DNA from: a bacterium
GTDB lineage: Bacteria > Zhuqueibacterota > Zhuqueibacteria > Residuimicrobiales > Oceaniaggregativiventaceae
NCBI GenBank assembly: GCA_029565675.1
Contig: JAKQNP010000019.1
Location: forward strand, 124,001-188,000
DNA: 64,000 nucleotides
Reading direction: 5' to 3'
The position numbers and the translations under genes are program-made. The notes under the pieces are model-generated. The model worked only from the letters and a program-made list of their open reading frames with translations, was not told the DNA's origin and did not search any database. The first letter of the stretch is position 1. Every line of letters begins with the position of its first letter. This document shows positions 1 to 64,000 of this stretch, piece by piece.

Positions 1-2129
1 CAGAACTCCATCTTCGCATCAACCTCGCGCCGTGCCGGATAACTGTCTCGGACCTGCAAGGCCGGATCATCAATCAGGACGACCCGGCTTTTGGCATGGG
101 GTGGGACGGCGATGAAATCTGTGTCTGGAAGACAGCCAGCAAAGATGAAAAGTACTACGGCCTGGGCGAAAAAACCGGCGCCCTCAACAAAATCGGCCGC
201 ACCTGGGTGATGTGGAACAATGATGTGCCCTGCTTCCCCCCGCTCGCCGATCCTCTCTATCAATCCATCCCATTTTACCTGGGCATACGCGATCGGCAGG
301 CTTACGGAATATTCCTCAACAACAGTTCTCGCAGCCGCTTCGACTTTTGCACGCCGGGCCTGGGTGCAGCGTCTTTTAGGGTGGAAAAGGGACCGCTCGA
401 CTATTTTTTCATCACTGGTCCGCATCCCGAGCGTGTGGTCAGCGCTTATACCGAATTGACCGGACGGCCGCCAATGTGGCCGCGCTGGGCGCTGGGTTAT
501 CAACAAAGCCGATGGTCATATTATCCGGCCGACCGGATCGAGGCATTGGCCCGCGAGTTCCGCGCGCGCGAAATGCCGTGCGATGCCATTCATCTCGATA
601 TCCATTATATGGACGACTACCGGGTATTCACCTGGCATCCACACCGCTTTCCCGAACCGGAAAAAATGATTGCGGCGCTGCAAAAACGCGGAATTCGCCT
701 CGTGGTCATCGTCGAACCTGCAGTCAAGGCGGATCCCGACTTTTCGATTTGCCGGGAAGGAATGCAGGGTGGCCACTTTATCAAATATCCCGACAACCGC
801 GTCTACACCGGCCGGGTGTGGCCGGGTGATGCCTATTTTGTCGATTTCAGCCGCCCCCGCACCCGTTCCTGGTGGGCGGAAAAGATCCGCACCTTGATCC
901 GCGCTGGCGTGGCCGGGTTGTGGAACGATATGAACGAACCGGCCACCTTTGACCAGTCCTTGCCTGATACCACGATCTTTGACGATGAAGGACAAATCAG
1001 CGGCCACAAAAAAATGCACAACCTCTACGGTTCGCTCATGGCTCGGTCTGCCTATGAAGGAGCGCTGCTGGAAAAACCAAACCTGCGCCCCTTTGTTATC
1101 ACCCGCGCCGGTTTTGCCGGCGAACAGCGTTTTACCACCGTGTGGACCGGTGACAACTGTTCAACCGAAGAACACCTGGAACTCGGCATCCGCATGCTGC
1201 AAGGACTGGGAATTTCGGGTATGGCGTTTTGTGGCATGGATGTCGGTGGCTTTTGTCAGCATCCATCGCCGGAACTCTTTGCCCGTTGGATGCAGGTCGG
1301 CGCGATTTCCCCATTCTTCCGTACCCACTCGATCATCAATTCGCCGGCACGCGAACCCTGGTCCTTCGGCGACGAAATCGAGGAAATCAATCGCAAGACT
1401 CTGCAGCTGCGCTACCAGCTTTTGCCTTACCTCTACAGCGTCATGTGGCAAGCCCATCGCAGCGGCGCACCGTTTATCCGCCCCCTCTTCTGGCACGACC
1501 CGAACGATGAGTCCAGCTACGCCGAGGCGGTTCAGCACCAGTTCATGCTCGGCAGCGAATTGCTGGCAGCACCAGTCACCCGCGTCGGCCGACGCTCCCA
1601 ACGCGTTTGGTTCCCGGCCGGCAACTGGCTGGACCTTGCCGATTATTCCGTCCATGCAGGCCCGCAGAACATACTTATCGATGCACCGCTGGATAAATTG
1701 CCGCTTTTTCTCAAGGCAGGCGGACTGCTGCCGCTGTGGCCGGAACCCGTGGCCTATACAGATGAAAAGCCGATGCGACACGTCGAGTGGCTGATCAACT
1801 GCACGGCCGATGGAGAATTCGACCTTTATGAAGACGATGGCGCCACGCTGGACTATACCCGCGGTGTTTATCGCCTGAGCCGCTGGTCTCTCTCTGCCCT
1901 ACAAGAGATGCACCTCCGGCGAAGCCTGATCCACGATGGCTGGTCGAGCACCGTCAGAACATGGACTCTGCGCTTCTGCGGCCTTGCACAGCCGCCGCAA
2001 AAAGTGCGCATCGATGGAAAAGCTTGCGCTCTTGAATCGATTAAAAACGCCCATTGGAATCAACCTGCATCTGTTCTTACCCTCCAGCTCCTGAAAAAAG
2101 ATTTTGCCGAAATCGATCTGATCTTTTAG
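1..2129 (+). CDS. Glycoside hydrolase family 31 alpha-glucosidase, 5' end missing
   Basis: A retaining exo-glycosidase of the GH31 family, expected to release alpha-linked glucose or xylose from oligosaccharides. The frame is open to the left window edge (first full codon at base 3), so the real start lies outside; the track ATG at 96 is internal. Seen: the family nucleophile block LWNDMNEPA (Asp about residue 278 counted from the track Met) and the acid/base block WTGDNCSTEEH (Asp about 353), in the usual order and spacing. After them come the barrel end and a C-terminal beta-sandwich (LYEDDG). No transmembrane segment is visible in the part shown, so its location cannot be judged. It is the only gene besides its right neighbour on the plus strand. 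The subfamily substrate cannot be fixed from sequence alone. Confidence 0.95.
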   Translation, partial: ELHLRINLAPCRITVSDLQGRIINQDDPAFGMGWDGDEICVWKTASKDEKYYGLGEKTGALNKIGRTWVMWNNDVPCFPPLADPLYQSIPFYLGIRDRQAYGIFLNNSSRSRFDFCTPGLGAASFRVEKGPLDYFFITGPHPERVVSAYTELTGRPPMWPRWALGYQQSRWSYYPADRIEALAREFRAREMPCDAIHLDIHYMDDYRVFTWHPHRFPEPEKMIAALQKRGIRLVVIVEPAVKADPDFSICREGMQGGHFIKYPDNRVYTGRVWPGDAYFVDFSRPRTRSWWAEKIRTLIRAGVAGLWNDMNEPATFDQSLPDTTIFDDEGQISGHKKMHNLYGSLMARSAYEGALLEKPNLRPFVITRAGFAGEQRFTTVWTGDNCSTEEHLELGIRMLQGLGISGMAFCGMDVGGFCQHPSPELFARWMQVGAISPFFRTHSIINSPAREPWSFGDEIEEINRKTLQLRYQLLPYLYSVMWQAHRSGAPFIRPLFWHDPNDESSYAEAVQHQFMLGSELLAAPVTRVGRRSQRVWFPAGNWLDLADYSVHAGPQNILIDAPLDKLPLFLKAGGLLPLWPEPVAYTDEKPMRHVEWLINCTADGEFDLYEDDGATLDYTRGVYRLSRWSLSALQEMHLRRSLIHDGWSSTVRTWTLRFCGLAQPPQKVRIDGKACALESIKNAHWNQPASVLTLQLLKKDFAEIDLIF

Positions 2130-2133
2130 CGCT

Positions 2134-2168
2134 GACAGCGCGGCCTGGCACCGCAAAGCCGCGCTGTC
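2134..2168 (+). terminator. Stem-loop just after the GH31 stop codon
   Basis: A perfect 11-bp stem (GACAGCGCGGC with GCCGCGCTGTC) with a 13-nt loop starts five bases after the GH31 stop. There is no T-run after it, so it is not a classical intrinsic terminator. It may protect the 3' end or act as a Rho-dependent end. Confidence 0.35.
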
Positions 2169-2675
2169 GACCTGTCCTTCCTCGTTATCACCGCCTCTGC
2201 CACTCATAACCAACTGCTCAAGTGTTGAACTGCAACAATCCGGTTCTCCCGCGACATCTCCAGGCCTTGCATAAAAGGCCGTGGTCGGACCTCTTTCCCG
2301 TCACCCCAGACAAGTGTTGCCCATGCCAGAAACCATCCCACAGAATTTCCTTTCAAAACCCTATCGTTCTCCTGGTACAGTCTTTGTACTAACAATAATG
2401 AGCAAGGATAACTCGAAAACGGCCCAAGATTAGATATCATTAAAAACAATTACTTAACCAATCCATTTCCTTTGGGGCAATTCAGAATCAAGAAAAAGTG
2501 TGGCAGACAGGTCCCAATCCTGCAAGGAACTATGGCAACAAGTCAACAGACAGGCAAAGCAACAACAGCCAGCAACCGCTGGGGAGGTGATCACAAACAA
2601 CACCAAGCAGGTCAATCGACAACCGCAGCGATTTGACAATTCATTAAAAGTCACATTATTTTAGAGAGGTTAAAG
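2169..2675. other. Intergenic region, no supported gene
   Basis: About 500 bp between two plus-strand genes. The two short minus-strand ORFs here (81 and 66 aa) look non-coding. A consensus-like SD stretch (GGAGGTGATC, about 2583-2592) has no start codon at a usable distance. A TTGACA at 2633-2638 and TATTTT at 2657-2662 resemble a promoter, but they lie so close to the next ATG that the ribosome site would be lost from the mRNA. The functional SD of the next gene is GAGAGG at 2664-2669. Confidence 0.6.
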
Positions 2676-5600
2676 ATGGAGAAAAAACGCAGAACAAGAA
2701 TCGCCCTGCACATTTGTCTATTTCTGGCGGTATGGCTCAACGCCTCGGTGCTCTTTGCCCAGCCGTCGCCGCCCTTCTGGTGGGACAACCCCATGGAGTT
2801 GCCGGCGGACCGTTGGTTCGCAGTCGACAAAACCGGAAACGTCGAAAACGACGGCAATCAGGCGCAATACGTGCGTGTGGTCATGGACATTCCCAATTCC
2901 TATAACGAACAGCTGACCAAAAACGTTTGGATTCAGATTGAATGGGAAACCCAAAATGGCCCGGGCCGTTTGTTGTCAGCCGAAAACACCCATACGATCA
3001 AATGGCTCAACAGCGAGGGCATGTGTCCAAGCTCGCCGTTCGATCCTTATCCGACCCCGGACGGTATCGCATACTTGACGATCGTCAATTCATACACACC
3101 GCAAGAAGAGCCGTTTATCGACGGGTATGGCGTGGAGTTGACCTGCGAGTCGATTTCGCCGCAACCGGCATGCGAACGCATGGAGTTTTATTTTGAAATC
3201 GGCCCTGGTGCGAGTCTCACCTATGGCGTCAAAGTTCAGACTGCCTGCTTTGAATTCGATTTCGGCGATGCACCGGATCCGGATTACCCCACCCTGTTGC
3301 TGGGCGGCGCCCATCATGTCATCGTGCCGGGACTCTATCTCGGCAACATGGTCGATGCTGACGGCGAGAGCGAAGGTCTTCCGAGCTCTTTGGCAGACGG
3401 CGACGATCTCGACAATCTGGACGATGAAGACGGACTCGTCGATCCCTCCCAGCTCGAACTGGTCAAGGGCGAGACTCCATCTATCGACCTGAACATCACC
3501 ACGCCGAATGAAAATCTAACCGTATACATCAGCGGCTGGATCGATCTGGACGGAAACGGCGTCTGGGATGAAAGCGAAAGAGTCACCGTACAGCGCAGCG
3601 GCTCGGGAACAGTCAATCTGACTTTTCCGACTGTAGCCAGCGATGCACCGGCCCAGACCTATGCTCGATTCCGTCTCTCCACAGATGAAGAGTCGGTCAT
3701 GAATCCAGGCGGCTTTGCCAAAGATGGCGAGGTTGAAGATTACCTGATCGCCATCGCCGGGCTCGATTTTGGCGATGCCCCTGACAGCCCGAACGAAGGT
3801 TTAAACTTTCAGACCCTGCTCGCCAACGACGGCGCCCATCACCTGATCGTCTCTGGCCTCTATCTGGGCAATACGAGCGATGCCGATGACGAGAGCGATG
3901 GTCTGCCGACGGCTCTGGCCGACGGCGATGATCTCGACCAGATCGACGACGAAGACGGCCTCGTTGATCCTGCACAGCTCAACTTCATTCAGGGCGACAT
4001 CCCTTCGATCGATCTGAATGTCACTGCACCTGCAGAGCTGCGCGTCTATATCAAAGGCTGGATCGATCTCGATGGCAACGGCACATGGGACGCAGGCGAA
4101 AAAGCCAGTGCAGAACGCATCGGATCAGGAACCGTCACCCTGATTTTTCCAGCGGTAACGATCGATACCCCCAATCCGACCTTTGCCCGCTTCCGCCTGA
4201 GCACCGATTCGAGCGCGATCGAATATCCCGGCGGTTTTGCACCAGACGGTGAAGTCGAGGACTACCTGGTCTCCATAGCCGGTCTCGACTTCGGCGATGC
4301 GCCTGACAGCCTCGGCGAGACCAGCAGATATCCGACCTTGCTCGCCAACAACGGCGCCAGGCATGTGATCCTGCCAGCATTCATGATGGGCGCTGAAGGC
4401 ACCATCGACTCGGATGCAGACGGACAACCCGCAATCGACGCCGACGGCGATGATCTCGACGGCAATGACGATGAAGACGGAGTCAACCCGGCAGATTTGA
4501 GCGCCCAGGTCGATACGGCCCCCTCGATCACGGTTAAAGTTATTGCTGATCCGGATGTTGCCTTTACCGTTACCGGATGGATCGATTATGACGGCTCCGG
4601 CAGTTGGGAACTGGCCGAACAAGCCTCGGCAAGCGGCATCGGCTCTGGAGAGGTGATGCTCAATTTCCCGACCGTGCCGGCGAATGCCTTCGATCTGACC
4701 GGCGGTCAGACTTATGCCCGCTTCCGCCTTGCAATGGGACGGGAGCCGGTTGAACCTGCCGGGCTGATCGATAACGGTGAGGTCGAAGACTATGTGTTCC
4801 ATATCCAGCCACCCGACAAGTTCGATTTCGGCGACATGCCGGAAAATCTCTTCCCCGGCTTTCCGACTTTGAACGCCAGCGGCGGCGCCAAGCACATCAT
4901 CCGCGACGGCGTTTATCTCGGCTTTACCGTGGATTCGGATGACGACGGTCAGCCCACCGATGCCGCAGACGGCGACGATAACGACGGTACCAATGATGAC
5001 GACGGTGTAACCTTTCCGCCGCTGCCGCTGTTGCAGGGATCCACGGTCAACTTCCAGGTGGTTGCCTCGACAGAAGGCTATCTCAACGCCTGGATTGACT
5101 GGAACGGCGACGGCGATTGGGATGACGAAAATGAGCACTTTGTCGTCGAACAGATGCTGAATGCCGGCAACAACACTCTGCCGGTGCTTGTCCCGGTGTC
5201 TGATCAAACCAATATCGCTGCTTACACTCGTTTTCGCTTCTCCACGTATCCCGGTCTGGATTCCTATACCGGACTCGCAAAGGATGGCGAAGTCGAAGAC
5301 TATCTGATCGATGTCGTCTATCCGGTCGAGCTGAGCTCGTTCAGCGGAGTGGTGATCGAAAACCGGGTCAAACTCGAGTGGGTAACCCAGAGCGAAACGC
5401 AAAACCTGGGTTTCCATATCTTTCGCAGTTTGGTCAAGGACGGCGATTACGCACAAATTTCCCAGGCCTTGATCAGCGGTGCCGGCAACAGCCAGGCCAT
5501 GCACTCCTATTCGTACGAAGATGCAACCGTCGAAGAAGGACAAACCTATTATTACAAATTGGCGGATATCAGCTACACCGGTCAAATGACCTTGCACGGA

Positions 5601-5903
5601 CCGATCGAGGTCAATTTGGCGCCCAGCCAGTACCTCTTGCAGCAGAATTATCCCAATCCGTTTAATCCCCAGACCACCATCTCTTTTGTGATGAAGGAAC
5701 AGGGACAAGCGGATCTGGTCATCTACAATCTGCGCGGGCAAGAAGTGCGCAATTTGGCTTCCAGGGTCTTTGGCACGGGTTCACACCAGGTGATCTGGGA
5801 CGGCAAGGACAACAACGGCAATATCCTGCCAAGCGGTGTCTATATCTACAAATTGAAATCCGCGAATTTCGAACAATCGAAACGCATGGAATTCATCAAA
5901 TAA
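2676..5903 (+). CDS. Exported GEVED-repeat protein with T9SS-type C-terminal sorting domain
   Basis: A 1075-aa surface or secreted protein. An N-terminal signal peptide (hydrophobic stretch ending LFAQPSPP, about residues 8-30) is followed by a unique domain to about residue 190. Four tandem units then begin DFGDAPD or similar and close with GEVEDYL (the GEVED domain). Each carries a very acidic DADG...DGDDLD...DDEDG stretch that looks suited to binding calcium, and a GWIDLDGNG strand. Next is a fibronectin-like segment (VELSSFSG..VKLEWVTQSE). The protein ends in an FlgD-like/type IX sorting module (NYPNPFNPQTTISF to SKRMEFIK). The ATG at 2676 has GAGAGG 6 nt upstream. It probably forms its own transcript, ending at the terminator near 6076. 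Its role is unknown; adhesion or matrix structure is an inference. Confidence 0.9.
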   Translation: MEKKRRTRIALHICLFLAVWLNASVLFAQPSPPFWWDNPMELPADRWFAVDKTGNVENDGNQAQYVRVVMDIPNSYNEQLTKNVWIQIEWETQNGPGRLLSAENTHTIKWLNSEGMCPSSPFDPYPTPDGIAYLTIVNSYTPQEEPFIDGYGVELTCESISPQPACERMEFYFEIGPGASLTYGVKVQTACFEFDFGDAPDPDYPTLLLGGAHHVIVPGLYLGNMVDADGESEGLPSSLADGDDLDNLDDEDGLVDPSQLELVKGETPSIDLNITTPNENLTVYISGWIDLDGNGVWDESERVTVQRSGSGTVNLTFPTVASDAPAQTYARFRLSTDEESVMNPGGFAKDGEVEDYLIAIAGLDFGDAPDSPNEGLNFQTLLANDGAHHLIVSGLYLGNTSDADDESDGLPTALADGDDLDQIDDEDGLVDPAQLNFIQGDIPSIDLNVTAPAELRVYIKGWIDLDGNGTWDAGEKASAERIGSGTVTLIFPAVTIDTPNPTFARFRLSTDSSAIEYPGGFAPDGEVEDYLVSIAGLDFGDAPDSLGETSRYPTLLANNGARHVILPAFMMGAEGTIDSDADGQPAIDADGDDLDGNDDEDGVNPADLSAQVDTAPSITVKVIADPDVAFTVTGWIDYDGSGSWELAEQASASGIGSGEVMLNFPTVPANAFDLTGGQTYARFRLAMGREPVEPAGLIDNGEVEDYVFHIQPPDKFDFGDMPENLFPGFPTLNASGGAKHIIRDGVYLGFTVDSDDDGQPTDAADGDDNDGTNDDDGVTFPPLPLLQGSTVNFQVVASTEGYLNAWIDWNGDGDWDDENEHFVVEQMLNAGNNTLPVLVPVSDQTNIAAYTRFRFSTYPGLDSYTGLAKDGEVEDYLIDVVYPVELSSFSGVVIENRVKLEWVTQSETQNLGFHIFRSLVKDGDYAQISQALISGAGNSQAMHSYSYEDATVEEGQTYYYKLADISYTGQMTLHGPIEVNLAPSQYLLQQNYPNPFNPQTTISFVMKEQGQADLVIYNLRGQEVRNLASRVFGTGSHQVIWDGKDNNGNILPSGVYIYKLKSANFEQSKRMEFIK
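3258..5315 (+). repeat. Four diverged GEVED coding repeats
   Basis: Units start at about 3258, 3765, 4287 and 4824, with periods of about 507, 522 and 537 bp. Each opens with DFGDAPD or DFGDMPE and closes with DGEVEDY or NGEVEDY. They have diverged at the DNA level, so this is old protein-level duplication rather than a recent tandem repeat. Confidence 0.85.
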
Positions 5904-5949
5904 TTCAAATTCAGGAGGAAAGACCCAGCCTGACCTCCTGCAAGTCGAT

Positions 5950-5977
5950 ATGGGTGCGCCTGCTCAGGCGCACCCAT
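5950..5977. repeat. Isolated perfect palindrome (REP-like hairpin)
   Basis: Two 13-nt arms (ATGGGTGCGCCTG and its exact complement) are separated by CT. Neither strand has a T-run immediately after the hairpin, so it is not a standard terminator. It lies between the GEVED gene stop and the true terminator at 6052-6076. Confidence 0.6.
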
Positions 5978-6051
5978 AAAAAATCCCCTTAACAAACAGC
6001 GTTGTCAAAGGGAAATGTCGACGCCAATCAACCACTGCAACATCTGCAGTC

Positions 6052-6076
6052 CGCCCGTGCAAACGGGCGTTTTTTT
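6052..6076 (+). terminator. Intrinsic terminator of the GEVED gene
   Basis: Stem CGCCCGT/ACGGGCG with loop GCAA, followed directly by seven T. It reads on the plus strand and ends transcription from the GEVED gene just where the convergent minus-strand methyltransferase gene finishes. Confidence 0.85.
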
Positions 6077-7217
6077 AATAGAGATCCAGCTTCACCAGGC
6101 GGCCGTCCAGCGCACCATTGACCAGTGGCTTGCGCCACTGGGGATGCAAACCGACAGCGGGAATCCACTGCCGTTCGCCAAAATAAATATAGGCAGTGGA
6201 TCCCTTGCAGTGCTGCTTGAGAAAATCTCCGAGTTCCCGATAGAATCCGCCCAGGTCCGTATCTTTTTGCAGCCGCACTCCATAGGGTGGGTTGCAGAGA
6301 ATGACATGGTTCTCGAATCCGGCCAGCTGACGGTAGTCGCCGAGTTGAATTTCCACCCGATCTCCTGAGGGCAGCCGTCGCAGATTTTCCTTTGCCTGGC
6401 GAACCGCATCCCTGTCCACATCGTTGCCCAGGAGCAAGCCCGACGGGATTTCCCGGATCTCAGCATTGGCCTTTTCGCGCACCGTTTTCCACAGTTGCGG
6501 TTCGAAATCAGGCAAAGCAGTGAATCCCCAACGGCGGCGCAGGTAACCTGCCGGAATCCGGCAACAGGCCATCAAAGCTTCGCAGAGCAAAGTGCCTGAA
6601 CCGCACATCGGATCGATCAACGGTCGACTGCCGTTCCATTCACTAAGCCGGACGATCGCGGCGGCCAGAGTTTCTTGCATGGGCGCAGCGCCCGCAGCAC
6701 TTCGATAACCCCGCCGGTGTAAAGAGCCGCCTGAGGTGTCGATGCTGATGGTGGCCATGTTGTTGTCGATATAGAGATTGAACCAAACATCGGGATCAAG
6801 GGTATCGACATCGGGGCGTTCGCCGGTCGCATCGCGAAAGGTGTCAACCACAGCATCCTTCAGACAGAGTGCGGCATAATGAGAATGGCGAATGGCACTA
6901 TTGGCTACCGAAGCAAAGACAGCAAAAGTATGCTCTGCACCCAGAAAGGCTGTCCAATCGATTTCCCGCGCCCGGCGGTAGAGGTATTTGCTGCTGTGGC
7001 ATTTGAATGAGGTCAGCGGCGCGAGAATGCGGGTGCACAACCGTGTCAGGTAGTTGATGCGGTAAAGAGCGTCGCGGTCGGCGCTGAAATAGAGACCGCG
7101 ATACGCTTCTGCCGTTTCGGATGCGCCCAACTCCTCTATTTCTGCAGCGCCAAGCCCCTCCATTCCACCGGCAATCTGGGCAAAATAGCGGCCTTTTCGC
7201 TGGTAATCATAATCCAC
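6075..7217 (-). CDS. THUMP-domain class I RNA (guanine-N2) methyltransferase, RlmL N-half-like
   Basis: An SAM-dependent methyltransferase of the RlmL/YcbY N-terminal type, expected to methylate a guanine in 23S rRNA or tRNA. Order seen: an N-terminal ferredoxin-like/THUMP region, then a Rossmann fold with DPMCGSGTLLCEAL, the SAM-binding LLGNDVDRDAV, and the catalytic ILCNPPYGVRL (NPPY, typical of amino-group methylation). About 380 aa. The track ORF begins at 7343 inside the upstream CHAD gene, and its first 42 residues are not family-like. I chose GTG at 7217, just after the CHAD stop, with AGGG 11 nt upstream, so the two genes are probably co-transcribed. The exact target base is not readable. 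Confidence 0.88.
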   Translation of the reverse strand: MDYDYQRKGRYFAQIAGGMEGLGAAEIEELGASETAEAYRGLYFSADRDALYRINYLTRLCTRILAPLTSFKCHSSKYLYRRAREIDWTAFLGAEHTFAVFASVANSAIRHSHYAALCLKDAVVDTFRDATGERPDVDTLDPDVWFNLYIDNNMATISIDTSGGSLHRRGYRSAAGAAPMQETLAAAIVRLSEWNGSRPLIDPMCGSGTLLCEALMACCRIPAGYLRRRWGFTALPDFEPQLWKTVREKANAEIREIPSGLLLGNDVDRDAVRQAKENLRRLPSGDRVEIQLGDYRQLAGFENHVILCNPPYGVRLQKDTDLGGFYRELGDFLKQHCKGSTAYIYFGERQWIPAVGLHPQWRKPLVNGALDGRLVKLDLY

Positions 7218-7230
7218 TGCTGCGTCAGCC

Positions 7231-8727
7231 CTACATTTTTTCCATAAATTGTCGATTTTCGGGACGAGTAAACTCGGCAAAAATGGCCTTAAAGTCAGTT
7301 CGCAGGTGGCGCCGGCGTTCGACCAGCATGCCCACCAACGCACCGGCTGCAGCGATGCTCATGGCGTTTTCTTTGAGAACGGATTTCTTGTCGGCAAAAG
7401 CCATCAGCTTCTGCTGTTGCACCACCAGGTCGTTGTGCAAGCCAAGATTGTCCTGCACTGTTTTCAGCAAAGTGACGAAGCGATCGACGTCTTGCCGTGG
7501 AAAAAGAGAAGCAAAGACTTCCAAAAGATAACGCAATTTCTTGCACTCGATGCGCAGAGCGTGCACTTGTCCATCCTCACTCGCTTCCGAAATCGCTGCT
7601 CCCTGCTCGAGAATGCGGTGATAGCGATTGGCGATGGTCTTGCGCGCCAATTCGAGCACCGTGGGTGAAGCCGGGGCTGAGCTGATGTGGCTTTGCAGGG
7701 TAAAAAAACGGTCCCAATCATCGACCATCCGTTCGTAAGACGGATCCCGCAAAAAAGCCTGCAACTGATCGCAGGTTTTTTGCCGCTTTTTTCGCATCGC
7801 ATCGAAGAGTTGATCCAGACCGCTGCCGAGGATAGCCGGAACTGCTGCCTGATACTCTGCCTGGCGCTGCAAGAAAACATCGAAATCGCGCAGTCGATTG
7901 GTGGCCTTGCCCAAAGTGCGAAAATCGGTTTTCAGACGTACCACGATATCCTGCGGCAAGACTTCCTGGCATTCAGCGGCGATCGATCGCATCCGGCGAA
8001 TCGCTGTCCGATAATCGTGCAAAAATTCGCTGTCCACATCCGCTATCACGCCCCATTGGTTCTGCTTGGCGATCTGGAACAAATCTGCCAGGATGCGGAA
8101 CACCGCCAATTGCGCCGCAAGCTTGGGCTGAAAGTTGCCGCTGTATTTGCTGCTGTAGGATGCGGGTTTGATATTCGCCCAGGATGCCAACATCGCAAAA
8201 TTGACATCCCTGATCTTTTTGCCACCCTCGGCTCTGAGCAAGGAAAAAACGGGCTGCATCTGGACGCTCGCACCTCGACGCGGCTGCACTTGCACGACGA
8301 CTGCTTTTGCCTCTGTTGGAAAGGCAAAGGTTTGGTGGATCAGGGTTCCCGGCGCTGCCAAAGTTGTCCTGTCGACAAGGCGAAAGGTTTGCGTCGATCG
8401 CCGAAGAGTAAAGTGGCGAACCAGAGCGCGCCCCGCCAACCAGCTTCTGCACTTTTCGCCACCTTCGCCCTGCAGATCCTCTGATAATGGATAGTTTTTT
8501 TCCGCAGGCCAGACCATGGCAAGCGCTTCCGGCGCGGTCAGCGATTGCAGCACCGTTTCATTCCCGCTCTGCCGGACAATCCAGTCTTTCTTGTAGAGCG
8601 ACCAATCAAAGGTGTCCAAATAGGATTCCTCGCTCTGTACCTCTTCCCCTTTTTCCAGCGTATAGAGCTTGAGCATTTTTTCCCAAAACAAGGCGCCGGC
8701 AGAAGGTGTGAAACAAAACATCTGCAT
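7231..8727 (-). CDS. CHAD-domain protein with CYTH-like N-terminal domain
   Basis: About 498 aa. The N-terminal part has a CYTH-like strand pattern (YLDTFDWSLYKKDWIVR, compare YxDTxDxxLxxxGxxLR of triphosphate tunnel enzymes), but the ExExK signature is not obvious, so this half may not be catalytic. The C-terminal half is a helical CHAD domain with the conserved basic histidine helices FLHDYRTAIRRMRS and VHALRIECKKLRYLLEVF. CHAD domains bind polyphosphate and associate with polyphosphate granules. The track ORF starts at 8952; ATG 8727 is preferred because AAGGAG lies 7-8 nt upstream and the extension is low-complexity. A polyphosphate kinase (PPK2) lies about 22 kb away in the window. Confidence 0.88.
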   Translation of the reverse strand: MQMFCFTPSAGALFWEKMLKLYTLEKGEEVQSEESYLDTFDWSLYKKDWIVRQSGNETVLQSLTAPEALAMVWPAEKNYPLSEDLQGEGGEKCRSWLAGRALVRHFTLRRSTQTFRLVDRTTLAAPGTLIHQTFAFPTEAKAVVVQVQPRRGASVQMQPVFSLLRAEGGKKIRDVNFAMLASWANIKPASYSSKYSGNFQPKLAAQLAVFRILADLFQIAKQNQWGVIADVDSEFLHDYRTAIRRMRSIAAECQEVLPQDIVVRLKTDFRTLGKATNRLRDFDVFLQRQAEYQAAVPAILGSGLDQLFDAMRKKRQKTCDQLQAFLRDPSYERMVDDWDRFFTLQSHISSAPASPTVLELARKTIANRYHRILEQGAAISEASEDGQVHALRIECKKLRYLLEVFASLFPRQDVDRFVTLLKTVQDNLGLHNDLVVQQQKLMAFADKKSVLKENAMSIAAAGALVGMLVERRRHLRTDFKAIFAEFTRPENRQFMEKM

Positions 8728-8806
8728 GGAAAATCTCCTTCTCATGTCCATGGAGCGCGAAAGGAAGCCATCTCTGGACTCACCAGACCCGCAACAGCAG
8801 TCGATC

Positions 8807-10291
8807 TCAATAGAGCGCGTCGCCGATAGCAACAACCACATCGATTCTCCGGTTGACCCGTCGCCCTTCTTCGGTATCGTTGGTGGCGATCGGCCGGCTC
8901 TTGCCGTAACCGACTGCCACAATGCCGCTCTCGTCGAGGCCCAGATTGGCAACCAGGTACGCTTTTATCGCATTGGCGCGTTCATTGGACAACCGGGTGT
9001 TGACGATATCATGACCGCGCGAGTCGGTATGACCTTCGATCGTAACTGGTGCGCCGGGGAACTCGCGCAAAACCTGCTGCACCTTGGTCAAAAGTGAAAA
9101 ATATTGCACTTCGATGTCGCTCTTTCCGGATGGAAATGAAATGCCGGTCAACCGCAAAATCAGATTGCCTTTCTCGCGCAGCACGATCGCTTCATTTTCA
9201 TCAAATAGGCTTTCGACGCGCCTCATTTTTTCCTCAAACCGCTTTTTCGCCGCCAGATTGGCTTTAAGGGTCTCTTCTTGCTGGCGGGTGGCATCCAGTT
9301 GACCAGTGAGATGGTTCTTTTCCGCTTGCAATTCGGTCAATTCTTTTTGCGTCTGTCCCAGCTGCTGATTCAATTCTCGGCGATCAACTTTTAAAGCCTG
9401 CAGAGCGGTGGCCAGGTTTTCCAGCGGTTCAGTGAATCCCTTTTCAAAGTGCGGAGCGATATTCAGCGCCTCCGCAGCAGGCCGAACGGCTGCTTCGAAA
9501 TCGAGTATCAATTTTTCCCAGTTCTGTTCGCTTTTTCTCAGCTCCGCCACCCGCGCAGCGATATGAGCCGCATGTTGAGCTTCATAGGTCGCCTCTTCAG
9601 CCTTTTGCCGTGCCGATGCCTGGGCGCGGCGGTTGCTGACCAGGATCTGCTCTGCCTCTTGCAAAAGCGACTGCGCCCGATTGTAGCTGATCGGCGAGTA
9701 TTTGTCCGCTTTCACCTTGGCGGCTTCCCGCAGCAGATCGTGCACCGGTCCGATGATGCTGGTCTTGATCGCTTTCAGTTCCGCCGTTCGAAAAGCCTCT
9801 TCTGCTTTCTTGCCTTCAACAACCGCATTGGTCAGATCATCGGCTTCGATTTTGCCTACTGCTGTTCTAAACAATGCAGCCGCACTTTCGTATTCCGGTG
9901 ATGCATGAATCGGCGCATCCGCGGCCAGGGCGTCTTCCCGGGCGGCAACCAGATCCGGCAACTCTTTTTTCACTTTGCTCGAATTGCCCACCGCTTTGAC
10001 CAGATGAGCTTCTGCCGTTCTCAACTTTTCACTGATCACTGCAACGTTGCGTTTGCCGTTCAACTCGGCACGTGCATCAGCCAAATCGACACTGGCTTGT
10101 TGAAATTCTGATGGGGACAAGTAATGCACCTGCATGGCTTGCGCCTGGCTCATGCTCTGCGCCAGTGCCGACATCTTTTTATCCAACGCCTGCAATTCAG
10201 CGGATTCTTCTTGAGCGATTGCACTGGTCTGACCAGCAAACAAAACGCAAGCCAACAGCGCGCAAACGATAAACTGATTTGCTGCCCGCAT
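8807..10291 (-). CDS. OmpA-family outer-membrane/peptidoglycan-binding protein with long coiled coil
   Basis: About 494 aa. A signal peptide (ending SAIAQEES) is followed by a long Ala/Glu/Lys-rich helical region (about residues 30-360) that looks like coiled coil with tetratricopeptide-like helix pairs. The C-terminal OmpA domain has the peptidoglycan-binding signature VTIEGHTDSRG..NTRLSNERANAIKAYL and GYGKSRPIATNDTEEGRRVNRRID. It should tether the outer membrane to the cell wall. ATG 10291 was chosen over the track ATG at 10306 because AAAGGAG sits 5 nt upstream of it. A 79-bp gap separates it from the CHAD gene. Confidence 0.92.
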   Translation of the reverse strand: MRAANQFIVCALLACVLFAGQTSAIAQEESAELQALDKKMSALAQSMSQAQAMQVHYLSPSEFQQASVDLADARAELNGKRNVAVISEKLRTAEAHLVKAVGNSSKVKKELPDLVAAREDALAADAPIHASPEYESAAALFRTAVGKIEADDLTNAVVEGKKAEEAFRTAELKAIKTSIIGPVHDLLREAAKVKADKYSPISYNRAQSLLQEAEQILVSNRRAQASARQKAEEATYEAQHAAHIAARVAELRKSEQNWEKLILDFEAAVRPAAEALNIAPHFEKGFTEPLENLATALQALKVDRRELNQQLGQTQKELTELQAEKNHLTGQLDATRQQEETLKANLAAKKRFEEKMRRVESLFDENEAIVLREKGNLILRLTGISFPSGKSDIEVQYFSLLTKVQQVLREFPGAPVTIEGHTDSRGHDIVNTRLSNERANAIKAYLVANLGLDESGIVAVGYGKSRPIATNDTEEGRRVNRRIDVVVAIGDALY

Positions 10292-10414
10292 AACAGCTCC
10301 TTTCATTTTGGTTCAGACTCCAACGCACCCGGCGTTATGCCGAATTACAGCAAGAGGAACTTGATAAAATTGATTTTATCCAGACCTCGAGTCACGCACA
10401 AGACCGGGCGATTT

Positions 10415-13045
10415 TTACCGGATACAAGCCACTTTTTGCATCAGGACGACTCCACGGCGGCGGTCCAAAGCATGAAAAAAATAGACTCCGCTCGCGACGG
10501 CCTGCCCGGCATCGTTCAGACCGTCCCAATCAACCGACATCACCCCGCGTTGCACAGGCGAATCGTTCAGCAAACGAACCAGGCGGCCGTCTGCAGCGAT
10601 AATGCGGATCAAGAGATGGCTTTCCTGTTCCACCCGCAACCGCAGCCTCGCCGTTTGGTTAAAGGGATTGGGAAATGCCGGCGACAGATAAAAGGTCAGC
10701 ATCGGCTCCACTGCCTCGGCGTTTCGCACCGCCGAAAACAGAGCGGTCTTCAGTTTATAGAGAGAACGGCCATAAGTGCCGACCAGCAGTTCGGCGGTCG
10801 TCGATTGATATTTCAGATCGCTGCACACGACTGCCGGCATGCCGCGGTCGAGCACCGACCAACTGTGGCCGCTATCCAAACTGACAAATACTCCAACATC
10901 AGAAGCGACATAAATACGCTGGGGCGCCAACGGATCGATCAACACGCTGTTGAGAGGAACATCCGGCAAATCAGCGCCGATATCTTCCCACGTCATCCCG
11001 CCATCGCGGGTGAGAAAGAGATGCGGCTGTGGATCTCTCCATTTGAGGCCGGAAAAAGAGACCACTGCTTGCAGCGCATCGTCAGGATGAACCGCAATTT
11101 CTGTGACCCATCGAAACGGCAGGCCTGCGGTTATCTGTTCCCAACTCTGACCCGCATCGCGGGAGGTCCACACCAGGCCGTCATCCGTGCCGACATAAAG
11201 AAAATTTGAGTTCGATGGGGCGACTGACAGCGCAGTGATGGTGCCGACGCGGCTGTCCGCCAGATTGCGGGTCAAATTGCCGCTGATCGCCTGCCAGGAC
11301 TCGGCGCCGTTGTCGCTGCGGTAAACGCGGTTGGTGGCCGTGTAGAGCACAAGCGAATTTTGCGGATCGATCGCCAACGGCGTTGACCAGTTGGCAGGTT
11401 CACGACTATCGATGCCGCGGCGAGCGTAAACAAAGGTCTGACCACCGTCTATCGACTTGACGAGATTGCCGTACTGCGACTCGGCATAGATGACATTGGG
11501 GTCGTTCGGATCGATTGCGACAAAAAAACCATCCCCTCCCCAGATTTGCTCCCACCCATCAGGGCGGCCGTTCAGAGTGCGGATCGTACCGTTATCCTGC
11601 GTGCCGCCATAAGCGCGCTCCGGGAAAGAAGGGTCGACAGCAATCTCGTAGAACTGCGTCACCGGCAGATCCGCGACCTTGGTCCAATTCATGCCGCCGT
11701 CTTCCGACCGGTTGATGCCGCCGTCGTTTCCGTCGATCAGGATGTCCGGATCCGTTGGATGAAAAGCCAGCGCATGATGGTCGACATGCAAATTCGCATA
11801 CCCGTCGTAACCGTACCGGATCGGCCAGGTTTGGCCGGCGTCGGCAGAATAATTCAAGGCGATATCGAGGACAAAAAGCCGATTTGGATCGGTTGGATGG
11901 ACGCGGATCTGACCGAAATACCAGCTGAAACTGCCACTGCCCACCACTTCGCGCTTGGGATCGAGCGCTCTCCAGCTGTCGCCGCTGTCGTCCGTGCGAT
12001 ACAAACCCGAAATACGGGTGCCGTCTGTATACAGAGCATAGATGATTTGTGTTCGGTTCGGAAACATGGCCAGTCCGATCCTGCCGACGTTTTCTTGCCT
12101 GCTGTCTGGTAACCCGGTCCCCGGCCCCAGATGCTGCCAGCTCTTGCCGCCGTCGACCGTTCGATAGATACCGCTTGTCGGACCGTAGAGATGGGACGAC
12201 GACAGGGAAACCGGTCGTCTGACCCGCTCCCAGACCGCTGCCAGCATGAATGCCGGATTGTTTGGATCCATGACCAGATCGATCGCCCCGGTGCTGTCGG
12301 AAACAAAGAGAGAGATATTCCAACTTCGGCCGCTGTCTTCACTGACAAAAACACCGCGCTCAGAGTTGGGGGCAAAATAGCTGCCCACTGCTGCGACAAA
12401 GACCCTGCGGGGATTGATCGGATCGATGCAAATGCGCCCAATCGAGGTGGTGCTTGCAAGACCGCTGTAATTCCAGGTTTCTCCCCCATCCACAGATTTG
12501 TATACACCGCCGCCAGGGAAATTGTTATGCCCACCGTTGGCCTCCCCGGTACCCACATAGAGGACCTGCGGATTCAGTGGATCGACCGCAATATCGCCTA
12601 TCGTCAATACCGCCTGGCGGTCAAAGATCGGCGACCAGGTCAGACCCTCATCGACGGATTTAAAAACCCCGCCGGTTGCCGCGCCGGCATAGACAATCAC
12701 AGGATTCAAAGGATCGTATTCAATGTCCACAATCCGGCCGCCCACATTGGTCGGACCGACAAACTCCCATTCCGGAGTGGCCGTTGCTTTGCGCAGTCCG
12801 GACATCTGCTGAACCCTGGCGAGAGCCTGCTGATAGACAGCCAAATCGTAGCGTTCGTATGGAAACGTGCGCTGCAACCAGAACCATTCATTGGGCCGCT
12901 GATCCGGACCGGGCGCCGATTTTTTCAACCGTTGCTGATAAGCCTCGTCGCGGCGGTGTGCCTGCCAGGAACGGCCGGCAAAATAGAGCGCCGCAACGAG
13001 CAAAACCGCTGTTAACCACGCAGCTGGATGATGGAATCGTTTCAC
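10415..13045 (-). CDS. Exported BNR/sortilin-like beta-propeller protein with T9SS-type sorting domain
   Basis: 876 aa. An N-terminal hydrophobic segment (LTAVLLVAALYFAGRSW) serves as signal or anchor. The body is made of repeated Asp-box/BNR motifs (SVDEGLTW, SVDGGETW, SEDSGRSW, TVDGGKSW, SRDAGQSW and more) interleaved with DPLNP-type loops. This is the arrangement of VPS10/sortilin- and xyloglucanase-like propellers. The C-terminal 85 residues are the FlgD-like sorting module (AFPNPFNQTARLRL). Start GTG 13045 has GGAG 7 nt upstream. No catalytic residues can be assigned; propellers of this kind may bind glycans or peptides at the surface. Confidence 0.88.
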   Translation of the reverse strand: MKRFHHPAAWLTAVLLVAALYFAGRSWQAHRRDEAYQQRLKKSAPGPDQRPNEWFWLQRTFPYERYDLAVYQQALARVQQMSGLRKATATPEWEFVGPTNVGGRIVDIEYDPLNPVIVYAGAATGGVFKSVDEGLTWSPIFDRQAVLTIGDIAVDPLNPQVLYVGTGEANGGHNNFPGGGVYKSVDGGETWNYSGLASTTSIGRICIDPINPRRVFVAAVGSYFAPNSERGVFVSEDSGRSWNISLFVSDSTGAIDLVMDPNNPAFMLAAVWERVRRPVSLSSSHLYGPTSGIYRTVDGGKSWQHLGPGTGLPDSRQENVGRIGLAMFPNRTQIIYALYTDGTRISGLYRTDDSGDSWRALDPKREVVGSGSFSWYFGQIRVHPTDPNRLFVLDIALNYSADAGQTWPIRYGYDGYANLHVDHHALAFHPTDPDILIDGNDGGINRSEDGGMNWTKVADLPVTQFYEIAVDPSFPERAYGGTQDNGTIRTLNGRPDGWEQIWGGDGFFVAIDPNDPNVIYAESQYGNLVKSIDGGQTFVYARRGIDSREPANWSTPLAIDPQNSLVLYTATNRVYRSDNGAESWQAISGNLTRNLADSRVGTITALSVAPSNSNFLYVGTDDGLVWTSRDAGQSWEQITAGLPFRWVTEIAVHPDDALQAVVSFSGLKWRDPQPHLFLTRDGGMTWEDIGADLPDVPLNSVLIDPLAPQRIYVASDVGVFVSLDSGHSWSVLDRGMPAVVCSDLKYQSTTAELLVGTYGRSLYKLKTALFSAVRNAEAVEPMLTFYLSPAFPNPFNQTARLRLRVEQESHLLIRIIAADGRLVRLLNDSPVQRGVMSVDWDGLNDAGQAVASGVYFFHALDRRRGVVLMQKVACIR

Positions 13046-13136
13046 ACACCTTCTCCGGGATAGAATGTTTCTTGTTTTTCGGCCTGATGTGGGACTGGTT
13101 CCCTGCGGAAGACTGCGCCGATCGATAGAGTCTGTT

Positions 13137-14540
13137 TCAGGGCGTCAAACAGCGAAGAAAATCGATAACGCTCAGCCCGGTGTGATAACCCGGATCGGCA
13201 TCCGGAGTCGCCGGTATCCAATCGATCGGGTCACCCTGGTTATTGCGGGTTTGGTAGGCGAACAAACTGACCTTGGGATTGACGAATCGATGCAAAAAAG
13301 CGTTCGAACAATGTTGCAGCAACTGTAAAATCTGCTGGTATTCCGGTTGATCAGGCGAAAAAACCAGCACTTCAGCAGCCGCCCGCAAGGTCTCCGGCAA
13401 AATCCACCATGGCAAATGCGTATTGACCGGTTTCCGGGTCAACAAATCCACAGTCAGACAAATGCCGCCTGCTTCAGGGTTGAATCCCAGATCGAAATGG
13501 TGCAAAAGCACCCGCGGCAGCAGTTCCTGGTACCGCCGGATGGCTCGTTCACGGCGCGCTGGTGCCAGCTCTTTGCTTTTTTGCAAAAGCAAGAGAACCT
13601 GTGTGCCAAGGCCGACCACCTCCATGACGTGGCCGATGGAGCTGAGAATCATACCGTTTTCATCCAATGGGCGACCGGATGTGTCGAGGTTCTCGACCAG
13701 ATCGAGGAGCTGCAGTCCGGCAAATTGACCGAGATTCAGGTGGTTGTCCATTATAGTGTCCAGATAGCGCAAGCCGCGCTCCAGCCACTGCGGATCAGCG
13801 CTGACTCGGTAAGCCAGGGCATGCGCTCCCAGCGCGATCATCCAGGGCGCCTGGCATTGCAGGCTTGTGAGGATCGGTTTTTCGACCGGCGGATAGGGAA
13901 TTTGATCGCCGCGGAAATGGCCGCTCTCGATATCGCGGCAAATGCGCAACAGCAGAGACTGACCACTCTCCAGCCAATCGAGTCGGCGAAAAAAGTCGCC
14001 AGCAGCCAACAAACCCTTGGCGACGAACAGCTCGCTGAAATTGCTCTCCAGCGGAATCTCGCACGGCCTTGGTTTGCCGTCTTTGCCAAAACGGATCGGC
14101 GTGCCATCGCCAAGAAACGTGAAAAAAAGTCGCCCGTTATTGCGTTCCCTCACCGACTCCAAAGCTGCTGCCAGCTGTGCGGCCAATCGGCCGATTCGCT
14201 CGACGCGGTCATGGCGGATATCCGCAGAGATCTCTGTACAGCTCTGCAACCAGTGCGCATGACCGATCAGGGCTTCCAGCGCTCGGCCTTGAATCCACGC
14301 ATACACGGTTTCCCGGCTTTTAAAAAGAGTCTCGCCTTGTTCCCCGGCAACAAAATCCTCGCCGGTGATGGTGCTGAATTTGGTATCGATGAACGGATCA
14401 TCGGGATCGCGTTCCGAGCGTTGCAGAATTGCATCGAGGACTTGCAAAGTCATTCGACGGTAATCAGGCAATGCGCGGCGAATGTCATCCAGCGTCGGCG
14501 ACTCGATCCAAACCGGTGCCCAGGGAATCGGTTGACTCAT
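13137..14540 (-). CDS. AGE-like (alpha/alpha)6-barrel protein of unknown substrate
   Basis: 467 aa, no signal peptide or membrane segment. It looks like a distant member of the N-acylglucosamine 2-epimerase/cellobiose epimerase fold: helices with TVYAWIQGRALEAL near the N-terminus, a histidine motif SSIGHVMEVVGLG in the middle, PWWILPETLRAA, and a late GYHTGL. These positions resemble the RW, GHxxE, WWxxxE and catalytic His motifs of AGE enzymes. The gene overlaps the upstream URO-D-family gene by ATGA and has AAGG 8 nt before its ATG, so the two are translationally coupled. I infer a cytosolic sugar-processing step, but not which one. Confidence 0.65.
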   Translation of the reverse strand: MSQPIPWAPVWIESPTLDDIRRALPDYRRMTLQVLDAILQRSERDPDDPFIDTKFSTITGEDFVAGEQGETLFKSRETVYAWIQGRALEALIGHAHWLQSCTEISADIRHDRVERIGRLAAQLAAALESVRERNNGRLFFTFLGDGTPIRFGKDGKPRPCEIPLESNFSELFVAKGLLAAGDFFRRLDWLESGQSLLLRICRDIESGHFRGDQIPYPPVEKPILTSLQCQAPWMIALGAHALAYRVSADPQWLERGLRYLDTIMDNHLNLGQFAGLQLLDLVENLDTSGRPLDENGMILSSIGHVMEVVGLGTQVLLLLQKSKELAPARRERAIRRYQELLPRVLLHHFDLGFNPEAGGICLTVDLLTRKPVNTHLPWWILPETLRAAAEVLVFSPDQPEYQQILQLLQHCSNAFLHRFVNPKVSLFAYQTRNNQGDPIDWIPATPDADPGYHTGLSVIDFLRCLTP

Positions 14541-15667
14541 CGTCTTGCCTTCTCCTTTATACTAGCAGCCGCGGCAAGTGAACGATAATCATATTCGAGA
14601 GCGGCTTCATAGATCGCCAGCACATTATCCAGCGGGGTATCAAAGGGGATGCTGTTTTCCGGACTGAGAATAAATCCGCCATTATATCCCACGGTTTCGA
14701 TACGTTTGCGCACTTGCGCCTTTACCTCATCGACCGTGCCAAAAGGCACCGTATCCTGTACCGAGATTGTGCCGTGCAGGGTTAGACGATTGCCATATTT
14801 TTCCTTGATCAGCGCCGGATCCATGCAAGCAGACTGGATCGGGTTGATGATATTCACACCCGCTTCGATCAGCATGGGAATCACGGCTTGCATATCGCCG
14901 TCGCTGTGATAGAGCACCTGAACTTGCGGGTTGGCTTGTTTGACTTCCTTGATCAGAGCGCGCATGCGCGGCAGGTCCAGTTGTCGGAAAAGCTGCGGTG
15001 AAAACATCATACCATTTTGCCCCGCGATATCGCCCACCAGCGCGATAATATCGTAGCCGGCCCTGGCCGCCAGGACTGCCTTTTGTGTTTGGCGGGCATA
15101 GATGCGGTCATAGAGCTCCTGGACAAAATCCAGCTGGTTTATCATGCGCATCAACAATCCTTCCATACCGCACAAATACCAGGCGACTTTAAAGGGAAAA
15201 GCGATTTCAACGATGGTGATCACCTCCCGATAGGGTTGCAGCGTTTGCCGCACTTGCTCGATGGAAGGGAAAATCACTTCCGGCAAATCCCAGTCGCCAA
15301 GGTCTGGTTTGTCGACAAGCGGACCGGATTTCCATTCGATATATTTCCCGTCATCGCCGACGCGCTGCACCGCTCCCCAGGCATCTTCAAAAGTCTGGGA
15401 ATCGTGAAAAACCACAGCATTGCCGGCGCCGGGCATTTCCCCTTCAAGACGGCCGTTTATACGGCGCTGGAAATCGGGATAGGTCTCCGCAAGCGGCAAC
15501 CAGCGAAAATCGATATGCAGCCGGCGGTATACTTCTTCCACGGTATCGGCGCAAAAATGGTCTTGCAAAGCAGCGAGAATTTCAGCTCTTGGCCAAACCA
15601 TATCGAGGGGCAACCGGTCCGCTATCTCGTATCGCATGGTCTTGGCCAGGCGTTCATGCGCAGTCAT
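14537..15667 (-). CDS. Uroporphyrinogen decarboxylase-family protein (not HemE)
   Basis: About 376 aa with a URO-D/MtaA TIM-barrel fold. Seen: N-terminal TAHERLAKTMRYEIADRLPLD, central VGDIAGQNGMMFSPQLF, LYHSDGDMQAVIPMLIEAGVNIINPIQ and C-terminal GGFILSPENSIPFDTPLDNVLA. In methyltransferase relatives (MtaA, CmuA) the central motif is HxCG with a zinc-binding Cys; here it is HSDG, so zinc binding as in MtaA is doubtful. No other heme genes are nearby. ATG 15667 was chosen (AAAGGA about 7 nt upstream) over the track start at 15745. It is coupled to the AGE-like gene and follows the CE7 esterase, which points to catabolism of a sugar or methylated compound. The reaction is unknown. Confidence 0.8.
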   Translation of the reverse strand: MTAHERLAKTMRYEIADRLPLDMVWPRAEILAALQDHFCADTVEEVYRRLHIDFRWLPLAETYPDFQRRINGRLEGEMPGAGNAVVFHDSQTFEDAWGAVQRVGDDGKYIEWKSGPLVDKPDLGDWDLPEVIFPSIEQVRQTLQPYREVITIVEIAFPFKVAWYLCGMEGLLMRMINQLDFVQELYDRIYARQTQKAVLAARAGYDIIALVGDIAGQNGMMFSPQLFRQLDLPRMRALIKEVKQANPQVQVLYHSDGDMQAVIPMLIEAGVNIINPIQSACMDPALIKEKYGNRLTLHGTISVQDTVPFGTVDEVKAQVRKRIETVGYNGGFILSPENSIPFDTPLDNVLAIYEAALEYDYRSLAAAASIKEKARR

Positions 15668-15754
15668 AAAAATTTCCTTTGTTGACGATCCCCTGCAAGG
15701 GTGGTGCGATCGCGCAGTCATGGGTTGAAAAGTTTTCCTCCCCAATGGGGGTCA

Positions 15755-16717
15755 TTAAAGAGCGCTGAGAAAAGCAAACAAGCGGTCCTGGTTTCCAGGC
15801 ACATCTTCATGTCCGTAATCTGGATAAAGCAGCAGAGATTTTTGCGAGCGAATCTTGTTGTAGGCGGCGAATTGGGTGGAAGGCGGACAGATTTTATCCA
15901 TCAACCCGACTGTCATCAGAACCTCGGCTTTAATTCGCGGACAAAGAAACTGCACGTCGATATAGCCCAGGCGGGTAAAAATCTCCTCTTCGCGTTGGTG
16001 CAGGGGATCGAATTTGCGAAAATAGTCGCGCAGTTCCTCATAGGCATTTTCGGCGAGATCGATCTCCCATGTGCGCCGATAGTCGCACAAAAAGGGGAAA
16101 ATCGGGGCGGCACGGCGGATTTCCGGTGCAAGCGCCGCACAGGCGAGGGTCAGACCGCCTCCCTGGCTGCCGCCGGTGGCGCCGATGCGTTTCGGATCGA
16201 CCTGTTTCATCCGGCTGACGATGCGCGCCAGTTGCGCAGTGTCGAGGTAGACCTGGCGAAAAAGCAGATGTTCCGGGCCGTCCGCCAAACCGCGCACGAT
16301 ATGGCCACGCAGCGTCCAGCCGTTGACGCCGCCGATATCCTGCGATGATCCGCCCTGGCCGCGGCAATCCAGCGCGGCGACGGTGAATCCCTGGGAAGTA
16401 TAGGCCAGTTTGCTCACCCAGTCGCCGGCATTGCCGTAATAACCATGAAACATCAAAACCGCAGGATGCGGCTCGACCGCTTGGCGGGGATGCAAAAGCT
16501 TGGCGTGGATGCGCGCGCCGCCGATGCCGGTAAAATAGAGATCAAAACACTCAGCACTGGCACACTGAAAATCAGCCGGCATCAACTCAACCTGCGGATC
16601 GACCGCAGACAATTCTGCCAGTGACTGGTCCCAAAAAGCATCAAAATCATCGGGACGCGGATTTCTGCCGGTATATTTGTACAGTTCCGGCAACGGCATA
16701 TCAAATTGCAGGGGCAT
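15755..16717 (-). CDS. Acetylxylan esterase / cephalosporin-C deacetylase family (CE7)
   Basis: 320 aa, the normal length of CE7 esterases, which remove acetyl groups from short xylo-oligosaccharides in the cytoplasm. Seen: N-terminal DDFDAFWDQSL, the CE7 hallmark RGQGGSSQD, the nucleophile elbow GGSQGGGLTLA, acidic residue LMDKICPPST and final YGHEDVPG with the catalytic His and the family HE pair. No signal peptide, which fits. ATG has GGAG 6 nt upstream. It probably belongs with the URO-D- and AGE-like genes downstream (87-bp gap). Confidence 0.93.
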   Translation of the reverse strand: MPLQFDMPLPELYKYTGRNPRPDDFDAFWDQSLAELSAVDPQVELMPADFQCASAECFDLYFTGIGGARIHAKLLHPRQAVEPHPAVLMFHGYYGNAGDWVSKLAYTSQGFTVAALDCRGQGGSSQDIGGVNGWTLRGHIVRGLADGPEHLLFRQVYLDTAQLARIVSRMKQVDPKRIGATGGSQGGGLTLACAALAPEIRRAAPIFPFLCDYRRTWEIDLAENAYEELRDYFRKFDPLHQREEEIFTRLGYIDVQFLCPRIKAEVLMTVGLMDKICPPSTQFAAYNKIRSQKSLLLYPDYGHEDVPGNQDRLFAFLSAL

Positions 16718-16758
16718 CTTTTACTCCATTTCTGTGATGGCGTTCCAGTACAAAGGTT

Positions 16759-18201
16759 TCATCGTTCCCAAAAATCCGGCAGCAAGACGACGATCACGGT
16801 GTAAAGTTCCAGTCTTCCCAACATCATAAAAAAAGAGAGCAACCATTTCCCCACCGAAGGAATCTCGGCATAATTGTTCATCGGTCCGACGCTGGCCAAC
16901 CCTGGGCCGACATTTCCCAATGTGGCAGCCACACTGGAGATCGCCGTGATCAAATCCAATCCCAATAGCGCCATCGCCACCGTGCCGAAAACAAATATAA
17001 GCAGATAAAGCAGAAAGAAAGCCAGAATATTGGTCACCACCTCTTCAGAAACCACCCGGCCGCCGAGGCGGACAGGCAAGTAGGCATTCGGATGGAGCAC
17101 CTTCTTGATCTCATTGACGCTGTGCTTGAACAAGAGCATGATGCGGATGATTTTGACGGAACCGCCGGTTGAGGCGGCACACCCGCCGACGAACATCAAC
17201 AGCAAAATGATCAGCTGCCCCCCCTCAGCCCACAGTTCAAAATCGTCGGTACAAAATCCCGTGGTGGTGACGATCGAAATCACCTGAAAAACAGAGCTGC
17301 GGAGCGCTTTGCCGAGATGCGGGGTGGTGGAGAAAAAAACGATCGGCGTAAGAACGAGGGTAAAAAAAACGAGAAGTTTGATATAAAAAAGAAATTCACG
17401 GTCGCGAAAATAAGCCTTCCAATCTCCCTTAAGCACGCGGTAGTGCAAGCTAAAATTGGTGCCCGCCAGAACCATAAAGACCATTACAACGATTTCGATA
17501 TACAGGCTGTCGAACGCGGCAATGCTGAGGTTGCGGGTGGAAAATCCACCCGTGGCAACGGTGCCGAAAGTATGGCAAAGCGCATCGAATAACGACATGC
17601 CACCGAACATCAGCAAAACCGTTTCGAGCGCCGAGATCAACAGATAGACCCCCCAGAGGATCTTGGCCGTTTCCTTGATCCGCGGGCTCAGCTTGTCGGG
17701 TATGGGGCCGGGCACTTCGGCTTTGTAGAGCTGCATGCCGCCGATCCCGAGATAGGGCAAGATCGCCAGCGACAAGACAATGATGCCCATGCCGCCGATC
17801 CAGTGGGTCAGACTGCGCCAGAAGAGCAGTCCGTGCGGCAACGCTTCGACATTGTTGAGAATCGAGGCGCCGGTGGTGCTGAATCCCGACATGGTTTCGA
17901 AAAAAGCATCCGTATAGCTCGGAATGGCGCGGGATAAAACAAAGGGCAATGCCCCGAAAGCAGCCATCAGCGTCCAGCCAAACACCACCACCGCAAAACC
18001 CTCGCGCATCCGCAATTCAATTTCGTCGCGAGTGAAATAAAAAACCACCCCTCCGCTGATCAGACACAACAGGAAGGTGGCCAAAAGGCTGAACAGATCG
18101 CCGCCGCCATAGTACCAGGAAAAAGCAGCAGCCGGCAGCATGGAAATTCCTTCAAAAACCACCAATGCTGCGCTGACATGCAGGACTGCGCGTAGATTCA
18201 T
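16759..18201 (-). CDS. trkH: Trk potassium uptake system membrane subunit TrkH
   Basis: 480 aa, about ten hydrophobic segments. Four selectivity-loop repeats are visible: MSGFSTTGASIL, GTVATGGFSTRN, IVTTTGFCTDDF and ATLGNVGPGLA, each with the filter glycine. It forms the K+ channel/transporter gated by TrkA. The gene is 17 bp downstream of trkA, so they form an operon with trkA first. Confidence 0.96.
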   Translation of the reverse strand: MNLRAVLHVSAALVVFEGISMLPAAAFSWYYGGGDLFSLLATFLLCLISGGVVFYFTRDEIELRMREGFAVVVFGWTLMAAFGALPFVLSRAIPSYTDAFFETMSGFSTTGASILNNVEALPHGLLFWRSLTHWIGGMGIIVLSLAILPYLGIGGMQLYKAEVPGPIPDKLSPRIKETAKILWGVYLLISALETVLLMFGGMSLFDALCHTFGTVATGGFSTRNLSIAAFDSLYIEIVVMVFMVLAGTNFSLHYRVLKGDWKAYFRDREFLFYIKLLVFFTLVLTPIVFFSTTPHLGKALRSSVFQVISIVTTTGFCTDDFELWAEGGQLIILLLMFVGGCAASTGGSVKIIRIMLLFKHSVNEIKKVLHPNAYLPVRLGGRVVSEEVVTNILAFFLLYLLIFVFGTVAMALLGLDLITAISSVAATLGNVGPGLASVGPMNNYAEIPSVGKWLLSFFMMLGRLELYTVIVVLLPDFWER

Positions 18202-18218
18202 CTCTTTGCCATGAGCAA

Positions 18219-19571
18219 TTAACGATCGCTGAACACTTTTTCAACCCGGGCAACCGCCGACGGAAGGGTAAAGACGATCAAAGCATCGCGCGGCATCAGT
18301 ATCGTATCGCCGACCGGCACAATCACATCGCCGTTGCGGCTGATAATTCCGATGGTTGCATCTTTGGAAAGATTTAGGGCGCGCACCGGCTTGCCGGCGA
18401 CACGCGATTCTTGGGATATTTCGATGCGCAGCACCTCGGCATCGATACCGCGCAACGTCGCCAGAGATACGATGTTGCCGCGGCGAATAAACCGCATGAT
18501 GGCATTGGCGGTTATCATTTGCTTGTCGACTGCGGCATCGACACCGATCGAATTCATGATCGGCAGATAATCCGAACGGTTGACCAACGCCAGGCTGCGC
18601 CGCACGCCGAGATGCTTGGCCACGAGACAGGAAATGATGTTGGTCTCTTCATCATCGGTCACGGCAATATAGCCGTCCATATCCATAATGCCTTCACTGG
18701 CCAGCAGATCCAGATCTGTGCCGTCGCCGATGATGAGCAAAGTTCGCTGCAGGGTTTCGGCAATTTTTCCGCTCTTTTCGCGGCTGGACTCGATGATCTT
18801 GATGTGAACATCTTTGTCCCGTTCCAACTCGGCAGCAACCAGACGACCGACCTTGCCGCCGCCGAGGATCATGATATGCTCCAGCTTCTCTTCGCTTTTG
18901 CCGACGATCTCCAACAGACGGGGAACCAACTCGGTCTGCGTGATAAAAAACAGCTGGTCACCGCGGTTGATAACCGATTTCCCGGTCGGAACGATCGTGC
19001 GGTTGCCCCGATAGATGGCAACCACGCGAAAAAGAATGTCGGCATTTTCTTCATCGACCTGCTGCAGCGTCTTGTTGATGATCGGCGAATTGCTGTCCAG
19101 TCGCACTCCGACCAGCTGGACCCTGCCATTCTCGAATTCGATGACATCGGTGGCAGCCGAACGCTTGATCAACCAAACCAACTCGCGAGCGGTTTCCAGT
19201 TCGGGGTGGATGATCAAATCAATGCCCAAATCTTCACGCTGCAATAGGCTGTCGGGATTGCTGAACTCGTAACGCCGCAGACGCGCGATTTTCAGTTTTA
19301 CCCCGGCTTTCTGGGCTGTCAGACAGGCGATAATGTTGACTTCGTCTATCGATGTGACTGCGATCAACAGATCACAAGAACGAATGCCGGCTTTATCCAG
19401 ATCCGCCGGACTGGCGCCGTCACCCTGAAGCACCAACGCATCGACCATTTCAGCTACTTTTTTGACCTGGGCCGGATCTTTTTCCAGTACAATGACATCA
19501 TTATCTTCAGCGCTGAGAAAATTGCTGATTTGCACGCCGACACGACCGGCGCCGACAACCATAACCTTCAT
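18219..19571 (-). CDS. trkA: Trk potassium transporter regulatory subunit TrkA
   Basis: 450 aa with two RCK units in tandem, each a Rossmann nucleotide-binding domain (GAGRVGVQIS at the N-terminus, GGGKVGRLVA near residue 237) followed by a TrkA-C domain. It binds NAD(H)/ATP and gates TrkH from the cytoplasmic side. Full family length, first gene of the trkA-trkH pair. No clear SD was found before the ATG. Confidence 0.96.
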   Translation of the reverse strand: MKVMVVGAGRVGVQISNFLSAEDNDVIVLEKDPAQVKKVAEMVDALVLQGDGASPADLDKAGIRSCDLLIAVTSIDEVNIIACLTAQKAGVKLKIARLRRYEFSNPDSLLQREDLGIDLIIHPELETARELVWLIKRSAATDVIEFENGRVQLVGVRLDSNSPIINKTLQQVDEENADILFRVVAIYRGNRTIVPTGKSVINRGDQLFFITQTELVPRLLEIVGKSEEKLEHIMILGGGKVGRLVAAELERDKDVHIKIIESSREKSGKIAETLQRTLLIIGDGTDLDLLASEGIMDMDGYIAVTDDEETNIISCLVAKHLGVRRSLALVNRSDYLPIMNSIGVDAAVDKQMITANAIMRFIRRGNIVSLATLRGIDAEVLRIEISQESRVAGKPVRALNLSKDATIGIISRNGDVIVPVGDTILMPRDALIVFTLPSAVARVEKVFSDR

Positions 19572-19829
19572 TCAATAACCATTCACTTATTTGTACAGCC
19601 CGTGGTGCCCCCTGTTGCGACACCATGGAAATTATCATTGTTAATCTTACAGTTGCGTTGGGTGATTTCCCCCCGTTGGGACACGGCTGTTGACCAGCAC
19701 AAATTCAGAATCAAGCTCTGGACAGGATAGACTTTCGTCCTGATCCCTCGGTTGCCAATGCTGTGGAAATATAACCTTTCCTGACCGGCAAATCAACAGG
19801 AAAACGCTTTCCTGTAGACCGCCATAACT
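19572..19829. other. Intergenic region upstream of trkA
   Basis: 258 bp without a plausible gene. It must hold the trkA promoter on the minus strand and the 3' end of the SMP-30-like gene. A hairpin at 19796-19815 is listed separately; otherwise nothing distinctive is seen. Confidence 0.6.
19796..19815 (-). terminator. Possible weak terminator after the SMP-30-like gene
   Basis: Eight-bp stem ACAGGAAA/TTTCCTGT with a 4-nt loop, 15 bp past the stop codon. The following bases on the minus strand are only modestly T-rich (TGATTTG), so this is a weak candidate. Confidence 0.3.
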
Positions 19830-20711
19830 TCAATCACCATAATGAATTCGATAGGCCATAACGCGATGGTCGGAAAAGGTCGGCACCAACAGCAAATCTT
19901 TCTGCGGCCAGATAGAAATATCCGCGGCTTGCACTTTTTCTGCGCTGGTATCCAGCAGCAGAGCGATCTCCCCTGTCCGATTCAACACCTCGATCTTGCC
20001 CGCCCAATTGGAAAAGTAGAGATTGCCGTGCAGATCGCCGGCAATTCCATCGATGGCGTGTTCAGGACATGCCAGTTTTTCTAAAGTCGGATTCGATTCC
20101 CGCCACGCGCGCAAACACCCCTCGCCCGAATTTCCGACGATCAATCGATCGCCGGAGCGATAAAGACCATTCGGCCGGTTGAGGCTGTCTCCCTGTAACC
20201 ACAACTCCAATCCCTGCGGCTGCAGCTGATAGATCGCGCTGTTGGCTGAATAATCCGACACCACCACAGTTCCTTGTGCAGTCACAGCGACATCGTTGAG
20301 AAATTTCGCTTCCTGCGCCGGATGACGCGCGACGATTTTCGCAGCCGGAATATCGATGACCACCAGGTGATCGATGTCTGCGACATAGAGGGTATCGCCG
20401 AGCATCGCCATTCCCTTTGGAGCATTCAGACCGGTCACCCAGTGCAGCGAATCGATGCGACCATCGGCGGTTAACCGGGAGATAAAGCCGTTGCCATCTT
20501 TTTCACCCGGATTGCCATTGATATTGGCGACATAAATGGCATCGCGCAAGGTATCGGGGAAAACGGATTCCGGGGTCGCCAGCTCCCTGGCTGTCTCCCA
20601 AATGAGCTCGAGCCGCCACTCCGCCTGCTCTGGATTTTTCTCGGCTCTGCATCCCAGCCCGTGCAGCCAGACGAGAGATGCCAGAAACAACCAATGCCAA
20701 CGTTTAAACAT
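19830..20711 (-). CDS. SMP-30/gluconolactonase-like beta-propeller lipoprotein
   Basis: 293 aa. The N-terminus is a lipoprotein signal (hydrophobic stretch ending GLGC), so the mature protein is lipid-anchored in the envelope. The body shows SMP-30/LRE propeller blades (GLNAPKGMAMLGDTLYVADI, FLNDVAVTAQGTVVVSDYS, LNRPNGLYRSGDRLIVGN, AIDGIAGDLHGNLYFSNW). The metal and catalytic residues of gluconolactonases cannot be assigned with certainty, so enzymatic activity is open. ATG has AAAGGAG 6 nt upstream. Confidence 0.82.
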   Translation of the reverse strand: MFKRWHWLFLASLVWLHGLGCRAEKNPEQAEWRLELIWETARELATPESVFPDTLRDAIYVANINGNPGEKDGNGFISRLTADGRIDSLHWVTGLNAPKGMAMLGDTLYVADIDHLVVIDIPAAKIVARHPAQEAKFLNDVAVTAQGTVVVSDYSANSAIYQLQPQGLELWLQGDSLNRPNGLYRSGDRLIVGNSGEGCLRAWRESNPTLEKLACPEHAIDGIAGDLHGNLYFSNWAGKIEVLNRTGEIALLLDTSAEKVQAADISIWPQKDLLLVPTFSDHRVMAYRIHYGD

Positions 20712-20794
20712 TACGCACTCCTTTCTGCCGGTGCATTCGCAAGGCGAAGACTTTTGCTATCACAACATTGCCTTTCGCTTTTGCCGAAGCCACT

Positions 20795-21514
20795 CTACCC
20801 CCATTCGCTGTCGTCGATCGCGCGTCTGAATAAGATATCGCCAGCCAACGCTGTGCTGAATTGTTTCTTGAGCAGCCCATAGAACACGAACAAATACGGA
20901 AAAACCAGAAAGACATAGAGCGGATTGATCGGTGAAAGGGCAAAAATCAAGAAATTATAGGTGCCGTGGATCAAAACCGCAACGGTCAGACCAACGATAA
21001 AAAGCAAGATCTTGGAAATTCGATGGGAAGCGAATTTGGCGCGGCCGATATAATAGCCCATCAAACCCGACGCCAAAGCGTGCAACGGCACAGCGCTGAT
21101 CGCACGAGCGACGGCCAGCGAAATCCCGCCATTGAGTACATACAGGATATTTTCCAGACAGGCAAAACCCAGTCCTGCAGTGATGGTATAGATAATGCCG
21201 TCTGTTGCTTCGTCAAAATGCACCGTCCGGTATACAAAAAGCCAAACGACCAGGAGTTTGAGTGTTTCTTCAATAAAAGCGGAGGCCAGATAGGCGTGGA
21301 AAGCGGCATTCCACAACACACCGTCCGGCAACCTTGCCTCCAGGTTGGCCACGTCGCTTTCCATCCCGAGAGCAAGAAAGGTGAAGGCAATACCGAGAAA
21401 AAAGATTTTGAGAATCAATCCTTTGGGCTCGGGTCTCAGGCGGTCCATCCGGTAAAAATGGATGAGCAACAACACCGCCGGAATGACCGCACCGGCAACA
21501 GAGATCAGGATCAT
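20795..21514 (-). CDS. PrsW-like intramembrane metalloprotease
   Basis: 239 aa, seven or eight hydrophobic segments. The family motifs are visible: AFIEETLKLLVVW (EE..K), GLGFACLENILY (FxxxEN), PLHALASGLMGYYIG (H) and LIHGTYNF (H). PrsW cleaves membrane anti-sigma factors in Bacillus; many homologues have no known substrate. An anti-sigma factor is encoded in this window (58565) but is not linked to this gene. ATG has GAGGG 5 nt upstream. Confidence 0.88.
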   Translation of the reverse strand: MILISVAGAVIPAVLLLIHFYRMDRLRPEPKGLILKIFFLGIAFTFLALGMESDVANLEARLPDGVLWNAAFHAYLASAFIEETLKLLVVWLFVYRTVHFDEATDGIIYTITAGLGFACLENILYVLNGGISLAVARAISAVPLHALASGLMGYYIGRAKFASHRISKILLFIVGLTVAVLIHGTYNFLIFALSPINPLYVFLVFPYLFVFYGLLKKQFSTALAGDILFRRAIDDSEWG

Positions 21515-21538
21515 AGAGCCCTCATGATTTGGCGGTGA

Positions 21539-21850
21539 TCATTTGTGTTCAATGACCTCGCGATCGATCTTATCGATCTGTAAATGCCGCAGACTCCTCC
21601 TGAAACGGAAAAAACGGATGTAGCCAATGGCAAAAAAAATCATGCTGATCGGTATCAAAGCCATACCGATCAGTGTGAGCACTGTATAATCGCTAAAAAG
21701 TTTGATCAGCGTCAGGCCGGAAATGAGAACCATAATCGCGGTCCGCAGATAGGCCAGAAATGTGCGCTCATTCGCCAACAAGGTGCGGTCCAACGCGAGC
21801 AAGTCGCGCAGAATCATGCTTTCGTTTGAAAAACCGCGATAACGGACCAT
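21539..21850 (-). CDS. DUF202 (YidH-like) small membrane protein
   Basis: 103 aa with three predicted membrane helices. It begins with the family signature LALDRTLLANERTFLAYLRTA. Function unknown; in other organisms DUF202 domains also occur beside VTC-type polyphosphate or transport proteins. ATG 21850 has AAGGAAG upstream; the longer track ORF (22000) runs into the 3' end of the peptidase gene and is not supported. Confidence 0.82.
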   Translation of the reverse strand: MVRYRGFSNESMILRDLLALDRTLLANERTFLAYLRTAIMVLISGLTLIKLFSDYTVLTLIGMALIPISMIFFAIGYIRFFRFRRSLRHLQIDKIDREVIEHK

Positions 21851-21911
21851 CTCGAACTTCCTTCTTGCAAGGGATATCGACCGTATTAGAACAACAGCTT
21901 CTCCAGAATGC

Positions 21912-24818
21912 CTATTTAAGCAAGACCAACTTGCGCAAGCCAACGGTGTGGTCGCTTTCCAGTTTGCAGAAATAGATCCCTGCAGCGAACTTGTGCGCAT
22001 CCCAGGTCAGTTCGTGGCGGCCGGCAGGCAGCGGGCCATCGTGAATAACAGCCGTCAGGCGCCCGATCAGATCATAAATCGCCAACCGGACATGGCTGTT
22101 GTACGGCACAGCGACCGGAATGCGAGTGACCGGATTGAAGGGATTTGGATAATTCTGTCCGAGATCGAATTGTTGCGGCACCTGTTCCGGGCCTGTAGCC
22201 GTTTGTTCAACTGCAGTGGACTGTTCACCGAATTCTTGCAAGACAGTCGTCAACAGAGTCTGCGCTTGCTCTTTTTTCATAAAAAAGAGGGGGAAATTGA
22301 ACAAGGCCACGCGATAAGAGTCGTTGCCATATCGCAGCGCAATGGGTTGACCGTGAAAAGCCGAAACAGGATCAGCCGAGGAGCGATAGGAATAGAGCGG
22401 TTCGCTATCCTCATCGTCCTGTCGGTTGGTCACGATTTCCATTGCGAGCAGATTGCCGTTGAAGGCAGCGGCTTTGGCGGGATCGACATCCATGATCGGA
22501 TATCCATCGACAACCGGCTCGGCGCCGCTAAAATCGCGCAGACTGCCGTCCCCGGTCGAAACGGAAACGACCCCGAGATACTCATAGGCGAACTGTGAGG
22601 GCGAAAATACCTTCGATGGATTCGACACTCCGGACAGGTTGTCCAGCAAACTCCAGCCGCTGAGAATCAGACTTCCGCCGTTGTCGAGGTATTTTTTCAG
22701 CGCCACCGTATCGGCGGCAAGAGAACGCGGTGGTGAAGCCACTTCGCTGTGATAGATGACTGTAGAATATTGTCCCAACTCTGCATCATTCAACGCGACA
22801 CCGACCAGGACACTGTCCTGCAGATCCCACTGTTTGGCCACCTTGAATCCCTGCAGAACCTGTTCATAGTAGAGATCAACAGATGCGTCGGAAGGCATCA
22901 GCGGCCTGTCATTGCCGTTTTTTGACCCATCGACCAACAAAATTCCCTGGTCGTGCGTCGCCAGCTGTCCGAGCACGGCTTGCGAGGGTTGCGATTCGTT
23001 TCCCGCGCTATCGACGGCAACCAATGTATAGGTATAACGGATAGTGGGGTGAACCGCCCTGTCCTCAAAATCGGACTGGCCCAGCGGCAACTCGAAACGC
23101 TCAACAGCTTCACCAGCGGCAATGCGATACAAGACATAACCGGCAAAATCGAGTTCGTTGTTGGTGTTTTCCCATTGCAAACAAATGCAGTCGCGCTTCG
23201 ACGTCGAAACCAGGCCAACCGGCATGCGTGGAGCGGCTTGAGGAGTAAAAACCAGTTCCTCGGAAAGCATGCTGTAATTGCCTTCCGAATCCATTGCAGA
23301 AACGGCCAGATAATAGGTCTCGCCCGGCGTCAGACCGTAAAGAGTGATTTCCGGATTTTCTACGATAGACAGACGGTAAAATTCTTCGTAAGAACCGCTT
23401 TGTCGACCGACATGGATGACATAGTCGAGGAGATCGGCTTCATTATTGGGTGCCCAGCGGATGATCTGGGTTGCGCCATCGCCGGGTTCCAGATTTTGCA
23501 GACCTTGCGGGGTTCGCGGTGAATTGGCCACTTGAATGATCGTTGCTGCAACCACCTTGAGAACCTCCGTCGCATACTCGGCATCGACATAATCGATGAT
23601 ATCGGAAGTGCTGTGATAGACGGGACTGAAATCGCCTTCCTGGAAAAAGAGCGCCGGATAGCCGAATTGCTGAAAATAATAGTGATCGCTGGCGCTGCCG
23701 CTGTTGCCGATAACCGGTTGCAGAGAGGTAAAATCGGTGGTCAGCTCCCTGGCCAAATTGGCAAAAGCATTCGAACGGAGATCGGTCAAAATGTTGACAT
23801 CGGGATAAGTGTCCGAGACATTGCCGATCATGTCCATATTGAGCATGACATCGATGTCAAGTCCTGTCTGATAGGCGTTGAGGGCATAGTAATAACTTCC
23901 CCACAAGCCCAGCTCTTCACCGGCAAAAGCGATAAAAATAACTGTGCTTTCCAGATCGACGCCGGCCAGAGCCCGCGCCAACTCCATGGCGCCGGCTGCT
24001 CCGGTGGCGTTATCATCGGCACCAGGTGCATTGACCATGGCGATCTGTCGATTGCTGACGATCGAATCATAGTGTCCGCCAACCACAATGACACGGCCAT
24101 TGTCCTGTGTACCGTGCTTGGTGGCAAAAACATTTCGCTGCGTCGTGCCGCCCAGCTCAAAAGAATCCATGGCGACATCATCATAGCCGAATTCTCTGAA
24201 CTTTTGTTCGATCCAGTTTCGTGCCGGTACCGTAGAATCGGAATAGACATAGCGGGTTTTAAAAGCTTGCAGACGCGCAACCAGGGCATAGAAAGATGAA
24301 TCCGAAAGCTCGGCAAGAACCTGATCGATCAGGTCGACCGGTGCCGCCTGGATCCTCGTCTGTTGCCCCGCACGCTCGAGATCGACGATCGGCAAACCAT
24401 GATCAAAAAGGCGAACCATGCGGACCCCTTGACGGAGCATCGCTTCTGCTTGTGCATCATCGAGCTTGAGCAAAACCGAATGGTCATCGCTGTCGAGCCA
24501 TTTGACGGTATGCCGACCTTCCCAGGTTTGCAAATCGAGTCGGTCAGCCCGATAATAGGGAACACCGCCGGATTGCGGATCGAGGATTCTGACGTCCAGA
24601 TCCGCATCAACAAGCCTTGCATAATCGGCTGGTGCACACAGAGCTGTAATATAGCCATCTCCATTGACCACCACCTTGATCGCATCCATGGTCCAGAAAG
24701 GCAAATCAATGCCAACACTGCGATCGATGCGGATCAACATCTGCGGAGCAGCGAAAACAACGGTACTGAACAAAAACAACACAAAAAGTGTGAACAAAAT
24801 CATAACCTTGCGATGCAT
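21912..24818 (-). CDS. Secreted M28-family metallopeptidase with fibronectin domain and T9SS-type sorting domain
   Basis: About 968 aa. A signal peptide (FTLFVLFLFSTVVFA) is followed by a pro-region. The M28 catalytic domain has all zinc ligands in order: VGGHYDSIV (His), GADDNATGAAG (Asp), FAGEELGLWGS (Glu-Glu), NMDMIGN (Asp) and GSASDHYYF (His). Then come fibronectin-like repeats, a domain resembling a glutamine-amidotransferase/ThuA-like fold (LLVDGSKNGNDRP..VIYHSEVASPPRSLAADTVALKKYLDNGGSLILSG is the visible stretch, not closely classified), and a C-terminal FlgD-like sorting module (NYPNPFNPVTRIPV). An aminopeptidase or related exopeptidase role is expected. ATG 24818 (AGGA upstream) replaces the track TTG. 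Confidence 0.93.
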   Translation of the reverse strand: MHRKVMILFTLFVLFLFSTVVFAAPQMLIRIDRSVGIDLPFWTMDAIKVVVNGDGYITALCAPADYARLVDADLDVRILDPQSGGVPYYRADRLDLQTWEGRHTVKWLDSDDHSVLLKLDDAQAEAMLRQGVRMVRLFDHGLPIVDLERAGQQTRIQAAPVDLIDQVLAELSDSSFYALVARLQAFKTRYVYSDSTVPARNWIEQKFREFGYDDVAMDSFELGGTTQRNVFATKHGTQDNGRVIVVGGHYDSIVSNRQIAMVNAPGADDNATGAAGAMELARALAGVDLESTVIFIAFAGEELGLWGSYYYALNAYQTGLDIDVMLNMDMIGNVSDTYPDVNILTDLRSNAFANLARELTTDFTSLQPVIGNSGSASDHYYFQQFGYPALFFQEGDFSPVYHSTSDIIDYVDAEYATEVLKVVAATIIQVANSPRTPQGLQNLEPGDGATQIIRWAPNNEADLLDYVIHVGRQSGSYEEFYRLSIVENPEITLYGLTPGETYYLAVSAMDSEGNYSMLSEELVFTPQAAPRMPVGLVSTSKRDCICLQWENTNNELDFAGYVLYRIAAGEAVERFELPLGQSDFEDRAVHPTIRYTYTLVAVDSAGNESQPSQAVLGQLATHDQGILLVDGSKNGNDRPLMPSDASVDLYYEQVLQGFKVAKQWDLQDSVLVGVALNDAELGQYSTVIYHSEVASPPRSLAADTVALKKYLDNGGSLILSGWSLLDNLSGVSNPSKVFSPSQFAYEYLGVVSVSTGDGSLRDFSGAEPVVDGYPIMDVDPAKAAAFNGNLLAMEIVTNRQDDEDSEPLYSYRSSADPVSAFHGQPIALRYGNDSYRVALFNFPLFFMKKEQAQTLLTTVLQEFGEQSTAVEQTATGPEQVPQQFDLGQNYPNPFNPVTRIPVAVPYNSHVRLAIYDLIGRLTAVIHDGPLPAGRHELTWDAHKFAAGIYFCKLESDHTVGLRKLVLLK

Positions 24819-25083
24819 CGACAATCCTCACAAGCAAGAACAGCATTTTGTATATCGGGTTCTCGGCTAGCCTTCATCAGTGGATTGTTGCGGCGAGCCG
24901 CAGGTATTCGCTGGACAAGCACGAACCCTTTCTACCGCATTTGGCTTAGAGTATAGCAATTTTTTTCATCAACTTCAAGCAGAGTTTATCCCCCGGAGAG
25001 GAAGAAAAAAGGTGTTGCGATGAGGTCAAGCGGCATCAGGCTGTCCATACAAACAGAGAGCAACCGACACCTGCCGAGGCGAG
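24819..25083. other. Intergenic region upstream of the M28 gene
   Basis: 265 bp with no gene. On the minus strand CTTGAA and TATACT occur 18 bp apart around 24950-24980, a weak sigma-70-like match for the M28 gene. No terminator was recognised for the lipoprotein gene at 25084. Confidence 0.45.
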
Positions 25084-26325
25084 TTACAAATGGTCCTGAA
25101 AGGGCAATTTGAGCTTGTAGATCCTCTGCACATCGGGTTGCAGCGCCCAGACGGCATCTTCTGCCCAGGCCATTTGGCTGAGAAAATATCCCGAGTAGCC
25201 ATATCGGTTGCGGATAAGCAGGTCGCCGTCCAGTTGAAAGAGAACAGTCGTGGTCATCACCCACAGATAACGGCCATCCCACATCACACCCATGGGTGAA
25301 GGAATGGGAGTGGCGAATATAGAATGCGCGGTGAAGGTGCTGAAAAGAATCTTGAGCAGCGTCGAATAACGCGGATTGCACAGCCACAAATGGGTACCGT
25401 CGAAAGCGAGGTCGGTGATGCGATGAATATGGCCGGCGCCGAAATCGCCAGCCACCAACAGGGTGTCCAGCACCGCCAGGGAAACCGGATCGATGCGGAA
25501 ATAATGAATTGGAGTAAACCTCGACTCATAGACCGGAAAAAAAATACCAAAACCGTCAGAGGTGTAAAAAGAGTCGCCGATGCGCGTCAACCCGTACAAT
25601 TGCTGGGCGCATTTCCAGTAAACTGAATCGATCTGCACCGAATCCGGGGTGAAAGGATTTTCCGGATCGATCCAGGTGTAAGCTGAATCGTCTTTCCAGT
25701 ACAGCGTATCCACACGGACCAAACAGCTGTCGCTTTCAAGCAGACCGATATGCGGTGAAACCTGCAGGATATTCATCTGTTCGTCGAGTTTGTAGATGGT
25801 GCCGCCCCTGTCATCATAGCTCGTGACGTAGAGCGCCTGATCTTCCCACCAAATTCCGGAGAGATTGGGAAGTTCCACCACGAAACTCTGTTCGATCTGC
25901 AGCAATTTCAACATCCGGATATTGCGCTCGACTTCGTACTCTTCGTAGGTGAATTCGACTTCCTGGGTTTTATAGAGATAATCGACCGCCGTCGCTCTCA
26001 AGATACGACTGCCAACGGGAATGCCGGTCAACTCGTAGCGGCCCTCGACATCGACGGTATCGACCAATCCCAAGGACTCGATGCGCACGATCGCCTCTGC
26101 AACCGGCCTGCCATTGTCGATATCGAGCACCCGGCCGCGCAGGGTAAAGGTGGGCTTTCCGGCACCCATGACATCGCGTTCCTGTTTTTGGAAACAGCCC
26201 GAAACAGCCAGGAAGAAAACCGGCAACATCCACAGGACAATTTTTCGTGATCGCAGTCTGCGCCGCTCAGCGGTCTGTGGTTGACCGAGACTTTTTTTGC
26301 AGCGCCCCATTTTCAATTGCTCCAT
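25084..26325 (-). CDS. Lipoprotein with carboxypeptidase-regulatory domain and beta-propeller
   Basis: 413 aa. A basic N-terminus and a hydrophobic segment end in the lipobox LAVSGC. Residues about 55-140 form a carboxypeptidase-regulatory-like domain (LRGRVLDIDNGRPVAEAIVRIE..GRYELTGIPVG). The rest is a propeller with GIWWEDQALYVTSYDD, YGLTRIGDSFYTSD and DLAFDGTHLWLCNP. It overlaps the upstream TonB receptor gene by 13 bp, so the pair is co-translated; it may be the surface partner of that receptor in place of a SusD. A second start, ATG 26310, has GGAG 9 nt upstream and is equally possible. Confidence 0.8.
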   Translation of the reverse strand: MEQLKMGRCKKSLGQPQTAERRRLRSRKIVLWMLPVFFLAVSGCFQKQERDVMGAGKPTFTLRGRVLDIDNGRPVAEAIVRIESLGLVDTVDVEGRYELTGIPVGSRILRATAVDYLYKTQEVEFTYEEYEVERNIRMLKLLQIEQSFVVELPNLSGIWWEDQALYVTSYDDRGGTIYKLDEQMNILQVSPHIGLLESDSCLVRVDTLYWKDDSAYTWIDPENPFTPDSVQIDSVYWKCAQQLYGLTRIGDSFYTSDGFGIFFPVYESRFTPIHYFRIDPVSLAVLDTLLVAGDFGAGHIHRITDLAFDGTHLWLCNPRYSTLLKILFSTFTAHSIFATPIPSPMGVMWDGRYLWVMTTTVLFQLDGDLLIRNRYGYSGYFLSQMAWAEDAVWALQPDVQRIYKLKLPFQDHL

Positions 26326-28838
26326 ATCAGCCCCAGATGAATCCGCCGTCCGACATCATAAGCGCCGGGATCGACAAGCACACCGCCTATTTTGCCGTCG
26401 ATATCGCGCCACAGAAGGTTACGGCTGTCCAAAAGATTGCGCACCTCCGCCTGCAGGCTGAGACTCCCCCGCCCCAGGCGAAAACTCCGTTTGACTTTAC
26501 AATCCAGGTACTGGGTCCAGTCCAAGCGGCAATTGTTGGGCGCAATGACCTTGTTGCCCAGGCTGGTGAGCCCTTCATCCAGAGTATAGGGCTTGGGACT
26601 GTTGATTCGCCACACGACATTTGCATTCCACTTGCGGACTTGCTGGTAATCGAAATTGAGGATGATCGTATGGCGTTGATCCCAGGAAAGATCATATTCG
26701 CCTTCTTTGACTACACCGCCGAATTGCAGGATATTGGCGGGATCGCCAACGGCAAAACTGGAGCCCCTGGCGGTCATGAGAGTATAGCTCATATGACCGC
26801 GAAAATGGTCGCCGTATTTTTTTCGCACAAAAAACTCGATACCTTTGGCCGAGCCATAGGCCAAATTCACATACCGGGTATAGACTCCGCTGGCATACAG
26901 ACCAGTTTTTTCCACTGGAATCTGGAAATATTGCACATCCACCAGATTGGAAATATCCTTGTTGAAAGCGGTGACGCTGAGCAGAAGGTCTTTGGTGATT
27001 TTGTACTCGTAGCCGATTTCGATCGCTTTGGTTTTTTCCGGGGCCAGATCCGGATTGCCCACCAAAGGATTGTAGCCGCTAAAGTCATAATCCAGATTGG
27101 TATAGAGATATTCGAACAACGGTGCCTGAAAAAAATGGCCGTAATTGATATGAAATTTGTCGTGCGGACCCAGGGGGAACGACACCCCGACCCGCGGGCT
27201 CCATTGCGCCTTCACGCTGGTCGGGGTCTTGCTGGTAAACACCTGCACCTCGTTGCTGTTGTTCTTTTGGATATCCTCGATCGCAGGCCGTTGCCCGGCA
27301 GGATCGATAAAATCGTATCGCATACCAAAGGTGATGCAGGTCTGTTTCAGATCGACTTTATCCTGCACATAAAAGGAACCGATTTTGGGGTAATAGCGGT
27401 ATTGCGTGTTGTAAACGTTGAAGCGGAACTCCGGCGGCAGCTCAGGATGGAAATTGGGTGGAAACGGCTCGATCTGCACATTATCCATATAGAGATCGTA
27501 ATAGTTGTATTCGACTCCGGTTTTCACCTGGTGTTCATGGGCGATCTGGCTGGTTAGATCGATTTTAGCGGTGAGAATGATTTCCTGGGAATCCTGCCAC
27601 CACGCCTTGTCGCCGCTGAGGATGAACAAACCGTCAGGATCGAACTGCAGATCCATCTTGTACTGATCCTGTTCCCGCCCCTGCACCGTTTTAAGCACAT
27701 TGCAGTGACTGACGCGGACGTTGTAATAGGTCTTGTCGTTTATCAGATGGGTCCAGGCGGCATTGAAGCGAAAGCTGTCCTTGGCCCGCGGCGGCAATCC
27801 CTGCAGATTGTTTACCCAACGGTGTTCATAGCCCTTCCAGTCCGCCAAAGTCAGCAAACCTTGCAGCACAAACCGTCGGGTAGGATGAAAATCGACTGAC
27901 AATTTGGCATTCGTGTGCAGTTTGCGGTCGATCGGACTGTCGAATTGCCTGGCAAAGGCCTGGCGCCAGCGGGTATCATCGGCTGTCAGCTGGGTTGACA
28001 GGTAATAGCGCAAACCGCGCCACAATGGCCCGCCCAGAGCGATCTCCGCGTTATGCAAACGGTCATAATGGGTGTCATCCCGGGAATGAAGAGCTTCGCC
28101 GAAAACATCGCTGCTCGCTTCGACATAAAAATGATGTCGATCACTGCCCTCCTGCGTTATGATGTTGACGATGCCTGACATCGCATTGCCGTATTCGGCG
28201 TTGAATCCACCGGTTTGGATGGAAATATCGGCGATCGATACATTGGGCACCAGCACCGCCCGTTCGCCGGTTATCGCTTCCTGTGCCGGCATGCCGTCGA
28301 TGAGATAGAGCACCTCGGTTTTGCGGCCTCCGCGAATATGACCTTCCACCACGCCCGGCTGCAGGTTCAACGCTTCTTCCGGCGAGGTGACCGGCAAGGC
28401 TTTGTAGAGCTCACCGCTGAGCTCGTGTTGGGTGCCGGTTACGTCCATCTGAATCAATTCCCGCGGCGCCGTGACCACGATTTCGCGATCGATCGCGAGC
28501 GTTTCAGGCAACAGAGCAAAATCGACATCTGTGCGGCTATCCGGCCGAACGCGGACCCCGATCTGGGTAACCGCGCTGTAACCGATCATGCGGGCGCTGA
28601 GCCGGTAGATGCCGGGCTTGAGGTTGGCAATGAGAAAACGGCCCCGCGCGTCTGCCGCCGCGCCATAGGGCGTGTCGATGAGCAACAGATTGGCTCCTGC
28701 TAGCGGTTCGCCGGTCATGGCGTCGGTCACTCGGCCGGCGAGCGTTCCGGTAATTCCGGCATAGGCCTTGGCAGTCACTAAAATCAGAATTGCCGCTCTC
28801 ACAAGAACAGCGCGCAGTCGTGTGCATGGATCCCGCAC
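26313..28838 (-). CDS. TonB-dependent outer-membrane receptor with carboxypeptidase-regulatory domain
   Basis: 841 aa. Signal peptide (ILILVTAKAYA), then a regulatory-like beta-sandwich (GTLAGRVTDAMTGEPLAGANLLL), a plug domain (LQPGVVEGHIRGGRKTEVLYLIDG..QTGGFNAEYGNAMSGIVNI) and a 22-strand-type barrel with YRYYPKIGSFYVQDKVDL and a C-terminal strand RRIHLGLIWSN. It imports a nutrient with energy from TonB. Start is GTG 28838 with GAGG about 7 nt upstream. It lies between the hydrolase (9-bp gap) and the propeller lipoprotein (overlap), so the three form one operon. The substrate is unknown; the hydrolase suggests an esterified compound. Confidence 0.92.
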   Translation of the reverse strand: MRDPCTRLRAVLVRAAILILVTAKAYAGITGTLAGRVTDAMTGEPLAGANLLLIDTPYGAAADARGRFLIANLKPGIYRLSARMIGYSAVTQIGVRVRPDSRTDVDFALLPETLAIDREIVVTAPRELIQMDVTGTQHELSGELYKALPVTSPEEALNLQPGVVEGHIRGGRKTEVLYLIDGMPAQEAITGERAVLVPNVSIADISIQTGGFNAEYGNAMSGIVNIITQEGSDRHHFYVEASSDVFGEALHSRDDTHYDRLHNAEIALGGPLWRGLRYYLSTQLTADDTRWRQAFARQFDSPIDRKLHTNAKLSVDFHPTRRFVLQGLLTLADWKGYEHRWVNNLQGLPPRAKDSFRFNAAWTHLINDKTYYNVRVSHCNVLKTVQGREQDQYKMDLQFDPDGLFILSGDKAWWQDSQEIILTAKIDLTSQIAHEHQVKTGVEYNYYDLYMDNVQIEPFPPNFHPELPPEFRFNVYNTQYRYYPKIGSFYVQDKVDLKQTCITFGMRYDFIDPAGQRPAIEDIQKNNSNEVQVFTSKTPTSVKAQWSPRVGVSFPLGPHDKFHINYGHFFQAPLFEYLYTNLDYDFSGYNPLVGNPDLAPEKTKAIEIGYEYKITKDLLLSVTAFNKDISNLVDVQYFQIPVEKTGLYASGVYTRYVNLAYGSAKGIEFFVRKKYGDHFRGHMSYTLMTARGSSFAVGDPANILQFGGVVKEGEYDLSWDQRHTIILNFDYQQVRKWNANVVWRINSPKPYTLDEGLTSLGNKVIAPNNCRLDWTQYLDCKVKRSFRLGRGSLSLQAEVRNLLDSRNLLWRDIDGKIGGVLVDPGAYDVGRRIHLGLIWSN

Positions 28839-28847
28839 CTGTCATCC

Positions 28848-31001
28848 TCAGGGCTTGAGACATCGGTTGATAAATTCGATCAGCGCGCTGTCATCTGCAT
28901 CGAGGAGCAAGAGATGCTGCGGCTGGGCCAAAAATTGCGCATAGGTCTCTTGCGCTTGTTGTTCCGCGAGCGGTTTTTGCATCGCATCCAGAGGCTGAAC
29001 GACGGCAACCGGCATGTGCAGAGAAGAGATCAGCTCAGGCAAGTCATAAAAGCGCAAAACCCGTGGGAAAAAAGCTTCAGGAGACCAGGTATATTCCGGC
29101 GCTGTCGCCAAAGACTCGAAGGTCGCCAGGCCGTTGCGGCAGAATACGCCGGCCAGCGCAGAATCGATACAGGCCAAATGCAAGGCCACCACCCCGCCCA
29201 TGCCGGAACCGCCAACCACGATACGATGCGAATCGATTTCAGGTCTTGAGCGCAGCGTTTGCAGAGCCGCCAGCCCGTCGCGGATGCGCATGGCCAGGAT
29301 TGGATCACCGCTCGCTGCCGAGACATAGGAAATCCACCGTTCCCGGTGTCCCCAGGCGGCGATTTCGTAGGGGCCGTCCGCCGGCGAGCTGTCTCCCCAA
29401 CCGCGCAAATCGACGGTCAGCAACGCATTCCAGGGAGGTTGACGGTCGAGAAAACGGATCAGTTGGGCGAGAAAGCCTTGCTGGCGCAGATCGGTCCAGC
29501 GGCCGCGATCGTCGAAATAGAGCAAACAGGATGCCGGCTGATTTTCCATGGGGTAGATAAAGGTCGCCGGCAATTCGATGCCATCTTCCGGCAAAATCGA
29601 CAGTTCCTCCACCCAGTGGACCCAGGCTTGCTGCGGCACACCGGTGCGGCATTCAGTCTTTGGTTCGATTTTATCCAAACGGGCGAGTTGGTTGACCGCA
29701 AGGGCAAGATCTGTCGGTTGTCGCGCGCTGCGCAACCCACGGGCAATGTCGGCATTGAGACTGTACATGTTGCCGTCAAGATTCGGATAACAATAGAGCA
29801 CAGAGTCGGGCAACATGGCAAAGTCGGTTTCATGCCATTGCGGCAATTGCCGGGTTTGGGACGGCGGAATCCAGCGATCCATCCATCCGGCGAAACGGTA
29901 GGCCATCGCCAGCGTATATTCGTGACCACCAGGATCGGCATAGAACTGAAACCGATCTCCGACCCCGGCAATCGCATAGGCCTGCGAAATTTCATCGGCC
30001 ATGGCTCGGCCCCAATCGATCTTGAAAACCTCGTCTTTCTCCCCCGCCATCAACAACACCGGTGTCGGCAGGGCTGCACAGAGCAGATCGATCTGGTCAC
30101 CGCCCGAACGGAATTTATCGACAGGCAAAGTTTCAGCGCAGGGTGAATAGCCGTCCTGCAGAGGGTGAAAAGCCGACGGTACGGCGCAACATGCCGGACC
30201 AGCGGCACGGATGCGTTCATCTAAAAGCACCGCATGCATAGTGGTGGTGCCGCCGCCGCTGACGCCGGTCATCCCCACCCCTTGGCGCATATCGATATCA
30301 GATCGAGTGGCGAGATAATCGATACAGCGAATCGCATCCATGATAAAATAGCGATTGGATGAATAGCCGGTCAGATAGGTGCGCACACCATCGACAAAAT
30401 GGTCGTTCCCCCCCTGTTTTTCGCTGGCCATGCCCGGCGGATCGAACAAGATCGCCGCAAACCCCATGCGGACAAAGGCCTGGGCAGGAATTTGGTAGTT
30501 TTTGCGCGTCTTGGAGCTGTGACCGACCGGAATGACGATCGCTCGCCAGGGCGGAGGAAAGCGTTTCGCATCCGGCAAAAAAAGCGATCCATTCACATCC
30601 CATCCCGGAAAAGACTCGAACAACACATTCTCCAGGGAAAATAGAGGGAATTCGTATCGAGAGACTGGGCGAATGTTCATCGACGCCGCATCCACCTTCG
30701 CCGGCAATTCGCCGTATTGGTTGAGCAGCCCTTCGCGCACCCATGCTGACCATGCCGACCACTCGCCCTCCGCAAAGGCTTGTTGCCGGCGGGCAGCACT
30801 CCGGTCCAGCTCTGCGCAGCTTTGCCGAAACACTTTTTCGCGCACCATATTGCGCAGATCGACACCCGGTTTTACCGGGCCGACAGCAAATGGCAGATCC
30901 GCATATCGAGCCGCCGACTTGGCGTTGTCTTGTGCAGATAAAGTTGCCGCCGTGCAGCTGAACAGAATCATCCACAAACCGAGTGGGACCTTTCGATTCA
31001 T
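28848..31001 (-). CDS. Exported two-domain alpha/beta hydrolase (acetyl-esterase-like)
   Basis: 717 aa. Signal peptide (MILFSCTAATLSAQ). The first alpha/beta-hydrolase domain has VIPVGHSSKTRKNY, ILFDPPGMAS and the nucleophile elbow GVSGGGTTTMHA, with Asp/His candidates in LMAGEKDEVFKID and ADPGGHEY. A second domain follows with VDLRGWGDSSPADG and the elbow GGSGMGGVVALH. Its later acidic/His positions are less clear, so it may be regulatory. The layout resembles tandem acetyl-xylan-esterase-like proteins. First gene of the hydrolase-TonB receptor-lipoprotein operon; GGAG 9 nt before ATG. Confidence 0.82.
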   Translation of the reverse strand: MNRKVPLGLWMILFSCTAATLSAQDNAKSAARYADLPFAVGPVKPGVDLRNMVREKVFRQSCAELDRSAARRQQAFAEGEWSAWSAWVREGLLNQYGELPAKVDAASMNIRPVSRYEFPLFSLENVLFESFPGWDVNGSLFLPDAKRFPPPWRAIVIPVGHSSKTRKNYQIPAQAFVRMGFAAILFDPPGMASEKQGGNDHFVDGVRTYLTGYSSNRYFIMDAIRCIDYLATRSDIDMRQGVGMTGVSGGGTTTMHAVLLDERIRAAGPACCAVPSAFHPLQDGYSPCAETLPVDKFRSGGDQIDLLCAALPTPVLLMAGEKDEVFKIDWGRAMADEISQAYAIAGVGDRFQFYADPGGHEYTLAMAYRFAGWMDRWIPPSQTRQLPQWHETDFAMLPDSVLYCYPNLDGNMYSLNADIARGLRSARQPTDLALAVNQLARLDKIEPKTECRTGVPQQAWVHWVEELSILPEDGIELPATFIYPMENQPASCLLYFDDRGRWTDLRQQGFLAQLIRFLDRQPPWNALLTVDLRGWGDSSPADGPYEIAAWGHRERWISYVSAASGDPILAMRIRDGLAALQTLRSRPEIDSHRIVVGGSGMGGVVALHLACIDSALAGVFCRNGLATFESLATAPEYTWSPEAFFPRVLRFYDLPELISSLHMPVAVVQPLDAMQKPLAEQQAQETYAQFLAQPQHLLLLDADDSALIEFINRCLKP

Positions 31002-31088
31002 CGACCATTCTCCCTAAACGATAATCACAAAAGCTAAATAAACAAACGCTTGAATGTTTTTTGATTCGGTTGACACAAAATCTGGTCA

Positions 31089-31892
31089 TTAATCGATTTT
31101 GATATCCTTTAAATCGCTTTGTGGATCGGGAAATTTGATATCCATTTTCCCGAGCTTTTCGACAAGAATCTTGGCGATGACCAGGTTGCGATACCATTTC
31201 CGATTGCTGGGAACGATTATCCAGGGAGCCCATTCGGTGCTCGTACGGCTTAAAACATGATTGTACGCGGTGGTATACTCGTCCCAAACTTTCCGTTCTT
31301 CCAAATCACCGACATTGAACTTCCAATGCTTGAGCGGATCGTCCAGCCTGGCCTGCAGCCGTTCCTTTTGTTCATCCTTGCTGATGTGCAAAAAGAATTT
31401 GAAAAGGGTCGTTCCTTCATCGGCCAACATCCGTTCGAACTGATTGATATGATCATAGCGTTTTTGCCAGACCGTTCTGGGCACAAGATTGTGGACGCGC
31501 ACCACGAGCACATCCTCATAATGGCTGCGGTTGAACAGCACGATCTCGCCGTTGCCCGGCACATGAGCATGGACACGCCAGAGATAATCATGGGCGATTT
31601 CAACCGCAGTGGGAACTTTAAAGTTCTTAACAAAGACCCCTTGTGGATTCAGCAGACCAAAAACGTGGCGAATGGCGCCGTCTTTGCCGCTGGTGTCCAT
31701 GCCCTGGATAACGACCAAAATCCGGTGTTTCTGCTGGGCATAGATTTTTTCCTGCAAGACTTGCAGTTCTTTGACCAGTTTTTCTGTTTCTTTTATGCCT
31801 TCCTTTTTACCTTTGTCCCACAGGCTCAAATCAGCGGGATCCCAATCCTTGAGAGTGATTTTCTTGCCGCTCTGGACTTGATAAGTATGCAT
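31089..31892 (-). CDS. Polyphosphate kinase 2 family (class III-like) nucleotide phosphotransferase
   Basis: About 267 aa, a single PPK2 domain that moves phosphate between polyphosphate and nucleotides. Seen: the Walker A-like GMDTSGKDGAIRHVF, lid-region residues, the Walker B-like LFNRSHYEDVLVVRV, and FFLHISKDEQKERLQ, APWIIVPSNRKWYRN. From recall, these match the class III enzymes that phosphorylate both AMP and ADP, so ATP regeneration from polyphosphate is likely. ATG 31892 has AAGGGG upstream; the 10-residue track extension is unlikely. It may work with the polyphosphate-binding CHAD protein at 7231. Confidence 0.93.
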   Translation of the reverse strand: MHTYQVQSGKKITLKDWDPADLSLWDKGKKEGIKETEKLVKELQVLQEKIYAQQKHRILVVIQGMDTSGKDGAIRHVFGLLNPQGVFVKNFKVPTAVEIAHDYLWRVHAHVPGNGEIVLFNRSHYEDVLVVRVHNLVPRTVWQKRYDHINQFERMLADEGTTLFKFFLHISKDEQKERLQARLDDPLKHWKFNVGDLEERKVWDEYTTAYNHVLSRTSTEWAPWIIVPSNRKWYRNLVIAKILVEKLGKMDIKFPDPQSDLKDIKID

Positions 31893-31985
31893 GGTTCTAT
31901 CCCCTTGTTGTGGTGTTCCCATCCCTTAACACCAGTGATGCATTTATAGAAATTCCTTTTCCCTGCTTCGAAGTATCGCTCTCCA

Positions 31986-32036
31986 ATTGATTTTACCGGA
32001 ACTCCGGCTCTTTGCACCGAATCCGGGAGAGAATTC
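31986..32036. repeat. Dispersed ~50-bp repeat, copy 1
   Basis: Shares with 63678-63727 the start ATTGATTTT, a central CCGG and the block GCACCGAATCCGGGA at identical spacing, then AATTC near the end. It is intergenic, between the PPK2 start and the URO-D-like gene stop. Confidence 0.7.
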
Positions 32037-32083
32037 ACGCGGGTGTTCATGACGATGAGCAACTGTAGAAAAGAGAGATCATC

Positions 32084-33232
32084 CTAACAGTGCGAATAGC
32101 GGCCGTAGGCCAGACAGGCTCTGAAATAGGCCTTCAGGTTTTCCGGCGGTGTGTCTTCGCGAAAGCTGTCCGAGCTGCCGATGATAAAGCCGCCGCCGGG
32201 TTTGGCGATTTCCATGGTCCACTTGACTGTGCGATCGACCAACTCGGGATCGCCAAATCGCATGACGTTGATGAGATCAATATAACCTTTCAAGGTGGTT
32301 TTTCGGCCGATCCGCTCCTTGGCCTCCTTCAGATCAAAATCGCCGGCCGGCGGCGGTGTGCATGTCTCCAGCACATCGATACCCGTAGCGGCGATCATCT
32401 CCATGCTCTTTCCCAGGCGACCATCATCGTAATAGTCATACAAGGCGCCATAGGTATGCGTCAATTCCACCTGTTCGCGAATCAGCGGCACGAAAACATC
32501 GCGAAAAATGTCTGGCGACCAGCCGGCGGAAAGAGAAGCAAAATACCAGCTGCCAAAAATGCATTCGGCACCGGCTTCGAGTACGGCTTTGAGCAGGCTC
32601 ATCGACTGCGCATGAAAAAGCCCGATGAGAGCCGCGAAAAACAGCCGATCGTCAAAATAATCGAGCATCAATTTTTCGAGTTCACGGGCAAAACCTGCCT
32701 GATGATCGAGAGCGCTGCGGATCGAAATGGAAACCAGGCCGCGATCGCCAATCCGCTTTCTTTCTGCTCGCATCCGGTCTGCATCGACTTTTATCGGCGG
32801 CAGCAGGTAGCGCAATGCGTGCAGATCGTCCGGAGTTTTGACCAGGCATTCGAGATGCTGGGGATTTGGGGTCACTCCATATTCCCGACCTGACGGCGGG
32901 ATGCGGGTCTTGTCGGTCAGAATGCCTGCCGGTGTAATAAATTTGCGTTCGACGATCTCGCAGTCACCTTCAGCAAAGCGTTTCTGTTCGACTCTCACCC
33001 CGGGCAGATCATAGGTTTCCGGAAACATCTCCAGATAATTGAGTGTGCCAAGATCATGGACATGCATCAGATCGACCTGCGGAAAATGGTTCCAGATCGT
33101 TTCGGGCTCAATGTTGCCGCAATTGCCCCACAGCCAGGCAAATAAACGGGGTGAAACCGGCACCCGATCGGGCTCCTGATGGTGAATGGCGGCCAACAGC
33201 CGCTCTCGTGAAGTCATTTCAGCTCGTGACAT
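32084..33232 (-). CDS. Second uroporphyrinogen decarboxylase-family protein
   Basis: About 382 aa, URO-D/MtaA-type TIM barrel: N-terminal TSRERLLAAIHHQEPDRVPVSP, central YDYYDDGRLGKSMEMIAATGIDVLE, then LKGYIDLINVM and C-terminal GGGFIIGSSDSFREDTPPENLKAY. As in the 14537 protein, the zinc-type HxCG of methyltransferase members is absent (YDDG), and HemE active-site residues are not evident. ATG 33232 has AAGGGA 7-8 nt upstream and replaces the track TTG. Upstream lie a terminator-like hairpin and a palindrome, so expression may be controlled. The substrate is unknown; such proteins are common beside sugar-degradation genes. Confidence 0.8.
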   Translation of the reverse strand: MSRAEMTSRERLLAAIHHQEPDRVPVSPRLFAWLWGNCGNIEPETIWNHFPQVDLMHVHDLGTLNYLEMFPETYDLPGVRVEQKRFAEGDCEIVERKFITPAGILTDKTRIPPSGREYGVTPNPQHLECLVKTPDDLHALRYLLPPIKVDADRMRAERKRIGDRGLVSISIRSALDHQAGFARELEKLMLDYFDDRLFFAALIGLFHAQSMSLLKAVLEAGAECIFGSWYFASLSAGWSPDIFRDVFVPLIREQVELTHTYGALYDYYDDGRLGKSMEMIAATGIDVLETCTPPPAGDFDLKEAKERIGRKTTLKGYIDLINVMRFGDPELVDRTVKWTMEIAKPGGGFIIGSSDSFREDTPPENLKAYFRACLAYGRYSHC

Positions 33233-33293
33233 CAATCTTTCCCTTGTCAATGCGGTGATCCATCAACGCAAAGCCGAACGCGGGTCGACACAC

Positions 33294-33322
33294 AAAAAAA
33301 GCCGTCGACTTGCATGAGTCGG
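33294..33322 (-). terminator. Terminator-like hairpin in front of the URO-D-like gene
   Basis: On the minus strand GCCGACT pairs with AGT..CGGC across a 6-nt loop, with a 3-nt bulge (CGA), and is followed by seven T. It lies upstream of, not after, the nearest gene start, so it could attenuate the URO-D-like gene or end read-through from the acyltransferase. Confidence 0.45.
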
Positions 33323-33416
33323 CCGCCAGCCACTGGCAAATCCGGGCTTCGCAGTCGCGCAATTCTCAAAAAAATGATTATCGGCATTGCTGCCGCGGAT
33401 TGTACGGACCGCAAAA

Positions 33417-33438
33417 CTGTCAAGATCCATCTTGACAG
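33417..33438. promoter_or_regulatory. Perfect 22-bp palindrome, operator-like
   Basis: Arms CTGTCAAGAT and ATCTTGACAG around a central CC. On the minus strand the right arm supplies a TTGACA 13 bp before TACAAT. That spacing is too short for a sigma-70 promoter by itself, but it suggests a site where a dimeric regulator could compete with polymerase. Confidence 0.5.
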
Positions 33439-33726
33439 CATACAAAAATCTGCACTGAAATTCAAGCGAAAGATAGCGGTGTGTCGATCGTCGGATCTGT
33501 TCAACTCTCACAAATCCCAGCTGCAATCGGAAAACCGAGGACAGAACGACCGCACAGAAAACCCATACAAATCGACTGGTCAGGGGAAAAAAGTGGGGGT
33601 CCGGGTCAGCGTCAGATCGGGAAATAGATGAGAGAAACTGCAAATGCTGATTTCGTTCAACCAGGCTGCAAGATCGATTGTCCCTATCCTTTGCTGAGCA
33701 GGTGAAATGGCCAGGAAGGAAACGTT

Positions 33727-34425
33727 TCAGGCAAAGATACTTCGCGCGGTTTCAGCGACCTCGTTTTGCCTGGCGTCCAGATCGTCGACGGTAAACTCTT
33801 TTTCAGTCAAAACCGCATCGACCGGTTTGCCGATGACCAGGGCACAGCGGGAGAAGGGTTTGGGAATGTAGAATTTATCCCAGGTGCTGTTGAAAACCCA
33901 GGCGTGTTCGGCACTGGTCGCAACCGGCACGATCGACAGGTTCAAACGCCGCGCGAGAAAAATCATGCCCGGTTTCGATCGATGCAGCGGGCCTGAGGGG
34001 CCGTCAAGAGCCAGAGCGCCGATATAACCCTTTTTAAGAATGTGGGTCATTTCCAGCATCGCTCTGACCGCTTGTTTTTTATGCGACCCGCGCACCACCT
34101 GGTAACCAAAGCGCAGCAAAACGCCGGTCAGAATTTCGGCGGCCCAACTGGGAGCGGTCATCAGACAAATCGGTTCGTTAGAAAATTCCTGCAGCACCAA
34201 AAACAGATCGCTGTGCCAACAACTGTACAAATAGTTGGGAGACTCGAGCTTTTGGGCGTCCGGATGGACCCGGCGTTCGATGCGCAGCGTTTTGGTGATC
34301 ATCTTGATCAGACAATAGGCGAGAAAAGAGAGAAAAGCGGTAAAAGGTTTGGAATAGGTGATCCGTCGGCGGAATTGTTTGAGGCGCATGCGCAGCGAAA
34401 GCGGTGCTGCTGTGGATTCGTTCAT
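33727..34425 (-). CDS. DUF374 lysophospholipid acyltransferase-family protein
   Basis: About 232 aa. Motifs of the DUF374 branch of glycerolipid acyltransferases: the NYLYSCWHSDLFL block (H..D, the HX4D-like site), SWAAEILTGVLLRFGYQVVRGSHKKQAVRAM and LALDGPSGPLHRSKPGMIFLARRLNLSIVPV. It probably acylates a lipid or lipid A precursor at the inner membrane; the first 50 residues contain one hydrophobic stretch. ATG 34425 has AGGA 7 nt upstream; the track start at 34491 adds a non-conserved stretch. Confidence 0.85.
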   Translation of the reverse strand: MNESTAAPLSLRMRLKQFRRRITYSKPFTAFLSFLAYCLIKMITKTLRIERRVHPDAQKLESPNYLYSCWHSDLFLVLQEFSNEPICLMTAPSWAAEILTGVLLRFGYQVVRGSHKKQAVRAMLEMTHILKKGYIGALALDGPSGPLHRSKPGMIFLARRLNLSIVPVATSAEHAWVFNSTWDKFYIPKPFSRCALVIGKPVDAVLTEKEFTVDDLDARQNEVAETARSIFA

Positions 34426-34539
34426 CTTGAGTCCTTTGTGCTGGTGAGATTGCCGGTGATCATTCGAGCGACAGGCAAACGCGCGAGCCACAATACCCGA
34501 GTGAAGCGCTTCGCTGTATGTCCTTTCGAGGAACCGTTC

Positions 34540-35541
34540 TCACCAGCTGTCGTTCAGAGGTGCGTTTAAGAACGCAAGTCCGATTTGTGAAAAGCTGGTT
34601 ATGGCATAGCCGCCATAATCGTCGCGGCGGGCACTATCCGAGGCCTCACGCGCAACCGCTGTCTTTCGCCCCAGTCCGGTTCCGGTTCCTTCGTACCAGA
34701 GGTAGACCTTTTCACCCACTCCGGCAACGGTGGCGAACCACAGCGCTCCTTCATCCCAGGTTCCGACACGGCCGCGTTCGAACACGGGATTGTGGGGATA
34801 GCGTTCCCAATGCAAAAGATCGGTGGAGCGGGCCAGCCCGATGGCACGTGGATAATCGAAATAGCGATCGCAACCGCCATAGAACAGATAGAACCACGGC
34901 GGTTCATGCCAGATTCGCACCGTCGAAATGCTGAAACGATCGAAAGCGCCGGGCTGCCCGGAAGGCTGGAAAACCTGCTGTTCTTCCTGCAGATCGAATA
35001 GCAACCCATCCGCGCTCGGGCAGCAATAGATATCAAATGCACCCGTTGAATTCAAGCGCTGGTAAAAGATAAAATAGCGCCCCTGGTGGGCAACGATTTC
35101 CGGACTGGTTCCAGGAACCAACCGTTCGCGAGTGACTTTGGTGAAGTGAAAACCATCGTCCGAAATCGCCAGCCCGACGCCGGATGGCCGTTTGCCGCTC
35201 TTCCAGTCGCTGGCATGGGCGGTGTAATAGAGGTGTACACGGCCGTCGATGGCGATCGCTGCCGGATCGAGGATGTGACCGCTGTCATAGTCGGCTTTGC
35301 GATAGCCGACCCGCACGATCGGATTGCCGCTGAACGCTTCCCAATGCACGCCGTCAAAAGACTCCTGATCCGCTGTGGCAACACCGAGCTGGTCATGGCC
35401 TGCTTCATCCTGGCCGCGAAAATAATAAAAATAGCGATCGCGAAACCACAAAAGATCCGGGTTGGCGGCATGAATCGAGTGAAATGAACCGGGTTGCCGG
35501 GGAAGAATCGGATTGCCGGGGTGGCGCCGGAAGCGGATCAT
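34540..35541 (-). CDS. Five-bladed beta-propeller glycosidase-like protein (GH43/GH130 type)
   Basis: 333 aa, cytoplasmic (no signal). Opens with IRFRRHPGNPILPRQPGSFHS and repeats blades with (Y/W)xxFY and acidic residues: AANPDLLWFRDRYFYYFRG, DPAAIAIDGRVHLYYTA, GTSPEIVAHQGRYFIFYQR, and a DEGALWFATV loop. This is the pattern of clan GH-F/J and GH130 propellers. The general acid/base residues cannot be fixed, so it may be a hydrolase or phosphorylase. Start taken at ATG 35541 (AGAGGA 8 nt upstream); the track ATG at 35547 is too close to that SD. Confidence 0.8.
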   Translation of the reverse strand: MIRFRRHPGNPILPRQPGSFHSIHAANPDLLWFRDRYFYYFRGQDEAGHDQLGVATADQESFDGVHWEAFSGNPIVRVGYRKADYDSGHILDPAAIAIDGRVHLYYTAHASDWKSGKRPSGVGLAISDDGFHFTKVTRERLVPGTSPEIVAHQGRYFIFYQRLNSTGAFDIYCCPSADGLLFDLQEEQQVFQPSGQPGAFDRFSISTVRIWHEPPWFYLFYGGCDRYFDYPRAIGLARSTDLLHWERYPHNPVFERGRVGTWDEGALWFATVAGVGEKVYLWYEGTGTGLGRKTAVAREASDSARRDDYGGYAITSFSQIGLAFLNAPLNDSW

Positions 35542-35562
35542 CTCCATATTCCTCTGTGAGGG

Positions 35563-36654
35563 TCAGACTGCACTTTTCTGCTCGGCAGCCATTTGCTTGC
35601 GTCTTTCGATGGTGTCGAACCAGGCTTTGATAACGGCTTGCACCAGGGTTGCCAGCGGAATGGCAAAAAAGAGTCCCCAAAACCCCCACAACCCGCCAAA
35701 GACCAAAACCGCAGCGATGATCGCCACCGGATGCAAATCCACCACCTCGGAAAGCAGCAATGGCGCGAGCAGATTGCCATCCAGAGCCTGGATGATCAGG
35801 TAGGCGATGATGACAGAAATCGAATTGCCGCTGAATCCCCACTGGATCAAAGCGATCAAGGTCGGCGGGAAAAACATCACGGTGGCGCCGATATAGGGCA
35901 TGAGCACCGACAGACCCGTAAACAGCGCGATGATCAGAGCATAGCGCAACCCCAACAGAATGAAAACGATATAACTGCCGACCGCAACAATCAGAATTTC
36001 CCAGATTTTGCCGCGAATATAGTTGCTGATCTGCTGATCGACTTCACGCCACACCCCGGAAGCCAGAGAGCGGTTTTCGGGCAGGAATCGCGAGGTCCAC
36101 ACTTTGATCAATCGCTTGTCTTTTAAAAAGAAAAAGATCAGAAAAGGCACGATGATCAGATAGACAAAAAAGGTGATCACATTCTTGACCGAGGAGATCG
36201 AAAAACTCAGCAAGCGCTGGCCGAGATCGGTCAATTGCGAGCTGAGCGAGACGAGCAGCTGGCGGATTTGGTCGCGGGAGATGACATCGGGATAGCGGTC
36301 GGATAAATGCATGATGGAGTGCTGCAAACTCGAAATCATGCTGGGAAGCTCTTCGAGCAATTGGCCGATCTGTCGGAATGCCATCGGCAGCAAGACGATG
36401 AGCAGTGTCAGAACAATGGCCAGAAAGCTGATAAAAACGAAAATCACCGCCAGCAGATGCGGACAACGATGTCTTTCGAGAGCCGAAACCGGTCCATCCA
36501 GAACATAGGCCAAAACAACAGCGATCAGCAGCGGGGTGAGCATTTTGCCGAACAGCAGCAGCAGCAAAAGAGCCGCAAGCAACAAGACGATCAGGATGAT
36601 CATCTGTGGGTCAGAAAAATGATTGTGCATCCAATCGCGAAAAAAAGTGATCAT
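35563..36654 (-). CDS. AI-2E/PerM-family membrane transporter
   Basis: 363 aa, eight or so hydrophobic segments with the family layout: two N-terminal helix pairs, a hydrophilic middle (SLQHSIMHLSDRYPDVISRDQIRQLL), VITFFVYLIIVPFLIFFFLKD, and C-terminal GLSVLMPYIGATVMFFPPTLIAL and EVVDLHPVAIIAAVLVFGGLWGFWGLFFAIPLA. Members export signalling molecules or Na+/H+; the substrate here is unknown. ATG 36654 replaces the track TTG; its SD is weak (AAGGG 13 nt upstream). It lies 22 bp upstream of the glycosidase gene. Confidence 0.9.
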   Translation of the reverse strand: MITFFRDWMHNHFSDPQMIILIVLLLAALLLLLLFGKMLTPLLIAVVLAYVLDGPVSALERHRCPHLLAVIFVFISFLAIVLTLLIVLLPMAFRQIGQLLEELPSMISSLQHSIMHLSDRYPDVISRDQIRQLLVSLSSQLTDLGQRLLSFSISSVKNVITFFVYLIIVPFLIFFFLKDKRLIKVWTSRFLPENRSLASGVWREVDQQISNYIRGKIWEILIVAVGSYIVFILLGLRYALIIALFTGLSVLMPYIGATVMFFPPTLIALIQWGFSGNSISVIIAYLIIQALDGNLLAPLLLSEVVDLHPVAIIAAVLVFGGLWGFWGLFFAIPLATLVQAVIKAWFDTIERRKQMAAEQKSAV

Positions 36655-36731
36655 TGACGAATGGCACCCTTGCAATCAATTAACCGTTCTGGTCAGCGGC
36701 GTTCCCTCACCGGACGGGACAGCGCCGAGTT

Positions 36732-37856
36732 CTAGTGAAAGATAGCGAAAAAGACACCTGCCGCGACAGCAGAGCCGATGACACCCGCCACATTCGGTCC
36801 CATGGCATGCATCAGCAAATGGTTGTCCTGATCAAAACGCAGGGCATATTGCTGCACCACCCGCGCCGAGTCGGGCACTGCGGAAACACCGGCTGCACCG
36901 ATCAGGGGATTGATTTTTTCCTTTAAGAACAGATTCATGAACTTGCCAAACACAAGACCGCCGAAAGTGGCGATGATAAAGGAGAACAAGCCAAGAAAAA
37001 AGATGCCCAACGATTTGGCCGTTAAAAAAACCGATGCCTGGGTGCTCGCACCGACCGCAAACGAGAGCAAGATCGTGCAGATGTCGAGAAGCGCGTTGCC
37101 GGCCGACTTGGCAAGACGATCGGTAACGCCGCTCTCTTTCAGCAAATTACCCAACATGAGCATGCCGACCAAAGTCAAGGAGCCCGGAGCGATCAGCGAA
37201 GCACCGATGACCACGATAATCGGAAAGATGATTTTTTCCTGTTTGGAGACTTCGCGGGGCGGTTTCATGCGGATTCTGCACTCTTTTTCGCTGATGACCA
37301 GCTTCATAATCGGCGGCTGAATCAACGGCACCAGCGCCATATAGGAATAGGCGGCGATGGCGATGGGCCCCAGCAGATGCGGCGCCAGCTGTGAGGAGAG
37401 AAAAATAGAGGTGGGTCCGTCCGCACCGCCGATGATTCCGATCGACGCCGCTTCCGGATTGCTGAATCCCAACATCAGAGCGCCGAGATAGGTGACGAAA
37501 ATCCCCAGCTGGGCTGCCGCACCCAACAAGATCGATTTGGGGCTGGAAATGAGAGAAGAGAAATCGGTCATCGCGCCGATCCCAAGAAAGATCAGCGGCG
37601 GGAAAATACCGGAAGTCACTCCCCAATAGATCAAGCTGAAAACACTGCCTTTGTCATAGACCCCCAACGGCAAACCCGCCACATAGGGCATGTTGCCGAT
37701 GATCACACCGAAACCGATCGGCACGAGCAACAGAGGTTCATATTTCTTGACGATCGCCAGATAAATGGCTGTGCAACCGACCACAATCATGATGACATTG
37801 CCGAGCGTCATATTGATAAAACCGGTGGTCTGCCAGATTCTGTTCAGGATGTCCAT
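36732..37856 (-). CDS. Na+-pumping decarboxylase beta subunit (OadB/MmdB)
   Basis: 374 aa integral membrane protein. It carries the beta-subunit signature IGGADGPTSIFLSSQLAP and the paired hydrophobic repeats, plus the conserved late segment AGVSAVPDSARVVQQYA and FDQDNHLLMHAMGPNVAG. This subunit removes the carboxyl group from carboxybiotin and couples it to export of two Na+. GGAGG 6 nt before ATG; the biotin-carrier gene ends 1 bp upstream. Oxaloacetate and methylmalonyl-CoA enzymes share this subunit; the neighbours indicate methylmalonyl-CoA. Confidence 0.95.
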   Translation of the reverse strand: MDILNRIWQTTGFINMTLGNVIMIVVGCTAIYLAIVKKYEPLLLVPIGFGVIIGNMPYVAGLPLGVYDKGSVFSLIYWGVTSGIFPPLIFLGIGAMTDFSSLISSPKSILLGAAAQLGIFVTYLGALMLGFSNPEAASIGIIGGADGPTSIFLSSQLAPHLLGPIAIAAYSYMALVPLIQPPIMKLVISEKECRIRMKPPREVSKQEKIIFPIIVVIGASLIAPGSLTLVGMLMLGNLLKESGVTDRLAKSAGNALLDICTILLSFAVGASTQASVFLTAKSLGIFFLGLFSFIIATFGGLVFGKFMNLFLKEKINPLIGAAGVSAVPDSARVVQQYALRFDQDNHLLMHAMGPNVAGVIGSAVAAGVFFAIFH

Positions 37857-37857
37857 C

Positions 37858-38358
37858 TCATTCCTCCAGGTGATCGAGAACGATCAACAGATCGCCTTGA
37901 TTGACTGAATCGCCTTGCTGGCAGCGGATCTCTTTGACGATGCCCTCGGAGTTGGAGTGAATCTCATTTTCCATCTTCATCGCTTCAAGGATCAACACCG
38001 TCTGTCCCAAATGGATGACATCGCCGACTCGGACCAGAATCTTTTGGATTTGTCCCGGCAACGGTGCAATTACCGAAAGGGTATTGACAACCGAGGATGG
38101 CCGGTGCAAGACAATCGGATTTGTGCTCGCTTTGGCCCCTGAAGATGCCGTACGCGGTTTGGGAGCACTCTCCGTATCGCTGGCGTGCGATACACGGACC
38201 GGCTTGATATCCGGAACCTGATCGATGCCGAGATCCTTGAGACCAACCGTGTACTCTTTGCCTTCAACAGCGATGCGCGCTTCATAAGCGGTAAACGCCT
38301 TGATGGTTACCGCATAGACCTTGCCGCCGATTTCCAGACGCAATTCTTTCTCTTCCAT
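37858..38358 (-). CDS. Biotin carboxyl-carrier subunit of the methylmalonyl-CoA decarboxylase
   Basis: 166 aa. An N-terminal domain (ELRLEIGGKVYAVTIKAF) and a Pro/Ala/Ser linker (KPRTASSGAKAST) are followed by a biotinyl domain with the attachment site LILEAMKMENEIHS. It shuttles CO2 from the carboxyltransferase to the membrane beta subunit. Start ATG 38358 with GGAGG 5 nt upstream; the track TTG start is not needed. Confidence 0.93.
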   Translation of the reverse strand: MEEKELRLEIGGKVYAVTIKAFTAYEARIAVEGKEYTVGLKDLGIDQVPDIKPVRVSHASDTESAPKPRTASSGAKASTNPIVLHRPSSVVNTLSVIAPLPGQIQKILVRVGDVIHLGQTVLILEAMKMENEIHSNSEGIVKEIRCQQGDSVNQGDLLIVLDHLEE

Positions 38359-38416
38359 CAGACCCTCCAGGTCCTTCAAAGGGAATTTTTATGCCAAATT
38401 CGCAGACGAAATCTGT

Positions 38417-38788
38417 TCAGCGCAAACGCGCCGGCAGAAACCGCCGGCTCAAACCACCGCCAATGCGCCAGGCCGATTGGGGACTGCCTTTTGCAAAGGT
38501 GATCTCGCTCTGCAGAACATCAAAATGCAGCCGGCGATAGAATTCCACCGCTGTGGCGATGGCGATCAAATGGTCATTCGGGATCTTTTCGTCGGCCGAT
38601 TTCGCGGCCGACAACAGAGATGGCGGCGAAACAGAACCCTCTTTGATCTGCCGCCTGGACCGCAACCGCCCGGCAATGTTGTTAAACGCAAGAATAATCA
38701 AAGAAATCAAGATCAAGCCAACAAAAACCACCAGCAAACCGCTGGCAGCGATGGTTAATCCGTTATTTTGTATCAGGTTTTCGACCAT
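38417..38788 (-). CDS. OadG-like gamma/delta membrane subunit of the Na+-pumping decarboxylase
   Basis: 123 aa with one N-terminal transmembrane helix (TIAASGLLVVFVGLILISLIILA) followed by a basic, then a cytosolic tail, the arrangement of OAD_gamma proteins that hold the complex together. GGAGGATT lies before ATG. Sequence conservation in this family is low; the call depends on length, topology and position between carboxyltransferase and biotin carrier. Confidence 0.82.
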   Translation of the reverse strand: MVENLIQNNGLTIAASGLLVVFVGLILISLIILAFNNIAGRLRSRRQIKEGSVSPPSLLSAAKSADEKIPNDHLIAIATAVEFYRRLHFDVLQSEITFAKGSPQSAWRIGGGLSRRFLPARLR

Positions 38789-38939
38789 ATCGAATCCTCC
38801 GGGGATCCAGGGAGAACATTTCTTCTTTTAACCGCCCGGTGCAGTGCCTGCGGGCTGAATCGAGCGATCCGTGATTGCTCCAGGGCTGCAAAACCGATTG
38901 AGCCCATCAGCAACCCGAGAACCGGTATAATAAAATTCG

Positions 38940-40490
38940 CTACAGCGGAATGTTGCCGTGTTTTTTCGGCGGATTTTCGTCCCGCTTGTTGTGCAGCATT
39001 TCGATCGCTTTGATCAATTTGTAGCGCGTCAACTTGGGTTCGATCACTTCATCGACAAAGCCTTTGCTGGCAGCGACGTAGGGATTGGCGAACTTTTCCC
39101 GGTATTCGCTGATCTTTTCCTGCAGCTTGGCTTCCGGATCTTCGGCGGCTTTGATCTCTTTGGCAAAGATGATTTCGCTGGCGCCTTCCGGCCCCATCAC
39201 CGCGATCTCCGCGGATGGCCAGGCATACAGCACATCGCCGCGCAAATGTTTGGAGTTCATCACGCAAAAAGCGCCGCCATAGGCTTTGCGGGTGATGACG
39301 GTGATTTTGGGCACCGTCGCTTCTGCGTAGGCGTAGAGCATCTTGGCGCCATGGCGGATGATGCCGGTGAATTCCTGTTGGGTGCCCGGCATAAAACCCG
39401 GGACATCCTCGAAGGTCACGATCGGGATGTTAAAAGCATCGCAAAAACGAACAAAGCGCGCCGCCTTGATCGAGGCGTTGCCATCGATCACCCCGGCCAG
39501 ATATTTGGGCTGGTTGGCGACCAGACCGATGACGTGGCCGTTGAGATAACCGAAACCGATAATGATATTGGGGGCAAAGTATTCCTGGATTTCGAAAAAA
39601 TCGCCGTTGTCGAGAATCTTGAGCAGAATCGCTTTCATGTCATAGGGCTTGTGCGGCTCGTCGGGGACGATATAGTTGAGCTCGGCATCAAGGCGATCCA
39701 CGGGATCGTGGCACTCCACAGACGGGGGCTCTTCCAAATTGTTCTGCGGCAAGAAACAGACCAGTTTGCGGATTCCCTCGAACAATTCTTTTTCGCTGTC
39801 ATAGGTAAAATGCGAGATCCCGCTCTTGGTCGAGTGCACGTCGGCGCCGCCCAATTCGTCCGAGCTCACATCTTCATGGGTCACCGCCTTGACGATTTTG
39901 GGGCCGGTCAGAAACATAAAAGAGGTGTTGCGCACCATAAAGATGAAATCGGTCAGCGCCGGCGAATAGACCGCCCCTCCGGCAGCCGGTCCGACAACCG
40001 CGCTGATCTGCGGGATCACGCCGGAATAGAGAACATTGTTGAGGAAAATGCTCGTGTACCCGGCCAGCGAGTCGACGCCTTCCTGAATTCGGGCGCCGCC
40101 CGAATCGTTGATGCCGATGATCGGAGCGCCGACTTTGGCGGCCATGGCCTGAATCTTGACGATTTTCTCCGCCACCACTTTGGAGAGCGACCCGCCATAG
40201 ACGGTAAAATCGAATGAGTAGACATAAACCAGGCGGCCGTGAATGGTGCCATAACCGGTGATAATGCCGTCGCCGTAGATCTGTTTATCCTGTAAACCAA
40301 AAGCGTCCGCGTTGGAGACGCGAAACATGTCGATCTCTTCGAAACTGTAGGGATCGAGCAAAAGATTGATCCGCTCGCGGGCCGTCAATTTGCCTTTTTG
40401 GTGCTGTTTTTCGATCGCCTCCGGGCCGCCGCCCAATCGGGCCTGTTCGGTCTTTTCCTTTAGCTCGAGAATCTTGCGTTCTCTGCTCAT
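38940..40490 (-). CDS. Methylmalonyl-CoA decarboxylase alpha / acyl-CoA carboxyltransferase subunit
   Basis: 516 aa, two crotonase-like carboxyltransferase domains. Seen: GVDSLAGYTSIFLNNVLYSGVIPQ, GPAAGGAVYSPALTDF, ELGGADVHSTKSGISHF in the N half and FEDVPGFMPGTQQEFTGIIRHGAKMLYAYAEA, KAYGGAFCVMNSKHLRGD, MGPEGASEIIF in the C half. It transfers the carboxyl group of (S)-methylmalonyl-CoA to biotin. In another setting the same protein would be a propionyl-CoA carboxylase beta chain, but no biotin carboxylase gene is present and Na+-pump subunits follow, which favours the decarboxylase. SD GAGGAG. The C-terminus KKHGNIPL is the usual one. Confidence 0.95.
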   Translation of the reverse strand: MSRERKILELKEKTEQARLGGGPEAIEKQHQKGKLTARERINLLLDPYSFEEIDMFRVSNADAFGLQDKQIYGDGIITGYGTIHGRLVYVYSFDFTVYGGSLSKVVAEKIVKIQAMAAKVGAPIIGINDSGGARIQEGVDSLAGYTSIFLNNVLYSGVIPQISAVVGPAAGGAVYSPALTDFIFMVRNTSFMFLTGPKIVKAVTHEDVSSDELGGADVHSTKSGISHFTYDSEKELFEGIRKLVCFLPQNNLEEPPSVECHDPVDRLDAELNYIVPDEPHKPYDMKAILLKILDNGDFFEIQEYFAPNIIIGFGYLNGHVIGLVANQPKYLAGVIDGNASIKAARFVRFCDAFNIPIVTFEDVPGFMPGTQQEFTGIIRHGAKMLYAYAEATVPKITVITRKAYGGAFCVMNSKHLRGDVLYAWPSAEIAVMGPEGASEIIFAKEIKAAEDPEAKLQEKISEYREKFANPYVAASKGFVDEVIEPKLTRYKLIKAIEMLHNKRDENPPKKHGNIPL

Positions 40491-40548
40491 ACCCTTCTCC
40501 TCTGAGAGACTTCCAGACTTGCAAGTGTAAACCTTAGACGAGGTTTTT

Positions 40549-40965
40549 TCAATGCGCCTGTTCTTCGCCGTGTTGACAGATTTCGGTCAGCACTTTGCCG
40601 GTCGATCGAGGATGCAGAAAAGCGATCTGGTTGCCGTGCGCGCCCGGGCGGGGAACCACGTCGATCATCTCGATCTGGTTGCTGCGCATGTTTTCGATTT
40701 CCCCCTCGATGTCGTCGGTCTGCAGGGCGATGTGGTGAATGCCCTGCCCCTTTTTCTCGAGAAAACGGGCGATCGGGCTCTCGGGATCGGTCGGCTCGAG
40801 CAATTCGATATGGACCTCGCCGATGCGAAAAATGGCGACGCGCACCTTTTGATCCGTCACCTCTTCGATGCCGACCAGCGGCAACCGCAATTGGTCGCGG
40901 TAGAACGGAATGGTGGCTTCCAGAGATTCCACCGCAATGCCGATATGGTTGATCTGGGTAATCAT
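40549..40965 (-). CDS. mce: Methylmalonyl-CoA epimerase
   Basis: 138 aa, glyoxalase/VOC fold. Metal-ligand motifs NHIGIAVESLE near the N-terminus and GIHHIALQTDDIEGE in the middle, with EPTDPESPIARFLEKKGQG between and a final FLHPRSTGKVLTEICQ. It interconverts (R)- and (S)-methylmalonyl-CoA between mutase and decarboxylase. Its ATG overlaps the MeaB stop by ATGA. Confidence 0.95.
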   Translation of the reverse strand: MITQINHIGIAVESLEATIPFYRDQLRLPLVGIEEVTDQKVRVAIFRIGEVHIELLEPTDPESPIARFLEKKGQGIHHIALQTDDIEGEIENMRSNQIEMIDVVPRPGAHGNQIAFLHPRSTGKVLTEICQHGEEQAH

Positions 40966-41918
40966 GATCGATCCATCTCCTTAAAAATCCATTCGATCTG
41001 TCTGTTGATCAATGCATAGGGGGTTTCCTGATGGCTGATGAGGCGCTCGACCCACTGATCCATTTGCCTGTCGATCTCCACCTTCCGCTCGATATGGTCA
41101 TTTATTTTGGACTGCAATTGCTGGCGCAACTCGCGACGCAGGCGCAGGCGCCGGCGCCTGTCGATTTCTCCGGTTTCGGCATAACGCTGCAAACGGCCGG
41201 CAATGCTATCGATCAAATCGTCAATGCCCCGGTCAAAGAGTGCAGAGACCATTACCACCGGCGGAACCGGCCGCTCCGGGGTTGGGTTGGCCAGCGACAG
41301 CACATAATCCACTTCCGCGCGCAGGCGGGCCGATTCGTCTTTATCGCTCTTGTTGATCACATAGATATCGCCGATCTCCATGATTCCGGCTTTTAGCGCC
41401 TGAATCTCGTCGCCGAGACCGGGCACCAGCACCAGCAACACAAGGTCGGAGAGCTGCGCGATTTCGATTTCAGTTTGGCCGACGCCGAGAGTCTCGACGA
41501 TCACCCGATCATAGCCGGCGGCATCGAAAATTTTTACCGCATCCGCGGTAGCGCCGGCGATGCCGCCCAGATGCCCTCGGGAAGCCATGGAGCGGATGTA
41601 GACGCCGGGGTCAAGCGCATGACTCTGCATGCGCAGGCGGTCGCCCAACAGCGCGCCGCCGGTAAACGGCGAGCTCGGATCGACCGCGATCACTGCCGCT
41701 TTGCGGCCGGCTTTGCGCTCCTCGCTGAGCAGCCGGTCGAGCAAGGTGCTCTTGCCGGCGCCCGGCGGCCCGGTCAAGCCGAGGACAACCGCCTTGCCCG
41801 TGCTTGGATAGAGACGATCGATCAGCTCTTCTCGCCCCGGAAGGTCGTTCTCGACCAGACTGATCGCGCGCGCGATCGCCCGTTGCTGACCTTGTCGCAC
41901 ACCGTCTGCAAGTGTCAT
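40962..41918 (-). CDS. meaB: Methylmalonyl-CoA mutase-associated GTPase MeaB
   Basis: 318 aa, SIMIBI GTPase. P-loop GPPGAGKSTLLDRLL, the switch block DPSSPFTGGALLGDRLRM, VIVETLGVGQTEIEI and NKSDKDE. It delivers and protects the B12 cofactor of the mutase. ATGA overlaps with both neighbours (B12 subunit upstream, epimerase downstream) show tight coupling. Confidence 0.96.
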   Translation of the reverse strand: MTLADGVRQGQQRAIARAISLVENDLPGREELIDRLYPSTGKAVVLGLTGPPGAGKSTLLDRLLSEERKAGRKAAVIAVDPSSPFTGGALLGDRLRMQSHALDPGVYIRSMASRGHLGGIAGATADAVKIFDAAGYDRVIVETLGVGQTEIEIAQLSDLVLLVLVPGLGDEIQALKAGIMEIGDIYVINKSDKDESARLRAEVDYVLSLANPTPERPVPPVVMVSALFDRGIDDLIDSIAGRLQRYAETGEIDRRRRLRLRRELRQQLQSKINDHIERKVEIDRQMDQWVERLISHQETPYALINRQIEWIFKEMDRS

Positions 41919-42322
41919 CGGCTGACGACTCGTTCTCGATTGGCTTCGATGAAATCAATGACCGCCGAAATCGATGTTCCAGGCGTAAAGACCGCCTCGA
42001 CACCCTTGTCGCGCAAATAAGCGATATCGCTATCCGGAATCACCCCGCCGCCGAACACCACCACATCCTGCGCCCCTTGCCGCTGCAGCTCGTCCACCAC
42101 CGCCGGAAAGAGCTCGTTGTGCGCGCCGGACAACAGGCTTAAACCGACAAAATCGACGTCCTCCTGCAGCGCAGTCCGCACGATGGATTCTGGCGATTGG
42201 CGGATGCCGGTATAGATCACTTCGTAACCTGCATCTTTGAGTGCGCGGGCGATATATTTGGCTCCCCGATCGTGACCATCGAGACCGGGTTTGGCGATCA
42301 ATATGCGGATTTTTCGCTCCAC
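41915..42322 (-). CDS. Methylmalonyl-CoA mutase small subunit (B12-binding domain)
   Basis: 135 aa, a free-standing cobalamin-binding domain. The base-off ligand motif AKPGLDGHDRGAKY (DxHxxG) is followed by SLLSGAH and VFGGGVIPDSD, the nucleotide-tail pocket. The track ORF (start 42721) reads into the catalytic subunit gene out of frame. The true start is GTG 42322, with AGGA 8 nt upstream and 22 bp after the catalytic subunit. Split mutases of this kind are known in archaea and other bacteria. Confidence 0.93.
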   Translation of the reverse strand: MERKIRILIAKPGLDGHDRGAKYIARALKDAGYEVIYTGIRQSPESIVRTALQEDVDFVGLSLLSGAHNELFPAVVDELQRQGAQDVVVFGGGVIPDSDIAYLRDKGVEAVFTPGTSISAVIDFIEANRERVVSR

Positions 42323-42344
42323 CTTGATTTTCCTTTCCGCCGAG

Positions 42345-44015
42345 TTACAGAACAATCGATTCGCGATATTCACCAAATTCCTGGCGCAGGACATTGCAGA
42401 TTTCGCCAAGGGTGGCATAGTTCTGCACCGCCTGCAAAATGACCGGCAGCAAATTTTGCGACGAGTCGCGGGCTGCGGTCTGCAGTTCATGCAGGGATTT
42501 TTCCAGCTCGGCGGCGCTGCGCCCGGCGCGGACTTGCTGCAGCTTCTCGATCTGGACTTGCCGCAAGCGCGGATCCACCCGCAACAGACCCTTTGGCGCA
42601 TCTTCCTTGACGGTGAACTTGTTGACCCCCACGACCACCCGCTCCCCTGCTTCGATCTGCTTCTGCACCGCATAGGCGGCGTCCTGAATCTCTTTTTGCG
42701 GATAGCCTGCCTCGATTGCATGCACCATGCCGCCGACCGACTCGATTTTATCGAGATAGGCCCAGGTCTCTTCCTCGATGCGGTCGGTCAGCGCCTCGAT
42801 GGCATATGAACCGCCGAGAGGATCGATCGTATCCGCAACGCCGGATTCGTAGGCGACGATCTGCTGTGTGCGCAGGGCGATGCGCACCGATTCCTCGCTC
42901 GGCAAACTCAACGCTTCATCGCGGGAATTGGTGTGCAGGCTCTGGGTGCCGCCGAGAACCGCAGCCAGGGTCTGAATGGCCACCCTGACGATGTTGTTGT
43001 CCGGCTGCTGCGCCGTCAAGGTGCTGCCCGCGGTCTGTGTATGGAACCGCAACATCAACGACTTGGGATTGCGGGCGTGAAATTTTTCCTGCATCACCCG
43101 CGCCCACACCCGTCGGGCGGCGCGGAATTTGGCCACCTCTTCCAGCAAATCATTGTGGCTGTTGAAAAAGAAAGAGAGCCGGCCGGCAAAATCATCGATA
43201 TCCAATCCGGCAGCCAGCGCCGCCTTGACATATTCGATGCCGTCAGCGAGGGTGAACGCCACCTCCTGCACCGCTGTCGAACCTGCCTCGCGAATGTGAT
43301 AACCGGAAATGCTGATGGTGTTCCAGTTGGGCACCTCAATGGAACAAAAGGCAAAAATATCGGTAATCAGACGGATCGACGGTTTGGGCGGAAAAATATA
43401 GGTGCCGCGGGCGATGTATTCCTTGAGGATGTCGTTCTGAATCGTGCCGCGCAGCTTGTCCTTGCTCACCCCCTGCTTTTCCGCCACCGCAATATAAAAA
43501 GCAAGCAGCACCGCCGCCGGCGCATTGATCGTCATCGAAGTCGACACCTGGTCCAGAGGAATCCCGTCGAAAAGAATCTCCATGTCGCCCAAGGTATCGA
43601 TCGCCACCCCCACTTTGCCCACTTCACCGACGCTGTGCGGATCATCCGAATCGTAGCCGATCTGGGTGGGCAAATCGAAAGCTACCGACAAGCCGGTCTG
43701 CCCCTGACTCAGGAGGTATTTGTACCGCGCGTTGCTCTCTTCAGCCGTGCCAAAACCTGCATATTGGCGCATGGTCCACAGCCGGCCGCGATACATGGTC
43801 GGTTGCACTCCCCGTGTGTAGGGATAGTCGCCGGGAAAACCCAGTTTGTCGAGATAGTGTTCACTCGCCTGTTCAGTCGGCAGATAGACGCATTCCAGCG
43901 GAATGCCGGATCCGGTGCAGAATTGGGGTTTGCGCTCCGGGAACCGTTGCAAAACCTTATCCACATTGGACTCCCATTGGCGTACAGCTTCGCGAATCGT
44001 TTGATAATCGCTCAT
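42345..44015 (-). CDS. Methylmalonyl-CoA mutase catalytic subunit
   Basis: 556 aa, the substrate-binding TIM barrel without the C-terminal B12 domain (encoded next). Seen: [23 protein letters not shown] with the Tyr expected in methylmalonyl- rather than isobutyryl-CoA mutases, [56 protein letters not shown] and [19 protein letters not shown]. It rearranges succinyl-CoA and (R)-methylmalonyl-CoA. First gene of the eight-gene unit down to oadB. AAGGAG sits rather far (about 13 nt) from the ATG. Confidence 0.96.
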
Positions 44016-44334
44016 AGCCGTTGGTCACTCCTTTTTCTCTGGCTTGAGATCCCTTTCATGGATTTAAGGCAACGCAGAGGGGTGCCCTTCGATCGGAATA
44101 AAAATGTATAAAAATTATTGTCCATTTCAAAATGTATTCTCTCATCGGTTGGCCGAATTTGCTGAATCGATTGCGCGAAACCATTTAAGTTTGTTAAAAG
44201 GTGAGGCACAAAAACATAATTTAGTCGCAATCGGCCGAAATTCATTGACCATCGAGGCAGGAATCGCGCAGCAGGAGTCGGCAGCGCCGCTTAAATCTGT
44301 AGCTGCAACGCTGCTAAAGCGGGGATTGGGGGAT
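44016..44334. other. Intergenic region upstream of the mutase operon
   Basis: 319 bp, locally AT-rich, with no supported gene. It contains a promoter candidate (44104-44131) and, near 44150, a short stretch that would read LAEFAES on the plus strand, also found near 63820. I looked for B12-riboswitch core sequence and saw none. Confidence 0.55.
44104..44131 (-). promoter_or_regulatory. Candidate sigma-70 promoter of the mutase/decarboxylase operon
   Basis: Minus strand: TTGAAA (plus 44126-44131), 16-bp spacer, TACATT (plus 44104-44109), about 90 bp before the mutase ATG, in AT-rich DNA. Confidence 0.4.
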
Positions 44335-44874
44335 TCAGCGTTCGATACCCTTACGGGCGAGAACGCCTTGCTGGTAGTAGTGTTTGACTTGTCGCATTTC
44401 GGTGACCAGGTCGGCACGATCGATCAGCTCCTGCGGGGCGCGCCGGCCCGTGAGAATCAGTTCGACCGCCGCAGGTTTGCAGTCCACCAGATGCAAAACC
44501 GTCTCCAGCGACACGAGACCAAACCAGAGCGCCACGAGGATTTCATCCAACACGATAATATTGAAATTGCCGGACTGCATGACTTCCAGACAGCGCTGTA
44601 AACCTTGTTCTGCGCGCTGCCGGTCGCGATCGGTCACCTCTTCGCGGCGAATGCATTTGTTGCCGCCGAACTGCTCGATCGCGATCAAGGGGAAATCCTG
44701 CAGAGCGCGCAATTCGCCGTACACCTGCCCCTTCATGAATTGACCGATAAAAGTCTTCATGCGATGTCCGGCGGCGCGCAGCGCCAATCCCAGGGCAGCG
44801 GTGGTCTTGCCTTTGCCGTCGCCGGTATAGATCTGTATCATGCCTTTTTGTTTGGTTTTTCCAGCCACTCGCAC
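44335..44874 (-). CDS. Corrinoid adenosyltransferase (CobA/CobO/BtuR family)
   Basis: 179 aa by the longest frame. The P-loop IYTGDGKGKTTAALGLALRAAGH, then FIGQFMKG, IVLDEILVALWFGLV and ELILTGRRAPQELIDRADLVTEM are typical of ATP:cob(I)alamin adenosyltransferases. It makes adenosylcobalamin, the mutase cofactor, and lies just upstream of the mutase operon. The start is uncertain: GTG 44874 (AAGG 3 nt upstream), GTG 44868 (AAGG 9 nt upstream) or ATG 44841 (poor SD). Confidence 0.92.
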   Translation of the reverse strand: MRVAGKTKQKGMIQIYTGDGKGKTTAALGLALRAAGHRMKTFIGQFMKGQVYGELRALQDFPLIAIEQFGGNKCIRREEVTDRDRQRAEQGLQRCLEVMQSGNFNIIVLDEILVALWFGLVSLETVLHLVDCKPAAVELILTGRRAPQELIDRADLVTEMRQVKHYYQQGVLARKGIER

Positions 44875-45036
44875 CTGCCTTACATCAGCTCAATTATCGC
44901 AGTTGTTTCGGCTCAAGTTTTCCGTTCTTCGCAAAAAACCCGCATTTCTGCATCCGCCGCAGCGGCGGCGCCACGCTTTGCAGCAATGTTCAGAAAACGC
45001 TGCACGGTCTCTTCCCGCCGCCTGGCGCGGTTGGGT

Positions 45037-45240
45037 TCATTTGCGTGTTTTGAACCGCGCTGCATCGACAATCGAATAGATGTGTACAATCCAGCCGAGC
45101 AAAATCACCCACAGCAAAGCGGCAAATAAAAAATGAACAACAGCGGCCAGCAACCGACCCTGCAAAAGTTGTCCCAGTCCTGGAATCACGAGGCTGGCCA
45201 GAGCAGCAATCACATTTCCGGTGGATCCTTGTCCATTCAT
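45037..45240 (-). CDS. Small two-helix membrane protein (TM2-like)
   Basis: 67 aa with two hydrophobic helices (VIAALASLVIPGLGQLLQGRLLAA and FLFAALLWVILLGWIVHIYSIVDA). The PGLGQ-x-x-x-G turn and closing YSIVDAARF resemble TM2-domain proteins of unknown function. GAGAGGA about 10 nt before ATG supports it as a real gene, last in the run from 49.5 kb. Confidence 0.75.
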   Translation of the reverse strand: MNGQGSTGNVIAALASLVIPGLGQLLQGRLLAAVVHFLFAALLWVILLGWIVHIYSIVDAARFKTRK

Positions 45241-45298
45241 GTAAAGCTATCCTCTCTGCACTGAAAGATCTAAAGATGTCGATCGAAGCCGCCGGCAA

Positions 45299-45634
45299 TC
45301 AACTCGAGCGTGCCGGCGGCAAGGGGTTATCCTGCCACGCCGGGCAATACGGACAGGGATGGCCAACGGGATAGTCTGTGCCTTCGACATGCGGACAGCC
45401 GCTGATCCGATCAGACATGACCACCTGCTCGGCGTTCTGCTCTTTGATATAGTCGAGCGCCTGTTGATAGATTGCCTGATCGAAGCGAATATCAGCAGTT
45501 GTACTGGTCCACGAGCGTTCAACCATGACCTTCCCGCTGTGGCGTTCGACGATCCGCACCACCAGTTTGCTGGCTGTATGCCGATCCGGGCCGTAGAGCA
45601 ACACAGTTGCAACCGGAGCATCTTGGCTGTTCAA
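45299..45634 (-). CDS. Small Cys/His-motif protein with TTG start, function unknown
   Basis: 111 aa, soluble. N half is a beta-rich stretch (VATVLLYGPDRHTASKLVVRIVE); the middle helix is DQAIYQQALDYIKEQ. Near the C-terminus C80, H82, H92, C94 and C97 form a GCPHxEGxDYPxxxxCPYCPAW motif that could hold a metal ion. I recall similar Cys-Pro-x-Cys-Pro tails in unclassified bacterial proteins but cannot name a family. The start is TTG 45634, fixed by a full AGGAGG 6 nt upstream. The longer track ORF (45709) overlaps the epimerase gene and is not needed. Confidence 0.75.
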   Translation of the reverse strand: MNSQDAPVATVLLYGPDRHTASKLVVRIVERHSGKVMVERSWTSTTADIRFDQAIYQQALDYIKEQNAEQVVMSDRISGCPHVEGTDYPVGHPCPYCPAWQDNPLPPARSS

Positions 45635-45640
45635 GGCTAT

Positions 45641-45646
45641 CCTCCT
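45641..45646 (-). promoter_or_regulatory. Strong ribosome site that fixes a TTG start
   Basis: AGGAGG on the minus strand, 6 nt before TTG 45634 and inside the stop region of the epimerase gene. No ATG or GTG is available at that distance. Confidence 0.7.
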
Positions 45647-46478
45647 AGGCGAATTGAGCGTTGGGCAGAGAATCGAGTATCTGTTGCAACGATTGCACAG
45701 CAGTGGCAAACAGCTCCGGCTGGGTGCGGCCGTAATGCGATTCCGCTACCGAAAGATGCGGCTCGAGGACGAGGAATCCGGCAAATCCGTCGCTGAAAGC
45801 TTCGTGCAAAATCCGGGCGATATCGCCGTCTCCCTGTCCCGCCGGCACCACGGTGCCGTCCTTGAGCAGCGCATCCTTGATGTGGAAATAAACGACATGG
45901 TCGCGCAACTTGCCCCAGGCATCGCGATAGGGTTGCTGACCGCATTGAACAAAGTTGGCAAAATCGAACACCGCCGCAAAGGCCGGCGAATCGATCTCCC
46001 TAAACAGAGCCAGGCAGCGGTCGCCTGTATCGCCAAAGATCTCTTTTTCATTTTCATGCGCCAGGATGCGGCCGGCGTCCTCGGCCAGCTCGACCAGAGC
46101 AGCGAGCCGATCTGCCACCGGCTGCAGAAAAGCATCAAAATCGCTTCCCGGCGGTGGATAGAACGAAAAAGCGCGGATAAACGGCGCATCCAGGCGATCG
46201 GCGATCTCGAGCGCGCGCTTCATCGCATCAAGCTGCAGTTGGAACTCTGCATCGATCGGCACTTTGCCGATCGGCGAACCGATCGCCGAAAATCCCATGC
46301 CGGCATCGCCGGTCTGCCGGCGGATGAGGGCTATTTCAACATCGCTGAGATCCAGGACATTCTTCCCCCACACACCGCGCAACTCGATGTGATGGATGTC
46401 GTGTTTTTGCAGGATGTCGATCTGTTGTTCCAAATCGTCGGCAATCTCGTCGGCAAAGGCGCTCAGTGTATAGTCCAT
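45645..46478 (-). CDS. Sugar phosphate isomerase/epimerase-like TIM-barrel protein
   Basis: 277 aa, xylose-isomerase-like (AP endonuclease 2) barrel. Seen: YTLSAFADEIADDLEQQIDILQKHDIHHIELRGVWGKNVLDLSD, GSPIGKVPIDAEF, AHENEKEIFGD (Glu), VFDFANFVQCG, HIKDALLKDGTVVPAGQGDGD and FLVLEPHL, with the His/Glu/Asp metal positions in place. It probably acts on a keto-sugar or inosose; exact substrate unknown. Start ATG 46478 with GGAG 5 nt upstream instead of track 46520. Confidence 0.85.
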   Translation of the reverse strand: MDYTLSAFADEIADDLEQQIDILQKHDIHHIELRGVWGKNVLDLSDVEIALIRRQTGDAGMGFSAIGSPIGKVPIDAEFQLQLDAMKRALEIADRLDAPFIRAFSFYPPPGSDFDAFLQPVADRLAALVELAEDAGRILAHENEKEIFGDTGDRCLALFREIDSPAFAAVFDFANFVQCGQQPYRDAWGKLRDHVVYFHIKDALLKDGTVVPAGQGDGDIARILHEAFSDGFAGFLVLEPHLSVAESHYGRTQPELFATAVQSLQQILDSLPNAQFA

Positions 46479-46498
46479 CTCTTCTCCACTTGTGCAGA

Positions 46499-47821
46499 TC
46501 ACCTGTTTCCAGGCAGCCATTGAAAGGCCAGGGCCGTCATATCGTCCTGCTGCCGCGCACCCTGGCTGTAGCGATGCACCTGGTCGAGCAGAGCTCGCAG
46601 CAGTTCATCGCAATTCTGCCACCGGCGCGAGGCCGACTCATGCAAGCGATCGAGAGAAAAGGCGCGGCGTTGCGCGTCCTGCGCTTCGATCAGCCCGTCT
46701 GTATAGAGAAACAGGCAGTCTTCTGGCTGCAGCTGGAAACTCTGTGTTTGAAAATTCATTTCCGGGAAAATGCCCAACGGCCCACCCCCTTTTCCGGCGA
46801 TAGCCTGGGCGATGCCGCTCTGGGCATCGATCCGGAGAATGGGCAGATGGCCGGCATCGCAAAAATCGACTCGGCCGGATCGCAGGTTCACAATCAAAAC
46901 CTGCATGGTGACGAACAACCCGCTGCTGGTCTGTTGCAGAACCTGAGAGTTGAGTTTTTCGATCAGCGACAGAGGCTGCGAATCCTGCTGCACATAAAAG
47001 CGGAAGTCGCTCATCATCCGAGCCATAAACAGCGCCGCCGGAATGCCTTTTCCAGACACATCACCAATGGTCAAAGCGAGCAAATCATCGGGCAATTGGA
47101 CGGCGTCGTAAAAATCACCGCCGACCGATACCGCCGGCACACTGGAGGCGGCGAGCTCGAACGGATCGCCCCCGCTTCCCGGCAGTGTCTGTGGCAAAAA
47201 GCTCTGCTGCACGCGTTCGGCCAATTGCAGCTGCAAATTGAGCCGCTCCTGTTCGAGAGAGAACTGATGCATGCGCGCGTTATCGATCGCCAGGGCGACC
47301 TGACGGCAAAAGGTGGCAAAAAGATCCACATCCTGCTCGGAAAATGGACGGCTGTCCAGGCGATTGATCACCTGGGCGACGCCGATCAGCCGATCCTGCA
47401 CCATGAGCGGCACCGAGAGAATGGAGCGGGAAATAAAGCCGGATTGTTCATCGATAGCGCGGAAAAATCGGCGATCCCGATCCACATCGGCCACATTCAG
47501 TGGCTTTTGGTGCTGCCAGACCCAGCCCGCCAATCCCTGACCCTTTTTCAGCTGCACAATCTCGCGAATCTGTTTGCCGACCACGCCGAGCGCCACCTTG
47601 CATTCGAGCCGGTCGATCTCTTCGTTGATCAAAAAAACCGAACTGGCTTCAGCTTGCATGACGGCCTGCGCTTTTTCCATTACCAGCTCGATCAACCGAT
47701 CCAGATCGAGAGTCGAGCTGATCAAAGCGCTGACCTCGATCAACGTCGACAAATCCGCCACCCGGCCGCGCAGTCGCTCGATTTCAGCGCGCAACGCCAG
47801 GATATCATCGCCTTTTGCCAT
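46499..47821 (-). CDS. GAF-domain SpoIIE/RsbU-type PP2C phosphatase
   Basis: 440 aa, cytosolic. Short N-terminal coiled coil (ILALRAEIERLRGRVADL), a GAF sensory domain (about 25-185; RSILSVPLMVQDRLIGVAQVINR) and a SpoIIE phosphatase domain with metal Asp motifs VSVGGDFYDAVQL, LTIGDVSGKGIPAALFMA, FCDAGHLPIL and LYTDGLIEAQD..QDDMTALAFQ. Such proteins dephosphorylate anti-anti-sigma or related regulators in partner-switching; no RsbW/RsbV partner is seen in the window. Confidence 0.93.
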   Translation of the reverse strand: MAKGDDILALRAEIERLRGRVADLSTLIEVSALISSTLDLDRLIELVMEKAQAVMQAEASSVFLINEEIDRLECKVALGVVGKQIREIVQLKKGQGLAGWVWQHQKPLNVADVDRDRRFFRAIDEQSGFISRSILSVPLMVQDRLIGVAQVINRLDSRPFSEQDVDLFATFCRQVALAIDNARMHQFSLEQERLNLQLQLAERVQQSFLPQTLPGSGGDPFELAASSVPAVSVGGDFYDAVQLPDDLLALTIGDVSGKGIPAALFMARMMSDFRFYVQQDSQPLSLIEKLNSQVLQQTSSGLFVTMQVLIVNLRSGRVDFCDAGHLPILRIDAQSGIAQAIAGKGGGPLGIFPEMNFQTQSFQLQPEDCLFLYTDGLIEAQDAQRRAFSLDRLHESASRRWQNCDELLRALLDQVHRYSQGARQQDDMTALAFQWLPGNR

Positions 47822-47832
47822 ATCGGCATCGC

Positions 47833-48789
47833 TTATTTGAGCAAACCGATGGTTATGACAACCGCCTGATCGTCATAATCATTGAAAGTGTAGAGATATT
47901 CGGAATTGAGCAGAATGGTGAAATTCCAGGTACGGAACAGGCGCACTCCGGCCTGCACACCGATCTGAAATCCATCGCCGCTTTTTTCCTCGCCCTCAGA
48001 GTGCGATTCATACGGTTCATCGTGAGAAACCCAATGAAAACCGAATGAACCGCCCAAATAGGGACAAACATCGCTGCGGGTCAAGAGATAGTCAAAAAAG
48101 ATATTGGCGGCAAATCCCTTGCGTAAACCGACGAGCATCCCGGCCGTGAAATCGGTCATCTCATAGCCCATGCGGTAATCCATGATGAACGAACGATCCT
48201 CTCCGTCATAACCACTTTGCGGATAGAGGTAACCGAAGGAGAAACCGTTCCGCCGACGGCTTTGGCGTACCCGCGGTTCAGCCGTCTCTTTCTCCATAAT
48301 CACACCGGCTTCCGCCGTCTGCGAAAGAGGCTTCAGAGTGATGAGGCTGAGTGCAACGCGCTGCATCACCGCTTCCAGGTCTTCGAGAGTGGTCGAGGAC
48401 GTATGATCGCTGATCAAGACTTGCCGGCTGCCGGCATCCACCAGCATGTATTGCACCAGGACTTTTTCTCCCAGCCTGCTCAATGTGCAGAGCACCACAT
48501 GGCTGGCGTTCAATTGCTGCGCCATCGTTACCGCACAATCGACTTCATGGCAGGCTTGATCCGGAAATTGATTCTCGACCGCCATCGGCGATATGAATTC
48601 CAGATCACTTCTTTTGCGCAATTCCATTTCCAGGAGCGTTTCGGCGCTGCGGGCGCTGATTTCATCGATGCCGACCACGGCAAAGGGCAAAAGGGCCATG
48701 CGATCTGCGCGATAGGGAGGATCAGCAAAAGCTGAAGAACACAAAATCCCCCACACCACAACACCCAAAATCAGCCAAATGGTTTTCAT
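47833..48789 (-). CDS. Exported envelope protein: TolB-like N-domain plus beta-barrel-like C-domain
   Basis: 318 aa. Signal peptide (VVVWGILCSSAFA). The N half (RMALLPFAVVGIDEISARSAETLLEMEL..QLNASHVVLCTLSRLGEKVLVQYMLVDAGSRQVL) looks like the TolB-N/FlgO-type fold used by outer-membrane assembly proteins. The C half has alternating hydrophobic strands (FAANIFFDYLLTRSDVCPYLGGSFGFHWV..GFQIGVQAGVRLF) ending in ITIGLLK, like a small outer-membrane barrel. AAGGA 6 nt before ATG. Function unknown; it sits 11 bp upstream of the phosphatase gene. Confidence 0.72.
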   Translation of the reverse strand: MKTIWLILGVVVWGILCSSAFADPPYRADRMALLPFAVVGIDEISARSAETLLEMELRKRSDLEFISPMAVENQFPDQACHEVDCAVTMAQQLNASHVVLCTLSRLGEKVLVQYMLVDAGSRQVLISDHTSSTTLEDLEAVMQRVALSLITLKPLSQTAEAGVIMEKETAEPRVRQSRRRNGFSFGYLYPQSGYDGEDRSFIMDYRMGYEMTDFTAGMLVGLRKGFAANIFFDYLLTRSDVCPYLGGSFGFHWVSHDEPYESHSEGEEKSGDGFQIGVQAGVRLFRTWNFTILLNSEYLYTFNDYDDQAVVITIGLLK

Positions 48790-48805
48790 GGACTTCCTTT
48801 ACTTT

Positions 48806-49087
48806 TCAGACTGTTGCTGAGTGGTTCTCTTCCTGCGAATCAGCAAGAGAAAAGAGATCTTGCAGCATCGATTCGATCATCTGCCAGGAGAGAAAAAACG
48901 GTTTTTTAACCACGGTCAGATGCAAAGTGCGCTCCTGGATTTCATAATTTCCCTCAAAGCCTTGCCCGACGAAATGACCGGCGCCTGGCTCTCCCCGCAG
49001 ATCGACATTGTACCGCCCCGCCGCTTTTTGCGCTCGAGCAAAATAGTTTTCGGGATTCACCCTGAGCGGAAACGAAAATTTCCGCAC
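48806..49087 (-). CDS. Small conserved protein, PHA-granule-system-like
   Basis: 93 aa, started by GTG with a perfect AGGAGG 5 nt upstream. The pattern FVGQGFEGNYEIQERTLHLTVVKKPFFLSWQMIESML is similar to the small 'polyhydroxyalkanoic acid system' family, whose role is not well defined. No PHA synthase is visible in the window. Confidence 0.65.
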   Translation of the reverse strand: MRKFSFPLRVNPENYFARAQKAAGRYNVDLRGEPGAGHFVGQGFEGNYEIQERTLHLTVVKKPFFLSWQMIESMLQDLFSLADSQEENHSATV

Positions 49088-49143
49088 CTTTTCCTCCTTT
49101 TCCGCTTGCCTGCGATTTTTGTCGCAACGCAGCCGGGAAACGA

Positions 49144-49497
49144 TTATTTCACGAAACGGATCGACATGGGATAGCGGTAAAACACGCCTTCGTTGGCTTT
49201 CATCGCACCGATGATGGTGACGATCACACCGAAAACAAACAGAGCGATGAGAATAGGAATTCCGATCAGAGCGATCGACAGCAGCGCGGCGATAAGGATA
49301 TAGATCGCCAGGCTGATTTGAAAATTGACCACTTCTTTGCCGTGCTCACCCACTTGCGGCAGTTCGTCCTTTTTGATCATCCAGATGACCAGCGGAGCGA
49401 TAATGTTGCCAAAGGGGAAAACAAAGCCGGCGAAAGCCGAAATATGGCAGAGCATGGACCACGTGCGTTCGTTTTTGTTGTCAACAGGTTCAGCCAT
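49144..49497 (-). CDS. DUF4870 membrane protein
   Basis: 117 aa, three hydrophobic segments. Family signature ERTWSMLCHISAFAGFVFPFGNIIAPLVIWMIKKDELPQV and the GKEVVNFQ helix are present. Function unknown. Start ATG 49497 with AAGGAG 8 nt upstream; the track ORF extends about 100 residues into the phosphoglucomutase gene and is wrong. Confidence 0.88.
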   Translation of the reverse strand: MAEPVDNKNERTWSMLCHISAFAGFVFPFGNIIAPLVIWMIKKDELPQVGEHGKEVVNFQISLAIYILIAALLSIALIGIPILIALFVFGVIVTIIGAMKANEGVFYRYPMSIRFVK

Positions 49498-49546
49498 CAC
49501 ATTTCTCCTTCTGTTTGCACAGGCAGTGATCGATCTTTGTACAAAT

Positions 49547-51193
49547 CTATGCGCCGCGGAAAGCCTGATCGATGAGCTGCTGAGCCTGGTCTTGAATCTC
49601 TTTGAGATGATCCGGCCCCTTGAAACTTTCCGCATAGATCTTGTAGACGTCTTCGGTTCCCGACGGCCGCGCCGCAAACCAGCCGTTTTCACTGACCACC
49701 TTGATCCCGCCGATCGCTGCGCCATTGCCGGGTGCATGGGTGAGCACCTGCTGGATCGGTTCACCGGCGATTTCGGTTGCAGCAATTGACGCGGCATCGA
49801 GTTGGGCGAGGATTTTTTTCTGCCGGCTGTCGGCCGGAGCGTCTATGCGTTCATATACGGGAGATCCATATTCTTGTTCCAGAGAATGGTAAATTTCCGC
49901 CGGATCCTTGCCAATGACAACGGTCATCTCCGCTGCGAGCAGATCGAGGATGAAACCGTCTTTGTCGGTGGTCCAGGTCTGGCCGTTGCGCCGCAGAAAT
50001 GAGGCGCCGGCGCTCTCTTCGCCGCAGAAACCGAGTTCGCGGCTGAGCAAGCCGTCGACAAACCACTTGAAACCGACCGGCATTTCAACCACCCGGCGGC
50101 CGAGACCGGCGGCGACCCTGTCGATCATCGAACTGGAGACCAGCGTCTTGCCGATTGCGGTCTGCGCCGGCCAATCGGGGCGGTGGCGCAGCACATACCA
50201 CACGGCCGCGGAGAGATAGTGATTCGGATTCATCAATCCATCGCTTCGGGTCACGATGCCGTGGCGATCGAAATCGGTGTCGTTGCCAAAAGCGATATCG
50301 AACTGATCCTTGAGCTGGATCAGACCGGCCATGGCAAAAGGCGACGAACAATCCATGCGGATTCTGCCGTCCCAATCCAGCCGCATAAACGCAAAACGCG
50401 GATCCAGGGAGCGGTTGACGACGGTCAAATCCAGACCATAGCGATCGGCGATGGGGTCCCAATAGTCGAGGCCGGCACCGCCCATGGGATCGACGCCGAT
50501 TTTGATTCCGGCGCCGCCGATCGCCTGAAGGTCGATCACTTCTGCCAGTTCATCGATATAGGGCTCGATAAAATCCATGCCGCGGATCGTATCGGCTTGC
50601 AGAGCGCGCTGCAAAGCCATGCGCTTGACCGCTTTCAATCTATCGCTCAACAGCTGGTTGGCGCGTTTTTGAATGCGATCGGTGATCTGACTGTCGGCCG
50701 GACCGCCGGTGGGTGGATTGTATTTAAAGCCGCCATCGCGCGGCGGATTGTGCGACGGCGTGATCACCACCCCGTCAGAGCGAGTACCTGGATGGCTGCG
50801 GTTAAAGTTGAGAATGGCGTGCGAAATGACCGGCGTAGGCGTCGCGCTCCGGCCTTGCTGATAGCGAAGGTTGATCCCGTTGGCCGCCATCACTTCCACT
50901 GCCGTGCACCAGGCCGGCTCGGAGAGGGCGTGCGTATCCATGCCGAGAAAAAGCGGACCCTCGATTCCTTGCGCCCGCCGCTCGTCACAAACCGCTTGCG
51001 CCATGGCAAGCACATGCTCTTCGTTGAAACGACAGTCGTGCGAACTGCCGCGATGGCCGGAAGTGCCGAAACGGATCAGCTGGTGCGGATCGCGGAGATC
51101 TGGCTTGAGCAGATAGTATGCGGAGACCAAACGCTGCACATTTTCCAGCGTTTCATTCGGCGCTTGTTTTCCAGCCCACGGATGTTGAGCCAT
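49547..51193 (-). CDS. pgm: Alpha-D-glucose phosphoglucomutase
   Basis: 548 aa. Four-domain alpha-D-phosphohexomutase: IRFGTSGHRGSS, the phosphoserine loop VITPSHNPPRDGGFKYNPPTGG, the Mg loop GNDTDFDRHGIV, sugar-binding CGEESAGASFLRRNG and the phosphate-binding RPSGTEDVYKIYAE. It interconverts glucose-1-P and glucose-6-P, linking sugar uptake with glycogen or envelope sugars. Start ATG 51193 with GGAGG 4 nt upstream replaces the track TTG. Confidence 0.96.
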   Translation of the reverse strand: MAQHPWAGKQAPNETLENVQRLVSAYYLLKPDLRDPHQLIRFGTSGHRGSSHDCRFNEEHVLAMAQAVCDERRAQGIEGPLFLGMDTHALSEPAWCTAVEVMAANGINLRYQQGRSATPTPVISHAILNFNRSHPGTRSDGVVITPSHNPPRDGGFKYNPPTGGPADSQITDRIQKRANQLLSDRLKAVKRMALQRALQADTIRGMDFIEPYIDELAEVIDLQAIGGAGIKIGVDPMGGAGLDYWDPIADRYGLDLTVVNRSLDPRFAFMRLDWDGRIRMDCSSPFAMAGLIQLKDQFDIAFGNDTDFDRHGIVTRSDGLMNPNHYLSAAVWYVLRHRPDWPAQTAIGKTLVSSSMIDRVAAGLGRRVVEMPVGFKWFVDGLLSRELGFCGEESAGASFLRRNGQTWTTDKDGFILDLLAAEMTVVIGKDPAEIYHSLEQEYGSPVYERIDAPADSRQKKILAQLDAASIAATEIAGEPIQQVLTHAPGNGAAIGGIKVVSENGWFAARPSGTEDVYKIYAESFKGPDHLKEIQDQAQQLIDQAFRGA

Positions 51194-51263
51194 GTTTCCT
51201 CCACTCAATTCATTTGGGATAGCGAGTATCCGATCCCGTTGATCGATTGAGCGATCGCTTTTT

Positions 51264-52262
51264 TCACTCTGTTTTTAAAAATTCTTCTGCATAGGCAAAC
51301 ACCGCCGGCGCCCCGCCCGTATGCCAGAACAGCACATTTTGCTTGCGGCTGAACACGCCCTTATCGATCATATCCAGCAAGCCGGCCATGGCGCGGCCGG
51401 TGTAGACCGGGTCGAGGATCACCGCCTCTTCGCGGGCCAGCAGGCGGATCGCATCGCGTTCCGGCTTGCCCATGCGGCCGTACCCCTCGCCGAGATAGTC
51501 AGTATTGATTTCGAAATCCTGCGGTTGAAAGGTTTCTTGCAGCTGCAGCAACGAGGCCAGATCGTTGGCAAGCGCGGCCAGTTCGCTGCGAAACGGCTGC
51601 GGACCGGAATCCGTTCGATCGATGCTGATGCCCAGCAGGCGGCCGTAGTAACCAAAAATCCGCGCACCCACCGCCAGTCCGGCCTGCGTGCCGCCCGAAC
51701 TCGTCGCGAACACGATGGCATCCGGATCGACATCCATCTGCGACAACTGGTTAAGCGTCTCCTGCATGGCGACAGCATAAGCGAGCGCTCCCAGCCGGTT
51801 GGAGCCGCCGATCGGGATCACATAAGGCCGGCGTCCCTGCCGCCGCCGCTTTTCCGCCAGTTCTTCCATCGCCTGGCTGCGGTTCTCAGGCGCGGTCCAG
51901 TGCAGCTCCGCACCCAGCAGCTCGTCGAGCAGCAGATTGCCGTTGGCTATTGCCGGCGGCGAACCGCCGAGAACCAGATCGCAGCCGAGCCGGTTGCGCA
52001 CCGCCGCGGCCGCTGTCTGCCGGCAGTGGTTGCTCTGCGCACCGCCGGCGGTGATCAGCAGGTCGGATTTCTGTTTCAGTGCCTCGGCAACCAGATACTC
52101 CAACTTGCGCGCTTTGTTGCCGCCGCCGGCCAAACCGGTGCGGTCATCCCGCTTGATCCAGATGGTCGGACCTTTCAACTTCAGGCTGAGCCGGTAGAGC
52201 GGCTCGATCGGTGTCGGCAATTGCGCCATGTGCACGCGGTGAAACGAAGCCAGATCTTTCAT
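51264..52262 (-). CDS. PLP-dependent D-cysteine desulfhydrase / ACC deaminase family
   Basis: About 332 aa, tryptophan-synthase-beta-like fold. The PLP lysine region GGGNKARKLEYLV, TAGGAQSNHCRQTAAAA, GGSNRLGALAYA and ATSSGGTQAGLAVG are the family signatures. Members split D-cysteine or 1-aminocyclopropane-1-carboxylate; D-cysteine desulfhydrase is the more common bacterial activity. ATG 52262 overlaps the stop of the GH20-like gene by ATGA, so translation is coupled, which is an unusual partnership. Confidence 0.9.
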   Translation of the reverse strand: MKDLASFHRVHMAQLPTPIEPLYRLSLKLKGPTIWIKRDDRTGLAGGGNKARKLEYLVAEALKQKSDLLITAGGAQSNHCRQTAAAAVRNRLGCDLVLGGSPPAIANGNLLLDELLGAELHWTAPENRSQAMEELAEKRRRQGRRPYVIPIGGSNRLGALAYAVAMQETLNQLSQMDVDPDAIVFATSSGGTQAGLAVGARIFGYYGRLLGISIDRTDSGPQPFRSELAALANDLASLLQLQETFQPQDFEINTDYLGEGYGRMGKPERDAIRLLAREEAVILDPVYTGRAMAGLLDMIDKGVFSRKQNVLFWHTGGAPAVFAYAEEFLKTE

Positions 52263-54718
52263 AGCAACGGCCACTCCCTCCATGATCGGCGCAGCAAGAT
52301 TCGGCCAAAAGTCGTCCGTCTATCGCCCGGCAGATCCGGCGTCGGGCCCGTCACCCGCAGGCGCACAAAAAATTGCCCGCCGGCCTGGCGGTCGACGGCC
52401 GGAACCTCCAGCCAAAAATTGCTCACCCGGTGATAACGGTTGAGACGAAAATTGAAACGGTCGATATCCACCGGCAGGGCTTCTGCCGCGCTCCTGCCAT
52501 ACAGCAATTCGGCGCGATGGAAATCGATACCGGACGCACCGCTGTCGAAAAGACAGACCACGTCGATCGATCCCGGCTGCAAAAGATCGCCTTCGACGGC
52601 AAAAAACAGACAGGTATCGCCCGGCGCGGCGAACGATTCGGTGTGCCAGCCGCCAAGCGGCTGCGAGCGAAAAACGGCCAGAGAATCGGAAATGTCAGCG
52701 AAAGGAAAAGCCCGGCGCGCCAATTCGGCAGTAAACGCCGGGAAATCGACCGAGTCGCGAAAGCGCTCGTGCAGCTCGGTGCGCTTCACCGGCACAACCG
52801 ATTGACCCCAGCGCGAGACGGCTTTGGATATCCGGCTGCCTTCTACATCGATGACCGCAAAAATCTCGGCAGCGCGTAGCGGTGTCAAGGTACCTGCAGC
52901 CTGCTGTTCCGCCAGCTGCTGCAAATTCTGCAGCAGCACGAGAGTCGCGAGCACCGCCTCGCTCTCCTGGCACATAGCCGCAGTGCCCTTGTTCTCCGCT
53001 GTTTGCAGAGCCCGGCGCGCCGACTCGATCGCGCCCTCGAGTTCACCGCGGTCGTGGAATTCTTCCAGCAACCAGCCGCCGAAGTGCAGGGCGCGGAATT
53101 TATCCTCGATCTTGCCTTGCGAGATAACCCCATCGACAAAGATCTGACCGCCAGCGGCAAAGATCAATTCTTGCACCGTTCGACTCCCTGCCAGTTGCCA
53201 GCCGACCGGACCGATCTGCTCCACCCACCGGGCATAAGCCCGCGGTTCGGGAATCCCCTGTTCCCCGGCAAAAGCGCGGCTGAACTCGGCAACTGTGCGG
53301 CCGTCGCAATTCCATCCCCATTCGGCCGCTGCAGCAATCGTGGGCCGATAATAATCGTTGCGCGGCGGAGCGTAGCCGCGAAAAGAGCGCAAGCCTTTGC
53401 GGCTGAACTCCTGCATGCGTGCCTGCATCAACTGCACGCTGCTGAATGGAAAGATCGTCCGCCAGGAAGAGGTCAATTGCGGATAGACCCCGAGCCAGCC
53501 GCCGCTGCCGCTGTAGGCGGCCAACAGCGAATCGATCATCGGCCGATGCGAGCTGTCGTAGGTCAGCCCCCCGTGATAAAAAGTCACCCGCACGCCGGGA
53601 TCGATCGCCTGCAAAATGGCGGCATTGTGCGCGTAACTGGCCTGTGACAACAGAATGTGCAGCACATCCCCGGGGTGACGGTCTTGAACCCGTTTAAAAG
53701 CCCGGCAAACACCCTCGGTCTCCAGAACAAAGGGATCCTGTCCCAGACAGCGATCGCAATAACAGCCGGCCTCGGTCTCGGACAGCCAGACGTTGACTTC
53801 ATCAACGCCCGGCTCTGCGAGCAATTGATCGATCCAGCCGCTCAACAACTCGACGGTCCTGGGCTGCGAAAAACAGACGCCGGGCTGATAATCGTTGGGC
53901 AGGGGTTTGCCCGGCTGTGGGATCGACGCCGTTTCCGGATGGTGGCGGAACAGACCGGTGACGGCCAGCAGTTCCAGATGGCGGATCACCGGCACGACGT
54001 GGATATGGCGGCGCCGGCACGCGGCGAGCATCTGCTCGTCAAAAGAGGCCTGCGGCCTGCCGGATTCGTCAAACCCGAGATTGGAGTGCATCTCCACGAC
54101 GTTAAACTTGTGCGCCGCCATCCAGTCGAGATCACCGATAAAATTCCAACCCCATTGCCCGCGATGCTCGATGTCGGGCCAGTCGCGGATCCAAACCTGC
54201 GGGATGCGCACCAGTGCTGTTTGCAGGCTGTCCAGCGCCAGCAGCCGGCGCAAACTCTGGGCGCCGTACCACAATCCCAACTTGGACTGCGCCGTGATTT
54301 GCAGACCGCTAAATCGGCCGTCCGACTTTTGCGGCGCTATCGTGTAAGCCTGCTCGGGGAAAGCGATTCCTGCGATTGCCTGTTTCCAGGCGTCGATCTG
54401 CTCGGGGGTTGTTTCCGGAATCAGGACAAATTCGATGAGCCAATCACCGCCCTGGTCCAGAGGCTGCAAAAGCTCGCCGAATTCGGCATCATCCGTCCCG
54501 AAGGACGCCGGCCAACGCAAACCGATCTCCTGCAACGCCACCTGTGCATCGCCGTCGATGCGGATCTCCTGCGGCAGCGGCAGCAGACGGTCGAGCCAAA
54601 AATCGGCATTCGGCACCTGCGAACAGGAAGACATCAGCAAAGCAAGCAAAAGCAGCATCGCACTCGGTCTAAAGTGCATGGCCGGACCCAAGGCCTGCGG
54701 CCGAATTTGCAGATTCAT
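52259..54718 (-). CDS. GH20-like glycosidase lipoprotein of unclear activity
   Basis: 819 aa. Lipoprotein signal with lipobox LLMSSC. Residues about 40-150 resemble the zincin-like N-domain of GH20 hexosaminidases (LPLPQEIRIDGDAQVAL..AYTIAPQKSDGRFSGLQITAQSKLGLWYGAQSLRRLL). A TIM barrel follows (IRDWPDIEHRGQWGWNFIGDLDWMAAHKFNVVEMHSN) with NVWLSETEAGCYCDRC at the position of the acid/base pair, and a long helical plus beta-sandwich C-terminal part. The classical GH20 Asp-Glu pair is not obvious. It is probably a surface or periplasmic glycosidase. SD AGAGGA 5 nt before ATG. Confidence 0.75.
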   Translation of the reverse strand: MNLQIRPQALGPAMHFRPSAMLLLLALLMSSCSQVPNADFWLDRLLPLPQEIRIDGDAQVALQEIGLRWPASFGTDDAEFGELLQPLDQGGDWLIEFVLIPETTPEQIDAWKQAIAGIAFPEQAYTIAPQKSDGRFSGLQITAQSKLGLWYGAQSLRRLLALDSLQTALVRIPQVWIRDWPDIEHRGQWGWNFIGDLDWMAAHKFNVVEMHSNLGFDESGRPQASFDEQMLAACRRRHIHVVPVIRHLELLAVTGLFRHHPETASIPQPGKPLPNDYQPGVCFSQPRTVELLSGWIDQLLAEPGVDEVNVWLSETEAGCYCDRCLGQDPFVLETEGVCRAFKRVQDRHPGDVLHILLSQASYAHNAAILQAIDPGVRVTFYHGGLTYDSSHRPMIDSLLAAYSGSGGWLGVYPQLTSSWRTIFPFSSVQLMQARMQEFSRKGLRSFRGYAPPRNDYYRPTIAAAAEWGWNCDGRTVAEFSRAFAGEQGIPEPRAYARWVEQIGPVGWQLAGSRTVQELIFAAGGQIFVDGVISQGKIEDKFRALHFGGWLLEEFHDRGELEGAIESARRALQTAENKGTAAMCQESEAVLATLVLLQNLQQLAEQQAAGTLTPLRAAEIFAVIDVEGSRISKAVSRWGQSVVPVKRTELHERFRDSVDFPAFTAELARRAFPFADISDSLAVFRSQPLGGWHTESFAAPGDTCLFFAVEGDLLQPGSIDVVCLFDSGASGIDFHRAELLYGRSAAEALPVDIDRFNFRLNRYHRVSNFWLEVPAVDRQAGGQFFVRLRVTGPTPDLPGDRRTTFGRILLRRSWREWPLL

Positions 54719-54760
54719 GGTTTCCTCTCGATTTTTTTCGCTTTGCCTGAAGCGCCGCGT

Positions 54761-56323
54761 TCATTTGATACAGGTCAAACGGCCGCTGCGGCGCTCGCCG
54801 GATCCCTGCAGACAATAGCTGTAAATCCCGCTCGGCCAATCGGCGGTGCCGACCGCCGCTCGATAGGATCCGGGAGCAAAATAGCTGTGCTGAAAAACGG
54901 TTTGGGCGCGGCGGCCGAGAAGATCGTACACAACCAGCGACAGGTTCTGGCCATGGCGCACGGAGAATTCGATGGTCGTCTGTTCATTAAAGGGATTGGG
55001 ATAGTTGCCGCAAACCTGAAAAGTCGCCGGTCTGGCGCTGTTGTCGGAATCTGATCGGCCGACGCTGTTTTCGCCGCCCCAAAAATAGAGGAGAATCTCA
55101 TCCACCAGCGCTCGCCAATTACCCCACGAATGGCTCTCGTTTACCTCGCGATAGTCGAATGCATAGCCTTTGTCCGACAGCACTTTGTGCATTCGCCGGG
55201 CGCCTTCTTCGGTATCGTGAATGACGCCGGTGGTCATTGCGATCCTGAGCGGCATCACTGCCGCGCCGGCATACAGGCTATAGATCTGGTGGTTGTAGGA
55301 AAATGCCGGCGATTGAATACCCAGCAGGTGAAATCGATCGGTATGGCGCGTTCCCAGATAAGCGGCGAACAAGCCGCCCATCGATGTGCCGAGAATCGCG
55401 CGACCGTCAGCATCGGCGCGGGTACGATAGGTCGAATCGATATAAGCGGTCAGCTCCTGCGCGACAAAATCGGCAAAGCGGGGATTGAGATTGTATTCCT
55501 GCATGCGCCGGTTTTCATCGGGATTTTCGGGATTGCGCGGATCGATAAAAACCGCCAGCACCGGCTCCACTCGCCCGTCGGCGATCAGGTTGTCCAACAC
55601 AACCGGCACGGCACCCAGACGCGCGTCTGCATACTCGTGGCCGTCGGTGATGTACAACACCGGCAACTCTCCCATCTCCTGGCCGACCGCCGGCGTGTAG
55701 ACGCGGATGTTGACCTTGTAGCCGAGATGAGCGCTCGACAAAGCGATGGGCGCGGACAACGAACCCTGGGCGATCCCGGGTGATCGCAGGGTCTCCTGCG
55801 GATAGAGCCAGGCCGGCATGCGCAGCTCCGAGTTGGGACCGTAACCGCCCCACTGCACAAAGGGATTGGCAGGATCGAGAATCCATTGGCTGCCGTTGAG
55901 CACGATCTTGTAGTCCAGACGAGCATTGGTCGGGAACTGTGCGCACAAGAGCCACACATCGCTTGCACCCACTCGTTGACCGCGGTTGTCGAAACCGCTC
56001 TCCCCGCCCCAGCGATTGAAATCGCCGGTCCAGTGCACGGATTCGGCCTGACCGCGATAGAGAAAGGCGACTGAATCCCCCAGCACAAAGGGAACGCGGT
56101 TCTCGGCGAGCAGACTCTGCCAAAGCGTATCGAGCCGTTGTTGCCGAAGCGCGCCGTCATCGATTGTCGCAGTTGCCGTCAGAGTGTCGATAAAAGCCCG
56201 AAAAGAAGGCCATGCCATGGTTTCAGTCTCCTGCGCCTGTAGAGATCCTGCTGCCACCAGGACGATCCAGGTGATTGTCCACAAAGTGTAAAATCGGCTG
56301 TTTTTAAAATTCGCCATCATCAT
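54761..56323 (-). CDS. Exported esterase (Fes/EstD-like) with N-terminal E-set domain and T9SS-type sorting domain
   Basis: About 520 aa. Signal peptide (IVLVAAGSLQAQ). An N-terminal beta-sandwich resembles CBM48/E-set domains (VHWTGDFNRWGG..YKIVLNGSQWILDPANP). The esterase domain has LPVLYITDGHEYADARLG, the elbow AILGTSMGGLFAAYLGT and a late His in NESHSWGNWRALVDEIL. The last 85 residues are the FlgD-like sorting module (NYPNPFNEQTTIEF). Enzymes of this type cut feruloyl, acetyl or siderophore esters. The start is one of three consecutive ATGs at 56323-56317; no clear SD. It sits 49 bp after the amidohydrolase pair. Confidence 0.88.
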   Translation of the reverse strand: MMMANFKNSRFYTLWTITWIVLVAAGSLQAQETETMAWPSFRAFIDTLTATATIDDGALRQQRLDTLWQSLLAENRVPFVLGDSVAFLYRGQAESVHWTGDFNRWGGESGFDNRGQRVGASDVWLLCAQFPTNARLDYKIVLNGSQWILDPANPFVQWGGYGPNSELRMPAWLYPQETLRSPGIAQGSLSAPIALSSAHLGYKVNIRVYTPAVGQEMGELPVLYITDGHEYADARLGAVPVVLDNLIADGRVEPVLAVFIDPRNPENPDENRRMQEYNLNPRFADFVAQELTAYIDSTYRTRADADGRAILGTSMGGLFAAYLGTRHTDRFHLLGIQSPAFSYNHQIYSLYAGAAVMPLRIAMTTGVIHDTEEGARRMHKVLSDKGYAFDYREVNESHSWGNWRALVDEILLYFWGGENSVGRSDSDNSARPATFQVCGNYPNPFNEQTTIEFSVRHGQNLSLVVYDLLGRRAQTVFQHSYFAPGSYRAAVGTADWPSGIYSYCLQGSGERRSGRLTCIK

Positions 56324-56372
56324 CTTTTTCTGTATTACCCAGATTATGTGTTGCTGCCCGGGTGCTCCCCTG

Positions 56373-57161
56373 CTACGCCACCTGTTGCGCACGCGCGAGA
56401 ATCTTGCGCGCGTTGGCGCCGAGCAGCTCGATTTTGACTGCATCGCTCAGATCGGCGCCGATCACCCGGCCCAACTGCTGTGCCTGGTTGATGAAAATGC
56501 AATCCGAACCCCAGACGACCTTGTCGCTGCCAGCTTCGGCGACCAGATGTTCCAGCAGCCCTCTTCTGGCCTGGCTGAAAGCGAGCTCGAGATAGACGTG
56601 TGGATACTTGTTCGACAGGCGGATGTATTCGTGCACCCGTTCGCTGCCGCTGTGCGCGAGCAAAAACGAAATATTCGGAAAACGCGCTGCCAATTGCTCG
56701 ATGTCGCGGATCTGCCGTTCCTCGCCCCAGGTGTGCAACAACAGCGGCAAACAGCGTTCCTCCGCGATTGTATAGGCTTGCTCATAGCCGGGATGGGTGT
56801 AAGGCAATCCGTTGCTGTCGTGCAACTTGATGCCAATAAAGCCCTTGTCCAGCCATCCCATCACCGACCGCCGAATCGACTCGGCCTTGCCGGGGTAAAC
56901 CGAGATGTAGCCGCAGATTCGCCGCGGAAAAGCCTGCATGGCCGCATGGATCTCTTCGTTGCCCTCTTCGGTGTAGCGCGTCAGGCAGTGCATCGAGCTG
57001 CACAGGATCGCATCGATGCCCAGGCGGTCCATGGAACTGACCAGGCTCGCAGCCGACAGATCGGGAATGGTAAAACCGTAGCGGCCGAGATGGCCGTGGA
57101 TATCGACGATATCGATGCCGAGGGATTCGCCGTGACGCGCGCGTTCGAACAGAGTTTTCAT
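56373..57161 (-). CDS. Amidohydrolase-family metal-dependent hydrolase, intact metal site
   Basis: 262 aa, amidohydrolase_2 TIM barrel. The metal ligands are all visible: DIHGHLG (His22, His24), LPLLLHTWG (His), FLLAHSGS (His) and WGSDCIF (Asp). GIKLHDSNGLPYTH follows the pattern of decarboxylase/hydrolase members. Cytosolic. Its ATG overlaps the stop of the metal-less paralogue upstream by ATGA, so the two are made together and may associate. Substrate unknown. Confidence 0.9.
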   Translation of the reverse strand: MKTLFERARHGESLGIDIVDIHGHLGRYGFTIPDLSAASLVSSMDRLGIDAILCSSMHCLTRYTEEGNEEIHAAMQAFPRRICGYISVYPGKAESIRRSVMGWLDKGFIGIKLHDSNGLPYTHPGYEQAYTIAEERCLPLLLHTWGEERQIRDIEQLAARFPNISFLLAHSGSERVHEYIRLSNKYPHVYLELAFSQARRGLLEHLVAEAGSDKVVWGSDCIFINQAQQLGRVIGADLSDAVKIELLGANARKILARAQQVA

Positions 57162-57904
57162 CGGATCTCCTCCTGCAACCTGCGAAAGTTACCGGCAGCG
57201 ATTTTTTCCTTTTCTTCGGCTGAGATTTGGCTGTCGAACAGCATCATTGCCGCAGACATCGGTTCATTTTCAGGAAAGCCGGTGCCGAACAGCAATTGCT
57301 CGCATCCCGCTTCCCTGACCAGCTGCTCCATCCCGCCGTGCAGAGTATAATTGTTGCCGATCGACAGATGGACCCGTTTGAAGGATTTCAGCAGCGGCAG
57401 CAGGATGCGCTGTTCCCGGTAGCCGACCTGGGCAAAGATGATGCGCAGATCGGGATAAGAACGCGCGAGGTCGGCGACCTGCGGCGGCGGACAGTTGCGT
57501 GAAGAGATCCAGACCGGCAGGTTGCGATCGGTGAGAGCGCGAAACAGGGAATCGCTGAGCCACGGAGCGATGATCCAATAATCGGCGATCGGCCGAATCG
57601 TCACCGCCGCCGCTCCCTGGGCGATCGCCCGGTCGATCTGCTCTGCCTCGGGCGCCAGATCATAGCCGGTGTTGGGCAGGACGGTAGGACATGGGATCAG
57701 CTGCGGTGTGTCGGCACAGGCGGCAAAGAGTTGGTCATTGGAAAAAATCACATTCACGTCGAGTTCTATCGGCTCGACGCGCACCAGAGCGGCGCGCAGC
57801 TGCATGCGCGCACAATAGTCGAGCAGCTGTTGGCGATCCACAACCGCGGTTTTGCCCGGTTGCGTGCCGCCAAAGCCGACTTGCACATCGATCAATTCCA
57901 GCAT
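57158..57904 (-). CDS. Metal-site-deficient amidohydrolase paralogue (probable pseudoenzyme)
   Basis: About 248 aa with the same fold and order as the next gene, but every ligand position is changed: DVQVGFGG replaces DxHxHxG, WISSRN replaces the LLH strand, FAQVGY replaces the AHSG strand, and FGTGFP replaces the FGSDFP-type Asp. Fold residues such as the LLFGTGFPENEP loop and a C-terminal NFRRLQ helix remain, so the gene is not decaying. It is probably a structural or regulatory partner of the intact enzyme, with which it overlaps by ATGA. Start ATG 57904 has AAGGA 8 nt upstream; the track ATG at 57913 is too close to the SD. Confidence 0.8.
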   Translation of the reverse strand: MLELIDVQVGFGGTQPGKTAVVDRQQLLDYCARMQLRAALVRVEPIELDVNVIFSNDQLFAACADTPQLIPCPTVLPNTGYDLAPEAEQIDRAIAQGAAAVTIRPIADYWIIAPWLSDSLFRALTDRNLPVWISSRNCPPPQVADLARSYPDLRIIFAQVGYREQRILLPLLKSFKRVHLSIGNNYTLHGGMEQLVREAGCEQLLFGTGFPENEPMSAAMMLFDSQISAEEKEKIAAGNFRRLQEEIR

Positions 57905-58047
57905 GCAAAACATCCTTTCAAAGTGATGGCAGTCATCCTGCGCCTCGCTGCAGAAGAGATTGAATTCAGGTCAGGACAGTTGGCAAAATAAGGTAAAAAA
58001 TTCTAGTGAAAAGGACAACTGTTGAATACAATTTTTGCATTCCGGAC

Positions 58048-58083
58048 AAAAAAAAGTCCTGTGGCCATAAGGCACACAGGACT
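58048..58083 (-). terminator. Strong intrinsic terminator of the sigma/anti-sigma operon
   Basis: Minus strand: AGTCCTGTG and CACAGGACT form a 9-bp stem with an inner GCC/GGC pairing around TTAT, followed by a run of T (plus-strand A 58048-58054). It lies 12 bp after the stop of the Spy-like gene. Confidence 0.9.
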
Positions 58084-58094
58084 CGATCGCACAT

Positions 58095-58568
58095 CTATTC
58101 TTGCGGCTCCGGTGGAGGCGGCGGGGTGCCTGCAGGCGGAACCGGCCGGCCTTCCGGCCATTCGGGGTGTGGCTGGCGAGGGACTCGCATCGGACGCCAA
58201 CCGGGGCCCGGAAATCCTTCGCGGGGCCGTTTGAAACGCTCCAGCTGTTCCGGGGTCAAAAGCGGCTCGATTTCCCGCCGCATGCTGTCGACGATCGCCT
58301 GCAATTCGGTGCGGTGCCTCTTTGCGGTCTTTTGTAAATCGAAAAAATAGCGCTTGCTGATGATGCCAAGGGTGTCGCGCTGTGTTTCGGTCGGTCGCAA
58401 GAGTTCATCTTGCAGGCGCAGGAAGATCCGCGGATCGTCCAGACGGCTGAACTTTTTCTCCCAGGGTTTCGGCGCCCACAGCAAACGGCCGATGAACAGC
58501 CCGATCGCCATGCCGATCAACAGCGTCAGCAAAACAATGAGCATGGATTTGGTTTGAATTGAGGTCAT
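58095..58568 (-). CDS. Spy/CpxP-like membrane-anchored envelope protein
   Basis: 157 aa. One N-terminal transmembrane helix (MLIVLLTLLIGMAIGLFIGRLL), then a helical periplasmic part with LRLQDELLRPTETQRDTLGIISKRYF..IVDSMRREIEPLLTPEQLERFK, the LTPEQ-type pattern of Spy/CpxP and zinc-resistance proteins. The tail is Pro-rich (PPAGTPPPPPEP). It overlaps the anti-sigma gene by ATGA and is the last gene before a strong terminator, so it is probably part of the same envelope-stress sensing unit. Confidence 0.78.
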   Translation of the reverse strand: MTSIQTKSMLIVLLTLLIGMAIGLFIGRLLWAPKPWEKKFSRLDDPRIFLRLQDELLRPTETQRDTLGIISKRYFFDLQKTAKRHRTELQAIVDSMRREIEPLLTPEQLERFKRPREGFPGPGWRPMRVPRQPHPEWPEGRPVPPAGTPPPPPEPQE

Positions 58569-58990
58569 AGAATATCCTCCAGAGACGGTGAAAAAGCCGG
58601 CAGAATGACATCTTCGAGCGAAACAACCGCATCCGACAGAATCCCAAACGAGGCGTGGCGCCGGGCGAGATTGCAGGCGAACAACAGAACGACGACTGCA
58701 CAGCCCACCACCGCGATGCGGCGAAAGGCCCGGCTGAGAGAGACAAAAAAGAGGAAATCGGCCGATTCTGCTTGCTCCTGACGGCGGATTCTGGCCATCA
58801 CCCGTTCGACAAAAAAAGGCTGAAAGCGGTCACGGCGGATCTGGCCCAGAGAGTCGCGCAGAGCGCTGAAATCCTGGTAATTGCGGGCAATTTCCGGCTG
58901 CTTGTGCAGCTGGTCGGCCAAAGCCCGGCGTTCCGCCTCGCTCAATTCCTCTTCGTCATAGAGCCACAGATTTTTTTGTTTCTTTTTCAT
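58565..58990 (-). CDS. Membrane anti-sigma factor
   Basis: 141 aa. A cytosolic N-terminal helical part (LYDEEELSEAERRALADQLHKQPEIARNYQDF) resembles anti-sigma helices, followed by one transmembrane helix (IAVVGCAVVVLLFACNLA) and a short periplasmic tail. It has no zinc HxxxCxxC motif. It follows the sigma-factor gene by 26 bp and overlaps the Spy-like gene. ATG 58990 has GAGGA 5 nt upstream; the track start at 59263 overlaps the sigma gene. Confidence 0.82.
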   Translation of the reverse strand: MKKKQKNLWLYDEEELSEAERRALADQLHKQPEIARNYQDFSALRDSLGQIRRDRFQPFFVERVMARIRRQEQAESADFLFFVSLSRAFRRIAVVGCAVVVLLFACNLARRHASFGILSDAVVSLEDVILPAFSPSLEDIL

Positions 58991-59016
58991 CAAATCCTCG
59001 TGAGTCAAATTGTCGT

Positions 59017-59619
59017 TCACGGTTGAGATCGCGGACGTTTCCTGCCAGCGGTTTGGCAAATTCTGCCGCCGGTTCGGTAAGGGTCGAGAGCCTTTTGCAA
59101 ATGTTTTTGCGCGCGCGACAGTCGCGACAGCACCGTGCCTTCCGGAACAGAGAGAATCTCTGCCGTTTCGCGAGTGGAGTAGCCCTCGATGAGGCGCAAC
59201 ACCACCACCGCGCGAAACCCGGCGTCCAGACGCTCCATCGACTTTTCGAGCACCTCGCGCCATTCCGCCGGTTCTGCGGTCACGGTCGGCAGTTCTGCCG
59301 CTGCCACCGTCTGCAAATCCAGCAACCGCCGGCGCTTGCGCCGCTTCAGCTCGTTCAGGGAGAGATTGATGGCGATGCGGGTCAGATAGGTCGCCACCGT
59401 CGAATCGCCGCGAAACCGCGACAGGCTTCTATAGAAACGGATGAACGTTTCCTGACCAATGTCGTCTGTCTCCGGACCATCGCCGAGCATGCCGTGGATT
59501 GTCGCCGCGACCCGGGCTTCGTGGCGCCGCACCAGTTCGGCAAAGGCTCGTTCATCTCCCTGTCGCGCTCGCTCTACCAGTTCGCAATCGGTCAACTCAG
59601 GCCCTTCCGCTTTGTCCAT
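59017..59619 (-). CDS. ECF-family RNA polymerase sigma factor
   Basis: 200 aa. Region 2: ELVRRHEARVAATIHGML..DDIGQETFIRFYRSLSRFRGDSTVATYLTRIAINLSLNELKRR. Region 4: MERLDAGFRAVVVLRLIEGYSTRETAEILSVPEGTVLSRLSRAQKHLQKAL. Length and spacing are normal. Held inactive by the next gene's product. The start is uncertain: ATG 59619 is used here; the longer TTG start at 59670 would overlap the Ldh gene stop. No clear SD for either. Confidence 0.92.
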   Translation of the reverse strand: MDKAEGPELTDCELVERARQGDERAFAELVRRHEARVAATIHGMLGDGPETDDIGQETFIRFYRSLSRFRGDSTVATYLTRIAINLSLNELKRRKRRRLLDLQTVAAAELPTVTAEPAEWREVLEKSMERLDAGFRAVVVLRLIEGYSTRETAEILSVPEGTVLSRLSRAQKHLQKALDPYRTGGRICQTAGRKRPRSQP

Positions 59620-59662
59620 TAGACAAAGCCGGCTGCGAAATATTCCCAGGACACCGTTTTTT

Positions 59663-60754
59663 TCAGTCAAAGGCGATCTTGGTCTTGCGCGAAATATCGC
59701 GCAACTCTTCGACCACCGGCAGGATCAGCGGGATACCCACGACACGGCGGATCGCTTCGGCGTCGGCCTCCGGATCGCCGGGGACCAGCGGGCCGTCGGT
59801 GCCGGGCGCGGGCTTGGTGGCGCGCATGGTCTGCACATAGTCATCGATCTGCCGCTTGAATTCATCCGCGTCGATAAACCCGTCGATGCGCAGGGCGCCG
59901 AAGAAATGGCCAATGCCTTTGCCGACGCTGCGTTCCGGGATTTCCTGGCGCAGGGCAAACGGCGGCGCAAAAGGTCCCCAATTGGCGCCGCTCAGCACAC
60001 AGCTGAGCACATCGACCATGGTCGCCAGACAGTAGCCCTTGTGGCCGCCGCGCTCGCGCGTCGAGCCGAGCGGCAACAAGGCGCCGCCCTGCACCATCTG
60101 GTTGGGATCCGTGGTCGGTTGGCCTTGGGCATCGATCGCCCAGCCTTCCGGCAGCTGTTCGCCCTTGCGCCGCGCCATTTCGACTTTGCCGTAGGCGGCG
60201 GCGGTGGTGGCCATATCGATGACGATCGGACGCTCTTTGAGGGCGGGAAACGCGATGGCGATGGGATTGGTACCCAGGCGCCGTTCGCCGCCCCACAGAG
60301 GCGCCACCAGCTTGGTCGAGTTGGTCATGGCCCAGCCGATCAGATCGTGCTTGAGCGCCTGAAGGACATAATAGCCGGCGATGCCGAAATGGTTGGTGTG
60401 GCGCACGCTGACCCAGCCGGACCCGCTGGCCAGAGCCTTGTCCATGGCGATGCGGTTGGCTTTGGGACCGACCACCAGCCCCAGGCCGTTGTCGCCGTCC
60501 ACCGTCGCCGTGCTCGGTGTTTCGCGGACCACGCTAACTTTGGGCTTGGGATTGATGCGGCCGAGCTCGAACATGTCAAAGTAGGTGTGCAACCTGGCCA
60601 CACCGTGCGAAGAGATGTCGCGCAAATCCGCGGCGGCCAGCACATCGCTGGCCAGATCCGCATCCGCCTTGTCGACGCCAAAATATTGAAAAACACTGGA
60701 GGAAAAGGATTTCAGTTTTTCGATGGGATAGGTCAGGGTTTGTACCTCGTTCAT
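59663..60754 (-). CDS. Ldh/malate dehydrogenase-family NAD(P)-dependent oxidoreductase
   Basis: 363 aa, the Ldh_2 family (malate, L-lactate, ureidoglycolate and sulfolactate dehydrogenases), unrelated to classical LDH. Seen: ADLRDISSHGVARLHTY, SVRHTNHFGIAGYYV, TNSTKLVAPLWGGERRLGTNPIAIAFPA, and the nucleotide-binding RERGGHKGYCLATMVDVLSCVLSGA. Substrate not readable. AAGGA 10 nt before ATG, with a candidate promoter 50 bp further up. The sigma-factor operon starts immediately after it and may be partly read from the same promoter. Confidence 0.9.
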   Translation of the reverse strand: MNEVQTLTYPIEKLKSFSSSVFQYFGVDKADADLASDVLAAADLRDISSHGVARLHTYFDMFELGRINPKPKVSVVRETPSTATVDGDNGLGLVVGPKANRIAMDKALASGSGWVSVRHTNHFGIAGYYVLQALKHDLIGWAMTNSTKLVAPLWGGERRLGTNPIAIAFPALKERPIVIDMATTAAAYGKVEMARRKGEQLPEGWAIDAQGQPTTDPNQMVQGGALLPLGSTRERGGHKGYCLATMVDVLSCVLSGANWGPFAPPFALRQEIPERSVGKGIGHFFGALRIDGFIDADEFKRQIDDYVQTMRATKPAPGTDGPLVPGDPEADAEAIRRVVGIPLILPVVEELRDISRKTKIAFD

Positions 60755-60803
60755 GATGGGAGTCCTTTCGTTGACCGTGAAATTTACTGGGTATCAACCC
60801 CTA

Positions 60804-60832
60804 AAATAGGGCGCTCTTTTCGGGATTGCAAG
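60804..60832 (-). promoter_or_regulatory. Candidate sigma-70 promoter of the Ldh gene
   Basis: Minus strand: TTGCAA (plus 60827-60832), 17-bp spacer, TATTTT (plus 60804-60809), 50 bp before ATG. The -10 lies inside a short palindrome CCCTATTTTAGGG that could be an operator. Confidence 0.45.
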
Positions 60833-60923
60833 CGCAAATTCCGAAATCGCGCCGGGCAGCAGTTTTGTATTCGATATCATTTAAAACGGACGAACTATGA
60901 CACTCTCAAATAAAAGTGGCAAC

Positions 60924-63536
60924 TTATTTTACTAACATAATACGTATCTGCTTTTTAGCGATTGGCGTTGTAAAACGCATGAGATAAATTCCGCTGCTGA
61001 ACCGACTGCCATCCCAGCACAGCCTGTGATTTCCTGCCTCTTGCATTCCATTAAAAAGTGTTTCGACCAGGCGTCCGCCAACATCATAGATCTCAATTCT
61101 GATCCACATGGAATGGGGCAGATCATAGATGAAACTCGTCAGGCTGTTAAAGGGATTGGGGAAATTCTGCTGTAGAGAGAAAAGTATAGGGATATTGCTC
61201 ATTTCTGGCCCAATTGAAGTCGTGCCCTGGTATTCAACCGAACCGATATCCACGATTCCGCCAAAAATTCTGAGGCGGTTGCGCTGATCCCAGTCACATC
61301 CAGCTGGAACAGCTGAGTTTGTGCCGCTATCGATGGCCAGGCTCGTATCGTCCGGAGCGCAGGTCAAGGTAGGCCCGCCATTGTCATTTAATTCCCCAAG
61401 CAAGGGATCGACGGCCAGCGCACCGGGCAAACTGCCATCGGCGACAAGATTGGTAAAATTGCCCAAAGGAGCAATTCCTTTGTAATCCGCTCCCAGTTGA
61501 CTGTAGGCGATAAGGGTATTGCACAGCGTCAAAGTTGAAGAAGCGAACAGCCCAGCGCCAAGCGCATTGATGTTTCGTGAAAATGTGCATGAAAAAATTG
61601 ATGAATTTTCGTTGCAGTTCCACACCCCTCCGCCTTCATCCGATGCTTTATTCTCATAAAACGTAGAGTTTATCAATGTGACCGGAAAACGCCCATCGAT
61701 GTAAATTCCACCGCCGAATGTTGCCAAATTGGCATTGAAGGTACTGCTGTTGATTTCCATTCGATTCATTGAAAAAATGGCACCACCATTTGCAGCTTTA
61801 TTCATCGTGAAACTGGAATGTTTACAGAACATTCGCGCCCCGCCGCCATCATGACAGATCCCCCCTCCTGCTGATTGAGCGAAATTCTCGGTAAAATCAA
61901 CATATTCGATGAAGGCGGAATCTGCATTGCACAGTGCTCCGCCATCCAGCAGACTGGCATTCTTTAGAAACTTGCCACCCGTTATTTTGATGATGCCTTT
62001 GGTTCCAATGGTCGGATAGACCGGCTCATAACCGTTATAGATAGCACCTCCCTTCAATTCGGCCTGGCTATTCTCAAACTCGCAGGCATATAGAACGATT
62101 TCACCGGAACGGGTGTTGTAAAGCGCACCACCTGAGGTGAGAGAGTTGTTCGCCAAGAAACGGCTCTTGCTGACAGCCACCTGTTCACACTGGTTGTATA
62201 TGGCTCCCCCTCGTTCAGCCTGATTTCGACTAAACAGGGTATTGGCGATATCGACAGAAGTGTAACTCGAGCCAACATTGATTGCACCGCCATTTGCTTT
62301 GGCAAAATTATCTTCAAAATGGCATCCGACTATTTGGCAGGGAGCCGAAACTCCGAGATGCAGCGCACCTGCGTCGCGATCACAGCTGTTGGCAATGAAT
62401 TGTGTTTCAGAGATCATGGTTTCCTCGAAATAGCCCCAGATGGCCCCACCGGATTCAGATGCATAGTTTTCCTTGAAAAGACACCTGGTCACTAGAAGTT
62501 TTTGCCCATCTGGACAAAAGATCGCTCCCCCGGAATATCTAAAAAGGCCTATAGCCTCCGCTCGATTGCCAATAAAATTCGATTGATCGATGACCAGATG
62601 ATTTTCATCCCAACCAAAGATACCGCGGTATTGATCGCTGACCACACAGTTGTTCATCGTTAAACGGCAATATTCTTTAAGCTCTATACCATATAAAGTG
62701 TTTTTATTGATTTCGCTGCCATTGATCTCCAGCCGGCCTTCACTGATCACGATACCGCCTGTTCCGTTGCCATTTATTCTACAGCCTTCGATATAAATCC
62801 GAAAAGCCAGGTTGATGAGGATGCCCCTGCCGCCATTGTCACAAATTTCACATTGGCTCAAAGTTGGATTGAAGGAAAGATGGTTATTCACTATGATTCC
62901 GCTTTTGCTATTGTGGCTGATTTTCGTCCGCTCGCAGTTGAATTCACGCTCAACGCAGATCCCCGAGCCAACATTGTATTCAATCTGCGAATCGGTGATG
63001 GTCAGTTTGCTCGCCTCGCCCCTACTGCAAATTCCACCGCCGTCTTGATGGGCTATGTTTTGCGCAATGAGGCTGTGATGAACGGATAATTCGCCTGTAT
63101 TGTAGATGCCGCCTCCGTTATTAATGGTATTACAAGCGTAAATTTGACAATTGTAAAGTGTGAGCACACCCAAATTTTTAATACCGCCGCCATCAAAATC
63201 CGCCGTGTTCCCCTTGCCGTTGCCATGCGCAAATTTAATATCTGACAACTGAACAACAGATCCTTTCTCAACCACGAGAATCCTGACCGCCTCCTTTCCG
63301 TCAAGGATGATTTCCCGTTGTTCACCTAAAATCGTCAGGGTTTTGTCTATTACGAGCTGCGATACCAGAGAGATGTGGAAATCGCGGGAAAACTTTATGC
63401 TATCTCCATGAAAAGCGACATCGATGATGTCGCGCAGAGAACCGGGTCCAGAATCAGAAAAGCTGGTTACATAAAGGGTGTTGCCCAAAAGAGAGGTAAC
63501 GCAAAGAAGAATAATAACACCAGTGATCTTTGCCAT
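60924..63536 (-). CDS. Exported right-handed beta-helix (Pmp/choice-of-anchor-Q-like) protein with T9SS-type sorting domain
   Basis: About 870 aa. Signal peptide (IILLCVTSLLGNTLYV). SFSDSGPGSLRDII, the usual opening of choice-of-anchor Q proteins, is followed by about 20 beta-helix coils with repeated GGGI, GGAI and GGAL plus FxxN turns (DGGGIKNLG, NGGGIYNTG, SGGAIWGYF, NGGAINVGS, RGGAIYNQ, DGGALCNAD). NNGGPTLTCAPDDTSLAIDSGTN closes the helix. The C-terminus is the FlgD-like sorting module (NFPNPFNSLTSFIY). Probably a surface or secreted adhesin or polysaccharide-binding protein. Start taken at the second of two ATGs (63536), 5 nt after GGGAGG. Confidence 0.88.
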   Translation of the reverse strand: MAKITGVIILLCVTSLLGNTLYVTSFSDSGPGSLRDIIDVAFHGDSIKFSRDFHISLVSQLVIDKTLTILGEQREIILDGKEAVRILVVEKGSVVQLSDIKFAHGNGKGNTADFDGGGIKNLGVLTLYNCQIYACNTINNGGGIYNTGELSVHHSLIAQNIAHQDGGGICSRGEASKLTITDSQIEYNVGSGICVEREFNCERTKISHNSKSGIIVNNHLSFNPTLSQCEICDNGGRGILINLAFRIYIEGCRINGNGTGGIVISEGRLEINGSEINKNTLYGIELKEYCRLTMNNCVVSDQYRGIFGWDENHLVIDQSNFIGNRAEAIGLFRYSGGAIFCPDGQKLLVTRCLFKENYASESGGAIWGYFEETMISETQFIANSCDRDAGALHLGVSAPCQIVGCHFEDNFAKANGGAINVGSSYTSVDIANTLFSRNQAERGGAIYNQCEQVAVSKSRFLANNSLTSGGALYNTRSGEIVLYACEFENSQAELKGGAIYNGYEPVYPTIGTKGIIKITGGKFLKNASLLDGGALCNADSAFIEYVDFTENFAQSAGGGICHDGGGARMFCKHSSFTMNKAANGGAIFSMNRMEINSSTFNANLATFGGGIYIDGRFPVTLINSTFYENKASDEGGGVWNCNENSSIFSCTFSRNINALGAGLFASSTLTLCNTLIAYSQLGADYKGIAPLGNFTNLVADGSLPGALAVDPLLGELNDNGGPTLTCAPDDTSLAIDSGTNSAVPAGCDWDQRNRLRIFGGIVDIGSVEYQGTTSIGPEMSNIPILFSLQQNFPNPFNSLTSFIYDLPHSMWIRIEIYDVGGRLVETLFNGMQEAGNHRLCWDGSRFSSGIYLMRFTTPIAKKQIRIMLVK

Positions 63537-63539
63537 CAT

Positions 63540-63841
63540 AACCTCCCAACAGTCGTTTCTGAATTTTGGTAAAAAAGAATCAATTGGTTGCTGTCAAGGT
63601 GCATGGTGGTTTGAGAAAGATAATGATCTGTGAAAGGATTAGAAGGGCACTTTTCACCCAACATGCTTTGCCATCAGATTGATTTTCTTTAAGATCCGGT
63701 GCTGCGCACCGAATCCGGGAATAATTCTTTGTTCGTATAAAGCCTATTATTTTTTGCATCATCAATGTCACGTTCAACAGACAGCAAAAAAGACTTTCCG
63801 TAAACGAGTTAATCGTAATCTTGCAGAGTTTGCCGAATCGT
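63540..63841. other. Intergenic and mobile-element remnant zone
   Basis: 302 bp. A perfect TTGACA (plus 63592-63597) 56 bp before the beta-helix ATG could be its -35 element, but no good -10 follows at the right distance. Further right are copy 2 of the dispersed repeat and the decayed 3' part of the transposase, still readable in another frame (PTVERFGK). Confidence 0.5.
63678..63727. repeat. Dispersed ~50-bp repeat, copy 2
   Basis: Same ordered blocks as 31986-32036: ATTGATTTT, CCGG and GCACCGAATCCGGGA. Here the central part also forms a hairpin (CGGTGC, loop TGC, GCACCG). Confidence 0.7.
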
Positions 63842-64000
63842 TCAACCGTAGGGGCACGGCATGCCGTGCCCCTTACCACAATCATCTTTGATCAACACAA
63901 TCCCATGAAAATGGTTCGGCATGCAAAAACATTCATCGTTTGTTATGTCGGAAAATTTGTTTTCCAATTCATCATACCATTTCATGACCATTTGCCCGGC
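63842..64000 (-). pseudogene. REP-associated tyrosine transposase (RAYT/IS200-like), broken and cut by window edge
   Basis: Too short for the ORF track. The minus strand from the right edge reads GQMVMKWYDELENKF...CMPNHFHGIVLI, the conserved RAYT stretch with the HUH-type HFH metal motif. The frame then runs into a 24-bp palindrome and stops (KGHGMPCPYG, TGA 63842-63844). In the neighbouring frame the expected continuation resumes (GTACRAPTVERFGK), so a frameshift across the palindrome broke the gene. The catalytic Tyr helix is not recognisable after it. The 5' part lies outside the window. Confidence 0.8.
63850..63873. repeat. Perfect 24-bp palindrome (REP-like) inside the transposase remnant
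   Basis: AGGGGCACGGCA followed by its exact complement, with no spacer. RAYT transposases are known to be associated with such palindromes, which supports the element assignment. Confidence 0.75.

Follow-up and report, generated by a model that had tools for sequence, protein, structure and literature searches.

A metal-site-free amidohydrolase paralogue, encoded beside or fused to its intact partner, as the probable second half of a bacterial enzyme

Why should a bacterium keep, directly in front of an apparently intact metal-dependent amidohydrolase gene, a second gene for the same fold in which every metal ligand is missing? The question is raised by a gene pair in the 64,000-nucleotide stretch of contig JAKQNP010000019.1 analysed here (the window). 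We conclude that the protein without a metal site, A, very probably contributes to a functioning enzyme and is not a decaying copy of its neighbour B, since many distant bacteria keep the pair, often as one protein. Both genes and their signals lie on the minus strand. Gene A (57158..57904) encodes 248 residues from the ATG at 57904 and 251 residues from an alternative ATG at 57913. The former is the likelier start because the Shine-Dalgarno-like GAAAGG at 57914..57919 is spaced 9 nt from it but directly abuts the latter. Gene B (56373..57161, 262 residues) starts within an ATGA (57158..57161) in which the stop codon of A overlaps the start codon of B, and an AGGAGG of its own lies about 7 nt upstream of its ATG, within the 3' end of gene A. 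Both features make translational coupling likely. A sequence-only reading of the locus had taken the overlap to favour 1:1 synthesis; the overlap is indeed present, yet alone it fixes no ratio. Among pairs encoded by separate genes (split pairs), 15 of 27 could have such a 4-nt overlap.

Both proteins exceed the Pfam cut-off for Amidohydro_2 (PF04909, 26.4 bits), A with 46.8 and B with 90.7 bits, which agrees with the fold proposed for them from the sequence. In B, the stretches DIHGH, LLHTW, LAHSG and WGSD form part of an intact HxH / K / H / H / D site whose layout is of the mononuclear type, with HxH on beta-1, one His each on beta-5 and beta-6 and Asp on beta-8. A profile alignment places the B ligands H22, H24, H143, H170 and D220 opposite non-ligand residues in the A stretches IDVQVG, WISS, FAQVG and FGTG, and A of the window thus retains none of the five, exactly as the sequence-only reading had described. 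The same reading held that the fold-determining loops of A are nevertheless intact; AlphaFold2 predicts a complete barrel (pLDDT 92.9, pTM 0.92). Direct comparison by BLASTP (E 0.007) is too weak to reveal kinship between A and B, and their relationship therefore rests on the comparison of the family profiles, which align over the full length with 99.9% probability. Searches of NCBIfam and of PDB sequences yielded no function for A. In fold comparison its closest solved structures are 2-amino-3-carboxymuconate-6-semialdehyde decarboxylase (ACMSD), itself of the Amidohydro_2 family, and decarboxylases of the gamma-resorcylate / dihydroxybenzoate type.

The loss of ligands in A is not due to chance, as it holds across 99 A domains: 85 have none of the five, 14 have one, none has more, and no homologue with HxH was found among them. 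All five ligands are present in 93 of 102 B domains and the remainder are mostly truncated. Weak actinobacterial matches (L131-L143) grouped apart from both A and B and were excluded from these counts. A tree with an outgroup separates A (100/96) and B (99/76) as two clades; given the monophyly of A, its metal site was lost in ancient times. A has been retained under purifying selection nearly as strong as that on B, with dN/dS of about 0.18 for A and about 0.16 for B between the window and a relative from the same genus, a comparison in which synonymous sites are near saturation. The distance matrices of A and B correlate only moderately (Pearson 0.54, from an alignment that included one mis-cut row, L180_B). 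As a separate observation, the B halves of three Paenibacillus fusions (L113, L125 and L126) have Asp at the place of the expected beta-5 His, perhaps through an alignment shift or as a variant site.

The genome of the window carries the pair a second time, on contig C43, as a single 544-aa ORF in which an A domain without ligands is followed by an intact B domain. This ORF adjoins genes for a class III aminotransferase, a URO-D-type protein and a sodium:solute symporter. Within the phylum of the window, A was found in 30 of 82 genomes, in split pairs or in fusions of about 540 aa, and, apart from matches truncated at the edge of a contig, always together with B. In 84,980 species genomes, a scan returned about 60 fused loci, from KSB1/Calditrichota, Ignavibacteria, other Bacteroidota, Opitutales (Verrucomicrobiota), Latescibacterota, Armatimonadota, Chloroflexota, Planctomycetota, Lentisphaerae and Paenibacillus; its query was the fused alignment, because the mixed A alignment had no conserved stretch to search with, and fused forms were favoured accordingly. 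Whole-genome searches of ten of these genomes uncovered many more split pairs, and Paenibacillus eucommiae alone has about ten or more A genes. B was adjacent in 19 of 20 further split A loci that were fetched. The pairing on which the sequence-only reading depended is therefore kept in relatives, where B either is fused to A or lies directly downstream of all split A genes checked but one. This exception, L167:2493-3410 of P. eucommiae, comes after genes for a DeoR-like regulator and a rhamnulokinase-like sugar kinase. As expected for an accessory catabolic trait, the distribution is patchy: within the order of P. eucommiae, the query genome is the only one of 61 that has A, and within the class of an Ignavibacteriales genome six of 61 have it. 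Whether judged by the B half (100/100) or by the A half (100/94), the fused proteins group together as one clade, and the fusion thus probably occurred once. At one locus (L101 / L025, G050:C775:5182-6778), the fused gene is frame-broken in its B half into a 482-aa ORF and an overlapping 143-aa ORF; the break is either genuine or a sequencing error.

Natural fusion, which occurs even in the same genome, is a strong argument for a 1:1 complex. From it and from the conserved pairing we infer that A and B associate physically, in support of the earlier suggestion of a hetero-oligomer composed of a catalytic and a pseudoenzyme subunit. None of the three outcomes that the sequence-only reading had named as speaking against it was observed. 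AlphaFold2 models the 544-aa fused protein as one well-packed unit (pLDDT 95.4, pTM 0.93), and a pTM of this height for two barrels means that the position of each half relative to the other is predicted with confidence. Fusion and model together suggest that the dead A may bind and activate B. We think it fairly likely, by analogy with ACMSD, that the two form an obligate heterodimer with a composite active site that arose from an ACMSD-like homodimer. One ancient duplication of such a homodimeric amidohydrolase would have given A and B; A would then have lost its metal site and become fixed as a non-catalytic partner, while B would retain the single mononuclear metal site that A completes or organises into an active site.

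The substrate pocket of ACMSD contains Arg51 and Trp194 of its own subunit. ACMSD resembles B in fold and ligand set and is active only as a dimer, in which the neighbour supplies the substrate-binding Arg239 (human Arg235) located after beta-6 (PMC11650718, PMC9021598); the monomer is inactive because this Arg comes from the neighbouring subunit. Unlike the A-B pair, in which one partner has no metal site, ACMSD has a complete site in each subunit of its homodimer, and its identity with A in fold comparison is very low (12-14%). The candidate counterpart in A is R169, the nearly invariant last Arg of a YREQR motif (57407..57421, minus strand; residues 165-169 of the 251-aa form) in the first turn of helix alpha-6, which spans residues 165-177 in the AlphaFold2 model. 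Arg is the fifth residue of this helix in the models of A of the window and of both the A half and the B half of the fusion. Arg235/239 of ACMSD sits eleven residues after the beta-6 His, and its match with the Arg of A is one of a short aligned stretch and of helix position, not of superposed structures. The alpha-6 Arg is found in 77 of 78 A domains in one alignment and in 89 of 98 in a larger set, the latter made up of all eight A proteins of split pairs from the phylum, 69 of 70 fused A domains and 12 of 20 more distant split ones; among these last, Arg is shifted by one residue in five and three have no Arg at the column. At the same column, Arg occurs in none of 27 split B proteins and in 60 of 74 fused B domains.

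This distribution is consistent with an alpha-6 Arg of A that reaches into the pocket of B, much as Arg239 of the neighbouring subunit does in ACMSD. B of the split pairs would have lost its own Arg, which would render these pairs fully asymmetric; as fused B keeps the residue in 60 of 74 cases, any reciprocal loss would be confined to split pairs. A wider scenario, which we put forward tentatively and with somewhat less than even confidence, is that of a multi-phylum family in which a homodimer became a one-site heterodimer by reciprocal loss, B keeping the metal and A the Arg acting in trans, and in which a later single fusion spread in carbohydrate-catabolic clusters beside a class III aminotransferase. 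Should the step involving Arg fail, A would be left as a stabilising or allosteric dead partner.

Taken as an explanation of its own, a purely structural or allosteric A would stabilise B or sense a ligand and give no residue to the active site of B. Precedents for such a role are trypanosome prozymes and a Pseudomonas pseudo-dihydroorotase (PMC5201418, PMC7053772), and fused A domains carry Lys/Arg on beta-4 and Asp/Glu on beta-5 (each in 67 of 70) that could line a ligand pocket. However, A of the window has Thr and Ser at these positions, so that the idea of a ligand pocket cannot explain the pair of the window, and it is the alpha-6 Arg that nearly all A domains share. We regard this explanation as unlikely, albeit as one to be taken seriously. 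The conserved beta-4 Lys and beta-5 Asp/Glu of fused A could instead belong to a new, metal-free active site, which would make A a second enzyme and let the pair run two reactions. Against this, the beta-4 Lys is invariant in B as well and hence ancestral, both residues are missing from A of the window, and invariant polar residues in A are few (D9 and N242, plus R169); we give it little credence. That A is a decaying duplicate lying beside B by chance might be read from the absence of all five ligands in the window, but it is contradicted by the equal loss throughout the A clade, by purifying selection on A and by the conservation of pairing and fusion. We reject it as scarcely credible.

The pairing of an enzyme with a dead paralogue is in itself a known arrangement. 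Known examples in which the dead copy completes the live enzyme are mostly isolated, and we know of no fused form of the trypanosome prozymes. The prozymes of AdoMetDC and deoxyhypusine synthase resemble A in that a dead paralogue and an active enzyme form a functional heteromer (PMC5201418, PMC3663545), but they have unrelated folds, are eukaryotic and are encoded by separate genes. A equally is a dead paralogue of an active partner and under purifying selection. In the aspartate transcarbamoylase of Pseudomonas, the pseudo-dihydroorotase pDHO is, like A, a member of the amidohydrolase superfamily without zinc ligands, and it is needed in a 1:1 ratio for the activity of its partner (PMC7053772); it differs from A in its superfamily branch and in its partner, which is a transcarbamoylase and not a paralogous Amidohydro_2 enzyme. 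The gamma-resorcylate, 2,3-dihydroxybenzoate and 5-carboxyvanillate decarboxylases are among the best fold and profile matches, and our searches found no heteromeric form of them with a dead subunit. Open-access literature searches likewise gave no description of such an A-B pair; within that literature the family, its breadth, its fused form and the probable composite site appear to be undescribed. The large natural series of split and fused forms, with many paralogous pairs in single genomes such as that of P. eucommiae, makes the transition from a symmetric to an asymmetric enzyme directly testable. There are also consequences for annotation and expression: homologues of A pass the Amidohydro_2 model as enzymes though they are unable to bind metal in the usual way, and homologues of B may be inactive when expressed alone.

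The sequence-only reading had further placed the pair in an operon with three other genes. These are present on the minus strand and encode an exported esterase with a C-terminal sorting domain (54761..56443; PF00756, PF18962; true start probably near 56320), a lipoprotein with GH20 domain 2 (52259..54718; PF02838, 26.5 bits against a cut-off of 26.1) and a PLP enzyme related to D-cysteine desulfhydrase / ACC deaminase (51264..52283; PF00291; TIGR01275 just above its cut-off). As a set they do not accompany the pair: the esterase and the GH20-like protein recur only in one other member of the genus, and the rest does not recur with it. A class III aminotransferase related to glutamate-1-semialdehyde aminomutase lies directly upstream of 33 of 55 fused loci, and heparinase-like proteins, symporters, Gfo/Idh oxidoreductases, sugar-isomerase-like barrels and glycosidases are encoded near fused loci; symporters also adjoin some split pairs. 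Such aminotransferase and sugar-gene neighbourhoods point to a role in the catabolism of a carbohydrate-derived, possibly aminated compound. The pair may use its metal to hydrolyse, hydrate or decarboxylate a compound that is anionic and probably derived from a sugar.

In two genomes of one family (L146 and L147), inspection by eye revealed split pairs near LutA/LutB-like lactate-utilisation genes and a galactokinase gene. Just upstream of the pair in the window, positions 58095-59670 encode what resembles a small envelope-stress set: an ECF sigma factor (59017-59670), a probable anti-sigma protein and a small membrane protein that is rich in proline and has an LTPEQ-type motif. Positions 60924-63539 encode an exported protein of 871 residues, repetitive and beta-helix-like, with a sorting tail at its C-terminus.
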